DNA from: Scytalidium lignicola
Taxonomy: Eukaryota; Ascomycota; Leotiomycetes
Direction: 5' to 3'
NCBI GenBank assembly: GCA_002812745.2
Contig: NCSJ02000212.1
Location: 1-64,000 of the forward strand
DNA: 64,000 bases
Positions 1 to 64,000 of this stretch are shown here, piece by piece (the stretch's first letter is position 1; each line of letters begins with the position of its first letter). Both the position numbers and the translations under genes were made by a program. The notes under the pieces are model-generated. The model did not search any database, had not been told where the DNA came from, and saw only the letters and a program-made list of their open reading frames with translations.

Positions 1-2043
1 AATTCAATGTTAGCTTCATCTGAATCAGATATATCAGAGGAAGGGGAATATTTTGTATTGTAGGATTGGTGAAATTGATTAATTTTTTCTATGGGAAACG
101 CATACNAAAAACGTAAAAAGTTTCACTCGCTTCGTGGTTTCACTCGCATCCTCCGACTAGGAGGGGACGACTAGAAATGAAGGCCGATTAAGCGAGCCGA
201 CGATTATAAGAAATTGAAATATTACAGACCAGTAAAACGCCAAGACAACAGATGTGCAACTTTTGGTTCCAACCGGGGATCTACAGTAAAACAACAAGCT
301 TATATACGCGGATAAAATAATAGGATAAGAAAAGAACTGTTTAAATTGAACTAATCTGTCCATTCAATAATATGCTGTGAATACCCATAAACACTATATT
401 AAATTTTCTCGTGCTAGTTCGTTTCAGTTCACATGAACGCTTCCGAGGGCTCAGTTCGACGCACCCCGATAAATCAAGAGAGAAGAAATCCACACCCGAT
501 GCTTCGACATCACTGCAGTTATTGTACCATCTTCACGGTGTCCAAGCAGAATTGTACCGACAAACAGCTCTGCACTGCAGCAGATGTCTGTGGCAAGGTA
601 CGGCTCGAGAGTATGAAAAATTGTTAAGGCCTCGAAAGTCCCTTTCCGGAGTGATCAGGGGCTATACCGGGTGCACATCCTTTCCGTTCAGTACAATACT
701 GCAAAATGGGATAATGGAGTAGTAGGGCAATGGAACAAGCAAAACCTTTGAGTTCAACGTCCCTCGGGATCTCACAGGGGAAGAAGTACTTGACTAAAGT
801 GACACCCTCTAACTAAGGCCCACCCTACCGCGGATGACAACACCCCAAATTTTACATCACAACAGATCCTCATCACAGCCTCACTGCTTCTGCTGTCCTG
901 ATTCCCCAAAACCGTAACACTTTCGAAAAACTTGAGCACGTATTGGCTTTGCAGCATGTTAACCTCTAAGAGATTCATAGAAGCCCTCCTGTTATACTCT
1001 TTCATAAAGCGTAGATCTCTGCCGCCCCCAAATTATATGTTCACCGTCCTCCTCCAAATCTCAATTTTCTGTACAATGCAGAATGACTTCCACTGACACG
1101 AGCACCATCGCTCGATCAGATTGCGGTCATCGAAAATTATCTTGCATCGCCACCCCACGCTTCTCTTGTCATTCTTCCCTTAGAGATCAGACAGATGATC
1201 TGGAAATATGTGCTTAGAGGTCATACAATTCATCTGGGCTTTCACCTGGATTATATAAGTCGTGAGGATAATCCTGAATTGTGGAAGTTCTATCTCATAG
1301 GTTATAAATGTTTAGCATTAGATCCAAGTATCTGTAGAAAATATTACGGTGGACGTAATCTAACATTTCGCCTGTCCTACGAGGCTCTTGTGCTATTTGT
1401 TGTTAGTAGATTATTGTCTTTGTTGGTAGTTTATAAATAGATGTAAGTGACGAATACAATTCTTAGATACTTTATGATTTATATTAAGAATTATATATTT
1501 TTTTTGTCTACGAAATATTCAGAACACAATTTTTATATTCTATTATGTGAGTACTGCGGCCTGTCATGGGTTTAGCGACCCCTCCACTTTAGGAAAGGCA
1601 CGCATACGGACCAGCCGCCGCTTTCACCATTCTATAAAGCTCGCGCCTGCCCCTCCTACCTCTCCTCAACCATTTTAACCTCTTCACTTCCTTGCTTGAC
1701 CCCTCAACGCTTCTTCTCGCTCGATTGCACGGCTGCCTAGTCTTGCTCATACGCTGTCAGGCGCCCTCTTGCCCAGACTCACTTCTCAATTCAACTGCAT
1801 GTGGAAAATGCACCAATGGCATGACTTGCTCAGCCGCTCCAAATTCGATATGTTTCAGTGAAGATCGTGGTCATTTATTTATGGTTAGTGGAGAACTTCG
1901 TGCTCCAAATTTGGAATGGGCCGGAAGATTATGACATATATTACACGTAGAAGCAGCGAGCAGGCGCTTGCTTCTATACTGTGGCATTCAGAAGTCCAAT
2001 AGCTCGAATCCGTTCTTGCCGCAGACGCGACGTGCAAGGAGAA
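1..2043. other. Intergenic stretch, no supported gene
   Basis: No recognisable gene. The first 63 bases read on the plus strand as an acidic, serine-rich peptide (SESDISEEGEYFVL) ending in TAG, which could be the tail of a gene or transposase starting outside the window. An 81-codon frame at 1195-1440 has no recognisable motif. A single N lies before an A run near 106. The last 450 bases become pyrimidine-rich, as fungal promoters and leaders often are, ahead of the HET gene. Confidence 0.6.
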
Positions 2044-3879
2044 ATGCATTCAGCCTATGCTTACCGGCCGCTGGCTAAGGCACGAGCGGAGATCCGGCTG
2101 CTCACGTTAGACCATCTGCCCACCGCGCTCAGAGAGGTTCACGCCGAGCCTCAGACTCGACGCCAAATTTCAGGCTCACTCAGCCATGTCTCTCTCGACG
2201 AACGGCCTTCCTACAAGGCACTCTCTTATGCATGGGGAGCTCTGGCGTCCCCGAGGTATCCGATCCTGGTTGACGGCGATACCGTAATGGTCACACAGAA
2301 CCTCCATGAGGCATTAGAGTTGATCCAAACGCTTCCCCGCATGCCTGCCCTTTGGATCGATGCAGTCTGCATTAACCAAGCAGACGACGAGGAGAAGCGC
2401 ACGCAGGTGCCCTTGATGCATCGCATTTACGGCGAAGCAGAAGAAGTTCTCATCTGGCTCGGTCCTGCGGCGGACCAAAGTACCGAAGCCATTCGACTTC
2501 TCGTCGGCTGGGCATACAGATTTGCGGCTTTCCTTGAAGAGCATGGCGTTGAGGGCGTCTACCCTGATACGCCACTACGAAAACTCATGCTCCAAATCAC
2601 AGACGGCTTCCCGGTAGCCCTATGGATTCGGCCGGTCACGAGATTGTTCGCACGACCATGGTGGCGCCGTGTCTGGGTCATGCAGGAGGTCATACTTGCA
2701 AAGAGTGCGATCATTTATTGCGGTGATGTCGCGGTTGCCTGGAACGACATTGAGTGGGTTATCGAGATGTTTTCGTATCCAGATGCCTGTAACGGCCTGG
2801 ACGTCGTGGCACTTGCGCTGCCGATCTGCCAGCGCGCCCATCTGAGGAGGCTGCGTCTCGACTACCTCGGCCGCTATCGGGACTGGGTACCCGGGCTGAC
2901 CTGGGAGGAGCTGCTCAGTATCACTTGCGAATGGCCTTTTATGCCCGAGGCGACCGACGAGCGCGACCGCATCTATGGTCTCATGGGCTTGCTGCTAGAG
3001 GAAGACCGCGTCAACGTACCGGTAGACTACTCCAGTGAGTCGACGGTGGCAAGAATAGCTTTTGACGTGAGCTGTATCGTGATCGGACGGACAGGCCCAA
3101 GATGCATGATCTACTGCAACGACGCGCGCCCGCGGCCCTCTGGCCTTCCCACTTGGGCTCCAAACTGGTATTCCTGCCAATCAGGGAATTTTCGAGCCTG
3201 GAACGACGTTTATGATGCTGCCAAGGGCACGACCTGGACCCCCAGGCTACTTTCCATGTCATTCGCGAATCCAAAACTCAAGCTGAGGGGAGTACTAGTA
3301 GGTCATATCAGAAAGACTTTGACAAAGGATGCGAGATCGTCTTCCGATAGCAAGCCGACATTGCAGAGTTTTCGGTCATGGGAATCCGACCTGGCCTCTA
3401 CTTTGCGGGAAACAGCGGATCGGGGAGGTACAGGGACCGCTGCGAGCTTCTGCGACAGGTTGTGGTGGCTCGCCGTAATGGGCATTCCATCCTCAGGCCG
3501 TTGGCCTGTTACTGACTTTGAGCGAAAACAACTGCTGGCCGCATACGAGGTTTTCGTGGGGATCAGACAGCCCCCCGACTCTTTGGATATTGACAAGCGT
3601 CATGACTGGTATGAAAAAGAATCCGCGCTCTACCGCAAGGCTCTCAAATTCGACAAATATCGCCTGTTTGTGACTTCGAATGGATACCCTGGGCTGGGGC
3701 AGGCAAGTGTCCAAGTGGATGACAGAGTTGTAATATTCCAAGGCTGCTCCGTGCCGTTCACGATACGCCAACAGGAAGATGGCGATTACCATTTGACCGG
3801 ACCTTCTTATGTCTTGGGTGTTATGGATGGGGAAGCGATGGAAAATGGCCCGGACTTCCAGGAAATTGTCCTGGTTTGA
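2044..3879 (+). CDS. HET-domain (heterokaryon incompatibility) protein
   Basis: Single-exon gene of 611 aa. The HET domain (PF06985) is clear: YKALSYAWG at residues 57-65, LWIDAVCINQ at 103-112, then a region with VWVMQEV, and DERDRIYGLMGLL further on. Family members act in non-self recognition and programmed cell death after hyphal fusion, but many have no assigned role, so the exact function here is unknown. The ATG at 2044 is preferred because the protein then opens with an N-terminus typical of HET proteins (YRPL..AR.EIRLL). An in-frame extension back to a GTG at 1981 lacks an ATG and reads as arginine-rich leader. No NACHT, ankyrin or WD40 region follows; the C-terminal half is family-typical and uncharacterised. 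It sits beside an AT-rich transposon block, a common setting for HET genes. Confidence 0.9.
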   Translation: MHSAYAYRPLAKARAEIRLLTLDHLPTALREVHAEPQTRRQISGSLSHVSLDERPSYKALSYAWGALASPRYPILVDGDTVMVTQNLHEALELIQTLPRMPALWIDAVCINQADDEEKRTQVPLMHRIYGEAEEVLIWLGPAADQSTEAIRLLVGWAYRFAAFLEEHGVEGVYPDTPLRKLMLQITDGFPVALWIRPVTRLFARPWWRRVWVMQEVILAKSAIIYCGDVAVAWNDIEWVIEMFSYPDACNGLDVVALALPICQRAHLRRLRLDYLGRYRDWVPGLTWEELLSITCEWPFMPEATDERDRIYGLMGLLLEEDRVNVPVDYSSESTVARIAFDVSCIVIGRTGPRCMIYCNDARPRPSGLPTWAPNWYSCQSGNFRAWNDVYDAAKGTTWTPRLLSMSFANPKLKLRGVLVGHIRKTLTKDARSSSDSKPTLQSFRSWESDLASTLRETADRGGTGTAASFCDRLWWLAVMGIPSSGRWPVTDFERKQLLAAYEVFVGIRQPPDSLDIDKRHDWYEKESALYRKALKFDKYRLFVTSNGYPGLGQASVQVDDRVVIFQGCSVPFTIRQQEDGDYHLTGPSYVLGVMDGEAMENGPDFQEIVLV

Positions 3880-6426
3880 AGGACAAGACGTAAAGCCAGG
3901 CCATCTCACTAATCTTATTGAAGCAAAATATTTCGGTTCCCTTTGCAATGGAGCGGTATTGAAAGGCTTGGTTCAATCGTACTCCTGCGAACAATCCACA
4001 ACTCCGAAAAGCATGACAGGCAGCGATCACGTGTAGTCACCACTTTAATGCAACAGAGGAAAACAAAAGAGGCCAGGCTTATCATACTTAGAAAGCTAAC
4101 AGATCTGAGAAACGTAATCTATATCAGTAATAAAGACAAGTAAAGCTTGCTACCAGCTATGCTCGTAGGGGTGTATTTTGCATCCCGAAGGGTGATATGT
4201 TAAATAATTCAATTATATAACCAGCCCCCTTTCCCTCCTTTGACCACCCTTTGGCAATCACTCCCTTTAAGCAACCCTCTATACGGTTATGAATAGTAAC
4301 AAAACAATAGGAGCTGGTTGTAAAAAACCGTGCAGAAAGATCTTTAGTCTTTGTTGATGTATGCTGTAAAGGTGCTGCTTATAGAACAATAGAAATCTAG
4401 TTATTAAAAGTGGTACAACAATTAAAAACAGAAATACATAAAAATACACCCTCGTTGTACAAACTGTATATGGATAACCATATATCAATCATTTTCTTAC
4501 TGACCGTAATATATATATTTTAACCTTTTACAACGAATTTCTATCTTCTCTCCCTATCAAAAATAACTACCACTACAACCAACATCACCACCATAACCAA
4601 CAACGCCATTTCCGATTTTGTGGTCTGTAATATTGTTTCAATTTAGCAGCTGGCTCCCATACCAGTCATAAATGTTCTTTTCCTTTGCACTGGTCGCATT
4701 GCCGCTGGACGGCTACAAAACAATAAGGTCTATATTGGGCAGATCAGAGGCATAGAGAACGTTGGGATGGCAGCATGCCGTCACTGTTAAAAGCTACAGG
4801 CTATGGATGGCATACGACCGAACCCACAACTGCCGTCAGTTGAGCGAGCAGTCAAGACTGCATAAAACAGCGACTAAAACCTCCCCAGATTCGGTGACCT
4901 AAACCGCAGTACTCAGACTTATTGTATTATAAATATAGAGAAGTTATTGATTTTTTATATTTGTCTAATACCATTATTACAATAGCTTATTATGAAGTAT
5001 AAGGATTACTTATGCTCCCATTTATAATTCTTCCACATCGTTTAAATGCTATTCGCTCACTCTAAGTGTATTTGGATTTGCACAACTAACCTTTATTGCT
5101 GTTACCTTTTACATTAATTTTATGAAATTTATATATATAAAGTATATCCTACGACTTATTCCTTGCAAATCCAACATATTATTTCAGCAGAATTAATAAT
5201 ATGCTCTAGACGGAATAATAAGTTCTTGCAACTATTCTGCCACCTTCTAATATAACTCGTCACTTTGAGTTTTAAGACTGTTATACTCTATGGGCTACCT
5301 GTAACCCCCTTCAACTATAATCATAATCTGGTGGCTTTGATTTAAATTTTAGATATTATGTTTGATATGTTAGTTAATGAGTGTAGTACTAGTAAAGTGT
5401 ACCTTTGTAAATATACTTACTTTATCCACTAGTTGTTAGCTGTAAGCATTATTAGCCTTTAAACAACATTATCCATTGTTGTAGTATAACACTTGTAGTA
5501 GAACTTCTAAGCTTAAAGGTAGATAGTAAAGATTATTGAAATTTATATATACTTTAAATGTATAGTAAAGTGTAGCCAGCCGACTATAGAAGGTAAGAAT
5601 AAGTGTTTTTAAACATAATATAAGTAGAGTAAGGGTTATTGCTTAGGTAAAATTATGCTAATCTTGATTTTCACTAACTACCAACTTGTTATTAGANTTT
5701 TTTTCAAGTAGATTTTTATTTTTCAAGTTAGTAAGCTTAAGTAGAAGACTTAAAGCTAAAGACATTTCTTTATCTTTATCATAGAACAACTTAGCATTTT
5801 ACGAAGCAGAATTGTAAAGAAGAACACTTTTACTAGGATTCTTGAATGTATTGTACATGTTAAACGTTTTGATCTAGTGATGTTAGCTAAGATACTTGAA
5901 CTTCTTAATACAAGCTTTAAATATTTAACTATATACTCATTTACATTCTTAAGTTTGAATGTTAAAGCTAATAGCTTTTTTATAAAAACAGTTATATTAT
6001 CAAATAATCTACTAAATGGTAATTTTGTTAATATCTTAGTTGTACTAAAATTGTANTTTTTTTAAGGAAATCTTCTATTACTAGTAAAAGCTTAACTTTT
6101 GTGAAAGGTATCAACTTTATTTTGCATGTACTTTAAATTGTCATTAGCCTGATAATCCTATTACAGAAGTCTATAATTGCTTGGATATTATAACTGATAA
6201 GTAATTGTATGTATATTAGCTTAGTTCAGTCTATTACTCTTCTGCTTTTAGTAAAAGTAGTAAATGTAAAAACTGTTTATTAATAATGTTGAAGGATAAA
6301 AGCATTTACAAGATAGTAAAACTGAAAGGGATCTTAACTATATATTTGTTACTGTATCATTATTCTGAATATTATCTTATACGTTATAAGTCTTGAACTT
6401 GGTAGAGAAATTATAACATTATTAAC
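3880..6426. other. AT-rich gene-poor stretch
   Basis: No supported gene. From about 4150 the sequence becomes strongly AT-rich, with stops in all frames and only short chance reading frames. This fits decayed repeat sequence, and it leads straight into the copia LTR. Ns at 5697 and 6056 precede T runs. The opening part (3900-4140) still has gene-like composition but shows no recognisable domain. Confidence 0.6.
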
Positions 6427-6615
6427 TGTCGGTACACTACCGATATTACACGTAGTACGTCACTTTATAGGTGATATACTAGTTGTGTGTTGATGGTTGA
6501 TTGATTATAAAGGTGGTGGGGTGGAGCTGTAGCTTAAGGCTACAGGACCCCACTACCTAATTGGGACTAGTTAGCATGTGACTGATTGCGTCCACACGTG
6601 ACTAGTCTACCAACA
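6427..6615 (-). repeat. Copia-type LTR (3' LTR of the decayed element)
   Basis: A 189-bp segment bounded by TGTCGGTA at 6427 and TACCAACA at 6615, that is TGTTGGTA...TACCGACA on the minus strand: the TG...CA inverted ends expected of an LTR. It lies directly downstream, on the minus strand, of a copia pol remnant in the same orientation, so it is read as the 3' LTR. TATAAAG-like sequence is present internally on the minus strand. No matching 5' LTR and no clear target duplication were seen. Confidence 0.55.
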
Positions 6616-6739
6616 CTGGAACTACTCTGAAAATTGCCAAACTATCGTACAAAACCATAGAGCCGTAAAAAGCTCAAATCCACTGTTTTCTCCCGATCGC
6701 ATGCTAATTGCCTATTTGGGCTTAGCTCCAAGCTATTGC

Positions 6740-7420
6740 TCAAACTTTGTTGCCACTTCTTCCATGTTCTACCCATTCCACTACTTCCAATTGTACTTTA
6801 TTCATATCCACCAATTACTTCAGGGCGTTCGAAGACTTCTCCTTGGTCATGGAATCGGCTGGATTTGTGGTTCCCTGTATCCATTTAACCTCTGCAATCT
6901 CCCGTCGTTCGTACGCCTAGCGGAGGCACATCACATCGATCATCAAGCGTTTCTCCTGTGTAGTTCCCAGCTTGATAAGGCAGTCGTAGAGTGATTTCGA
7001 ATTTGTGCAAAAAGCTAGTAGAAGGTTGATCTTCAGAGCCTTATCGATGGTGGATTTGATGGAGGCTCCTATATCGAACCCATAAGCCATTCTATAGAGC
7101 TCAGAGGCCAGAACACTCTGAGTAACCCTTTTGCACTTGATCAAGGACCAATGTAATATATTTGCGTTTCCCTCTCCATCCGCCAAAGCCAGAATGTAGC
7201 TAATCTGCAAAGACAAGTCCTTATTATTTGCAAAAGAAGCATCTGTGAATACCAATAGTTGTAAAGTGTTTTTGTTCAATTTGACGAAGTATAGACCCTT
7301 GGTAACATTCTTGATTTGCTATTGTAATCGTTTATTCAATATCTTGATGTTCTTCTTGTCTGGATCTACAGTTTAAGCTGTAACTGACAAGTTAAATGTA
7401 ATTTCTAACTGGCAAACAGA
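6740..7420 (-). pseudogene. Ty1/copia retrotransposon pol remnant (end of RT and RNase H)
   Basis: One reading frame with several internal stops encodes the C-terminal part of a copia polyprotein: a TVDPDKKNIKILNKRL segment leading into RNase H, VFTDASFANN (first catalytic Asp), SVLASELYRMAYGFDIG (the Glu region), and TNSKSLYDCLIKLGTTQEKR, then YERREIAEVKWIQGTTNPAD and MTKEKSS before the terminal TGA. In-frame TAA/TAG codons fall where Gln or Trp would be expected; several are explained by CpA to TpA changes, the RIP signature. Gag, protease, integrase and most of reverse transcriptase are missing or decayed beyond recognition. The element cannot be active. Confidence 0.85.
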
Positions 7421-9432
7421 CATGATATATACTCCTCTTATATATTAAGTGATATATTGTTCTTTAATAAAGAGGTTTTAATATACAATTCCATAAGAAC
7501 TTGTTATATTTATTGATTTATTACTTACAAGCTTCAGGTTATTACATTAACATTCTTGAGTAAAGGTAATTTTGTTATCTTGTAATTGAATAATATTACT
7601 GTTGAATTTAAGGCTCTTTTCAGAAGTTAAAAGCTCTTATTCCTTAACTAGAAACTTGACCTTTTAAAGTTGTACTTACTCTTGTTATACAAACTCAAAG
7701 TCTTTAACAAACAATGTATTGTCAGTTTAAAGGTTAACAAGGCTAAATAAGTTGTTATTATACAAAAGGCATAAGTTGTAAGTAGATTACTCTATTAAAA
7801 ACTCCTTGACATAATATAAATAATAAGTCTTAAACTAGTAGTTCTTAACTTTAAAGACTTTATATAAAGGCTTAATAACCCTTAAAATTGAATCTTCTTA
7901 AAAGTATAATTGTTAGGCAAGTTTAATAAGTAATCATATATAAAAATTATAATTCAACAAGGTTATTAATTGTACATAAGCTTAAGAAATATCTTATAAG
8001 TATAAATTTGTAATTTTACTCTTTATAACCATAATACAAAGAACAATTCTTTAGTTAACATATTAAATAGTTAAAGATTAAGTTAAAACTAATTCCTTTC
8101 CTTTATCATTGTATACTTATACTACAAGCCTTGATTTCTCAAAAGCTTTCTTTGTCCCTTTATTCTTAATCTTGTCCATAAATCTTATGTTGAAAATGTA
8201 TACCCCTTTAAGCATGTTTACTACTAAAGTAATCTTAAAAACTCTTTTCTTTAATAACCTTAATATTTCAACTTATTAAGAAACTGTATATTAATGTTCA
8301 TTTTGTATAAATACAATAGTATCATCTTGTATAAACATAATAATATTAACTAAGTTCATATTAATAAAGTACTTACATAGTCTTCCCTTTCTATGTTTGA
8401 CAAGTTGTACAAGTTATACAAGTTGTATTAATAATAATACAATAATTATAAAGTCATTTCCCTTAAAGTTCTCCTCTTCTTCAACATCTTCAGTATCAAC
8501 CTTTAGTAGTTTAATATTATTCAATTCTATTATTAATGTAAAGTAAGGCTTCACAAAGGTTAATCAGAATGTTATATTATCATAAGATAATGTTAATACA
8601 CAAGATTCACTATCTATACTAATAAACTTGTACAGTCCTTCTTAACTCTTATTCTAGCCAGTATTACCTTCCCTTTACACAAGGACTTGTGAATTTAGTA
8701 GTAGATTATGAATACCATTTATATTTAAGCTATTTTGCATGTTAAGAACATCCTGAACTTAACATTTTGCCCTTAATTTGTATATTTCCTCCATTGCCTT
8801 TTTAATTATAACTACTCTTTGAATAACTATTAAAGAGAGAATGTTGAATTCAAACATTTAAAAGTAAACACTATATACTAAAAGTATAAGAACAAGGCTA
8901 TTTAAACTTACTGAATTGTTAACAACTTTAAAATTATTTATAAGGCTATCTCCTTGTCAATATTGCAGATTTCTATAATAATGATTTAGTAAGTATATTA
9001 TACAAGGTTATAATACCTTTTGACAGTTCTGATAAAGTTATAAGCTTCTACTAAGACAGCCTTCAAAGTAATTCTTATAATATTAATATATTGCTAAAAC
9101 TCTTTACTCACAAAGTTCTTTCTAATGTCAATGGTAATCTGGTCAAGAAGGCCTAAATAAGTATTGATCTAATACATTCAGAGTATATCCTAAGTGTATT
9201 TAGCATTAATATTCTAGAGTTATCTACTAGCTTAATAACAAGTACTCTTATCAACAACATAAAGAATTGGCTTTTTAAAGATATAAAAGATATCTACAAT
9301 AATAAAGTAATTAAAGTTAATATTATCTTTAAAACTAAATCTGAAATGTCTTAACAACTTATTATAATGTTAACAGTAAACATAATACTTAATTAAGTAC
9401 TCTAAAGCTTGTTTGTTGATATCATGACCAAC
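7421..9432. other. AT-rich decayed repeat stretch
   Basis: About 2 kb of very AT-rich sequence with no open frame of note on either strand. By position it is the likely degraded 5' body of the minus-strand copia element, but no motif is left to prove that. Confidence 0.5.
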
Positions 9433-9699
9433 TGTCAGGGCCTTAGTGCACTAATCACGTGAAGGGGGGAAAAGGATAGTAGTCTGAGTCCTAGCTGCTC
9501 CTTAGCTGCTGACTCCCGTCTATAAAGAGGGGGGTTTCCCCTTCTCTTTGACAGGAGTCAGAGATCAATCTTGTAATTTTAGAAGAGCACCGAGTTTTAG
9601 AGCGAATCTACACCTAACCAACTGCTATCTCACTGCTAGTCTCCTATTATGTTTCAGCCTCCTGGTCTCTCTTCACTCTACGTACGGATACCCCTGACA
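9433..9699 (+). repeat. LTR, probably solo or orphan
   Basis: A 267-bp segment starts TGTCAGGG and ends CCCTGACA, perfect 8-bp inverted LTR ends. It carries a TATAAAG promoter box near 9521 on the plus strand, followed by a pyrimidine-rich tract and a plausible transcript start region. It differs in sequence and length from the LTR at 6427, so it belongs to another family. No second copy, no primer-binding site and no 5-bp target duplication (CCAAC versus CTCCT) are visible. It abuts the truncated end of the Tc1/mariner relic. Confidence 0.65.
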
Positions 9700-10747
9700 C
9701 TCCTCCAGCTTCTACCTACCCACTGGTTTGCGATTCTTAAGCAATTGCTTAAGGATCTGCCATATATTTTCAATTGGATTTAAATCAGGGGATTGAGAAG
9801 GTCAATCAATTGACTTGATATGGCACTCTATTCGAATTCCATTATATATCCCTTTATTTCTAGCTGTATCCTTTTTGCCATGCACACGGCTGTTATCCTC
9901 CACACACCAGTATGTCCTTGGTGTTTTATACCCTTTCTTCAGATTCATGAATATCTCCTTCAGTAGCCTTTGAAGGATTTGCTTTGCATACTTCTGCAGT
10001 GTAAATCCTTTGCTTTCTCCCTCATATAAAACAAAATAAAGCTCTGATTTGTAGTTATACCAAATAGCAGCTTATGCTATAATAGATTTATAGCTAGAAT
10101 GGAAAGTGAATTGAATACAATCAAGCTTTTGCCTTTTACCTCTTGCTTTGAGTAATCGCTAGCGTTTGAGCATATCTGTGCATATAATGGTTTCATTTGT
10201 ATATATTTTATTTTTCCAATACCAAAGTGGCCGATCTTAATTTGTAATACAAAAAGTCTATTGTAATAATCTATTCTTTATGGAGGTTCTAGGCTTGCAA
10301 TCAGGGATATGGTAATGATATCCAAAACGTGCTAATGCTTTCAGAATTGTATTTCAAGATACATTCAAATTGAATTCCTTTTTAATTTGCTTAGAAGAAA
10401 GGATTCGTCGATCATAATGGCCAGTAAACCAATGGATAATTGCAAGGACTGTAGAATCAGGAATACTTCTCGGTCGGCTAGTTGATTTCTGTATGCGATC
10501 TCCTATTTTGAGCTATCCTTGAGCTGTTGAACGTGGTATTTTCAATTCTTCAGCTGCATGCTTTTTAGAATAACCATCTTGGACTTTGGTTTTAAAGCGT
10601 ACACGTGTAGGAGTATCCCAAGCCATAAAAATGTATATAAATAAGGGAGAAAGGATAAAGTAAACAATGCGTGATTTTAAAAGCGGCAAAATATTAGCTT
10701 TACCGGCTTGCATGGGGGTGCCGAATCATTTCTGACACCCCCTTACG
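9700..10747 (-). mobile_element. Truncated Tc1/mariner DNA transposon
   Basis: Relic of a Tc1/mariner element. The intact end is at 10747: reading inward on the minus strand it begins CGTAAGGGGGTGTCAG, next to a TA dinucleotide (10748-10749), the target used by this superfamily. Just inside the end, a second inverted repeat (GGGGGTG / CACCCCC, arms 10714-10720 and 10736-10742) flanks a short loop. The transposase relic fills most of the element. The opposite terminal repeat is absent; the sequence stops at the LTR ending at 9699. The same terminal repeat bounds the MITE at 35965-36206. Confidence 0.75.
9712..10626 (-). pseudogene. Tc1/mariner transposase pseudogene
   Basis: The likely start is the ATG at 10626, opening MAWDTPTRVRFKTKVQDGY, followed by a helix-turn-helix (SKKHAAEELKIPRSTAQG). 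After an in-frame TAG (a Trp codon in the expected frame) the HTH_Tc3/DDE region continues recognisably (DRIQKSTSRPRSIPDSTV, FTGHYDRRI). Near the end come WCVEDNSRVHGKKDTARNKG, with the second catalytic Asp, and PSQSPDLNPIENIWQILK, the hallmark DDE/D C-terminal motif. The Trp before PSQSPDLNP is a TGA. Frame breaks and nonsense codons make it inactive. TGG to TAG fits a CpA change; TGG to TGA does not. Confidence 0.85.
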
Positions 10748-11002
10748 TACATCTGAAGCCCCTGTCCTGGATACATTAGATTGCCCTCCTCTTATCTCGC
10801 TACTTCATTCAACATTTAAAAGGGTCGTTGGCCGAAGGAGATGGTGCTGGAGGAGTGGTTAGTAAGTTAAATTGGGACTGGCATAGGGGTGATTGGTGTT
10901 AGATGCGCGCGGCATTAAAAAATATTATGGCACCCAATTAAATAGTTGTACTCCATAACATTGTTCCATAACTTCATTCTTAACACCAAACGTGTCAACA
11001 AG
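10748..11002. other. Spacer between transposon relic and tRNA gene
   Basis: About 250 bp with no coding content and no recognised promoter element. A tRNA gene needs only its internal A and B boxes. Confidence 0.5.
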
Positions 11003-11127
11003 GCCCGTTTAGCTCAATGGTAGTGAGTATCCACCTCCTCAAAAAAGAAAAGAATTCCATAACTAACCGAAACAGGAGCGCGTCACTAGTAATGACGAGG
11101 TTGCCGGTTCGATTCCGTCAATGGGCA
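11003..11127 (+). tRNA. tRNA-Thr(AGU) gene with a 53-nt spliceosomal-type insert in the D-arm
   Basis: Removing 11023-11075 leaves a 72-nt cloverleaf: acceptor GCCCGTT/AATGGGC (one G-U), D-stem GCTC/GAGC, anticodon stem CGTCA/TGACG with loop CTAGTAA (anticodon AGT at 11088-11090), variable AGGTT, T-stem GCCGG/CCGTC with loop TTCGATT, and discriminator A at 11127. One T-stem pair (C50-U64) is mismatched. The A box (TAGCTCAATGG) lies wholly upstream of the insert and the B box (GGTTCGATTCC) downstream, so Pol III recognition could survive. The insert is not at the canonical 37/38 position cut by the tRNA splicing endonuclease; it sits between the D-loop and the 3' D-stem strand. Whether mature tRNA is made is unknown. 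The T-stem mismatch allows for a decaying copy. Confidence 0.85.
11023..11075 (+). other. Spliceosomal-type intron inside the tRNA gene
   Basis: The 53-nt insert begins GTGAGTAT (a fungal 5' splice site), contains CTAAC at 11063-11067 (branch consensus, branch A 9 nt from the end) and ends ACAG. Excising exactly GT to AG restores all four D-stem pairs and a 72-nt tRNA. The length matches the protein-gene introns in this window (47-222 nt, many 49-60). This is a reading of splice signals; no RNA evidence was available. Confidence 0.75.
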
Positions 11128-11130
11128 TTA

Positions 11131-11136
11131 TTTTTT
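11131..11136 (+). terminator. Pol III T-run terminator of the tRNA gene
   Basis: TTTTTT begins 4 nt after the tRNA discriminator base, the normal place for RNA polymerase III termination. It supports a genuine tRNA transcription unit. Confidence 0.75.
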
Positions 11137-12209
11137 GTTGGATTATAATTTTTTCCTCTTGATTTTTTTCTAGTATCTCTTTCTAGGAGATGTATCAGGT
11201 TTCTTTTCTCTTTATTTATTCGATATGATTTTATTTAACTAGCTAGATTCGGTAGACTAAATTTACGCTTAAGATATCCGAGTTGTAGTAATCTATGGAG
11301 AAGAGTAGGGTGTCTTGTTCATTTTCTTCTTTGCATTAGCTTTTACTATTCCGTTTATACCTTCTCGAATATCATCGAAGGATTGGGATAATATGTTGTA
11401 CTTCTTAAGGAGTTTGAAATAACAGCCAAGGATAAAATGCGCAAAAGCCAATAAATCGAATAGATTTCTTATTAGTTTCAAGAGAATGTGGTCATATACG
11501 ACGAACCGTTGGAGAAGTACGAGAAAGTGATGAAGGAGCCGAATTAAACGAAGAAATACGAAAACATATCGAATTATATGCTTGGGCTCTAAATGAGGGA
11601 AATCAAGGCCAGGGATGGTTAAGGGATATATGGAATAACACGTAAGATGGGGATTCGCTAGCCTGCATCGCTTTTAGCATACTCCGTAGTTATGCTGTGT
11701 TCAGGAATAGCCTAAGTAGGGTATTGCAGGTTTGCGACAAGAGTTGTACGGTACAGTACATACACACCTCCAATATTGGTGCATCTCGATCATTTTCCAT
11801 GAAAGAAGAAATAGGCCAAGCTCCAATACAATCAACTATATATTCCATCCATCTTTTTTCTCGATTGACAGTTGTATGCGCGAAGCCGCTAGTGAGCTAC
11901 GCAAAGTGATGGGATTTGTTTGTTTCATTATTTCCCAAGAATGGACGGACGTCTTCAAACATCGGCCTGTAGCCTTCAAGTACGTGTTACCTAGCACTAC
12001 TCGAAACTGTTGATACCCGTTTATCTGTTGAGTACTCATACAACAGAGGAGTGAGTTGTATACATTCGTATTTATCTCCTTGAGTTATTCCCCTCTCTCT
12101 CTGTTTAGACTTTATATGCCATTGAAAGACGATAAACTCGTATCTCCTTCATTTCTAAAAGAAGAGGAAAAATCTATAACCATTTCTACCTCAATTTTCA
12201 ACACCAAAA
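11137..12209. other. Intergenic stretch
   Basis: No supported gene. Short frames at 11293-11481 and 11697-12039 overlap on opposite strands and show no domain. The last 150 bases form the leader of the aspartic protease gene. Confidence 0.5.
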
Positions 12210-13755
12210 ATGTTATCTCATACAACTATCATCACGATAGTTCTGCTTGTTTTACAAGTCATAGAAGCAAGAAATATCCCAGTAGCTTATTCGAGGAGCA
12301 CCACCATCGAGCATACTACTACTCCAATCAAGGCTACTAGAGAAGCAATTGACTACATCCCCACCAGTTCTAATGTACTCACCCTCAGACACACAAGATC
12401 TACTCCAGGAGGAGGCAAAAAGTATCGCAGTGCCGCACATATCTTTGGACACATCCCAACTACAAACCACAGCTCAACCTTGATCTCACTCCTCCAAGGA
12501 GGTGAATTTGCAACCGACATAAAACTCGGGACCCAGACATTCGAAGCTATTGTCGACACCGGTTCCAGTGATACGTGGGTCGTCCAAAGCAGCTTTACAT
12601 GTCTCCGTATCGCAACAGGACAGCCCTGGCCGGCGTCCAATTGTGGATTTGGGCCGACGTATACGATTGATAGTTCCTTCACGCCGATTCTGGATGTGAA
12701 CTTCAACATCAGTTATGGTAGTGGGCAGTTCTTAACGGGGGTCTTTGGGAGAGAGGATGTTACGTTGGCGGGGATTGAAATTAATCAGCAGATTGCTGTT
12801 GTTGATCAGGCAGGCTGGCAAGGAGATAATTCGACTTCTGGTCTTATTGGGTTGGCGTATCCGGCGATGTAAGACTACCGCTATTCTCCATCATCTCCAA
12901 GTGTTTTTTTTTNGTTTTTTTTGTTGCGAAAAATGGTTCATTCACTGACTGTTTCCTATAGTACAGATCAATATGCTGGTACGGATCCAACAGTTGATAA
13001 CACTGATCTAGCACCCCAAATACCCTACTGCCCGATCTTCCAGACGATGGTTGAGCAAGGGCTCGTGTCCGACCTTTTCAGCCTCGCCATCCTGCGCAAT
13101 GTTGATGGCCCGGCTGGGTATCTGGCTCTAGGTGGCGTGCCACCTCTTGATTTTGAGCAGAATTTCACCAGCACACCGATCTTGATCACACATATACCAC
13201 AGTATCCCATTGGATATGATTTTTATACGATTAACACGCAAGGAATCTACCTGGACGGCATAATGGTGTCTGGATCAGGAGATGATGTGCAGTATATTGT
13301 TGGAATTCCACTTCCTTCTTTCACAATGATGGTGTGCCTTGCGTAATAAAGCTCTAACTGATGTTTCTCAGGTCGATTCCGGCACGACGCTGGCTTACCT
13401 GCCGCCGCTCATTACCTCCGCTATAAATGCCGCATTCAATCCACCAGCTATATTTTCATTCTGGTATGGGATCTACATCGTTAACTGCAATGCCACAGCT
13501 CCGCCGGTATCTATTAAAATCGGTGGCGTAATGCTGAATATCAATCCTGCAGATATGATATTTGTTGCAGGGACAGATCTGTTTGGCCAGAAGCTCTGTG
13601 CTAGTGGGGTGACTACTGGAGGACAGGGACCATATATTCTTGGAGACACTTTCTTGAAGAATGTGGTTGCGGTTTTTGATATTGGTGCTGGAATGATGCG
13701 GTTTGCGGGGCGTGCCTATTATGAGTCTAATAATTTAGGTGGCGGTCTGAGGTGA
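12210..13755 (+). CDS. Secreted pepsin-like aspartic protease (A1 family)
   Basis: Three exons: 12210-12868, 12962-13298 and 13372-13755, giving 459 aa. Residues 1-20 form a signal peptide (hydrophobic TIITIVLLVLQVIEA), followed by a propeptide-like region. The two catalytic motifs of a pepsin fold are intact: VDTGSSDTWV with Asp116 and VDSGTTLAYLP with Asp334; YGSG of the flap follows the first. The second intron splits the gene exactly before VDSG; its donor is GTTGGA, weaker than usual, but only this choice keeps the family sequence (DVQYI-VDSG) in frame, with CTAAC at 13354. Intron 1 contains an N within a T run. Potential N-glycosylation sites fit secretion. The likely role is extracellular or vacuolar protein digestion; the substrate is unknown. 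Confidence 0.9.
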
Positions 13756-16679
13756 ATAGTCGTTTGTTAATCACCCATTCGGGTAATCTAGAAGACTAGA
13801 TGGATGGAAAAGAGTGTAGATGGTAAGCCAAGGTGGTTTGGTCGTCCTACTTGCAATTAACTGCCTTGGCTTTTGCTATTGAAGAGATTATAATTCATTT
13901 AATGACCCTTTCACCAATATTCTTTAATCATCTTCCATGCTTTCAAGATAGACTTTGACCATGACGTCAACAAAGCCTCGTCATTGATGGAACACACCTT
14001 AAACTATTCTGATTGCCTTCACCCCATATTGTCGCCTGAAGAGATTGTTGAGATTATTAGAGTGAAGTATGAAAAAAAAAGGAAGTATATACGGCAAGGA
14101 AAAGATCAACTGAGTGTTGTGGTTTAATCTGCCAGAGGACATGAAAATCCGGAAAAAAAAAAATGAATCAAATCTTAAGATAAGTATAATTCAGGTAGAA
14201 CTCAACAGCTAAGAAAGGGTGCGTAGACTTATTACTCCCATATGTTTCTCAAAACAGAAACTTTACCTAACAATTTAAAGCATACCATGTATCATGAGCC
14301 TTCGCCAGTCAAGGCGAAGTTGTGAGATCAATTTTAAGAATTTACACAAAAAGGAACAGCCGACAATAAAAAGAGACTTAGAATACCTAGACTTACCAGA
14401 GAAAAGAAGCGGAACTGCGTGATAAGAGCGTCATCAACCGGTTCAACGTTGTATCCGTGTTCTACCTGTGATTTTTATCCCTTGGATTCTCTTCGATTGA
14501 GACAACAAGAGTCCTCAGCTCCCCGAACTCATATGCCGAACAATGAAAGAAAAAACCGAGATATCAGACGATAGTTGGATATTATGAGGCCATGGTTACC
14601 TTAATACATTCCAACTCACTGCCGTGCCCTGCTTGGATGATACATTTCAGCTGTCCTTGCAGGTATGATAATTTGATATTGATTCTAACTCCCGTGGGTG
14701 TTCCTCGGCAATGAGAAGGGAGCGAAGCCGCGAATGGACCTGGGAACACAGGGGTTCGGGAAGTACCCAGTCGAGCCGGTACCACCACGGTCAATCGTGG
14801 GCTGGTAGTCGCAGGTGGTGGATATCACAGTCAGCTCCCAAGTCGACAGGTAATATTACTGTGATGTTAAAAAAACAAGAGAACAAGAGAACAAAGAGAA
14901 GAAGAGAAGAAAAACAACTGCCGTGGTTGCGCTGGGCCCATTGTTGAACGTCCTTGTAACTTGCAAGCAAACAAAGTGGTCCGGCAGATGAGAATTGGAT
15001 CTGGCTTGTGTATCAGGAGGTCGAATTGAAGGGAAGGAGGCTCCATCAGAGATAGCTTTCGGCAAGTGTTTGAGCTCTCAACTGCCGAAGCTGCCTTCAG
15101 GAAGACGCTTCTGGTCCCGTGACTTGGCCCTTTCTCCTTGGCGGGGCCCTTCTGGGAGGCGCGTGGGAAGGTCGATGCAGATTCCCCACACGCTTTCTCC
15201 AGACTCCACCCAACTTGTGTGACAAACCTCGCACCCCTCAGTCGCTCGTATGCTGCAACAACAACAACAGCACCTTGGGCCTCGTGGGCCTGTGTCTTCG
15301 GCCGGCCTGGAACTGCCTCCTCTAGGGCACAGCATACATTCAGCTAAAAGTGTAAAGTCCGGAGGCATCGTGCCGACTTATCCATTCCTCAGCGTAGCCA
15401 TTCGCGGAAAACACCAGCAGCTTTGGGGGTAAACAAAGAATCAATCCCAGCAGCCAGACAGCGCGAAATACCGTACCAATCGTCACAGTGTATCGTCCTT
15501 CCAGAACCCCGGAAGTGCCCAGCAGATCAGCCACAGATCGCGGGGTTGAATTCCGCGACGGCCGTGACTTTGTACTGTACAAAGAGTACTACAGTATCAA
15601 GTCTTGGGGGCCTCTACGTACCGGTGCTACATTACAGCACTGTGCTACTGCAGGTTAGCCAGCCAGCAGCACAACTTGGGACCCCGAAGGGAAGTAACTG
15701 CAACTGCAATGGTCCTGTAAACCACTGCCCCACTTCCATAGCTTCTCGATAGGGCGAATCACCGCGAAACAAGAAGGACAAACCGTAGCAGTTGTGTATA
15801 TGAAGTATGCCCTTTTCTCTCCATTTCCCGAGGCCATCTGCCGCGATATGTCGACTTGCTGAGTCTGCCTTTGCTGCGATTGGACCAGAGACCTGCCGAA
15901 AGGTAAGCAAAGTTGCTGCGACTCTACGTTCGATGGAGAACCTCCACAGAGTACCACAGTATAACAACAGCTTTCCCTTGCTCGGTAGTTTTCCGCCACT
16001 GATACAGCGTACAGCATGTGAGAGTGGTTTATAGGGTGTTGTAACTTGTGCGGCGCGAATCTGGCGACGAAAGAGTCCCTGTCGTATCACCCGTAGTTTT
16101 GGTTCGAATGGGATGGAGGTTGCTTCGGCATTTTGTTGATGCTTTCTCTGTGAGCTTCGGCAGAGGACATGGTGGTGGCGCCAAGTTCTTCTCGCAGATC
16201 TAGCAAACTGAACTGAACTTGACTTGTAGTTTAACTCTCTAGTGCTTTGTATTTTGCAATGCGCGGGTTCGGCAGAGGTCCAGCTTGTGCGTGGAACTTC
16301 CACAAGTAGCACAGTTGGTGGCTTGTGAGGCAAGAGGAAGGGGTCTAGCCGTAGGTGATATATCATCATTGATTACGAGGGGAATGTACAGTACATATGT
16401 CGGAGCTCCCCTCCGTGTTTATATTTTGGTTGAACTTCTTGGTCGTGCGACTGTGACTTTACTGTTTTCGGGTCTTTTCTTTTTTGGAAGTCTTTCTAAA
16501 CTTCATTGTAACCCATATTATCTTTTTGGTAGAATAAAATAGTCTCGCTCATCCTAGAACATAATCGCATCGCATCGCAATACATCGTATCGCATTTCGA
16601 GGCAGCAAAGCAAAAAGGGTTCTCCGTTAAACGGGTTATTGGCCCTCTTTATCGACACACCCACCAAACCCCGCCAGCT
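13756..16679. other. Long intergenic stretch upstream of a P450
   Basis: Nearly 3 kb without a supported gene. Part of it (14700-16300) is less AT-rich and holds several overlapping frames on both strands; the longest, 245 codons on the minus strand at 15632-16369, has no recognisable domain and looks like chance. CAA/CAG repeats lie near 15258-15275. It may hold an extended promoter or a long non-coding transcript, but nothing proves this. Confidence 0.5.
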
Positions 16680-18620
16680 ATGGCAGAACAGTCCCTCGTC
16701 GAGATCGTACTCCAACGATGGCCAATCGTCCTGGCCGTACTGGTCATTGCATATCTCACCAAGAACAAATTCCACAATGGCTTGAATAAATATCCAGGCC
16801 CTTTTTTGGCCTCGCTCACGGATGGCTGGAGATTCTGGGACGTGTACAAGAGACGGCCGGATATCACCCAGTTAAAACTTCATAGGAAGCTTGGAAATGT
16901 CGTGAGATTAGGTCCAAACTGCCTGAGTTTCTCGGACCCCGCCGCCTTGAAGACAATCTATGGGTTGAACAAGGGATTTACCAAGGTAAACTTGCATACT
17001 TCATTTTTTATTTATTTTATAAAACATTATTTTTTTTCTTCGTAGTTTTTTTGTGTAACCCTGGGTTTATCTCGGTGAATCGAAATCTAACCGTCACATA
17101 GTCCGAATTCTACCCAGTCCAGCAGTCCGTCACCAAAGGCAAGCGTCTTCCCTCCCTCTTCAGTACCACCTCCGAGTCCTTCCATGCGCAAATGCGACGA
17201 TGTGTGAGCAGCGTCTTCTCCATGTCTACCTTGATCCATTACGAGCCATTTGTCGATTCAACTACCGCGCTCTTCCTCTCTCAGACAGAGAAGCTATACG
17301 CCAAAACCGATGAGAGCTGCGATTTTGCGAAATGGCTGCAGTTCTATGCATTTGACGTTATTGGCGAGATGACGTACAGCAAACGACATGGATTTGTTGA
17401 GGAGAATAAGGACATTGATGGCATTGTAGATTATCTGGGCAAGCTATTCAGTTATGTTGCTCCAGTAAGTTGTTTATAGATCATCCTTTAAACAGTCTTT
17501 TCACTTGGCTCGACTTAACTGACCGACACCCTTCCACAGGTTGGTCAAATGCCCTGGCTGGACCTCATTTTCCTCAAGAACCCTATCTATCTGAAATTAT
17601 CTGATTGGGGTCTCATCGACGCTACTTTCCCCGTCGCCCGTTTTGCGCAAGAGCGGATGGCAGAGCGTTATCCCAAAGGAACCTCTGCTCCACCCGTAAT
17701 CCCTTCCAGCGAGGTGAAAGACGGTGCTAAGCTTGACCTTCTTGCCAAGTTCGTAAAAGCTAAGGAGGCAAGACCCGAGTTCTTTACTGACAAGCTCGTT
17801 CTGACGTTCGCTGTCAGCATGGCTTTCGCTGGTAGCGAGACGACTGCTATCAGTTTGTCCGCCGTATTCTATTACTTGCTTAAGAATCCTAGAACCTTGG
17901 AGAAAGTGGTCGAGGAACTTGACAACGCAGCCAGAAAAGGCCTGTTCTCTGATAATAAGGATGGTGTTGTGACTTTCTCGGAAAGCCAAAAACTTCCTTA
18001 TTTGGACGCCTGCATTAAAGAAGCTTTCCGTCTTCACCCCGCTCCTGGTCTTCCACTGGAACGAATCGTCCCTCCTCAAGGGGCTGAGATCGCAGGCCAC
18101 TTTGTTAAGGGCGGAACCATTGTAGGATGCAATCCATGGGTTATCCATAAGCGACCCGAGATCTTTGGCGCAGATGTAGACGACTACAGACCGGAACGCT
18201 GGTTGCCGGAGGAGAAGAAGGACAGAGATGCGGAGGAAAAGAGAATTCGAGAGATGAACGGAAATATGCTCCAATTTGGAATGGGCTCCAGAACTTGCAT
18301 TGGCAAGAATATCAGTTTGATGGAGATTTACAAGTTGGTACCGAGTGTTTTGAGGAGATTTGAGGTATGTACTCAAGTTTCCATTCCTTGATACCCCCCT
18401 TTCTTCAAGTCCTTCTTTGGAGGATGAAAAGGGAATTAGGTCCCACAAAGATATTCTTGGGAGGGAAAAAAAACCATTTAAAGAAACACATTTACTGACA
18501 TTCCCACAGGTCCGTCTAGAAGATCCATCTCAGGAGTGGAAGCTTCACAACGCGTGGTTCGTCAAACAGTTGAATTTCCGAACGAAGTTTGCTACACGGG
18601 AGCTTGTGCGGCCCGAGTAA
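16680..18620 (+). CDS. Cytochrome P450 monooxygenase
   Basis: Four exons: 16680-16985, 17102-17464, 17540-18364 and 18510-18620, giving 534 aa. All three introns are phase 0. There is an N-terminal membrane anchor (about residues 12-27), the proline hinge YPGPFLASL, the I-helix oxygen-binding motif AGSETTAIS, the ExxR motif (KEAFRLHPAPG), PERW, and the heme-binding FGMGSRTCIGK with axial Cys476. Sequence style resembles the pisatin demethylase/benzoate-hydroxylase-like fungal clans, and it is related to the P450 at 31568-33284. It needs an NADPH-P450 reductase encoded elsewhere. No biosynthetic core gene is adjacent, so the substrate cannot be inferred. Confidence 0.93.
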
Positions 18621-19038
18621 GAGGCAGTGTAATTACATGAATTAACGAGGAATATAAATAATGAAACACTATTATAGTTGCATATTGCCGTCCATTTGAT
18701 ATTTTCCCCGTCGTTGGTTGTTTGTTTGCTGATCTAAACGTATGTATCATAAAATTTAATAATGTCAAGAGCAATATCTCATTCTCAGTCTATGAGACAT
18801 ATCTGACGCAAACTTTTCAGAGTTTATACTGTCAATTATCCCAAACTCCCAAAATCAAAATTCCATGTCAATATCACACCGCTAAACTCCAACCATGACC
18901 AGTTTAAACTCGTTATAACCTAACTCCTGAATGCTAATTGAATATTTTAGCCACCGAATCCTAAGACGATATTAGGACTATGTTGTTTTCATTCTTGAAT
19001 TTTCAACTTACCAGGTAACAAGACTAAAAGATCTTCCC
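18621..19038. other. Convergent intergenic stretch
   Basis: AT-rich space between the 3' ends of the P450 and the J-like gene. It should hold the 3' UTRs and polyadenylation sites of both; no other feature is seen. Confidence 0.5.
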
Positions 19039-19961
19039 TTAAATTTCCATCTCCTTGAGCTGTGTCTCCAGTGAAGAACAGTTCTGATGCGCCCTTACAC
19101 CCTGTTCCCGGTTGACATAAAGTTTACCGTTAAGGCAGCGGATGATACTAGCGAGGACACATTGTTTGGTACTTGATGACTCGAATAAGTCTTCGTGTCC
19201 TTGTGGAATGATTCCCTGTTCAGCAAAGCTCAACTGCTCTTGGAGGTATTGCCGTTGAGTAAGACATAATTCCAAGACTTCATGCCAGTAGTCCCTCGAT
19301 TGTTTGGTTCGGAGGTACGTTTCAAGCAGGGCTTTATCGGAGGTTACGTTTATTACTTTGGTAGATGAGATGGACAGACTAGAGCTGTTAGAACAAGATT
19401 TGACAGCACCTTTTACAGTTAGCTGGCTCGAAGGCTTGGTAAAGCTTGCCACAGACTGATTTGATGGCATATTAGGATGAGAATATTGAGTTATTGTTTT
19501 ATATTGCTCAAATAACTGATGGTGAGCTCCACGATGGAAAAAACGCTTTTGCAACCCGCCAAGTTCACGCTTGTTATGACGGGGGAAAATACGACGGGGC
19601 TCGTAGCTAGACTCCATATATTTCGACTTGTGAACAAAACACCTCAATTTATCCTCTTGGGTGTTGGTCTTGGATTTAGCCTGTTGCAGATTATAATTAT
19701 ATTCTTCACGCTTGGTCGAGTCTGTCAAGACTTCGTAGGCATCGGCAAGCTGTAAGTTACACAGATAAGTAACTGATTACTAAGTTGTTCCTAAAAGAGA
19801 CTCACAAGTTTTCGATAGTAGTTAATGCTGTCTACGTCGCTCGACTTCTCTTCTTGTAAGTCGATTTTTCGGGACTTGGTGTGGTAAGCTATGACAATTG
19901 TTGTAGTATCCACATTAACCTTGACATTCAGGAAGGAACAGTAGTCTGTGAATAAAGACAT
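19039..19961 (-). CDS. J-like domain protein lacking the HPD motif
   Basis: Two exons on the minus strand: 19806-19961 and 19039-19749, with a 56-nt GTGAGT...TTACAG intron, giving 288 aa. The N-terminal 75 residues align with a DnaJ fold: DYCSFLNVKVNVDTTTIVIAY for helices I-II and YYRKLADAYEVLTDSTKREEY for helices III-IV. The HPD tripeptide that stimulates Hsp70 ATPase is missing; at that place the sequence reads DLQ (KIDLQEE). The rest is polar, serine-rich and coiled-coil-like near the C-terminus, without a recognised domain. By analogy with other J-like proteins it may bind partners without activating Hsp70; this is inference. The start is the first ATG in frame and gives a proper J-domain N-terminus. 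Confidence 0.75.
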
Positions 19962-20888
19962 GCTGGGAATACGATGTCAAGTAAACGAACTAACAAGAGA
20001 CGCAGAGTTATAGAAATATGATATGTCGAGACTGCTGAGGCAGTGTAGAAGAAGTAAAAAGGTGTGTAAGACTTGTACGTTCAAAAAAAAGGAGATAGCG
20101 ACGTATTCAAAGACTTATTGACGATATCGAAAGAAAGACGGAGAAGNAAAAGAAAGAGAGAAGTGAAAGGTAGGCTGGGGGATTATGCATTTCCAAATTG
20201 GCTAGGCAGCTTCCCAAGTCGGACGGACACCTTATGGGGTACCTAACGGAGCACTAAAAAAGGGACCAAACTCTCCTCCTTCAACATAAAGGTGAGATAC
20301 CGTTGGAAAAGAAATGTGATATCACACCGATTGATTTCTCTAATAAGCTTTTTTCCCGCTGAGGTAGATTTACTAGTGCAGTGGAAGTTGTATGGGCAGG
20401 GTATTCAAAAGCCACGATGACACTATGTAGATGGCAGCATAGCTGATAAATCCAGCTAATTGCATTAGCATGAAGCTGAATTTCTACTGTGGCTTTTCGC
20501 TATTTTCGAGATTCTTTTTTTTTAAAAAAAAATTCTGCTCCTAAGTCTATAAATTATTCACAATGGCTTTTGTGCTACATTGCGGTAATCACGTGTAACG
20601 AAAAGCTACCCCTCTCCGATTTCGCGGTGCGGGGCGACGATGCCGTCATTCGTCAATCGACTCATCCCACTTACCACGACTTACCACGAGATACTTCCCC
20701 CTTTACGGACGTACGCCCTAGTTGTCTGACATAACTACTTACGTACCAAAGTCTTGTATCCACTGCCCACTTATAGCTTACGTCTAATTCTAGTAGCTTG
20801 AATAGCTAGAAAAAAAAAATTTCCTTGGGATAAAGGCTTTCCCAACTACAGCGTCAGCACGTGTTCTTGCTGTACTCAGCATACATTT
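19962..20888. other. Divergent promoter region
   Basis: Space between the start of the minus-strand J-like gene and the plus-strand quinone reductase, so promoters of both should lie here. It contains purine-rich tracts (20050-20165), an N at 20147 and A/T runs. No gene is supported. Confidence 0.55.
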
Positions 20889-22288
20889 ATGTCTGCAAGG
20901 CTTGCTACGCTCCTCCACCACACCAACAGATCAATCCCAAGAGCTACTATTCGTCTCATCTCATCCACATCTACATTTACTACAAGACCATCCCTGGTGA
21001 CTCCATCTGTACGACTAGCACAGCTCAGTTCGCATTTGCAATATCCCGTCCGCACCATGGCTACGTTCGACATCCCTAAGACGATGAAGGGTGTACAGAT
21101 TGAGAAGAACGGCGGGGTCGAGGTGTTACAGTATAAGACAGATCTCCCAGTCCCGACACCTGGCGAGGGCCAGGTATTGGTGAAGAATGATTTCATTGGC
21201 GTCAATTTCATCGATACGTGAGTCTATATCCGTTGTTATCCTCTACTCTTGAGCTATTTTTTCTATCATCACTCTCTCCTATTCTTGGTGTTTCTGAGAT
21301 AGTAAGTAAACAAACAACTTCATCTGACTCTTCAAAAAACAGCTATTTCCGATCAGGTCTCTACCCCGCACCTCATCTTCCCCTCATCCTAGGCCGCGAA
21401 GCAGAAGGCCACATTGTCGCCCTTGGGTCTACCGAGACTAACTACAAGATTGGAGACCGTGTTGTCTACCTCTCTCCTAACAATGCTTACGCCGAGTACA
21501 CCCTTGCGCCGCTGGGCCAGACTACTCTTGTTCCAGACGGTGTCGCACCAGGAATAGCTGCTGCTGCACTACTCCAGGGACTTACAGCCCTAACACTGAT
21601 CCGCGAAGCTTACACCGTGAAAAAGGGAGATTGGATCCTCGTGCATGCAGCTGCGGGTGGTGTTGGTCTCTGGCTTTGCCAGCTGTTGAAGACAATTGGC
21701 GCAAGAGTCATCGGGACAGCTAGTACACCGGAGAAAATCCAATTGGCGAAGGATAATGGAGCAGAGTTTATGATTAACTATAAGATAAGTGGGGATGAAG
21801 GTAATGTGGTTAAGAAGGTTAATGAGTTGACCGGTGGAGCTGGTGTCGCTGCTGTTTTTGATGGCGTAGGTAAGGATACGTTTGAGGATGATTTGCAAGT
21901 CGTAGCGCGGAAGGGAACTGTAGTTAGCTTTGGTAATGCGGTATGTCGGTCTCTTTCTTCTCCTTTTTAACGCCCCTATCTTATAATCGGGTCTTATTTT
22001 TACCCCTGAGAGCGATGGCACTAATAAAACTTATAGTCCGGCACTGTCCCTCCTTTCGTCATCAACCGTCTCTCACCCAAGAACATAAAACTTCTGCGCC
22101 CAATGCTCTTTGCTTACATTGCTACACGCGAAGAATTCGAGACGAACACAGCTGACCTGTTCAACTTCATTGTCAAAGATAAGATTAACGTCCGTGTTCA
22201 TGAGACATATCCGCTTCAGGAAGTTGGACGCGCACACAATGACTTAGAAGGAAGGAAGACGACGGGAAAGCTCTTATTGAAACTGTAA
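20889..22288 (+). CDS. NADPH:quinone oxidoreductase, zeta-crystallin type
   Basis: Three exons: 20889-21217, 21343-21940 and 22037-22288, giving 392 aa. It is a zinc-free MDR family member: MKGVQIEKNGG at the start of the catalytic domain, LGREAEGHIVALG, then the nucleotide-binding AAAGGVGLWLCQLLK, and DGVGKDTFEDDL in the C-terminal half. No structural or catalytic zinc ligands are seen. Enzymes of this group reduce quinones by one electron with NADPH and take part in oxidative-stress defence. The first 56 residues, before a second in-frame ATG at 21057 (MATFDIPKT), are rich in Arg, Ser and Thr with almost no acid: a mitochondrial targeting sequence. Starting at either ATG could yield mitochondrial and cytosolic forms. 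Homologous to yeast ZTA1. Confidence 0.92.
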
Positions 22289-22590
22289 GTGTGATCTCGA
22301 AAAAGAAGATAGGGAAATTTAAGTTAAGCAAATAAAATATAATTAATTGGATTTGGCAATAGAAAGAGTGAAAACAGCCCTGTAAACTTTTATCATTTCT
22401 TTTAAGCTCCATGTCTATAATAACGTATCTTGGTATCTAAACACATGACCAAACATAGCTATTAAAACCCATTCTTCCGATTGCATGTTCAAGGACGTCT
22501 AATTACCTAATTCTAGGTATCCGCCTGCATAAACTAGCACAAGTCTGTTCGGCTTAACTCAGTCCTAACCTTACCCCCCTAAAGGTCGAT
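22289..22590. other. Convergent intergenic stretch
   Basis: Space between the 3' ends of the quinone reductase and epimerase genes; 3' UTR sequence, nothing else seen. Confidence 0.5.
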
Positions 22591-24071
<1,481 letters not shown>

Positions 24072-24651
24072 GATTGTGGTGATTCTGTCGTGAATGAAGT
24101 TGGGGAAAGTGGTTAAGGAAGGTGGACTGCAAGACAGCTGAGGAATATTGTGATAGGCATGTTGAAACACAGTAGATGGCCACATCCACTAAATAACTAG
24201 TGATCTATTCCATATTAAGTTAGTAGATCCCCATGTTTTCAACCAGCTTATAATTACTGTACAGACACGCAGTCTCTAAATGACTATATATAAGTGTTCA
24301 AAATATATTGTATTTAATTAATGTATACTTCAACATAATAATTAAATATAGTTATGCATTTGTTTGAACATCATCATAATCACGTGGACAGTCAATGCTG
24401 GACTTTCAGCCTCAGACACGATGTTTGGCTCCACACGCGTTCGTATGCCTTATGACGTCATGCTTGTCCATTACTTGGTTCTATAAAGCAGGGCGAGTTG
24501 GCGCAGCTACTTTACANTTTTTTTTGTCGCCTTTGTGNTTTTTTCTATTTTTATGTCGTCGTTGTCTCCAGTTTTACTCATCTACTACAGCTAGTTGATT
24601 ACAAGATATAGGAGTACAGAATATCTTATATAGCAGAATACAAGTGGCGGC
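24072..24651. other. Divergent promoter region
   Basis: Space between the epimerase start and the plus-strand low-complexity gene. It is AT-rich, with Ns at 24517 and 24538 before T runs. It contains CACGTG at 24381, a possible bHLH site. Confidence 0.45.
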
Positions 24652-25749
24652 ATGGCTGAAGAGAAAGATATAGACCCAAGTCAGAATAACCACGATTACT
24701 CAGAAGTTGGTGAAGATGCAAATCAGAATCATGAAGATATTACGAAACCTGCGATAGACACTGGTGGTAGTTCTGACAACGACTTTGTTGGCAAACGAAG
24801 GAGTCGCAAATGTGGAGGGCGAAAACCTAAGAATTCCAACGAACAGCCGGAGGTGTCAGATGAAGAGGTTCTGCCGAATGAAGAAATACAACAAGATGGC
24901 TTGGATAATTACTCTAACTCTGCAGATTTATCAGAGCCACGGAAATATAAAAGAGGTGGACGGAAGAACAAGTCTAGACGAGATCCTCGATCGGCGCACA
25001 AGATACGATCTATACAAGAGCTAGAGATACCAAGAAGAAAACAATCTCCTTTAGAAGGAACTGGAGAACGGCAATCACAAAATCAAGCAGAGGTTGGAGA
25101 ACAAGATGAAGATGAGGAAGGATACACAGAGGCCGAAGATGCTTTAATTGCAGACCTAAATGAGGAACGAGCACCAAAACCGCGAGAGGTGGAAGACTAT
25201 GACGACTATGATGACGAGCAACTGCGGAAGGCTAGATCTCGGACACGTTTATCACGTCGACGCTCAGCATCCTCCCCACCTTCCACTACTAAGACAAAGA
25301 CAAAGACTAAGCTCCAATCACAAAGGAAACCTAGTACACAAGACTCACGAACAAACCTTAAAAAGTTTTCCCTATCAAGAGCAAATGGTAATGACGGGCG
25401 ACCAATAAGCATCAGTGTCGAGCGACCTAATGGAAAATCAAAATCAAAGGAACCGGGGAAAAGGGAGGAAGTCGAAGAGACTGATGTGGACGAACAGTCG
25501 CAAACCGAATCCGAGGAAGAGGTAGTAGAAGACGAACCAGACGAGGAAGAGGCTGAGTCGGAAGTGGAAAGACCTAGACCAAAATCGAAGGGACAAAAGG
25601 TAAAGTCTAAAAGTAAGAAAAAGGGAAAGCCGAAGAAGAAAGACGAAGGCAAACCGAGGCCAGTCCGGATTCGCCTTGATCTTAATTTGGACGTTGAGAT
25701 TGTCTTGCGGGCAAAGATTAAAGGAGATATTACTATTACGTTTTTGTAA
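24652..25749 (+). CDS. Highly charged low-complexity protein, function unknown
   Basis: Single-exon gene of 365 aa. Almost the whole protein is disordered: alternating acidic (EEVVEDEPDEEEAESEVERP) and basic Lys/Arg/Ser stretches, including repeated KSK and KTKTK runs. Only the last 25 residues look ordered: RIRLDLNLDVEIVLRAKIKG followed by DITITFL and stop. This amphipathic C-terminal motif recurs at the end of otherwise disordered hypothetical proteins of filamentous ascomycetes, as I recall it; its function is not known to me. Basic clusters suggest nuclear location, which is inference. A GTAAGT overlaps the stop codon, so a spliced extension is possible, but the protein ends as the family does. 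Confidence 0.75.
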   Translation: MAEEKDIDPSQNNHDYSEVGEDANQNHEDITKPAIDTGGSSDNDFVGKRRSRKCGGRKPKNSNEQPEVSDEEVLPNEEIQQDGLDNYSNSADLSEPRKYKRGGRKNKSRRDPRSAHKIRSIQELEIPRRKQSPLEGTGERQSQNQAEVGEQDEDEEGYTEAEDALIADLNEERAPKPREVEDYDDYDDEQLRKARSRTRLSRRRSASSPPSTTKTKTKTKLQSQRKPSTQDSRTNLKKFSLSRANGNDGRPISISVERPNGKSKSKEPGKREEVEETDVDEQSQTESEEEVVEDEPDEEEAESEVERPRPKSKGQKVKSKSKKKGKPKKKDEGKPRPVRIRLDLNLDVEIVLRAKIKGDITITFL

Positions 25750-26055
25750 GTTTTTGGCTTCTTTTCCTCGTCTTTTCTAGTTTTCAATACTGGACATTAA
25801 AGATTAAAGCTAATAACTCATATATAGGGAGGAGTAATTTATTTCTGTTTGTGTAGTTAGAATTCAGCTGCTTTTCACGGCTTCAACCAGGAACGCTGTA
25901 ACATTATGTAGCTTATGCTAGTGATTTGTTATTTATCAGGAAGTACTGCTGGAATTTAGAAATTTCCAATAAATTAGGTGTTTTTCATCCTAACATTAGA
26001 TCCATCTGTGGAACTAGAATGTGCCATCTATTCAGTCTATTAGCTCTAGGAGGGT
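25750..26055. other. Convergent intergenic stretch
   Basis: Space between two converging 3' ends; no further feature seen. Confidence 0.5.
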
Positions 26056-27757
26056 CTAGATTTCACTCTCAAATTCCCGAACAACCAACCCTTTATCAGT
26101 CAAGAACTCCTTTACCTGATTCACCGTATACTCTCCCCGGTGGAACATCCCAGCGCCAAGCGCAGCATCAGTCTTCGTTTTTGAGAAGACCTCCTCAAAA
26201 TGGGCCGGATTACCTGCTCCACTCGATGCAATCACAGGGATCGCAATCGCGCTCTTGACTTGTTCAATGAGTTCCAGGTCAAACCCACTGTTAGTCCCAT
26301 CTTTGTCAATGCAATTCAATAGGATTTCGCCAGCACCCATGACTTCAACCGCTTGAACTAACTCTACAACGTCCATATCACGCGTTTCCCGACCGCCTTT
26401 GATTGTGCATGCATACCAGCATAATGTCTCTCCATTTGGACCAGGATATTTTGTTGGTATAGTGTTATGTTTTGTTTCTTCTGGTTTGGAGACGTAAACT
26501 CTCTTAGGGTCTACACTAACAACCACCGCTTGATTCCCATATGCACTAGAGATCTGCTCAATTGCTGTAATGCCTGATAGTTTTTTCCCTGCTGCATAAT
26601 ATTCTTCTGCAGCTATTACTGCATCGGAACCAATCGATACTTTGTCAGCTCCACTTTTGAAATACATGGTAGCAATCTGTAATGCCGATACTTTCGTTCC
26701 GTCAGTATCAACGGTATCTCTGATTCCCCCGCCTATTGTTAAAGGTACAAAGACTGTCTCTGACGTCTGGCGAAGAATCTCAAGCATAGGGAGATCTGCC
26801 AATGGACAGTCTCGAAAGCTTGTGATATTTAGAAAAGTAATTTCGTCAGCTCCTTGCTCATAATATCTCCGTGCCATCTCTACAGGCTTGCCTAAATTAC
26901 GGACGTTACCCCCATTTACCTTTTCTCGAACATCATATTGATCGCCCTTCGTAACTACAAGGTCCCCTTGATCGTTCGTCCGCACATCTAGGCATGCTAT
27001 AACTCGTCTTGTAAGTCCTTCCGTAACCCTTGCAATTGGCGTTCTAGGTATAACAAGCTTGGACTCTTTTTCGTCACTTAAGAAAGCTTTTAGCACCCTC
27101 AATCCAGCTACTCCGCTCTTCTCGGGATGAAATTGCGTTGCTAAAATATTCCCCTTTGCTACTGCTCCCACAAATTCTTCTTCCCCATATCTTGCGGTAG
27201 CTACTGTCCAACCCTGGCCTTCTAGCTCCCCCGGCTGGTATGGGACTTTGTATGAGTGGACATAATAATATTTCGAACTCGGTCTCAAGCCGTAGATTTG
27301 TTTGTCAGATGTATTTGCACTATTCCATCCAATGTGTGGAACAGCTTTTGAACTGTCATCAAATCGATCGAGATGGCCTTTGATGATTCCAAGTCCTGGT
27401 ACCGCAGGATTCTCTGCAGAACCTTCGAATAACGCTTGTAGACCGACACATATTCCCATGAAAGGCTTGCCCGACTTGATGTGTTTTCGTATCGCAGGAA
27501 TATAGCCTGCAGAGGAGAATTGAGCCATGCAGTGACCAAAGTGGCCGACACCAGGAAGGATTAGTTTCTGCCAATAGGGTTATTCGAAAATTTCAAGTAT
27601 AAATCAAATAATAATATGCGTTAAAAACACGTACATCTGCCTTTTCGACATCTTCTGGTGATTTGATCCATTCAACAGTATACCCCACCTTCTCAATTGC
27701 ATTCACCAAACTCCGGATATTCCCAGCAATATAGTCTAATAAGTAGACTTTCGGCAT
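26056..27757 (-). CDS. HIS7: Imidazole glycerol phosphate synthase (HisH-HisF fusion)
   Basis: Two exons on the minus strand: 27635-27757 and 26056-27567, giving 544 aa, close to the yeast enzyme length. The N-terminal glutamine amidotransferase domain has the nucleophile Cys81 in GICVGLQ and His188/Glu190 in QFHPEKSG. The C-terminal TIM-barrel cyclase begins [10 protein letters not shown], with the catalytic Asp235, and contains [18 protein letters not shown] and a second Asp in VVVSVDPKR. It converts PRFAR plus glutamine-derived ammonia to imidazole glycerol phosphate and AICAR, the fifth step of histidine synthesis, and links histidine to purine synthesis. The intron (67 nt) falls between EKAD and [11 protein letters not shown]. 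Housekeeping gene, no anomaly. Confidence 0.97.
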
Positions 27758-28248
27758 ATTTATAAATCAACACCTGATCCTTCAATTAAGTTACAGGTGT
27801 TTGAATTGAAGTAATAGTGAGTCACGAAGGGATATAGTCTGGAAACGGAAAACCCCACCAAAAAAGTAGTTGTTATGCCGCGCCTGACCGCCTAGTTCAA
27901 TGCAGCATTAGGCGCTAATCTCTAAATCGCATAAATGTTTCTTGAGAGCTTTAAGCCGTAGCTAATCACAATACATCTAATAACAAACAGCCGAATAAAA
28001 GGAAAAGAAGAAAGATATTTAGTAGCTACTACGGCTGAACTTATATATATATATATATATATCTAGTGTAAGGTTGCGGGATTCGCGTATGAGAGCTTTA
28101 TACGTTTGGTTCAAATTTTGCTATTAGAATGGATTCAACCTTGAAAACTAATATTGGATAAATGCAAGAAATTATATACATATAACNTTTTTTTCTTTTT
28201 TCGGAATCTTCTAATGGCATCGAGGAATTTCTGGGTATCTAATTAAGT
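27758..28248. other. Promoter region of the HIS7 gene
   Basis: Space between the 3' end of the dCMP deaminase gene and the HIS7 start. It contains a (TA)n microsatellite at 28042-28062 and an N at 28187 before a T run. A TGAGTCAC at 27818-27825 matches the TGACTCA-type Gcn4/CPC1 site used for amino-acid biosynthesis genes, about 60 bp upstream of the HIS7 ATG. Confidence 0.55.
27818..27824. promoter_or_regulatory. Candidate Gcn4/CPC1 site (TGAGTCA)
   Basis: TGAGTCA reads TGACTCA on the minus strand, the consensus for the bZIP factor of general amino acid control. It lies about 60 nt upstream of the HIS7 start codon. A 7-mer can occur by chance, but position and target gene fit known regulation of histidine genes. 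Confidence 0.55.
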
Positions 28249-29467
28249 CTAATAAAATACCTGCTTCTCGAGATGGATAAGGCCATTGGCAGGCTATTTT
28301 AAAGTCAGGCTTCGTAAATTAATGAGGAAGAGTTGGTTGCTTACTGGTGAAAACTGACGAAGGTATACACCAGCTTCCTTGAATATAGCTGCTGTGTGTC
28401 GATCCATACTGTAACTCCGGCTGTAAACTACCTCGCTGATTCCAACTTGCGCGATCTTGATGCTACAAGTTAAGCAAGGACATGTATCGCAGTAAAGAGT
28501 GGTGCCTTCTCTTAATCTATCTCGCCCAGCTTCAAGCAACGCATTTTCCTCAGCATGAATGCACAAGCAAGTGCCCAATCCTATACCAGACGCTTGGCCA
28601 TCATTGCATCTAGGACATCCTCCTTCACTGCAGTTTTTAAGGCCTCGAGGTGTCCCGTTATATCCTGTGCTGATGACACGTCTCTCCCTAACTAATACAC
28701 AGCCTACTCTTCTTTTCATACAATTGCTTCTTTGCGCAGCCAGGGAGGCCAACTGCATGAAATACTGATCCCAATTAGGTCGCAATCTGTCTTCGTTTGT
28801 CAGATCTAACTTTCCTAGCGCGGCGTACAGATGTGCAATATCGGAGGAGGTATTAAGTAATCGTACTGTGGCTCGAGATATGAGAGAGAGGAGGCCGCAA
28901 CCCGAATTGTAGAGATGATCGTCCGAGCGAAGGAGAAATTGCTCTAGAGTTAAGCTTTTCAAGGCAGGGTCACTAGAAGAGCCAGTGTTCGATCGTGCTT
29001 GGAACCGTCTCCATCTCACACTAACTGGCGCGTCTACACTGATTAGAATGAAAAAGGGGCGATTGAGATATTTATCCAGGACAGATTCGGTATAGATGTC
29101 TGTAGTCACCCAGCGTTGCCTCCAACGCTTGGTAACGAAATCAAGCAACTCGTCTGCATTATTGAAGGTATGCTGAGCTTTTTCTACAGAAGGAATTGGG
29201 AGATAAGCTGTTCCATTAACTTGTCCTATCAGGGAATTTGGATTTTCTTCGTTTATACTATTTAAATTGGTAAATGTATCCGGCGATACTAACGGAGGGG
29301 TCGATTTTGCACCTCCCGGGTTCAGATATAGATGTGTAAAGCCATGGTGTTCCGCTAGATACTGGGCTACGGTATTTTTACCGGCACAAATACCTATGCA
29401 AAGGTTACTTTAAGATTCGTAGGTTGCAGCGTAAATCACTCTTACCACCACAGAGGCCAATTAACAT
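28249..29467 (-). CDS. DCD1: Deoxycytidylate (dCMP) deaminase
   Basis: Three exons on the minus strand: 29446-29467 (22 nt), 28345-29393 and 28249-28293 (45 nt), giving 371 aa. The zinc deaminase core is complete: His287 and Glu289 in CIHAEENALLE, Cys314 and Cys317 in CPCLTCSIK. The N-terminal part begins MLIGLCGGICAGKNTVAQYL, a P-loop-like stretch found in fungal orthologues. The enzyme converts dCMP to dUMP for thymidylate synthesis and is usually allosterically controlled by dCTP/dTTP. The last intron (GTAAGC...ATAG, 51 nt) is needed to give the conserved end RQFSP-PANGLI; without splicing the frame runs into an unrelated tail. Spacing to HIS7 is about 490 bp and both are read leftward. 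Confidence 0.93.
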
Positions 29468-31567
29468 TCTGTCGGGGTGTGAATGTCCTGTTGACAGAAC
29501 GGACAGATGAGAAGGAAAACAAACGGAGCGTTGACTGTACTTCACCATTGAAGTGCACGGGCCATCACCATCACGTGAAAACTGCGAGGTCTTTGGCTTA
29601 CGCTTCGGGCTACGGCCGGCCCGGTATTACCTTTACCCGTAATTTATGACGCACGAGCTGAGCAATATTACTTACAGTACCTCATTATGGCATCTCTTAT
29701 ACATATGTTGTGCTTATTAGAAGTGATGAAACGGCCTGAGCACACTTTACAACTCTGTCTTTTAAGATGTCTTCCGGTTTTACTAAGTCACTGTTATACA
29801 CGAAGAGGTAAGCTAAGTGTTGGTATACCCCCTACTTCAGCTTATACGAGCTGACTAGCAAAATTTTCAGAGGGGATCAGTCTCATGCATAATGATCTTC
29901 TCCTTGCTACGCATTGCATGAATTTCCTAGTTATCTAAGAGCAGGTAGACCCTTGATACATACCTCTTCTTTAAAGGAACTCCGCCTCTGGATGAATCAC
30001 GTTAGTTATCGTTCTCACTTATAGTACATAATCTCCCAGTTTGTACGGAGGTAAATCTGACTCGCATTGCTTGCATACGTGATTCTCCTACTTCTCAAGG
30101 GTAGCCTAAACCATAATACAACTACCTTCTATGCGTAATCTCACCGCTGCATGAATCTTAACGACAATAAGGAAGTGCAGAATTCATTCAAACCCTCTTG
30201 ATACAATTTCACACTTACATGGATTCCACAGTGATCAGGAGGACTTGAAGATTTATAATATTATCTTTCCCCCCATAACTATACAGATTCTTTTACAGAT
30301 TCTTTTTGTCGTTTGTTATCACAAGAAGTTATGAATATAACCAAGTGCGAGTTTTTTATAACAACGAAGTTGAGTAAATGTTCAGTAAATTAAAGTTATA
30401 CACTAATATGCGGTGACATTAAATTGGCGATATTATTCTGTAAGTTATAAAACGCAGTTATATTGTGGTAGGGGATTCCTGATCCGTACGTACGTACGGG
30501 TGGAGACACCATATGGAGACCCCACACCCAGATTTCCCCACACTTTAGCCATACTAGTTACCATAATCAAGCCTCCCTTCTTATATTACCGCACCCTACC
30601 ATTTGATTGGCTGATTGGTGGCTCATCTACAATTTACGGCCATACATAGCGCTCCAACCTATATCGCTACCGTATGTAATCAACCGTATAACCCGATAGT
30701 ACTCCTGCAGTACAGAATATCCTATTATTATCCCTGTATTACTGCAGTTTTGAGGGTTGTGACACTTGTACTTACGTACTGTGTCCTTTTACTCTCTTCT
30801 ACCACCTTTGGACTTTAGACGCTTGTACCCACCATTAGAAAAGAATATAGAGATTAGCCTAAGCATTAATTTAGAGACACAAGCTGGATGATGTGATCGG
30901 AAAGTGAGATTGTGAAAACAGAAGCTCTTTTTTAATTAGACTAGATAATAGCAAGTACTCGAAGCGAAGAAGTACATTGGAGCTGTATAAGATTACCATG
31001 TATTAACTCTTTGGGCTTGTATTAATACAACAGTGCAATATAACTACATAGATGCTCGGGCTCAAAAGGGAACTATGTTTTGTAAGTTGTAAGAAAGTAA
31101 TGCATTGGAAAGTCTCTAGGTTTAAATAGCCATTACGCTTTGTGACTAATGGATTTAGGTTTGTTGCAATACACTGTAGAAAAGTAACTATCTATTAGAA
31201 GCTAGATTTGAAATCTGCTTTATTGTAGAATAATATAAATGTAATTTTGTTTCTTTCGGATTATTACTACTGTACGTTAGCAGAAAGATTGGATGCATCT
31301 TCGGAGATGACTATATGATTACAAAGGCCGAGAGCATGATTCTAGAAAGACTTAGATATCCATTTCTGTCTCTAGGAGCTTTACTGCGGCTAAAGAAACA
31401 ACCAACTTGTATCAATCTCAGGCGGGAAATGGTACCCGACACAATACATAGAAAAATATCTCCGACAACTTTTACGATTAGACAACCTCTAGTATAATGG
31501 TATGTTTTAATATTACGTCTTATGAATACGAGGTTCTATCTAGATGAGCTTTTAGTTTGTATACATT
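29468..31567. other. Long intergenic stretch
   Basis: About 2.1 kb without a supported gene. It has a CGTA tandem (CGTACGTACGTACG at 30485-30498) and AT-rich tracts. Short frames at 30413-30818 and 31315-31497 lack any domain. The right end is the 3' region of the P450. Confidence 0.5.
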
Positions 31568-33284
31568 CTATCTCTTCCGCCTAGTAATTCTACATGTCAG
31601 ACCTGTCTGTTTTACAAACCAGTAGTCTGTCAAGGTCCAATCTGCTTCTGGGTTTGAGAGTTCCACAACATAATGGCGCAGAAGTTGAGGAACTAATTTT
31701 GACATTTCCAGCAGGGATACATTCTTTCCTAGACATGTCCTAGCTCCAGAGCCAAACTAAATATTTAAAGTGAGCTGCTAGTCTTTCGCGTATAATTTTT
31801 AGGAAATCTAGAAGGGGGAAAAGAAGCAAGGCACTTACAGCCAAAAAGTTTCGCTCCATAAGCTTTAGCTGAGCGGTATCTGCTTCAAGCCACCTTTCGG
31901 GTCGGTACAAGTGTGCATCCTCATATGTTGTATTATCTCTGCTTGGGACCCAAGGATTTACACCCACGATTGTACCTTGGGGTAACCAAACGCCAGACAG
32001 GGTGGCTCCGCCTTCGGGAACAACGCGCTCAAGAAGCTGGCCAACCGCAGGATGCATGCGCATAGCTTCCTTCATGCACGCCTGAAGATATTTCATTTGG
32101 TTTGCTTCGGCGAATGTAACTATTTCGGAGAGAAGACCTTTTTGGTCCATCTCGTCGATTTCTTCGATGACGCGGCGATAGCATCGGGGGTTCTTGCATA
32201 AATAGTAGAACATTGATCGAAGTGAGATAGCAGTTGTGTCACTCCCAGCAAATCTGCAATAGTCAGCATCAAAGTCCTTTTGTGAGCTAAGAAACAGGGT
32301 TAATTTACATATTGCTAGCTGCGTGGCTAAGCAGATCCTTGTCTGACATGACCTCTTCACCATCTCTAGAGCGCTTGAATCGAGCGAGCATATCTCGTAG
32401 CTGGTCCGTTGACTTATCATTTGACTTGTATCTGTCGAGTTGTTTTGCAGCAAACCCAACAATAAAACGTGCAGAATTGAGACGAGCTAGGGCTGGGATA
32501 TAGTTTGCGAAGGAAGAAACTAGGGGACTGCCTAGGAGAAATCTGTTTAGGACTGGTGCCTCTCCAACTACGGAATTATAGGCAAGTCGACCCTCAATAG
32601 CATTAATGATACCAGAAATATCCTTTTCCTGCTCCATGAATCCAAGCCTGTTAGAGAAGGTAATTGAAGTGATCACGTCAAATGAGAACCACTGCAGCCA
32701 TTCTCCAAAGTCAATCTCTTTTCCTTGCATACCATCCAGCTTTTTCTGGAGAATCGTAATACAATCATTAGTCATGGGTTCAAGTTCTACTAAAGCACTC
32801 ATCGAATAAGCATTTGCGACTGGTCTCTTAAGTGCTTTGTGTTCCTTCTCATCTCGGATGGAAAAGACTGTTGGTAGAGGTCCTTGCGGCGATTTTGCGT
32901 CAAAAAGCGAATAGAAGTCACTCTAGTAGCTAATTAGAGAGGGTTAGGACGTATCCAGAATATTCCACTGACCTTATAAAATTTACTTGTTATTCCATAC
33001 ACGACTGGAATAAGGTCGGCGTTCGAAAACGAGACATGCTTTGGCCCTACTCTCACCAAGTTACCATACTTCTCATGGTACCTAATGTGTGCCAAGAACT
33101 GCTTGCCAGAAGCAGCGGTGATGATTCGATCAAGATTCGAGAAAGTCGCAAGTAAGGGTCCTGGAATGGACCGGAGACCCGGACGGTATTTGATACGGAG
33201 GACATATGCGAGTGTAAGTACCAAAAGCACTACCGCAATCGTAGTCTTCCACAACTCTAGAAACTGCAACAACGGAGACATCAT
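31568..33284 (-). CDS. Cytochrome P450 monooxygenase (benzoate-hydroxylase/pisatin-demethylase-like)
   Basis: Four exons on the minus strand: 32973-33284, 32309-32922, 31839-32253 and 31568-31756, giving 509 aa. It has a membrane anchor (about residues 14-29), hinge SIPGPLLATF, I-helix AGSDTTAIS, ExxR in KEAMRMHPAVG, YRPERW, and FGSGARTCLGK with axial Cys455. Every exon junction restores a family motif: the third intron ends exactly before FGSGARTC. The start is the ATG at 33284 (MMSPLLQ). It shares with the P450 at 16680 the LERVVP, VGVNPWV and related stretches. It is divergently transcribed from the aldehyde dehydrogenase gene across about 695 bp, which suggests co-regulation and a role in aromatic substrate turnover; the true substrate is unknown. 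Confidence 0.92.
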
Positions 33285-33979
33285 GACGGTTGGGTAAATA
33301 AACGACAATCCCTCTCATTAACAAGTCTACTATCAAAATGAAAAAAGAAACAATTTCGTGTTTGTTTGGGTTAATGAAATAGCTTGTCAGCGTCGCCTAA
33401 AGTATTGCATATTGCAAGGTGAGATTCGTGAAGCACAACTGGACCGGGTAATCGACGGATCCTAGGACTGAACGACTGGAATACGGTAGCACGGGTAGGT
33501 ACAGTACACAATATACAGCTATTCAATTCAGTACATTACCCTTAAGACGGCATAAAAAATGGTGATGGGGAAGGAGAGGATGACTAATAATGCCGCAGAA
33601 ATATGAGGGCCACTTACGGCACAAGTATTGACAAGAAAGTCGCCCTGCCCCGCACCTCCCCTCCCCACATTCCTGTGGAGACAAGCGCCCAGAAGCTAAC
33701 GGGGACTGGTCGGATAGACAGCACAACTACTCATCTCCTATGACGGGCGAGTTATCCTGTTCCGGAAGTGGAAAGGCAAACACGGGCAGACAAAATGGGC
33801 AGGTGGGCTAGACTGGAGTTCGATGCTGCATCCTTGTTACTGTATACTACAGCTACAGCTACGAGTGAGAGTGTACGACTGCAACACAGTTGCCACTATT
33901 CATATCTCACTTCAAATCAATATTAACACATCACTAGCAATAAAAGACAAGCCGATAGCGAAATCATCAGCTGTGAAAA
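33285..33979. promoter_or_regulatory. Shared divergent promoter of P450 and aldehyde dehydrogenase
   Basis: The 695-bp space separates the start codons of two divergent genes with related predicted roles. Short inverted GTAC-rich tracts (GTACAGTACAC near 33502) and CTACAGCTACAGCTACG (33848-33864) are present. No specific transcription-factor site can be claimed. Confidence 0.5.
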
Positions 33980-35876
33980 ATGAATCTTAATAATTTAGAA
34001 ACGCGACTGTTCATTAACAATGAGGTAACCACCTAAGAAATAAAAGGGAGGATACCTAGCTGATAAAAACCTTTAATATGGTGATTAGTTTGTTCCAGGC
34101 AAGGCAGGAAAAACATTCCCATTGTACAATCCAGTAACCGACGAGAAGACGTGTGAAGTTCACGAAGCACTGGAAGAAGATGTGAACTTGGCAGTGCAAG
34201 CAGCGCAAAAAGCTTTCCCAGCATGGAGCAACACCGATGCTTTTCAACGTGCAATCCCGATGGCAAAGCTCGCACAGTTGATCCTTAGGGATGCTCAAGA
34301 ACTTAGTGAGTTAGAAGCATTGGCTATGGGAAAGTACGTCACTACCTTTGTTATTATTTTGAGGCTTACTATGTATCTTTGGAGACTTCGGACTGATGGC
34401 ACGCTAGACCCGTTGAGTTATTGAAGAGGATGGATGTACCAGGCTGTGCATCCATCTTCAACTACTATGCTGGAGCAGCATATCATGTTCTTGGAGAATC
34501 AAGTCTCAACAACGCGAATTTCCTAAATGTCAATGTCCGGCAACCTTATGGCGTTGTGGGGCTAATAATCCCTTGGAATGTATGTATGCTTCTGCAATTA
34601 AATTGAGATCAGAAACTCACATGCCATTAAATTAGGTACCGATGTTGATGTTTGCTATGAAAGTTGCTCCAGCTGCTATCTGTGGCAATACAATAGTGCT
34701 CAAGCCTTCGGAGAAGGCACCTCTAACCTCATTGAAGCTCGCGGCACTTATACGTGAAGCTGGGTTTCCTCCTGGAGTAATAAATATCGTCAATGGCTTT
34801 GGTAGTCCGACAGGACAAACTATCGCTGAGCACATGTCAATACGGAAAATTGCGTTCACAGGTTCTGTTATGACTGGACGAAGGATTATGAAAATGGCAG
34901 CAGACTCCAATCTTAAAAACGTGACCCTTGAACTTGGAGGAAAGAGCCCGTCCATCGTTTTCCCAGATGCAGATATTTCTCAAGCAGCACGAGCGTAAGT
35001 TTTGTCTCATGGAACACACGAAACTTCTAACTTTGAATTTTAGGACGCACTATTCCATCAATCATAACAGTGGGCAACATTGTCAGGCAAACAGCCGTAT
35101 CCTTGTTCACGAGTCAGTCGCGGCTGAATACATTAATCAGCTTAAAGGCTTGATGTCCCAGGTGACATTAGGAGATCCCTTTTCAAGCAGCACATTTCAA
35201 GGGTACGAATATTTCTACCACATTTCTTGGCAGGTTGGCAACTACTAACAGGATCCAAAGCCCACAAGTGGACCAGAAACAACTTGAGCATATACTTCGA
35301 TTAATAGAAGCAGGAAAGAAGGATGGGACCTTGATTCATGGTGGCAAGCGCCACGGGACCGTTGTATGTGCTCTCATTCTGATAAAATATTTGTAGCATT
35401 CTGACAAGATATAAGGGTGCATTTGTCGAACCTACCATTTTTATGAATGTCCCTACGTCGTCTCCAATCTATCAGGAAGAAGTATTTGGTCCCGTCGTTA
35501 TCGTTAATACATTCAAGGATGAAGAAGAGGTTTTAGCAGAAGCTAATGGAACTGAGTTTGGCCTTTTTTGTAAGTTGAAAGAACTAACCAGCGGCTTTCT
35601 CTATTAACGTTGATAGCTTCAATCTATACTCAGGACTTTCAGCGGGCAATCTCTTTCGCTAAACGACTCGAGTCAGGAGCCGTTGGAGTAAATTGCTCTG
35701 TTCCATTGCGAGCATTGGATATGCCTATTGGAGGCTGGAAACAATCTGGCATTGGACGGGAACTTGCTATGCATGGTATGAACAACTTCACGGAGTTGAA
35801 GACTATTTTCATGAAATATGCCGATGAGAAAGAGGGTAGCCTCAGCAGTCTGGCCTATAATTGGCATTGCAGTTAG
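33980..35876 (+). CDS. Aldehyde dehydrogenase (NAD(P)+)
   Basis: Eight exons: 33980-34024, 34089-34333, 34408-34579, 34636-34994, 35044-35202, 35252-35363, 35416-35569 and 35617-35876, giving 501 aa, the normal length for the family. Introns are only 47-74 nt. Landmarks are INNEFVPGKAGKTFPLYNP, the cofactor region GLIIPWNVP, catalytic Glu253 (LELGGKSP), catalytic Cys287 (GQHCQANSRI), EEVFGPVV and GIGRELAMHG. The first intron acceptor is the TTAG at 34085-34088, because the next AG breaks the conserved FVPGKAGKTF. It oxidises an aldehyde to the acid. Its neighbours (P450, alcohol dehydrogenase, aromatic decarboxylase) suggest an aryl or hydroxyaryl aldehyde; this is inference. Confidence 0.92.
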
Positions 35877-35964
35877 TAAGACACTAGAGAAATATTATAG
35901 CATTACATCGGACTTCTATATCAAAGATTTCGGAGAGGAATACCTTAGTAATTATGATATCACA

Positions 35965-36206
35965 TACGTAAGGGGGTGTCAAGAAATACTCGCGCACCAA
36001 CAAGCCAATCATACGCAAAGTTTAGCTAAAATCCGTGCTGCTTTAAATCAAAATAAGCGAATCTGCTGTATTCAGATTCTAGTGTCATACAATTATCTCA
36101 CATATTTGCTAAAGTAGCGAGAATAAATCTCTTGATTCAGNCCCCCCCCCCCCCCCCCCCAAAAAAAAAACGCTTGCTTCAGGGTATTTCTTGACATCCT
36201 TACGTA
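35965..36206. mobile_element. MITE with Tc1/mariner-type ends
   Basis: A 242-bp element bounded by imperfect terminal inverted repeats: left TACGTAAGGGGGTGTCAAGA (from 35965), right reading inward on the minus strand TACGTAAGGATGTCAAGAAA (from 36206). The outermost TA on each side is the expected target duplication. The same end sequence, CGTAAGGGGGTGTCA, closes the transposase relic at 10747. There is no coding capacity. It is inserted 88 bp after the aldehyde dehydrogenase stop and 52 bp before the alcohol dehydrogenase stop, between two converging genes. Confidence 0.8.
36141..36170. repeat. N, poly-C(19), poly-A(10) run
   Basis: One ambiguous base is followed by 19 C and 10 A in the middle of the MITE. 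It may be a genuine mononucleotide tract, but the N at its edge suggests uncertain homopolymer length in the assembly. Confidence 0.85.
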
Positions 36207-36257
36207 CTTAGAGCTAGACTAATCTTGGACTTGCTTGAGGTACAGAGAATCTTGGTC

Positions 36258-37501
36258 TTATGTTGAGGACTTGAGATCTACAACTATCTTCCCTAGAACT
36301 TTACCCTGCTGTAATTTATCAAGCGCTTCGTTCAACTCTCCTAGCTTCATGACCTCTACATTGCAATTAACTTGACCGGAAACAGACAACTTTAACGCTT
36401 CTATAATATCATCTTTAGTCCCGGTTTGATTTGATCTGATGATTAAGCTTTTCAGAAGAATTGGCCGGAGTGGAAAACTGTTCGGATCTTCAATACGAGC
36501 ATCTACTTCAAGCTTAGGGTTATAAAGACTTACGAGCAATTCCCAATGCCTACTGCCATAATTTGACCACCAAACCTAGCATATTCGCCGGCATCGCTGA
36601 AAAACCAAATAAGTAAAGCTCTGCAAAAAAAGTACAAGAGGGTTTTACTTATAAGATGATTGATGAGGACTGAAGACCAAGACCAGATGCGAGCCACCGT
36701 TAGTGACAGTCTTAACTTTTTGGACGAGTTGCGAGCCTTCCTTTGCGAAGTCTATGTAAATATCGGCTCCCATCTCCTTACAAAAGGCTTCTTTCTCGGG
36801 TTGACCGCCGTCTATAGCGACGACTTTGAGTCCGAAGGTCTTCGCATACTGAATTGCAAGATGGCCTAACCCGCCAGCAGCGCCTGCAATCGTACACCAC
36901 TCTCCTGGCTTCGGATTCATCAAACGTAAAGATGAAAATGCGGTTACCCCAGCACATAAAACACAACACGCCTGGGGTATATCAATACCCTGTGGGATAG
37001 GTATGAGCTGGTTTACGGGGAAATTTATATATCCTTTCCAACATGATGAGCTAGGGTCATAGAACAAGAAAAGAGGGTAGAAGCCTTTTTGATCTTACGT
37101 TGATAAGTTCCTGATATGTGCAATCCGGTGATCACCTGTTCCACGCAGTGATTGTCTTTACCTAGGAGACAGGGCTCGCATTTCCCACACACTGCCGTCC
37201 GCCATGCAATTCCTACGAGATCTCCTATGCGGAAGGAGGAATCATGAACTTTTTCCCCAAGAGCGACTATGTTACCCACACCTTCGTGACCGCCAATTAG
37301 CGGCCTGATGGGATTTGTCGGTGCAGGACCTCCTCCATCTCTGGAATACACATCTCCATGGCAGACACCACTGAAGCTGAGTAAGACGATAGCCTCACCT
37401 GGGGAAGGTTGAGGGACTGGTTTCTGCAGAAATTGATATGGCTCTCCATATGGCCCTAGAAGAGTAGCAGCAGAGGCTGTGGCTGGTATTTCAATTGCCA
37501 T
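36258..37501 (-). CDS. Zinc-dependent alcohol dehydrogenase (MDR)
   Basis: Four exons on the minus strand: 37099-37501, 36649-37033, 36534-36596 (63 nt) and 36258-36477, giving 356 aa. Catalytic zinc ligands are in GVCHGDVYSRDG and GGHEGVGN; the structural zinc loop is complete (CGKCEPCLLGKDNHC). The Rossmann motif AGAAGGLGHLAIQYA and IDGG define NAD(H) binding. The C-terminus LGKIVVDL is typical of the yeast-ADH-like class. Exon joins were chosen to give GTYQ-RYINFPV, then ..SYN-DAGEYARFGG and GNCS-FPLRPILLK. It should interconvert a primary alcohol and an aldehyde. It is divergent from the decarboxylase gene, about 500 bp apart. Its last exons converge on the aldehyde dehydrogenase gene across the MITE. 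Confidence 0.9.
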
Positions 37502-38004
37502 GCTTATTAGTTGTGATGATTATGACCTGAAAATCAACGGTATTGAGATGCTATAAGATAAGGCACGTAGAAACACTAGCGAATTAATTTCCGGCCAACG
37601 TGCACTTTAACATTCGACTCAGATTGTAGCATCAGTGTTATTACAGTATAATTATGCTATTCTTCGAATTGAACCATACGGGTTTCTTGGGGAAGCATCG
37701 GGCATAGAGAGAAAAGGTTGTCGAGGGATAGGGGGTTTGCAATATGAGCCGGGGTACGGGTAGAGGTGCCGATGGGTGTGGGGTGTGGAGTTTGTATGTG
37801 TGGAGTGCAGGCCAGGGGGAGAGATGTAGTATAGCCAGCCACCATTGCATTTTATCTGGGAAATAGTATCAAAATTAAAAGAGTTATAATTTTAATACTC
37901 AAATTCTATACTGATACTCTGCACGTTTTACTCATTCTCTACAATAAACGACGAGAAGTGAAAATACCCGGTCACTTTATTGATGACCGCTTAAAGAGCT
38001 CAGA
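37502..38004. promoter_or_regulatory. Shared divergent promoter of alcohol dehydrogenase and decarboxylase
   Basis: A 503-bp spacer between two start codons. It includes a GT-rich tract at about 37740-37805 and is AT-rich on the right. Divergent placement suggests joint regulation; no defined operator is identified. Confidence 0.5.
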
Positions 38005-39146
38005 ATGGCACCTCCTACTCTAGATGAGCTAATGGCTCTTGAAGCCCGCCCCAAAGAGCGATTATTTCAAAACAGGAAAATAACACGGCTTGTGACAATC
38101 GAAGAACATTGCGCAACTCCATTTCCAGTCCCCGTAACTTCCGTTACATGGTCGCAGTTTCTCCCTGAGTATCTCTCTGGTGTTAAAGAGCGCCTTGGGA
38201 ATGTCGAACAACGGATAAAGATCATGGACTTGAACGGCATCGAAGCCCAAATCATCTCTCTCAATCAGCCTGGAGCACAGGCCTTCACGGATGTAGCCCA
38301 GGCCGTCGAGTATTGTCAAAAAGTGAACCAGTTCATCTACGAACAATATGTACAGAAATACCCTAAACGCTTCTTTGCCTTTGCCGCACTTCCAACTCAA
38401 AATGGTGCTGCCACAGCTGCTGAACTCGAACGTTGTGTCAAGGAGTACGGGGTTGTAGGGGCGATAGTGAATGGTTATTCCCAAACAACAAACCCTGAAA
38501 AGGGGCTGTACCTGGATGATGCACAATTCGACGCGCTGTGGGAGGTAGCAGAGCGGTTACAGAAGCCTATCTTCATTCATCCTCGTACGCCTCTCCCAAG
38601 TAATATTCGCACTCTTGAGGATATCCCAATCATGCATGGCGCTCCTTATGGCTTTGGGCGCGAAACTGTCGAGCATTGTATCCGCTTGATGTACACAGGC
38701 GTATTAGATCGTTTCCCACGCCTCAAGATCGCAACAGGTCATATGGGTGAGGGACTCTCATGGATCCTGCCTCGCACTGATAGTACATTTCGTTTATACA
38801 CGCCAGGTTAGTCACTTTCAGTTCTCTTGTTGGCATTCATCCTTATTATTATTAAAACTGATTCTGGGAATTAGAGGCTCGAGGTCCTATGAAACGGACA
38901 TTTCTTGAGTATTTCCAGGATAATTTCATCATATGCACCAGCGGCATGCCACGAACTTCAGCCCTTCTTAATCTCATGGCAGAAACAACCCCCAGGCATA
39001 TCATGTTCTCCGTGGATTATCCTTATGAATCTATTGCTGAACTTCGAAATTGGTTTGAAACCGTGCCTGTATCAGATGAAACTTGGAAGGACATGGGGTA
39101 TCGAAACGCTATCAATTTATTCCATCTTCCGATCAAGTTAGATTGA
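38005..39146 (+). CDS. Amidohydrolase-family aromatic acid decarboxylase (dihydroxybenzoate/gamma-resorcylate type)
   Basis: Two exons: 38005-38806 and 38875-39146, giving 357 aa. It belongs to amidohydrolase_2 (PF04909, ACMSD-like TIM barrel). All metal and catalytic residues expected from gamma-resorcylate and 2,3-dihydroxybenzoate decarboxylases are present: Glu33 and His35 in IEEHC, His192 in IFIHPRTP, His246 in ATGHMGE, and Asp315 in FSVDYPYES. NGYSQTTNPEKGLYLDD and PYGFGRETVEH are typical of the same subfamily. It should remove the carboxylate from a hydroxybenzoate, without an organic cofactor; the exact substrate (salicylate, 2,3-DHBA, gamma-resorcylate, orsellinate-like) cannot be told by eye. 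The N-terminus is about 25 residues longer than the bacterial enzymes. Confidence 0.9.
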
Positions 39147-42109
39147 GTGGACTTGGATGTACAGTACAATAAACATCCTATTTACCCGTAAGATTCAGTA
39201 CTGTGGTGATGATAATCACACTAAGAAAGAGGCCGAGTTTGAGTAATAATCTCAAGGCTACAACATAAGTCTAAGTGAAGATCTGGATACGATTTTATGG
39301 ATTAGGAACTGGGATGTTTTGATGAGGAAGCGTTGTGAGAATGCTAGCTGTGAGTTGAACCTTGGGATTGTAGAGTCTATAAGGAGGTATCCAATAAAAA
39401 TATCAAAATTGTCTACCGAGGTTCGAGAGAGCTGGCTTATTGAGATTTTCAAGCTGTTTAGCAAAGTGTACAATGAGGTTAATCCTGTCAAAGAATTTCG
39501 TGTCTTGAGTTGACTACAACTATGGACGAGCAAAGTATGAGATATCCTGGATAAAGGGGCATGACTACACGTGTAGAATGCGTCAACCACCTCTATTTGA
39601 ACTTCACTAAGGCCTTGGGAATAAAATTGTAAGCGTAAGGTGAACCTTGGTATTACAGTATCGAGCAATCGGAACGCTTATTGTTAAGCATCGTAATAGT
39701 GTTCTAGAGGATATTTTCGTTCTAACTCGAGGTGGCTTTAACATTTACCTAAAATATTAAAGATAGGGAGTGTGCAATCATACGCTTTTAGACTAAAGTA
39801 GAATACAGTTTCCAGAAGAAATGATACAAAAGGAGGTAGCTTGTTCTTGAATCTCTGTAGAACCGATCTTACTATAAGTTATTGCTTACATCGGTCTATA
39901 AAGTTAGCCCATGGTTCGTAAGCTTACGAGCCATATTCAACAAGCCGTTAGTGACTAAGTATTCATATATGCTGCTCATAATTATGCTGAACTGCTTGAA
40001 TTTGCCTACAGTTTACTATTCTGGCGGCTCCTAAAACAGCCGAAGTATTAAGAACAGCCAGAATACTGGCCAAATGGATTATTCGACTAGGTTATGCGTT
40101 ATGAACTGCGTATTCAGAAACTCCTCCGTGTCAGAGAACAAGAAGAATTAAAGAACAGGATGTTAAATCCGGGAGATATCCTCTCTGCCCGGATGTGGCC
40201 AGGCAGGAGGATGCCATGTCCATAAACCCGTTTCTCAGAGCTTTATTAATCTCCATGATAATCAATTTAGTGCACGGAGGTCCAGTTCAGTTCAGTACGA
40301 TCTGTACAGCACTTGTGAACCTTAATTAGGTCTTAGGCTGGTGACAGTTCAACGAGGGTACGCTGAGCTGTAAGCTTGTATTCAGCGATACAAATCTTAT
40401 AGATGAAACTCTTGAAAGGTAGAGGCTCACAGGACTCGTTAATCATTAGCTATGCTGGCTGCTGATGGTCAGCAGCTGACCCAGCAATTTATTATTAGGT
40501 TAGTTAACCAGCTCAACTTTAGTAAGATAATTAAACAATACAAGTACACGTAAGTTAACTGAAGAACGATTTATCGAGCAAAAGCAGATTTAATTAGTTG
40601 AATTGCAAAATCGTTGAAAAACAAAGCTAATAAAGTAGGCGCGATAATTAATTTGTTGCTGTACCGATTTCAGCCGACTACCGTAGCCTAGCAGCATCAC
40701 CTGCAGGTCCAAGTTCGTCAGCCTGGATTCCTTTAATTCATTAACCGCGATACGTTCCCGAAGCGTGACATGCTGACATGAGTCTTACTCTCATCCTGCC
40801 GTCCTCGTCTTTTACCTCATCTGTCTATCCGGAAGACGTGCAGCTCTTGCTGGAGCGAGGGGCTTTAATTCCTTGCTCAAAATTGAACCTCATCACGAGG
40901 GCCGATGACACCCGACACCTTCCAGCCGGGTATCTGCAGCAGGTGTGCCCTGAGGACCATTCGAATGGCCCACGTTGGCTGGAGTTGTGGTGTTGGGGAT
41001 TTGGCGTAAGCCAGTTGCGCAGTCTCGACCCCTGGCTGGATCTCGCAGAAACCATCTGCGTGTGTTCCTTTGGGTTTTTTTGGTGAAGCTGGGTGAGCTT
41101 GTTCTGGTTTATCGCCGCCCGGTGGGTGCGTCACTGCATATACAGATACCTGCATTCTGGACTGTACAGTATAGTACATACATGTAGCCGCGCCCAACAA
41201 ACGCCAGGAGCAGCAGAAGTCCTCCTCTTCCTACTCCAGCTTTTGCTCAGCGAGTCGGCGTGCATCGCTCAACAGCTGGGCTGGAAGGGCGCAGCTCATA
41301 GGCTGCTTTTCCAGCCAGCATCGATTCACCATGGTCCTGGTCCATCTCTCTGGTCCTCTTTAGTCCTGGCTTGTTCGACCCGATCGCACCCTAACACTGG
41401 GCCAGAGCCCAAGAGGAGGCAAAAGCAAAAGCTTAATTAATAAAGAAGTAGACGAGGAGGGACGAGGGGGCCGAGAAGTATCAGCCTTGCGCTGCCGCAC
41501 GTGGGCCCAACCACCGGTCCTGCCTGTGCGGGTGTTCATTCGGCCGCATCCAGTTCACACGATGGCGATTGCTGATGCGCCCGTCTGCCTCCTCCCCAAT
41601 CACATCCCTCGCACCTGACATTCACACGCACCGCGGCCATGAATCGTCCAGATGTCTTGTCCTGTCCACGGCTGGGCCTCTTTCTCTTCTCGCCTGCTTT
41701 CAATGGTTTGTCGCGTCTCGGTCAGAGGACCCGACAAAGACAGACGTCGTGACAGTGATGAAAGGGAACCTCTATCCAGCCCGNCCCCCCCGGATCATGA
41801 TCAGCACTTGCCCAGAACAAAGCAAGTTCGCAGTCATGACTCTGGGCGCGCTGCAAAGAATCCCAGGATAAGATCCACGGGTCTGCCAGGTACTGGACCC
41901 CTCATTTCTTATCGTTCTTAATCGCCCCTCGTCCACTATCAAGGCCGTTTGTGTCTTCCTGTCCTTCTATCCTCCTGTTGCTCTTGTCTTTCTATCTTCC
42001 AGTCTTACTGCTTCTCACCCGGCTTCTAGGCAGGTATTATATTGCAAGAGATCCTCGGAGATCGCGACGTGGCCAGGCACGCTGCATACCATCGAACATC
42101 CTTCTCGTC
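39147..42109. other. Long intergenic stretch
   Basis: Nearly 3 kb without a supported gene. The left part (39150-40650) is AT-rich, with several short hairpins such as GGTTCGTAAGCTTACGAGCC near 39911. From about 40680 the GC content rises sharply and many overlapping short frames appear on both strands, a property of composition. A pyrimidine-rich tract (41930-42010) precedes the glycosyltransferase and looks like its promoter or leader. An N at 41784 precedes a C run. Confidence 0.5.
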
Positions 42110-43780
42110 ATGGCCGAGAGCTCAACCGTCGAGAACATGGCCCAGCGTGGCTGGGCTGGAGAGGAAGACTTGCAGTTTCCACCGTCATTGCGAGGGAAAC
42201 GCATCCTGCTTGCTACGGAGTCGTTTGGTCCGGTCAACGGCGTGAGCAGGACCACCTTGATGCTGGTGGAGTATCTGCGCAGTCACGGCGTCCAAGTCGC
42301 CGTCGTCGCACCACATATATCAGTGGGCGCACCAACTTCAACCGTCACCAGCGCGCCGGGCGAAGGCAGTCAGATTGAAGTCAGGTTGCAGGGCTATCCA
42401 CTGCCATACAACCCGGAGCTGTCAGTGGTGTATCCGGTCCGGCTCTTGCAGCTATATGCCCGCACTTTCAATGCCCCCCCGGACCTGATATATCTAGCTA
42501 GTCCGGCCAGCTTGGGATTCCAAATCCTCTTACAGCTGCGGCAGCAGCAAGAATCAGCCGTTCCACCCGTGCTTCTGAACTTCCAAACCGATCTATCCGG
42601 CTACTGCGAGATTCTCTTCCCGGCTCCTCTCGACGCTTTTGCATCATGGGTCTTCAACTCGGTCCAGGGCTACCTCTTCCGACACCCATCCGTACGAACC
42701 ATCTTCTATCCCTCTCTCTTTGTCCGTCGCTACCTCGAGAAGATTGGCATCCAGTCAGACAAGATGGTCAACCTGCGACGCGGCGTGAACGGCGAGCTCT
42801 TCCACCCTTCGAAGAAATCCGAAGCCATGAGAAAACGACTGGCACCAAACAATGAAATCATCCTCCTGACCGTGTGTCGTCTCGCTCCCGAAAAGGGGTT
42901 CGAATTCCTCGCCGACGTGGCCAAGAAACTCGACGCCCTCAGCTTCCCATTCAAGCTCTTGATCGTGGGCGGAAACCGCAATCCGCAAGTCGAAACGGAC
43001 ATTCACAACCTCTTCGGCGACCTAGCAACGTCAACCAAAAACAATAAGGTCTCCTTCGCAGGATTCTTACAAGGTGAAGACCTCGCACAAGCCTATGCCT
43101 CTGCTGACATCTTCCTCCACTGCTCCATAACCGAGACTTTTGGACTGGTCGTGCTCGAAGCGATGGCTAGCGGCGTGCCCGTCATTGCGAGAGATGAAGG
43201 TGGACCAAGCGATATTATCGAGAATGAGAAATCCGGGTATTTGGTTCCTCCGGCGGATCTGAATAGCTTCGTGGGGCGAGTTCTGCAAGTTGGGAATAAT
43301 GGGAAACTGCGACAAACTATGAGCCTAGAGTCGAGACGGTTGGCAGGTGAGGCTACGTGGGAGAAAATTAATAATACCGTGGCATGGAAGATGGCCGAGG
43401 CGATTGATGAGCGTTCTTCCTCTACTGTTACAACTCATACTACTTCTGCTGCTGCCACCATCACCACCACTACTACTGCTACCACTGCATCTTCTACCGC
43501 CCTCACTCAAAATACTTCCTCCACCGTCTCACCTCCTAGCTTGACCGACCTCAAATCAAGCTTCGCAATCCCGGTCTATACCTGGTTGCTTTTGAGTCAT
43601 GAACTGCGATCACTATTAACCAGTCTAATAGTCGACGCAAGACTTGTTGCCGGATTAGGTATCATCATAGGCGTTTGGGGAGGTTTGGTTGTTACATGGT
43701 TGCTAGTACAGACATCACTGGCGGTGAGAATTAGAGGCGGTTGGGTTAGAGGCATAATGAGGGGGTTCACTGCTGCTTAG
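42110..43780 (+). CDS. GT4 family glycosyltransferase
   Basis: Single exon, 556 aa from the ATG at 42110. The GT-B fold is clear: RILLATESFGPVNGVSRTT at the N-terminal domain start, DLIYLASPASLGFQI, LNFQTDLSGYCE, the GT4 donor-site region LTVCRLAPEKGFEFL, and SITETFGLVVLEAMASGVPV with the E-x7-E motif. After the catalytic domain comes a Thr/Ser/Ala-rich linker, then a hydrophobic C-terminus with one or two membrane segments (about 502-540). It resembles GT4 enzymes of fungi that transfer sugars to lipids or phosphoinositide-type acceptors; the acceptor is unknown. An in-frame extension upstream to a GTG at 41951 is very hydrophobic but has no ATG and is likely pyrimidine-rich leader. Confidence 0.88.
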   Translation: MAESSTVENMAQRGWAGEEDLQFPPSLRGKRILLATESFGPVNGVSRTTLMLVEYLRSHGVQVAVVAPHISVGAPTSTVTSAPGEGSQIEVRLQGYPLPYNPELSVVYPVRLLQLYARTFNAPPDLIYLASPASLGFQILLQLRQQQESAVPPVLLNFQTDLSGYCEILFPAPLDAFASWVFNSVQGYLFRHPSVRTIFYPSLFVRRYLEKIGIQSDKMVNLRRGVNGELFHPSKKSEAMRKRLAPNNEIILLTVCRLAPEKGFEFLADVAKKLDALSFPFKLLIVGGNRNPQVETDIHNLFGDLATSTKNNKVSFAGFLQGEDLAQAYASADIFLHCSITETFGLVVLEAMASGVPVIARDEGGPSDIIENEKSGYLVPPADLNSFVGRVLQVGNNGKLRQTMSLESRRLAGEATWEKINNTVAWKMAEAIDERSSSTVTTHTTSAAATITTTTTATTASSTALTQNTSSTVSPPSLTDLKSSFAIPVYTWLLLSHELRSLLTSLIVDARLVAGLGIIIGVWGGLVVTWLLVQTSLAVRIRGGWVRGIMRGFTAA

Positions 43781-44743
43781 AACGCCTTTTCTCCCCTTTC
43801 TCTTACTAGTTCTGANTTTTTTTGTTTTTTCGCATTGAAAGCTAAGCAGCGTCCCCCTCTCCTATCTTTCATACGTTATTGGTTTCTGGGTTACTGCATC
43901 GGGATACCCTTCATCGGCATTTTTTTTATTCGAGGAATTCATGTGGTATCATGCTATTTCTATTCTAAGGCGTGATGCATATTGCTTTGTTGGTTTTATA
44001 TTTGTTGATTTTTTTAATGGTGGCACTTTCATAAGGACAGACTGGACACTTGACGATATGCATATTAGCATGTTAAGCTGAGGATCTTTCTGAAGAGCTT
44101 AATACATGAAAGAGAGGGAACGCGTTATTGATTTCCAATGACAATAGACTAGATAGATGATGTCATGTTGATGTTTTTCTTGCGAAATTCTCTAGAATTT
44201 ACAATGGAGATAGATATAATGAAATCAGTTAACCATTTACTTCCAAGCTGGAGGAGGCAATCGGAAACTATAAGCCGTTAAAACTGATTGGATGTAACTC
44301 AGTTCTGTCTTNAAAAAAATTGAGCCGTTGAAAAAGATTGATTGCTGGTGCTACAGACTTCTTTAATTGTTGAAGACCGGACGGAATTATGCTACACGGA
44401 CTTCGTCTCCGAGCGTTGTATGATAGGCTTACCTTCAAGTGGTGAATCACGTAATAGACAGGGTTTTATCAGCAATATACTTTCTTTATTATAGGGAGGG
44501 AATCACTAGATAGTAAGAGAGATGTCCTTCTTGGACGCTGTTGACGTACAACAGCATAGGATTTGCAGGAGAGTCTATTGCCGTCGGGAAGTGGCTTGCA
44601 TTTTTTGGTATGGATTTGTTTGATATTCTGATTGGCGCACTGCCCTATCTACAGGAGTCATAGACTAATTATCCATATTAACTAAGCCATGCTATAGTTC
44701 CTCCAAGTCTTAAGATGATACTAATTAAGTGCATAGCTGATCA
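43781..44743. other. Convergent intergenic stretch
   Basis: No gene supported. AT-rich 3' flanks of the glycosyltransferase and MFS genes; Ns at 43816 and 44312 adjoin homopolymers. Confidence 0.5.
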
Positions 44744-46624
44744 TCAGTCGCGAGCTAGAGATTTACCCCGTGCAAAAAAGGCAGATACCAGGGCAATGAC
44801 TCCAATTATAGTACTGCCAATAAATCCATATCTAAGTGCATTGAAGTATACCTCCCGCGCAATATTTCCAACTTCAATTGGTAGATCTTTGAGTACTGTT
44901 ACAGAATGACGAATTTCGTCAATAATCTATCCTTTTGTTAGTAACCAGTAGCGTCTTCACTGGTGAGGATACATAAGCATACCTTCTCCTTATTGTCGAC
45001 TCCAGAGAGTGCTATAGGCAGTTGCTTTGCGAGAACGTTTTGAACTATAGTTGAGGATGCTGCAACGCCCCAAACGGTACCCATAGAGCGGAAAAGGTAA
45101 ACCATAGATGTCGATACAGCTTGTTCTGAGCAAAATTCAGTAATCCATTTCTAGCTAATACAAGGTAGTACTTACCACTGTGGTCGAACGCTGCTAGAAA
45201 CGTAAATAATATGGAGGGATACGCCATGCCTTGACCCAGATTTGCAGGAACTAGGTATATGAGATATTTCCAAGAGGAATCTCTGTACTTAAGAGAAGCT
45301 ACAAGGCCATTTCCAAACATCATTAGAAAGCACCCTACTCTTACTAGTTCACTTAGCTTTCCATAATGTGACATTACAACGCCAGCTATGAATCCTCCTA
45401 TTGGAGTTGCTAAGGACGGTATCACAAGTCGAATGCCTGCTTGTGATGGGGTATCTTGGAGTACAACCTGAAAGAAAAGAGGGATCATAAATAGAAACTA
45501 GCTTGCATGTGAGCTTTGTTGGTAGCCAAAGCGTCAAGGCTAAACTTACAGCATATGCAGACATTCCAACGCATACATTACTGACTAAATTAGAGATTGC
45601 AAGGGTGCCTTTAAGCATATTCATTGGCATGACCGGTATTGCGCTGGTCCGGATTTCCACAATAACGAATACGGCCAACAATATTACGCTTGCTATTAAA
45701 GCTGTAATAACTCGAAAGTCGTCCCAAGGATAATCGTTGCCTCCCATACTCAGCGCAGCTAGCTGAGCTGAAAGCCCCAAGACGAGCAAAACGGAACCGG
45801 AGAGATCGATTCGTTTCCACATTGATATAGCTTTTGTATCTCTTGTCTCATCTCCAGGAAATTGTTGTTGTATATGCGGGTCTATTATCACAAAGTAGCC
45901 AATAGCATATGCGAAGATGGAGATAGGAACCTGGCACAAAAAGCACCATCTCCATCCAATCGTATCTGCTATCACTCCTCCAAGTGATGCGCCGCATATA
46001 GAACCAAACCCGTGTAGAACATTTTGACCAGCCTGATACATCCCTCGTCTCTTGAATGGAATTAAATCGGAATTAATTATTGTAGCCATGGTTACAAGCC
46101 CGCCGCCACCGAGCCCAGTAAGCGCTCTCATGAGGTTTAATGAGATAACATCGGGGGCAAACCCGCAACCCAAACATCCTAGCAAAAAGGTCACTGTCGC
46201 TGTAAAGAAGCAAAGTCGACGACCAAAGATATCCGAGAATCGGCCGTAAAGTGGCTGAAAAGCAGTACTGGTGATCAGATATGAAGTTGTCAACCAAGAG
46301 ATGGTATTTGCAGCATTAAATTCGGAGCCTATTACGGCGTATGTGGAGGCTGTAATCGTGCCATCAAAACCCGAAAGAAACACATTCGCGAAGATAGCTA
46401 TTGTGCGATTAGCCATAATTTCTCTGTATCAAGGTCCTTCTTTTGACATTACCAATTTGGATCCAGAGAAATCCGTTCGGAGGCGTCCACTTATCGTCAG
46501 TAGAATCGGCCACATGTTCATTACTAGAAGAGAAAAGAGGTGTTGTCTCTTCAACATCAGGTACACCCTCACAGGCAGAGATTATCTCCTCCTCGTCGCG
46601 CAGAAACCAGGAAAGAGAGCCCAT
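44744..46624 (-). CDS. MFS multidrug/efflux transporter (14-TM DHA2 type)
   Basis: Five exons on the minus strand: 46453-46624, 45550-46397, 45176-45497, 44983-45125 and 44744-44926, giving 555 aa. After an acidic cytosolic N-terminus come about 14 hydrophobic segments. The motif between TM2 and TM3, GRFSDIFGRR, is the MFS signature A; FLSGFDGTITASTYAVI in TM1 and GLGGGGLVTMA are typical of the drug:H+ antiporter-2 group, which in fungi also includes vacuolar basic amino acid and siderophore carriers. Exon joins restore WIQ-IAIFANV, MSAYA-FLFMIPLFFQ and AFDHS-EQAVSTSMVY. It is likely to export a small molecule across the plasma or vacuolar membrane; the substrate is unknown. It lies 5 kb from the aromatic cluster, with the glycosyltransferase between. 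Confidence 0.9.
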
Positions 46625-47277
46625 TGTAGTTCGTATAAAGACTCTACAGCTCGAGGAAAGCGGGCAAGAATTGTATCACGACGGTTACAATTGCGTGATA
46701 GCCATCTTTAATGATNAAAAAAAGAGAAAGAAATTTTAGCAATATTATCTTTAATAATAACATCCTATCCTTTAAAGCAGCCACATACCCATGTTGTTAA
46801 CGTTTACGTGTTTGGACAGCAGAGTTGGTTGATGCAACAGCAAAAATTTCTGCACTAGGGTAAGATCTGTATCGTTGGTGATAGGATGCCGGCCCCACCA
46901 GCATGTAGGAGTCGAAGTCCGTCAGCTAATAGCCATGCGCGTTAGTACTTGGCCATAGTAATTAGTCTAAAGCAGAGGACCATTTATTGTGAATAGTATG
47001 GGGACGATAGCTCGGATGCGGAGTTCAAGTCCGTCTGTCGTCACTGCGAAGCAGGTTGATGTGCACATGTAAGAATGGCTGGAGACGATAAATGTAAGTT
47101 AGCTGAGAAGATTATCATAGTAGATTAGACAATGATCATGGATCTGTCGTGATCTTTGCCTAGAACACTTGGCTGGACAATTTTGTATTAAATCGATCCT
47201 GCTCCTCGACTCGGATAATAGTTCCCAACCCAATTGAAGATTATCCTACGCATTATCTTATACAATTCTCTCACAGA
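46625..47277. other. Divergent promoter region with a tRNA-like fragment
   Basis: Space between the MFS start and the arylsulfotransferase-like start. At 47003-47042, GACGATA can pair with TGTCGTC as a 7-bp acceptor-like stem around a GCGGA/TCCGT hairpin with loop GTTCAAG, resembling a tRNA that has lost its D and anticodon arms. This is a weak call. An N at 46716 adjoins an A run. Confidence 0.4.
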
Positions 47278-49048
47278 ATGCATTTATTAAACTTCCAATC
47301 GGCGTTGCAAACCAAGGCTGCCGCTCTGGCACTGGCCTTGACATTAATTCCAACTGTCTCTGCCAATTGGAGATACAAGTCTCGTCCTGACTTGTCCCCT
47401 CCTACGCTTAATATCACCATACCTGCTACGAAGGATGTCGAGACCGGATATCTTTTCCTCGCTCCTTTTGGCGGTTTTCCTGAAGGTACACACCATGGGC
47501 CACTACAAGCAGCTCCATATATCTTCACTGATACTGGCGACCTTGTCTGGTCTGGGTTTACATATTTCTCTATATGGGCTACCAACTTCCAAGCTGGTCG
47601 ACATAAAGGAGAAGATATTCTATTCTGTTTCGAAGGCAGTCATAACGCAGCATATGGACATGGACACGGACATACGACATTCCTAAACCAGAATTATGAG
47701 ACAATACGAGAGTTACGTGCTGGTAATCATCGCTTGACAGACAAACATGAGTTTATTATCATAGATGAGAAGACCGCACTAATCCAGATCTACCATCCTG
47801 TTCCATACAACCTCACCGCCTATGGAGGAAGTGATGAACAACAATGGATTGTAGACGCCAGATTTCAAGGTTAGCTTACACAGCGGTTTCTTGATGATCG
47901 CTCTCACTAACAAATACAGAGCTCGATATTGAAACGGGAGATGTTTTGTTTGAGTGGAGTAGTCTCGACTATGTCGACCCGTCTGGTCAGTTCTTATGGT
48001 CTTTCTCTATTAAACTAGATGCTTACAACTTACAGAAGCATATCTTCCCCTGAATCCTGGGCAGGCTGGTTCCGGATATAATAGTTCCGATGCTTGGGAC
48101 TATTTTCATATCAACTCTGTTGATAAGGATCAGGAGGGTAATTATCTGATTTCTGCCCGTGATGCCAATGCCGTCTACAAAATCAATGGCACCAGCGGGG
48201 CTATCCTATGGCAGCTTGGAGGAAAGTCGTCCAACTTTTCCCTCGGGAGTGAGGTAGAATTTTCTTTCCAGCACCATGCACGCTTCCAGGCAAAATCAGC
48301 CGATGGTACCAAGGAAATCATCAGTCTCTATGATAATTCTGCTCACGGCACCGAGAGTGGCCATGGCAAAGAAGTGCATTTGTATAAGTTTTCACGTGGT
48401 AAAATTATCGAGGTGGACACAGATACGTGGAAGGCAACTCTGGTGCAAGCATTCCACCCTCCGGACAACCTACTCTCTAAATCCCAAGGATCGACCCAAG
48501 TTCTGCCTAACGGCAATGTTCTTGTAAACTGGGGCTCGGAGGGTGCTGTTACAGAGTTTAAATCCGACGGAACCCCGATATTTCATGCTTACATGGATAG
48601 TGGGCTGTTGAGTGAGGGCGTTGAGAATTACCGCGGCTTTAGGTATAACTGGACGGGAATTCCAAATGAAGCTCCAGCCATTGTAGCGCTCAATGATGAA
48701 GATACGGCCACAACAAACGTTTATGTATCTTGGAATGGCGACACACGAACGAAGGCTTGGCGGTTCTATAGTATTGGTGAGAGTGATAGACGTTCGTTCT
48801 TGGGAGAGGTGAAGAGAGAGAGTTTTGAGACAGTCCTCCAGCTTGAAATTCTGACGAATGCAATCAATATCCAAGCAGAAGCCTTGGATGTAGAGGGAAA
48901 TGTCTTGGTCGACACTTTACCTGTTAAACCTGAGGTTATGGTGCATGAATATTCCGGCGCAGTTAAAAAGGAGAAGGCCGAGAAGACGGGGCTTATGCCA
49001 TGGCTTATGTTCAAGGGACAGAAGTTTTTCCGGAATCAGGATCTTTAA
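47278..49048 (+). CDS. Secreted arylsulfotransferase-like protein
   Basis: Three exons: 47278-47869, 47920-47985 (66 nt) and 48036-49048, giving 556 aa. It has a signal peptide of about 29 residues (AAALALALTLIPTVSA). The rest fits Arylsulfotran_2 (PF14269), a beta-propeller family: TGYLFLAPFGG, FCFEGSHNAAYGHGHGHTTF, KHEFIIIDEKTALI, HINSVDKDQEGNYLISARDA, WQLGGKSSNF, FQHHARFQ and GSTQVLPNGNVLVNWGSEG. Conserved His residues (HINS, FQHHAR) match positions used in ASST enzymes, which move sulfate between phenols without PAPS. Fungal members are uncharacterised, so the enzymatic role is an inference. Several NxS/T sites fit secretion. Both introns are 50 nt with clear branch sites. Confidence 0.88.
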
Positions 49049-50280
49049 GAGATTCCCACAGAAGTTGATATCCATGGAAGTTGCAGAACTCGAAATGTAG
49101 AGTGTCCTTTGTTCGATTTAGGTAGAAGGTAATTATGGAATACTTACACTAGTTTTGGAAATGTCAAGGAACGCAGAACGGTATCGGCGGGTCGTATACC
49201 TTTATTTAGTTTATGCGTTGATTTTATAATAATTTAACCTGAAAATTGCAATGATTTGAGCTACTTTAGAGCTCTCTTACAAAGTTTTTATGTGAATGAA
49301 GTGCAAAATAAATGCTAATTTTGCTTAATTTCTTCACAATACGGGTTGTACATTTTAGAATTGAATTAGGTTTGATGTAAACTCGACTTGATATTCATGA
49401 AAATGGCAATATTGCCTAGATTTACTATCTCTTGTAGCTGTGATAAGATACATGGTACCGTTATAATAATAAATACAGAGTAGCTATTAGCAAAGAAATC
49501 CTTGGGTAAATCACTTGTATTGAGTTATTAATCTGGACAGTCAAACCGCCACACTCCCTGCATGTCGTTCCTTCTGATTGTCAAGGTTTGATATATGCGC
49601 AGTGGAATGATCGGTTGAGTTGTAGTGTACGGAGCTTGTAGATGTAGTTGTTGTATGAAGGCTTGACGGTGGCTGATGGCATACTGCCTTGAGCTGTAGA
49701 GAAAGCTCAGCGAATAAAAAAGGCAAGCGCGCCAAGAAAATGTTAGCAAAGATAGAGTCTTTGCGATGTCTTTTATTCCACAGCGTGTGGAGCACAGCTA
49801 CTTCTTTAACCACTCACGGTGGTTTTGTAGCAGAGCTTGCCTGAGCATTACCGGATGGCCTACTGGTTGTTTCTGACCTCACAGTATAACAGTTGATATT
49901 CTGTTATATATTGGAAAGTATTAGGAAACAAGCTTGGATCTAGATTCAAAATTCCTGAAATAACTGAATTTAGGCTGAAAACTATCTTCATATTAGAATT
50001 GGAATTGGACTTGAAATTAAAATAGGAATTGGAATGAGAACGGGAATGGAAATTAACATTGCTAGAGCATGCCCATAAGATTTTACATACATGGATTCGC
50101 ATCAACAATATCATCAAGGTCAAGGGACGCCGAAGTCGAACACAGCAATTCTACAAGGATTCGCGTTAACAATGTCAAAGGTCAAGGGCTTACATGAACT
50201 CCAAGAACTGGATGGGCTATTTATGAGTAAATTGACAAGTGGTGGTGAGGGGCAGTACCCGAAACGCGTCGCACACGGGC
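49049..50280. other. Intergenic stretch with GGAATT-like repeat
   Basis: No supported gene. A degenerate GGAATT/GAAATT repeat lies at about 49995-50057. Small frames on both strands have no domain. Confidence 0.5.
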
Positions 50281-50907
50281 GTAAAAAAAGATGGCAAAAG
50301 GCGGCTAAAGGAGCGGAATGGGGAAGGAAAAGGAGGTCCAACTCCAAAACGAGGCCGGCTCCCAGCGTCTAACTAGACTGAGGAGGAGGAGGAGGAGCAG
50401 GAGGAGGAGATTACCTAGACCACCACCCTAGTAGACGTATGCATCCTCATCGCCGACACAGTTTACCAATCCAGTTCCCTCGATGATCCGTGGGCTGTAT
50501 ATGGTGGTGACGGTCAAGAAGCCAAACTTGCTTTTTATTAGCCCCAGGGGAAGAACTGCGAGGAGGCAGCGCTCAATGCATTGGCTACAAAGAAGGACGT
50601 AAATGAACATGTGTAATGTGCTTATGTGACGGGGAGTTCGGGGTTTGTTTGTGATGGGATTAAAGCCGGTACTCCAGCCCCTCCAAAGAACGGTGGAGGC
50701 AAGCCGAAGTAGGGCGGAGTAATCAAATATAAAACGAAGAAATGTTCAAGGTTTAATAAACCAGCTCTCACATTCTATGACCCAGATACCTGTATCCCCG
50801 TCAACGAAGGACTTGGTCTAGAATTCTCCCGTGGAGCAACCTGCAAAAATGAAACCATGGCGATGGTCGCGGGCTTCAAAGGAGAAAACTACGACTTTTT
50901 GGTGTAA
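50281..50907 (+). pseudogene. Nonsense-riddled Cys-containing reading frame, function unknown
   Basis: One continuous frame reads as protein-like sequence apart from five stops: TAG at 50374, 50416, 50539 and 50710, and TAA at 50614, with TAA at 50905 as a natural end. All can be explained as Gln codons (CAG/CAA) changed at C, the RIP-type change. Between the stops are TTLVDVCILIADTVYQ, SSSLDDPWAVYGGDGQEAKL, PQGKNCEEAALNALATKKDV, CAYVTGSSGFVCDGIKAG, FNKPALTFYDPDTCIPVNEG and GATCKNETMAMVAGFKGENY: several Cys, NxT and Gly/Pro-rich stretches like a secreted protein. A GAG repeat (50380-50409) encodes a Glu run. No family recognised. The true 5' end and any introns are unclear. Confidence 0.55.
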
Positions 50908-52153
50908 TGGGTTGAAAGGAGTGGATATGACAAAACCCGGGGGATAGAAGCAGGGGAGGAAAAATGCCGGTGGAGGGAGCATGGGATTGACTTTGGGGCT
51001 GAGTCTAGGATTGGTCGGAGGGTTATTGTTATTGGTGGGAGGATTAGCAGTTGCGTTTAAGATTAACTGACATTTTAGGGCTTGGACGTAGGAGAAGTTT
51101 GGGATTGGAGAGGGATATCTTGCTTTGTGAGAGAGAAGAGGGTACTCTAGGCCGGGGAGTTTGGATTTAGTATTAAGGTTTCTGAGCATGACAAGAACAA
51201 GAAAGGAAAGAGAGGCTGGGGGAGATATAAGTATTAACAAGATTGTCTTATAACTATATAGCAAATCATTAGATACCAACAAGAATGCTGTGAATCATCT
51301 CTCCTTTCTTCACTTAAGTAGACCATAATAGACCTCACCTAATTAGAAGTACGAGCTGCGACAACAAATAAGAACAAAAGCACGGCCAACCCTTAATACA
51401 GTAGGTTAAGATTATAGCCTAGTGCAATAAACTTGTGTTGTAGTTCTAGTGTGATCTACTCTGTTAAACTGTAACTGCCAAACCAAGTTGTCAGGCCTAA
51501 TTTCAAAAAGGCACGAGCAATCCTTTCCCCTAAGAAGTGCACTTGCTGTGTGAAGGGTGGTTTTCAGAATTTCACAAATATTACATGCGTGCAATTTCTC
51601 AGCCAACCACTTGAGCTCGCTTGCTTCACTAAAAAGCGTTTCTTCTGATCATCAACGTTAATAAAATGCAGCGGTCAACAGGATTGTAGCCTTAATTGGT
51701 GAATATCTACGAGTGGAATCCTCACTGATGTTCATGGTCAACTCAGTCTTGGTACCAATTCTCAGTCCTCCGCAAATCTTAAATCTCCTAGAGAATTCGT
51801 ATTGGCTCCAGCCAGGGGCAATTGCGTGTCCAGTTTCACCTGGAAGTTTTCCATCGTTGCTTTGATAGATGCACTGATCGGTCCTGCCTTGACTATCACT
51901 TAGAGATCAAGCAGTTTCTTAGAATGTGCTACCGGGACTTGCAACCTACTAGTAATTCGGAGACATGGGGTTTTTTGCACCATGAGACTCCCAGGAATGG
52001 GCGTGGTTTTAATGCCATTGCGGAAGTCGATTACGGTCCCAGTCGGAGTTATCGGACTCAGTTCTGGACACGTCAATTGGACTAGCTTGCATGTAAAGTG
52101 AGGTGACATCTGTGGTACCAGCCAGGATGTACCCTAGTCAATTATACCCTATT
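50908..52153. other. Intergenic stretch
   Basis: No supported gene. A minus-strand frame at 51412-51640 reads as fairly natural protein (ASELKWLAEKLHACNICEIL) with a possible splice acceptor in front, but the preceding exon could not be found and no family is recognised. A small plus-strand frame at 51822-52085 also has no domain. Confidence 0.4.
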
Positions 52154-54879
52154 CTATGAAAATGTAACAATATCTAGTTGAACAAGCACACAAGTGTCAC
52201 TTTGGACTACCACTCTGAGCATGTCGTCGATCCCGTGTACCCGGAAGGGAAATACAATAGTGTCTCCTGGAAGAAGTTGCTCCTGCTTGAGAAGATTGCT
52301 TGTGGGCCTTAACGGAATCATCATATTTTCTTCACTCCCGTCTGCCTCCAACGTAGAATTATCCCTCCTCCAACTAGTGAATATCCTGGCAAGGTAAAGA
52401 ATACCCATTGACACTGATGGGCGGGAGAGATAATGCATGGTATTCTCTCCTGCCGTCTCGTTTATCTTTATAGCTAAACGGCCACTTATGAGAATGAAAG
52501 CACAATCGCGCCATTTCAGGTCCAGTGTCTCTCCCTTGATCCCCCGGATGATGCATAAATCATCCCGGCTGAATGTGTTCAGCCCAAAAGACCAACCGCT
52601 AGAATCGCTTATTACTTTAAAAGCATCGAGGACTTTGTCGTCAGTCATAGGTTTCGACTGGTCTGATTCTATGTGTTAGCGAACCGCGTAACAAATCGTG
52701 CATACAGCCGTTTGTATGATTGTTCAAAGCTCTTACTATTTGACAGCTCCTCCCGCCAAGCATTTGCTTGCTGCAAAGTCCGGAAAGTTGGAATCTCATC
52801 TTTGGAAAGGGAGATATTGTCGCAAGTCTTCTCACTAGGCTCGTATATGAACCTGCAATTCAACCCAGCTCGCTTCAGATCAGCCCGAACCCCTGAGTTC
52901 GGCATGATGCCTGCCAAAGCCATGTGGATGTACTCTTCTGCTCTAGAACATACACTAAACTTTTGCTTTATTAATTTCCCAACACTTGTCTCGAGACGGA
53001 CTACGTTAGACATATCGATAATGATTGTTGTATTTCCACTTCGTGCTGCAACGAGGTTCAGACTTTTTTCTAAAGAGGGAAGTGTGGCAAAAACTAAAGG
53101 CCTATTTCAGCAAACATGTAAAGTGCAGAGATGTGGCTTGATGAGACGACTCACAGCTATATCCAGACATCTCTATGACTTGGAAATCTGGATATTCTAG
53201 TTGCTCTCTTCCTTTTTTGGAAATAAATCCGTTTAACTTCATAAATGGAATTTTTGTCAACGCCTCATCTGATGATTCAGATACGACATGTAACTTTTGA
53301 AGTGATAATGCTTGTGTGTGATCCGTAGTGTATGGAACGGCTTTTGCCACCTGAAGGTTATTAGCATCAGTCTAGTGTTTAAGATCCCCGACGTGTTGAC
53401 TTACCGAATCACAGGCACTGTATACGCAATGAATAACAATAGCAAGACCAATTCCGACTCCAAGTCCAATTGCGAACCCCAAGAATGTTGATGCTAATAG
53501 AGAACCCAAAAATACCGAGAATTCAAGCCAATGGAGGGTTTTGAAAGACTCCCAAGTTGCTTCTAAGACAAGGTCTATACCCAGGTATAGAACGAGAACT
53601 GACGCAAGAATCGTAGGGAGGTAAGGAAGGATCATTGGGCCAATGAACAGGAGCGAGGCTGTGAGCAACGTCACGGTGAACGATTCCCATCTCCCCCCAC
53701 GTGCTTCTGTGAATAGCCTCGAGTACGAAAACACGATGAGATTCGGTATCGTTCCAACCGCACCCGCGAGAATATTTCCAGCAGCACTCCCGAATAATTC
53801 ACGATCAATGTCTGCGGTTGCTCCAAGTCCCTGTTTAAGAGCCGAAACGGCGATGGGCAAGTTCAGCACCGCGATAATAACCACAAGCGCGATGTTCTTC
53901 GCTGGTCCTCCAATGGCTGACCATTGGACCTTGGAAAAGTCGAAAAGCCTCCAGTAGTTTGCCATTTCCAGGACTATTGAGATTTTAAAATCCTTACGTC
54001 CGGTAACGGGGAAGAGCCAGCCGTCATCGACCAGACCATCCAAGGTGTTGAGATGGGCGCGTCCTGTCGCAGCAGCCCCTACCCAGAAGAACGACGCAAG
54101 AACAATCATGAAGATCGGTATGTATAACGGATTCCTTGTGAAGCCAAGAGTGAACCTACTGAATATGTCCAACTTTGTCGAGACTAATAGGAGAAGAGCT
54201 GGACAGATTGTAGCAAACAGTAGCGGGAGTTGGCGAGGACTGAAGAGAATCTCGCCAGCAGTGGCCCATTCCAGGTTGGGGCTTGATGTAGGAAGTGTGA
54301 GCTCTAAGGAAATGATCACGAGTTCCACCCCGATGCTTCCTATTTATAATACAATTAGACAGAGTAGCATACGGAGTGCAGGACAGGGGAAGGAGTTAAC
54401 ACACCAATAATCCCGTCCAGGACAGTAGAGGGGAAGTATCCTACCACGAAGCCGCAGTGAAAGACACCTAGAACAAGAAAAATACCTCCAATCAAAAAGC
54501 TACACAGAGCATAGGCTGTAAGTGTCGTTGGTACCAGAGATATGCTGCCTTGACCGAGTTGGCCTTGAATATCCCCGGCGATTTCCCGGAGCAGTGGCAA
54601 GATTTCGACGAGCATAGAGCTAAGAGCTCCGCAGAAACCGGAACCCCCAAGGGTCAAAACCAGCTGTCCAGTTATGATACTAGTTAGATAGATGGCCATG
54701 CCAGACGGCATAACATTGTTGAAACCAGAATGCGGTCCGGCGGGAAAAACTAACATGCCAGTAGAGACTAGGTCAAGGAGGTTCAGGATGAAGCCTAGAA
54801 AGATGGCCGGAATGCTAGGGAATACCCGATGTCTGGTGAAGCGCTGCAACCATTTGTGATTTCGAAGAGTGTACCTCAT
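52154..54879 (-). CDS. SulP transporter with STAS and cyclic-nucleotide-binding-like domains (Vsb1-like)
   Basis: Five exons on the minus strand: 54405-54879, 53405-54339, 53155-53350, 52737-53093 and 52154-52668, giving 825 aa. Residues 1-470 carry the SulP/SLC26 membrane domain (PSIPAIFLGFILNLLDLVST, YFPSTVLDGIIGSIGVEL, GTIPNLIVFSYSRLF). A STAS domain follows (about 520-660; TTIIIDMSNVVRLETSVG), then a jelly-roll cNMP-binding-like domain (about 670-820; CAFILISGRLAIKIN, LLPGDTIVFP). This layout matches yeast YGR125W/Vsb1-type proteins, implicated in vacuolar basic amino acid uptake, rather than plasma-membrane sulfate permeases. Junctions are supported by restored sequence (LDGIIG-SIGVEL, GYS-FFATLPSLEKS, SN-KSDQSKPMTDD). 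The N-terminus is short for the group, so an upstream exon is possible. Confidence 0.85.
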
Positions 54880-55658
54880 ATTGGACGGTTTTTTTGTTCT
54901 TTCGTTTTGGATGTGCTCCACAGAATATTCAATATCTCGAAGGAGATACCTTAGATGATATTATAGATACGAAGAGCTTTTCTGGCCATAGCGGCCATAC
55001 GTTTGCTTGCTTACTGACCGCCAAGAATAGAGTGAGCCACGGCTCGCTGAATGATTCTAAAGTAGGAAAGGTCGGGCTCAAATCGACTGGTGTAGGGAGG
55101 GTGATTGGGCCATGCAAATTTCCTTCCGAGTTTCGTGTGAAGGCATTTCAGATTTTTGTTCAGTTTTGCTGAAAGTACGTGCGAGAACTCTTTCATCGCT
55201 ATGGGAATCAACTTGCTGAATATACGCAGATAAACTGGTAATTCTCAAAAATGACAAGCTAGATATTTTAATCCGACTGTTGACGGTTCACTTAATATAT
55301 TAGATACCTTAATTTGTATGATTAACACATGGGGAATTAAGGGAGAGGATAAACATAACGCACAACTGGGAGTTATAAACACAATTGAAAGCAAGGAAAA
55401 CCGCTGCTGTTTAGCAGTCATGTTGACTAAGGATGTACAAAGATAAACTAGATGTAATTAATTAAAGACGGAAACTCGACTACTGTGACAGCGGATTTCA
55501 TCAGGATTAAAAAGGCGGAGTAGACAATTTTATTATACAGAACTTCATTTCTCCCTCATAACCCTGGAGCTAGCCAGTCGTACTTCAGCTTCATAGAACT
55601 CTAAGCACTAATCGAACATTGCTGAAGGACCTTCAGGAGCCTCCACTCGCCAGCTTAT
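54880..55658. other. Intergenic stretch (SulP promoter side)
   Basis: Space upstream of the SulP gene, next to the 3' end of the hydrolase gene. The short reading frames here are not coding as far as can be seen; a missing 5' exon of the SulP gene could lie here. Confidence 0.45.
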
Positions 55659-57048
55659 TCAAAGCCCATTCTCCCCCAGAAAATCCGTAATGACCTTATA
55701 AGCCCCAGTAGCATTGTGGTGGAGGTTTATATTGTGACTCGCTCCGGGATGAATGACGGGAACGTACTTTGCGTTCTTGTAGTAAGTTTTTCCGGGCTCT
55801 TCGAAGATTCCAGGGCAGTACCCGTCGCAGAAAATGTAGTCGTACTCACCGCTTATTGCCTGGACAGGATTGTTAGCTGGGGTGTTTGTGAGGCATATTA
55901 TAGACACGAGGTGCTGGGGAGTGAACTGGGCATACAAGAACAGGACCGGTATAGTTGCTTGCATCCTTGGGACCACTTAGGAGAGTGAGGAACTCGGCGA
56001 CGGGGTATGGTTGCTTGACGATTTCGGCAAAATCGGCGGCAGCTTCTTCGTAATTAGGTTGATGGAAGTAACTATTGGTGTTGATTAGCCTGAGTGAGGC
56101 GCGTCAAAATAGATGGAACCTACTTGTGAATCTGGGCAAACTTGTCCGGCCAAGTGAGATAGCCGTTATCGCGGTCACCATAGAGGAGTGGATTCTGCAC
56201 GTTAGCTATTCTAGGTACGAAAGAGCGCAAGAGTCCGTTGACGTTGAGGCCTGTTTCGTTGAAACCGATTGCAGTCAGAATTACGGCGTCTGCTATCTCG
56301 GGCTGTTCAACAATGGCGGTATGAGTCGTGTATGATCCGAAGGAGAATCCCATGAGGGCCAGCTTATTAGGTTTTCCAAGGTTGCCGGTGTATTCACCTG
56401 CGCGGACTTTTTTGGCCAGTTCCTGGAGGACTGCTACGGCTGTGTTGAGTTGGGTAGAAAAGCCGGAGAGCCTACACAGGACGTCAGCCTAGAGGTTCCC
56501 AGATCGTGGGGGAAAAAGAATTGTTGTACCTACTTTTGAGAAGCTCCTGTTCCTAGACGGTCGTAAAAGAAAACGGAATAGCCTTGCCCAATCGCCCATT
56601 GTACGAAGTTGTATTCATCCGGTTTATGTGGCGAGTTCCAATGAACCCGGGCAGGACCAATACCATGAGTCGCCAAGATGACCGTCTTTTCCTTCCCATT
56701 CGTCTTTTTAGGAGTACAGAATGATGCTGCAATTTCGACAGTCTTAGTCAAGGTGACAGGAGCGGTTAGAGGCGCTGCGAACCCGGCGCTGGGACGAGTA
56801 GTCAAGGTTGAAAAGAACGCTTCTAGATCGTATGGTGTTTCCCATTTTGTTGCGTTAAATACGGCCTGTTCAGCTGTGATTGGCAAGGGAACCAGGTACT
56901 CTTCGCAGTGAGCAGCAGGCGGGTAGTAAGGCTGAGCAAGTGTGCCAATTCCCAGTGTGGTGCTACCGTAGCATGCATCCGTGGCTACGGATGTCAGGGA
57001 GCAGAGTATTTCAAGGCCCAACATAATGTTATTTCGGGGAGGATACAT
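55659..57048 (-). CDS. Secreted alpha/beta hydrolase
   Basis: Four exons on the minus strand: 56534-57048, 56124-56471, 55936-56071 and 55659-55859, giving 399 aa. The N-terminus has a hydrophobic signal-like stretch (IMLGLEILCSLTSVATDACY). The fold is clear: ILATHGIGPARVHWNSPHKP at strand 3/oxyanion loop, YSVFFYDRLGTGAS, nucleophile elbow LMGFSFGS (GxSxG), an acidic residue in ISGEYDYIFCDG, and the catalytic His in IHPGASHNIN. The last intron (GTATGC...GTCCAG, 76 nt, with CTAAC) is needed: without it the frame jumps between VLV and AISGEYDY. The substrate is unknown; relatives are fungal extracellular esterase/lipase-like proteins of no fixed function. Read toward the SulP gene's 5' end. Confidence 0.87.
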
Positions 57049-58296
57049 TGTGATAATATTAAATAAACAATGGCTATCGGTGGGGGAAGAAATTTAGAAA
57101 AAAAAGGCTCTCTGTTGTTTATAAAGAATATCTTGAAATGGTTTGAGATGGTTTGAGGTACCACATGAAATAGTAAGGCGCGAGAGCCTTCGTTATATAG
57201 TTAAAGAGAGCTAGCATGATTTAAAAGCAAAAAGGGGAAGTACTGAAGTTAGAAGAGGATGTCTTGTGTTAGCCTGTAGCAAGATAGTGATCCAGGAGGT
57301 GGTTTGGAGCCAAGGTGATGTTGTTGATGTTGGCAAACAGGTTAGATTGAGCGAGCTGAAGGAGTATTATTAGTAAGCATAGAACCTCAGAGGTGTCGAC
57401 TACACGCCCCTTTAAAACTTAACCCAATATCTAATTGTCAGACTCTTACCATCCATACCCTAGCATCTTACCACAGCCTTACTGATTTCTACATCCCGAT
57501 ACGCCTCGCGAAATATAGTTCATATGAGGACTTGGCAAACACCCGTGCCCCTTTCTTGGTGCTGGATTTGTAAAAAATTTTGCACTCGAGGCGCTCAGAG
57601 GCTAGAGCTCGGTAATTCCGACAAGATGGCTAACTGCTGCTGTGGAAGCATCAATATACCCCATACGGAATAACTGGACCTAGGGTGAATCCATGACGTG
57701 AATTAACAATACCTGCCTATGTGGCTATGTAGAGTGACAGATATGCATCATAGAGGATCCTGCTGAGCGTCCCATGGACCGTGTTCGAAAACGCTTCAGC
57801 TCTGCGCAGTAGATACTGTGCCCTTTGTAGACTTGGAGATGCTCGAGTTGTAGACACCTACTGACCTAGTAGGTGTCGATAAATACTAGCAAGGCTTGGA
57901 ATTACACGACTCTAGCATTGCTTGCTGACGTGCAACTACTTTGTGCGAGGGCCATAAACGAACAAAGACAACATTAACTAATGTGCTTAGGAAAATTACA
58001 GTGCTCTATGCAGTTCAGCTTAGATTTAAGAGAAATAAGAGAACCTATTTCCTACCATAGATAACGTAGACCATATCGAAGCAGTGACTGTGTCTTCTAC
58101 TGGACAACCGTCAAAGAAGATCTAGAGATAGAGGGAAAGAGTTTGATTGTGCAATCTAAGAAAACGTTGATGGTTTCATACAAGATCCCATTTACTAGAG
58201 AATTATCCAAGCTAGAACATCTTATCCAAACAGTGGAAGACAGACATATAACCCATCGAAAGTCCCATCATAGTCCTACAAATGATATCAATAGCG
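57049..58296. other. Intergenic stretch
   Basis: About 1.25 kb upstream of the hydrolase gene. No gene or recognised element; a possible CTAGTAGGTGTC/GACACCTACTA inverted repeat near 57855-57880 could form a hairpin. Confidence 0.5.
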
Positions 58297-59070
58297 TTAC
58301 AGTTTCGCCGATGCAACAATTGGCCCGCCCTGACCGGCCTGCAACATGACAACGGCCCCTAGACCAGGAGACATGGATGATCGCGAGCTTGGAAGAGGTA
58401 CAACGATAGTCCCCCCAGTCCACTCCCCAATCTTCATTATCTCCTTAACAACATTTCTATGCTCCATCTTCTTCCCCTTGTTTGGCCCCTTGCCGACCTT
58501 AACCTTCTCACTCTTCGCGTCGTATACCACGACCAGGATATCATGAGCCTCGATCTCCTGCTTATCTGAATCTATGCGTACGTCCGTGTCGTTGGCATCG
58601 ACGTAGATGTGCCAGTCCATCTCAGCCTTCTGCTTGCTGCGTGCCTGGCTGACGATGGTGGCCACCCCTTCCTTGCTACCTGCGCCACTGCCATCCGCGA
58701 CGCCGTTGACAACCACCATCGGCGTGTATAGGCTGTTACGTCCCCACTTCCTGATATACGCACGCTGGCGCGTGTCCCACTGTGGGCTGGCGTAGATGTC
58801 CTTCCATCCGAGGCGGTCGAAGAGGGTTACATTGTAAGAGAGGAGCTCCAGGTTTGGAGAATTGGCGCCCTCGAGGATGCCGGGAGTAGCGGGAGGGCAC
58901 GACTGGCAGCCTTGTGACTGGAAGAGCTCGACTATCGCGAGGGGCTCGAAGTCAATGAAGCATGCAGCCGTGTGTTCATGGTTAGGGTCATGGTCCATAT
59001 CCAGCTGCACGGCGCAAACCAGGGGTGGCTGCTTCTTGCGGCGGAAGAGCTTGCGGAAGCCAGATGGCAT
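58297..59070 (-). CDS. DUF1223 family protein
   Basis: Single exon, 257 aa from the ATG at 59070. The DUF1223 (PF06764) signature is at IVELFQSQGCQSCPPATPGI, a thioredoxin-like CxxC, followed by LLSYNVTLFDRLGWKDIYAS, RQRAYIRKWGRNSLYTPMVV and NGVADGSGA. The family is found in bacteria and fungi and is not biochemically defined; a redox or thioredoxin-fold role is inferred. The N-terminus MPSGFRKLFRRKKQPP is typical of fungal members. A longer frame from an ATG at 59187 adds 39 residues that include a CA-repeat-encoded stretch and a short hydrophobic segment; it is probably leader. Confidence 0.85.
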   Translation of the reverse strand: MPSGFRKLFRRKKQPPLVCAVQLDMDHDPNHEHTAACFIDFEPLAIVELFQSQGCQSCPPATPGILEGANSPNLELLSYNVTLFDRLGWKDIYASPQWDTRQRAYIRKWGRNSLYTPMVVVNGVADGSGAGSKEGVATIVSQARSKQKAEMDWHIYVDANDTDVRIDSDKQEIEAHDILVVVYDAKSEKVKVGKGPNKGKKMEHRNVVKEIMKIGEWTGGTIVVPLPSSRSSMSPGLGAVVMLQAGQGGPIVASAKL

Positions 59071-60232
59071 CGTGTGTGTGTGTTTGGGAGGCGGTTGACG
59101 TGAACCGGTGGATAAGAAGAGGAAATAGTTGATGATTGAAGTAGCTAAGATGGTATTATTGAAGATGGGCTGGAGTTGGGAGGGCATCGGGTTCTCTTAA
59201 GGACTCCACTTCTTTCCCGAAAACACCGCCAAGGAAGAGTTGAATCCATAACAGCTGAAAATAGGGCATTGATGGCCATACCAAGTCAGCATCACAGCCC
59301 CAAGGATAACTATACCGTGGAGATTATAGTCCCAACGATGGGATCAGCCTAGGAACTATTGGCTGTTAGACTTCTCTCGGCGGAGTTGCGGCGGTGTTCT
59401 CCTTGATTTGATATGATCCTGTTGCTATGCTTTCACTCCGCCATTTCGCTAGTCGCAAATACTAACTATATCCAGACTTACTGAATCTACAATCATGCTG
59501 TTGCCGTGATTACAGACGGGGGCTGGTTTAGTAAGTAGGCCATGTACAGTACGTAAAGGAGAGCCAACTCAGGGGCTCCACAGTAAGCACCTAGAACTAA
59601 CTAGGATCTCACAGATTATAATCAGTTCCTTATTGGAGAAAGACTACATAGGATTAGACACTGAACACAGAGACTATAATCTGCATCCTGTATAATTACC
59701 AGGTCAATTCACTGCCTCAGGTTCCGCTAATGTGCAGAAGCACCAAGCACGAGAGATTGTGTCACAGTGATATGATGAAGATATGATAGAGGCAAAAATT
59801 GTCAATATAGCTTCATACGAAATTCTTATTCATATGGTAAACACTTGAAGTAGGTTAAAGTATCCGGATTAGAAGAGTGTAGTGTAGATCTACAGTTGAA
59901 TCCTCCCACTTCCTCTTCGGTTGCCTAATCGTAGGTGAGCCGAACTATTTATGTGCACTTGATAACCCTAAAAACTAGATAGTGCAAAAGTTGATTGATG
60001 AACTAATACAAAGAATGGAATCTAAATATAAATGTACTCGAGATAGTTGTTAAATTCTGTAGAAGTAAAATTGCATATCAGAGGTTGCTACTGTCTTATG
60101 ATGTCCGGCAACTCAACAATAAGATGCCTCCAAGTCTCTACCGGAGAGTTTGGATATAGAAGCAGACAGCCCTCCAGTTTCTAATCGAGACATATTCCAA
60201 GCCCTACTGGAAAGCCTGACATAACACTCCCC
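59071..60232. other. Intergenic stretch
   Basis: About 1.2 kb with no supported gene; a CACACACA tract at 59070-59083 lies in the probable leader of the DUF1223 gene. Confidence 0.5.
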
Positions 60233-61348
60233 TTATATCAGTCCTGAAGAGAACAGTAGCACACTACCGGCCGCAATAGCTACCTCTAGTAACCACGCAA
60301 TTGTCTTCTGCGCAGCATTTGACCCCGTAGGAGATGGGATCGCACTAGTTGAGCTAGCAGTTGTTGATGTATTTAAGCTGGTGCTCCCATTAGATGTCTT
60401 AGTGTAGTTGCCAAGGAGAGTTACATTTGCCACTGCAGGCGCCACAGGAGTTTTGTACGCGGGGCAGGTGTCATTGACCGACAGCGCGCAGTCCGGGGCC
60501 ACACAGATAGCTTGTAGCTGTGGACCAGCCTCCACGGGCACGACGGGGGTAGCAGGCGCGCAACGCTTGTTGAAGGTCATGTCGAGTGTGCGGTTGACAA
60601 ACTCGGCATCACTATCTGTGAATCCGATGGAGAGTAGACCGCGAACGGCTTGGTCGATGAAAAATGCCATCTTGGCGGCATTGATATCCATATACCTGAA
60701 GATGAGGAGTACCCTCTTAGAGCAGATAGCTAAATGGTGGGAAGGTAAATGTGACTTACTTGTGCACCTCATACATAGAGGCTTTGCCGGCATAGGCAGA
60801 AAGCTCCTTAGAACCAATGTGTGAACAACCCAGGAATGTGCCAAAGTATGAATACACATGAGTATAGAAACGACTACGGTGGGAAGTATCAGCATATCTT
60901 CACTTAGTTCGAGCCCAGGGGTAACCACTTACTCTTGGTTGGCGTTAGGATTCCCATTCCCAGGCTTAGTCTGAAGAGCAGCTTCCATGCCGCCATCATC
61001 CCAAAAGTTAACTGCTTCACCATGGTCCTTACCGGTGTTCGTGGACGCAAATGCAGCATTGAAATAGCCTCGGAGATCAACATACTCTCCATTGAATGTC
61101 GTTGGTACCAGAGCTCCAGTGAAATTGGACACGGTAACGGTGTTATACTTGGAATAGGGACCGAGTAAAGCAGAATGGAGAACAAGTGCCATAGCAAGCT
61201 GCTGATTTGCAGCCGTATTACTACCGCCTATTTTCTCAGCATAGTAGTCACAGGGAGTTGTGGTGTTGGGACGTTCCTGTGCGTTGACCATGGCAGAATG
61301 CCAGAGAGCTAGCAAGATCGCAACAGGAAGCTTTTCCAGCAGCAACAT
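60233..61348 (-). CDS. GPI-anchored secreted protein of a fungal family of unknown function
   Basis: Three exons on the minus strand: 60933-61348, 60760-60873 and 60233-60695, giving 330 aa. Signal peptide LPVAILLALWHSAMVNAQ; a Ser/Thr-rich stretch (SLNTSTTASSTSAIPSPTGS) and a hydrophobic tail (TIAWLLEVAIAAGSVLLF) at the C-terminus are a classical GPI signal. Between them are TTPCDYYAEKIGG, VDLRGYFNAAFASTNTGKD, AVNFWDDGG, YSYFGTFLGCS, ASMYEVHKYMDIN and paired Cys (KRCAPATP, CVAPDCALS). Similar proteins recur in many Pezizomycotina with this Cys pattern, as I recall them; no activity is known to me. Many NxS/T sites. It probably sits on the plasma membrane or cell wall. Confidence 0.87.
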
Positions 61349-62549
61349 TCTTTATTTTTCTAAATAGAAATTGGTGGTTAGCGAAGGGCGGAAACGAATG
61401 AAAATAATTCTATTTACTATGTTTTCTGGAAAGATGAGGCAACAGATCCATAACCAGCTTCGAGGAGAAGACTTCTTATAATACTCGGCATGATGAAGGT
61501 TTATAAAATGTACTTAACGTACGACGAATTATCTCTTGTCGTTCTGTCCAATAAGAGGTTACCTATTTTTTTCATCTTATTGATTATGGATGACGACCAC
61601 ATTGCCGAGCTCAGCGCAATGTGGAGACGGAGGTAGGGGAGTGTTGAAACCAGGGTCGTACCAGGCAGGCGAAAGAAAGTAAGCTGCCCGGCGGACTTAG
61701 AAACCTAGGGTTATTGTATTAACTCTAATCTTCCACCAAGTTGTGTCCAATGGAAAGGCTGAGATAATTAGGCTGACCAGTAACTTGTTAGCAGTTTTCA
61801 GCCTTCGAGTTTCCCCTGAGCCTTAGTGCTGACATGCCCTCATCTCGCCCAATCTAACCACAAAAGGCTCTATGAAAACCCGTCGTGCTTCTCCGAATAC
61901 CCAGCCCTAAGCCATCCTTCTAGTTTAGCATGTCAATACTGTTGGACAAGTTAATTATGCCGATCGTAATTGGTTCTCATAGAATATATTTAATGAATTA
62001 ACTACTGAATTAACTACTGTACAATGGGTAAGTATGGCCATATATATACTCTTACAGGCTAGTGGGATTTGAGACCAGCTCCTACTTATGACCTTGTATA
62101 GCTGAATATATATAGTAATATGGTTTGTACAGTTGAATCTCTCTTATCTTTCTACAGCTGAACTATATTCAACACATACCGCAAATCAGCAGCTTCCATG
62201 TTAATGTTACAGTGCCTATACGCACTCTGCATATCCACCCTGCAGCCACTCAATACGCCAACCTCCACAACATGCATGCTGCCCGGTACGGCGTGGTACG
62301 GCGATTTCTCCGCCGTCCTCTCTCCGCTGCCAATGATAGCAGTGATTGGACCAACGGAAGCAGCTGGAAATTCAATACAACACAACATCATCTAAAGTAA
62401 GAAAAGTCCAAAACTGTAAAGGAATGAAAACCTGTAGACAGGATAGCTAGGTGGTGAGTCGGTCATAATTACAAGGATAAATCCTCACATTGTCTCCGCT
62501 ACCTCCACGGAATCTCCACCAGCCCCCCTGAAACTAGTTTGTTTCTACG
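61349..62549. other. Intergenic stretch, divergent promoters
   Basis: Space between the divergent GPI-protein and 2EXR genes. Small frames on both strands near 62150-62400 are mutual shadows with no domain. Includes a direct repeat TGAATTAACTACT at 61992-62016. Confidence 0.5.
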
Positions 62550-63596
62550 ATGGCGAAAACGTTTCCGCTCTTCCCACGACTCCCAGCAGAGCTCAAACTC
62601 AAGATTTGGGAAGTCAACTGTCGAAAGCCTGGCATTCACATATTCGACGTTTGCTTTCCGATATCGAAAATCTCTAGTCGATGCCGAAGCAAGCAGGCTT
62701 TCACTGGGTCTGATGGGACCGTCACCGACAAAGCGACATATCAAACGTACAGGGACCAAATCTTTTTTGATACCTTGGACATTACATCTGAAATTTCCGA
62801 TGAGATTTATACCACCAGGTTCAGAACTGATCCCTCCATGTACAGAATCACAACAGCTCTGTCAGCGGCATGCATTGACTCGGCCAAAGTGATCAAAACA
62901 TTCTTAGATAAAGGGAACATAATATATCTCCCTAGGAAACGGGAACGTGTGCTTTATGACAGTACCTCTGACGTCCTCTGCCTGCGCTTCGGTTCCTGCA
63001 CCGCAGCCCAAGACCTAGCACACGATTTTCCGGCTAACAATTCTCATGTCATCTATCAAAACAACATCTCTAGGGTTCTCGAGGGTATGTGGTCCCGGGA
63101 GATGGCAGAGTCTCTCTGTGCTGCCTGCCGCGTGGCTCTCGACGTTTCTGAGCTATGGTGCCTGAGCAAACCCGATCCCATAGTCATCGAAGAACTTGCC
63201 ATGCTATGCAGTTGTATCCACCACGACCTCGAGACGGTATACCTGGTCGACTATTGCATCGGACGTTGTCAACAGTGCTGTAAGGGGAAGTTGATGCCTA
63301 AAGAGTTACAAACTAGAAAGTGTAACCTGGCGAGGGACCTGGATCCTGAGGATAGAGAGATGGATATTGTGTATGGGGCAGGTGTAATATATCGAGAGAT
63401 TTGCGATTTTGAGAGGCTGGGCTGGGAATCGGGCCACCCTGTGTTTGTCCTTGCGCAGACCATGGGTAAGATAATTCGGGAGCAGCAAGGGGAGAATGGA
63501 CCATTTCAGTCCGTTCGACTTTTAGCTTGTGAAGATGAAGCAGCTGATGAGGGGGAGAGAATCGTGGATACTACTTGTAGGAAAGACCAGATATAA
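62550..63596 (+). CDS. 2EXR domain protein
   Basis: Single exon, 348 aa. The N-terminus FPLFPRLPAELKLKIWEVNC is the 2EXR domain (PF20150), a short motif of unknown function found in large families of Leotiomycetes and other Pezizomycotina, often as recently duplicated genes. The rest holds a partly conserved region (LCLRFGSC, FPANNSHVIYQNNISRVL) and a Cys-rich stretch (GRCQQCCKG), with no named domain. Codon use looks normal. The function is not known. Confidence 0.82.
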   Translation: MAKTFPLFPRLPAELKLKIWEVNCRKPGIHIFDVCFPISKISSRCRSKQAFTGSDGTVTDKATYQTYRDQIFFDTLDITSEISDEIYTTRFRTDPSMYRITTALSAACIDSAKVIKTFLDKGNIIYLPRKRERVLYDSTSDVLCLRFGSCTAAQDLAHDFPANNSHVIYQNNISRVLEGMWSREMAESLCAACRVALDVSELWCLSKPDPIVIEELAMLCSCIHHDLETVYLVDYCIGRCQQCCKGKLMPKELQTRKCNLARDLDPEDREMDIVYGAGVIYREICDFERLGWESGHPVFVLAQTMGKIIREQQGENGPFQSVRLLACEDEAADEGERIVDTTCRKDQI

Positions 63597-64000
63597 TGTA
63601 GATATAATATAGATACAATATAGATCAATAAACCACAGATAGTTACAGTGATCCTCGACTACGTGACTTCTGAGGATGTGAGAGGAGACCGTCTAGAATG
63701 AGACCAAAATCAGCAATATTATCTAGCAGAATGATTCCACAGCATGAATGTGCTTGGCTCCTGAAGATCAAACACAAACAGGGCTCCAGCGGACTTTATG
63801 CTACGCTATTGCAGTTGTAAGGAGCGAGGTGGTGGTTTGATCGGAAAATCCCATATAAAATTAGTTGCAGCATAAAGTTGTCTCTCTATGATCTTCTATC
63901 TTCATCATTACAGTCCCCTTGGCTGGGCATACGCCAACAGCACCTCATCTTTCATCAACCTTTGCTGGCAACTCTCCTCCAGGCAAACACAGGCCTCAAT
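63597..64000. other. 3' flank and window end
   Basis: The first 50 bases have tandem ATATAGATA-type sequence (3' UTR of the 2EXR gene). The last 150 bases are pyrimidine-rich and could be the promoter or leader of a gene beyond the window. Confidence 0.45.

Follow-up and report, generated by a model that had tools for sequence, protein, structure and literature searches.

In the genome of the leotiomycete Scytalidium lignicola we identified eight tRNA genes, on six contigs, that share an uncommon anatomy: each is split in the D-arm by an insert of 48–60 nt that starts with GTRNGT, contains CTAA with the branch A 9–15 nt before the end and terminates in YAG. From these sequences we infer the transcription of the genes, the excision of the inserts and the route by which they arose. 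The inserts are very probably genuine U2-type spliceosomal introns within tRNA genes, probably acquired by reverse splicing, which the spliceosome would excise from Pol III pre-tRNAs.

One of these genes, encoding tRNA-Thr(AGU), lies in the window, the whole stretch of 64,000 nucleotides that was analysed. The window is part of contig C125 of a genome assembly of 46.85 Mb in 664 contigs that may be without some genes. The parts of the Thr gene are the following:

11003..11022, + strand: tRNA-Thr(AGU) exon 1, tRNA positions 1–21, identical to the C510 gene
11010-11020, + strand: A box TAGCTCAATGG in exon 1
11023..11075, + strand: 53-nt mRNA-type (GT-AG) intron between tRNA positions 21 and 22; the site is empty at C510 and the only genome match is the intron itself
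11023..11028, + strand: 5' splice site GTGAGT of the intron
11063..11067, + strand: branch-site-like CTAAC, with 9 nt from the branch A to the intron 3' end
11073..11075, + strand: 3' splice site CAG of the intron (the insert ends ACAG)
11076..11127, + strand: tRNA-Thr(AGU) exon 2, tRNA positions 22–73, with the D-stem 3' strand, the anticodon arm, the T-arm with the B box and the 3' side of the acceptor
11131..11136, + strand: T6, a Pol III terminator-like run

The original prediction had described a 53-nt insert in the D-arm of this gene, and its coordinates and the order GTGAGT...CTAAC...ACAG proved exact, the intron boundary being ambiguous by one G. It also held that removal from GT to AG leaves a 72-nt tRNA-Thr(AGU), which is borne out by the identity of the spliced 72-mer to an uninterrupted tRNA-Thr(AGU) gene at G000:C510:141753-141824 (72/72) and by ARAGORN, which called the spliced sequence as tRNA-Thr(AGU). 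On the unspliced gene, ARAGORN made no call with default settings and returned a spurious Ser(CGA) when introns were allowed; an Rfam scan of the whole window gave no matches at the gathering score. Among the 127,880 53-mers of the window (both strands), YAG together with CTAA at 8–16 nt was found in 0.11% and a GTRNGT start in 0.14%. All three signals were combined in one 53-mer, which must be the Thr insert since that insert meets all three conditions.

The window contains other features around this gene. A repeat at 9800-10753, which ends 250 bases before the tRNA and is probably a transposable element, holds 53 of the 56 listed matches (68–93% identity; 40 of 98 candidates scored). An aspartyl protease gene in several ORF pieces lies directly downstream of the tRNA (12180-13755), and a HET-domain (heterokaryon incompatibility) gene occupies 1951-3879.

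The seven further split tRNA genes are those for Pro(UGG) (four), Arg(UCU) (two) and Cys(GCA). Both Arg genes (C129 and C555) were first found by an Rfam tRNA search of the genome, in which 63 of 2,176 first-look candidates were scored and the 55 matches listed are a lower bound; 14 of these 55 fall on the tRNA-dense contig C648, taken to be mitochondrial. We also searched the whole genome for an A box with GTRNGT within 10 nt. This pattern gave 58 matches and its reversed form 78, so by itself it is not enriched. Inspection covered every one of the 58 places, C555 being a locus known already, and a filter on acceptor and T-stem pairing was passed by 6 of the other 57: the window Thr gene, Arg C129, Cys(GCA) on C643 and three Pro(UGG) genes on C532 (copies a, b and c). 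A fourth Pro gene, on C399, was added by looser inspection, and no tRNA body was seen in the remaining 50 pattern loci. The pattern matched all eight split genes; five of them (the four Pro genes and Cys) were new, and for the inserts of these five GTRNGT had been required by the search. Since the pattern prescribed nothing but the A box and GTRNGT, and the filter nothing but acceptor and T-stem pairing, the branch site, the 3' site and the restoration of the D-arm are independent of the search; a random 53-mer has YAG with CTAA by chance with a probability of about 0.0011. The search covered this form of the A box, a GTRNGT 5' site and insertions near the D-arm, and further split tRNAs may therefore exist. 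A second pattern, with a longer A box followed by a 5' splice site, gave 16 matches against 27 for its reversed form. These are not counted here as split genes; G000:C24:9876-9897, which looks most tRNA-like, and the 15 other places are possible further cases, and one match, on C648, is probably mitochondrial.

The borders of the inserts are set by tRNA structure, and excision at YAG restores the D-arm in all eight genes. The insertions fall between positions 21 and 22 (Thr, Pro), 23 and 24 (Cys) and 25 and 26 (Arg), none of them at the canonical 37/38, and our reading is that the eight inserts go back to no fewer than four insertion events, at three positions. The branch-like site reads CTAAG in Cys, and both Arg inserts have the form GTAAGT...CTAAT...TTAG; an Arg(UCU) gene on C262 has the same sequence around the junction without the insert. 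After splicing, ARAGORN called seven of the eight genes (Thr AGU, Arg UCU, Cys GCA, Pro UGG three times, and Arg C555 as Lys TTT) and found nothing in Pro C399; before splicing, it gave none of the eight its true identity. Exons are intact in six genes (Thr, Arg C129, Cys and Pro a–c), which have A and B boxes and form a cloverleaf once spliced. T-runs follow the Thr gene and the three intact Pro genes; at Cys C643, whose spliced body is identical to an uninterrupted gene on C93 (72/72), a T-run is found only further downstream and not directly after the gene. An artefact of the assembly, a draft with some N bases, or plain chance is hardly credible as a source of the same anatomy at eight loci on six contigs.

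Two of the eight genes are decayed. Arg C555 (L071:101-219, G000:C555) has lost a D-stem base, its anticodon now reads TTT and its T-loop is changed, and Pro C399 has lost the 3' side of the acceptor. Both keep their splice signals, and the signals alone are thus no proof of current use.

For comparison, we predicted six coding introns in two genes of the window by threading proteins on the DNA. These gene predictions gave introns of 50, 52, 55, 56, 125 and 222 nt, and the tRNA inserts are similar in length to such coding introns of the same genome, four of which measure 50–56 nt. Three of the six 5' sites are GTAAGT and thus of the GTRNGT type, the others being GTTAGT, GTAATG and GTATGC, and CTAA lies 8–25 nt from the end in two of the six. 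The strict consensus is matched more closely by the tRNA introns than by these few coding introns (n = 6).

The original prediction had raised the possibility of an introner-like family, which the genome search does not support. Inserts in four tRNA types of one genome would agree with the spread of an introner-like or some other mobile element through tRNA genes, but the Thr insert matches only itself, and with the Arg and Pro queries the only matches are paralogous tRNA genes. Between tRNA types, nothing in the introns aligns except the signals, and with a single G ambiguous at the borders there is no sign of a target duplication. We consider such a spread very unlikely.

Ectopic introns of the tRNA type, excised by the tRNA splicing endonuclease, are also an improbable reading of the inserts. 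A report on Cyanidioschyzon merolae (PMC3978253) describes tRNA introns outside 37/38, including in the D-loop, and pairing at our junctions is partly of the kind required: the Thr intron comes close, with 3 of 4 central and 3 of 3 outer pairs in register 1, and both Cys in register 0 and Pro c in register 1 have 4 of 4 central and 1 of 3 outer pairs. The C. merolae introns are, however, described there with a bulge-helix-bulge, and a simple pairing count, under which a relaxed motif is possible, found no complete one in the five of our eight introns tested, in two registers each. The endonuclease would, moreover, leave the mRNA-type signals GTRNGT, CTAA and YAG unexplained in all eight.

The case for function depends mainly on Pro(UGG). 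For Thr, Arg and Cys there is in each case also an uninterrupted gene, so their inserts need not be spliced; function may be supported more weakly by the fact that the Thr, Cys and Arg C129 bodies are clean. No uninterrupted Pro(UGG) gene was found: the contiguous 29-base Pro sequence from D-arm to anticodon has no match in the genome within three mismatches, and an exact match to the 16-mer that covers the D-stem 3' strand and the anticodon arm was seen at four loci, each of them interrupted. One-mismatch places on C188 and C642 may hold additional copies, split or not. With the spliced Pro 72-mer as query, the genome gave alignments of separate exons only, at the three C532 genes; since C399 escaped this search, its sensitivity is limited. 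The three C532 copies are intact, and each still has, once spliced, a 17–19-nt intron in the anticodon loop (37/38).

The exons of Pro a and b are identical at 71 of 71 positions (position 38 left out), while their flanks lie in the shuffled range, with an identity of 0.50 upstream (shuffled mean 0.49) and of 0.63 downstream (shuffled mean 0.59, maximum 0.70). Over the full length of the D-arm introns, identity is 0.64, above the shuffled maximum of 0.58, but the part between the 5' site and the branch is 0.54 identical, a value reached by 25 of 300 shuffles; for the other five Pro pairs the same part is 0.46–0.52 identical, reached by 65 to 221 of 300. The anticodon-loop introns of a and b are 0.85 identical (17/20), and thus not all neutral-looking sequence of the pair is randomised. 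In copy c, 3 of 71 exon bases are unlike those of a and b, and two of these turn pair 4–69 from C–G to T–A, a compensatory change in the acceptor. In the Arg pair C129/C555, the exons are 0.95, the intron 0.68 and the flanks 0.70–0.73 identical, and the part from the 5' site to the branch is 0.55 identical, reached by 20 of 300 shuffles. The combination of near-identical intact Pro exons, an intron interior at the shuffled level and persisting signals points to selection for splicing.

mRNA-type splice signals normally act in Pol II transcripts, and their presence would suit read-through of the tRNA loci by Pol II, with splicing serving a longer transcript and not tRNA production. The intact exons, the compensatory acceptor change and the T-runs after Thr and the three intact Pro genes point instead to selection on the tRNA, and all four located Pro(UGG) loci are split. 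Read-through as the purpose of splicing thus appears improbable. It seems somewhat more likely than not that all cytosolic tRNA-Pro(UGG) in this fungus has to pass through the spliceosome as a Pol III transcript, that a single pre-tRNA is thereby handled by two unrelated splicing machines, the spliceosome for the D-arm and TSEN/ligase for 37/38, and that spliceosomal introns have repeatedly been gained by tRNA genes through reverse splicing.

Where the original prediction left open whether the Thr insert is processed by the spliceosome or has killed the gene, the eight inserts with their signals and the split but intact Pro genes strongly favour processing for the class, and for the window copy both readings stand. 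An insertion may have disabled this one redundant gene, nothing being spliced and C510 supplying Thr(AGU), a possibility that we rate seriously, if below an even chance. C510 carries the uninterrupted Thr(AGU) gene and a second Thr(AGU) copy with a canonical, 10-nt intron in the anticodon loop; such intact genes elsewhere had been proposed, together with the lack of a spliced product, as the sign of a dead copy, but the window body is without decay. A Thr(AGU) relic on C455 (L006:220-281, G000:C455) has window-related flanks and retains an anticodon-loop intron, its 5' half being deleted, and this loss in a flank-homologous copy also agrees with a disabled gene. The T-stem mismatch C50–U64, which had been taken to keep that option open, is present in the uninterrupted C510 copy as well as in the window Thr and is therefore no sign that the window copy is dead. 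The flanks of C125 and C455 are 14–15% diverged and those of C125 and C510 are at the shuffled level; the identity of the C125 and C510 bodies despite this speaks against a dead copy and is consistent with selection or with recent gene conversion, which could also account for it. The window insert has, in addition, all the splice signals, like those of the intact Pro genes. Continued function of the window Thr copy appears, on balance, mildly favoured.

Under the spliceosomal reading, the split genes would be transcribed by Pol III from their intact A and B boxes. The spliceosome would recognise GTRNGT, CTAA and YAG and excise 48–60 nt from the D-arm, and in transcripts that also contain a 37/38 intron, as for all Pro(UGG) copies, the tRNA splicing endonuclease and ligase would remove that one. 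The inserts probably originated from excised introns that were reverse-spliced into tRNA transcripts, followed by reverse transcription and recombination or conversion. In each of the four insertion types the first base of exon 2 is G; this and the lack of target duplication beyond one G fit reverse splicing and are no proof of it. For U6, considered as a further Pol III target, the best match covered 113 bases for 105 model positions, with no large insert (47 of 3,539 candidates scored).

The splicing of nuclear tRNA introns is taught as a pathway of its own, carried out by protein enzymes. The canonical introns, at 37/38 and cut by TSEN, likewise interrupt tRNA genes and are present in the same Pro(UGG) genes; the D-arm introns differ from them in sitting elsewhere and in carrying GT-AG and branch-like signals. 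A precedent on a Pol III RNA is the U6 snRNA intron of Schizosaccharomyces pombe, which is described in PMC10484740 as mRNA-type with reverse splicing as its proposed origin; there the RNA is a spliceosomal snRNA, and here tRNAs of several types are affected. Short spliceosomal introns are also described, in PMC8527467 and PMC11889510, from ascomycete and lichen rDNA, and a 57-bp lichen intron placed in yeast rDNA was excised from the rRNA. These introns are likewise short, ectopic and in RNA genes outside Pol II transcription; there the transcripts are Pol I rRNA and here Pol III tRNA. Fungal introner-like elements are a proposed source of new spliceosomal introns; we found no repeated intron family here. 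We found no report of mRNA-type introns in tRNA genes in the open-licence literature, and work in subscription journals may exist.

ARAGORN missed or misnamed all eight unspliced genes and the Rfam tRNA model was silent in the window, so more such genes may be hidden in other fungi. The split tRNAs offer short substrates for testing intron gain by reverse splicing, with uninterrupted counterparts for three of the four types. If the reading is true, the spliceosome would be seen working on Pol III pre-tRNAs, and genes that need both pathways would link the supply of tRNAs to the capacity for mRNA splicing. The eight genes suggest that in Scytalidium lignicola the machine that splices mRNAs may also have to cut pieces out of tRNAs.
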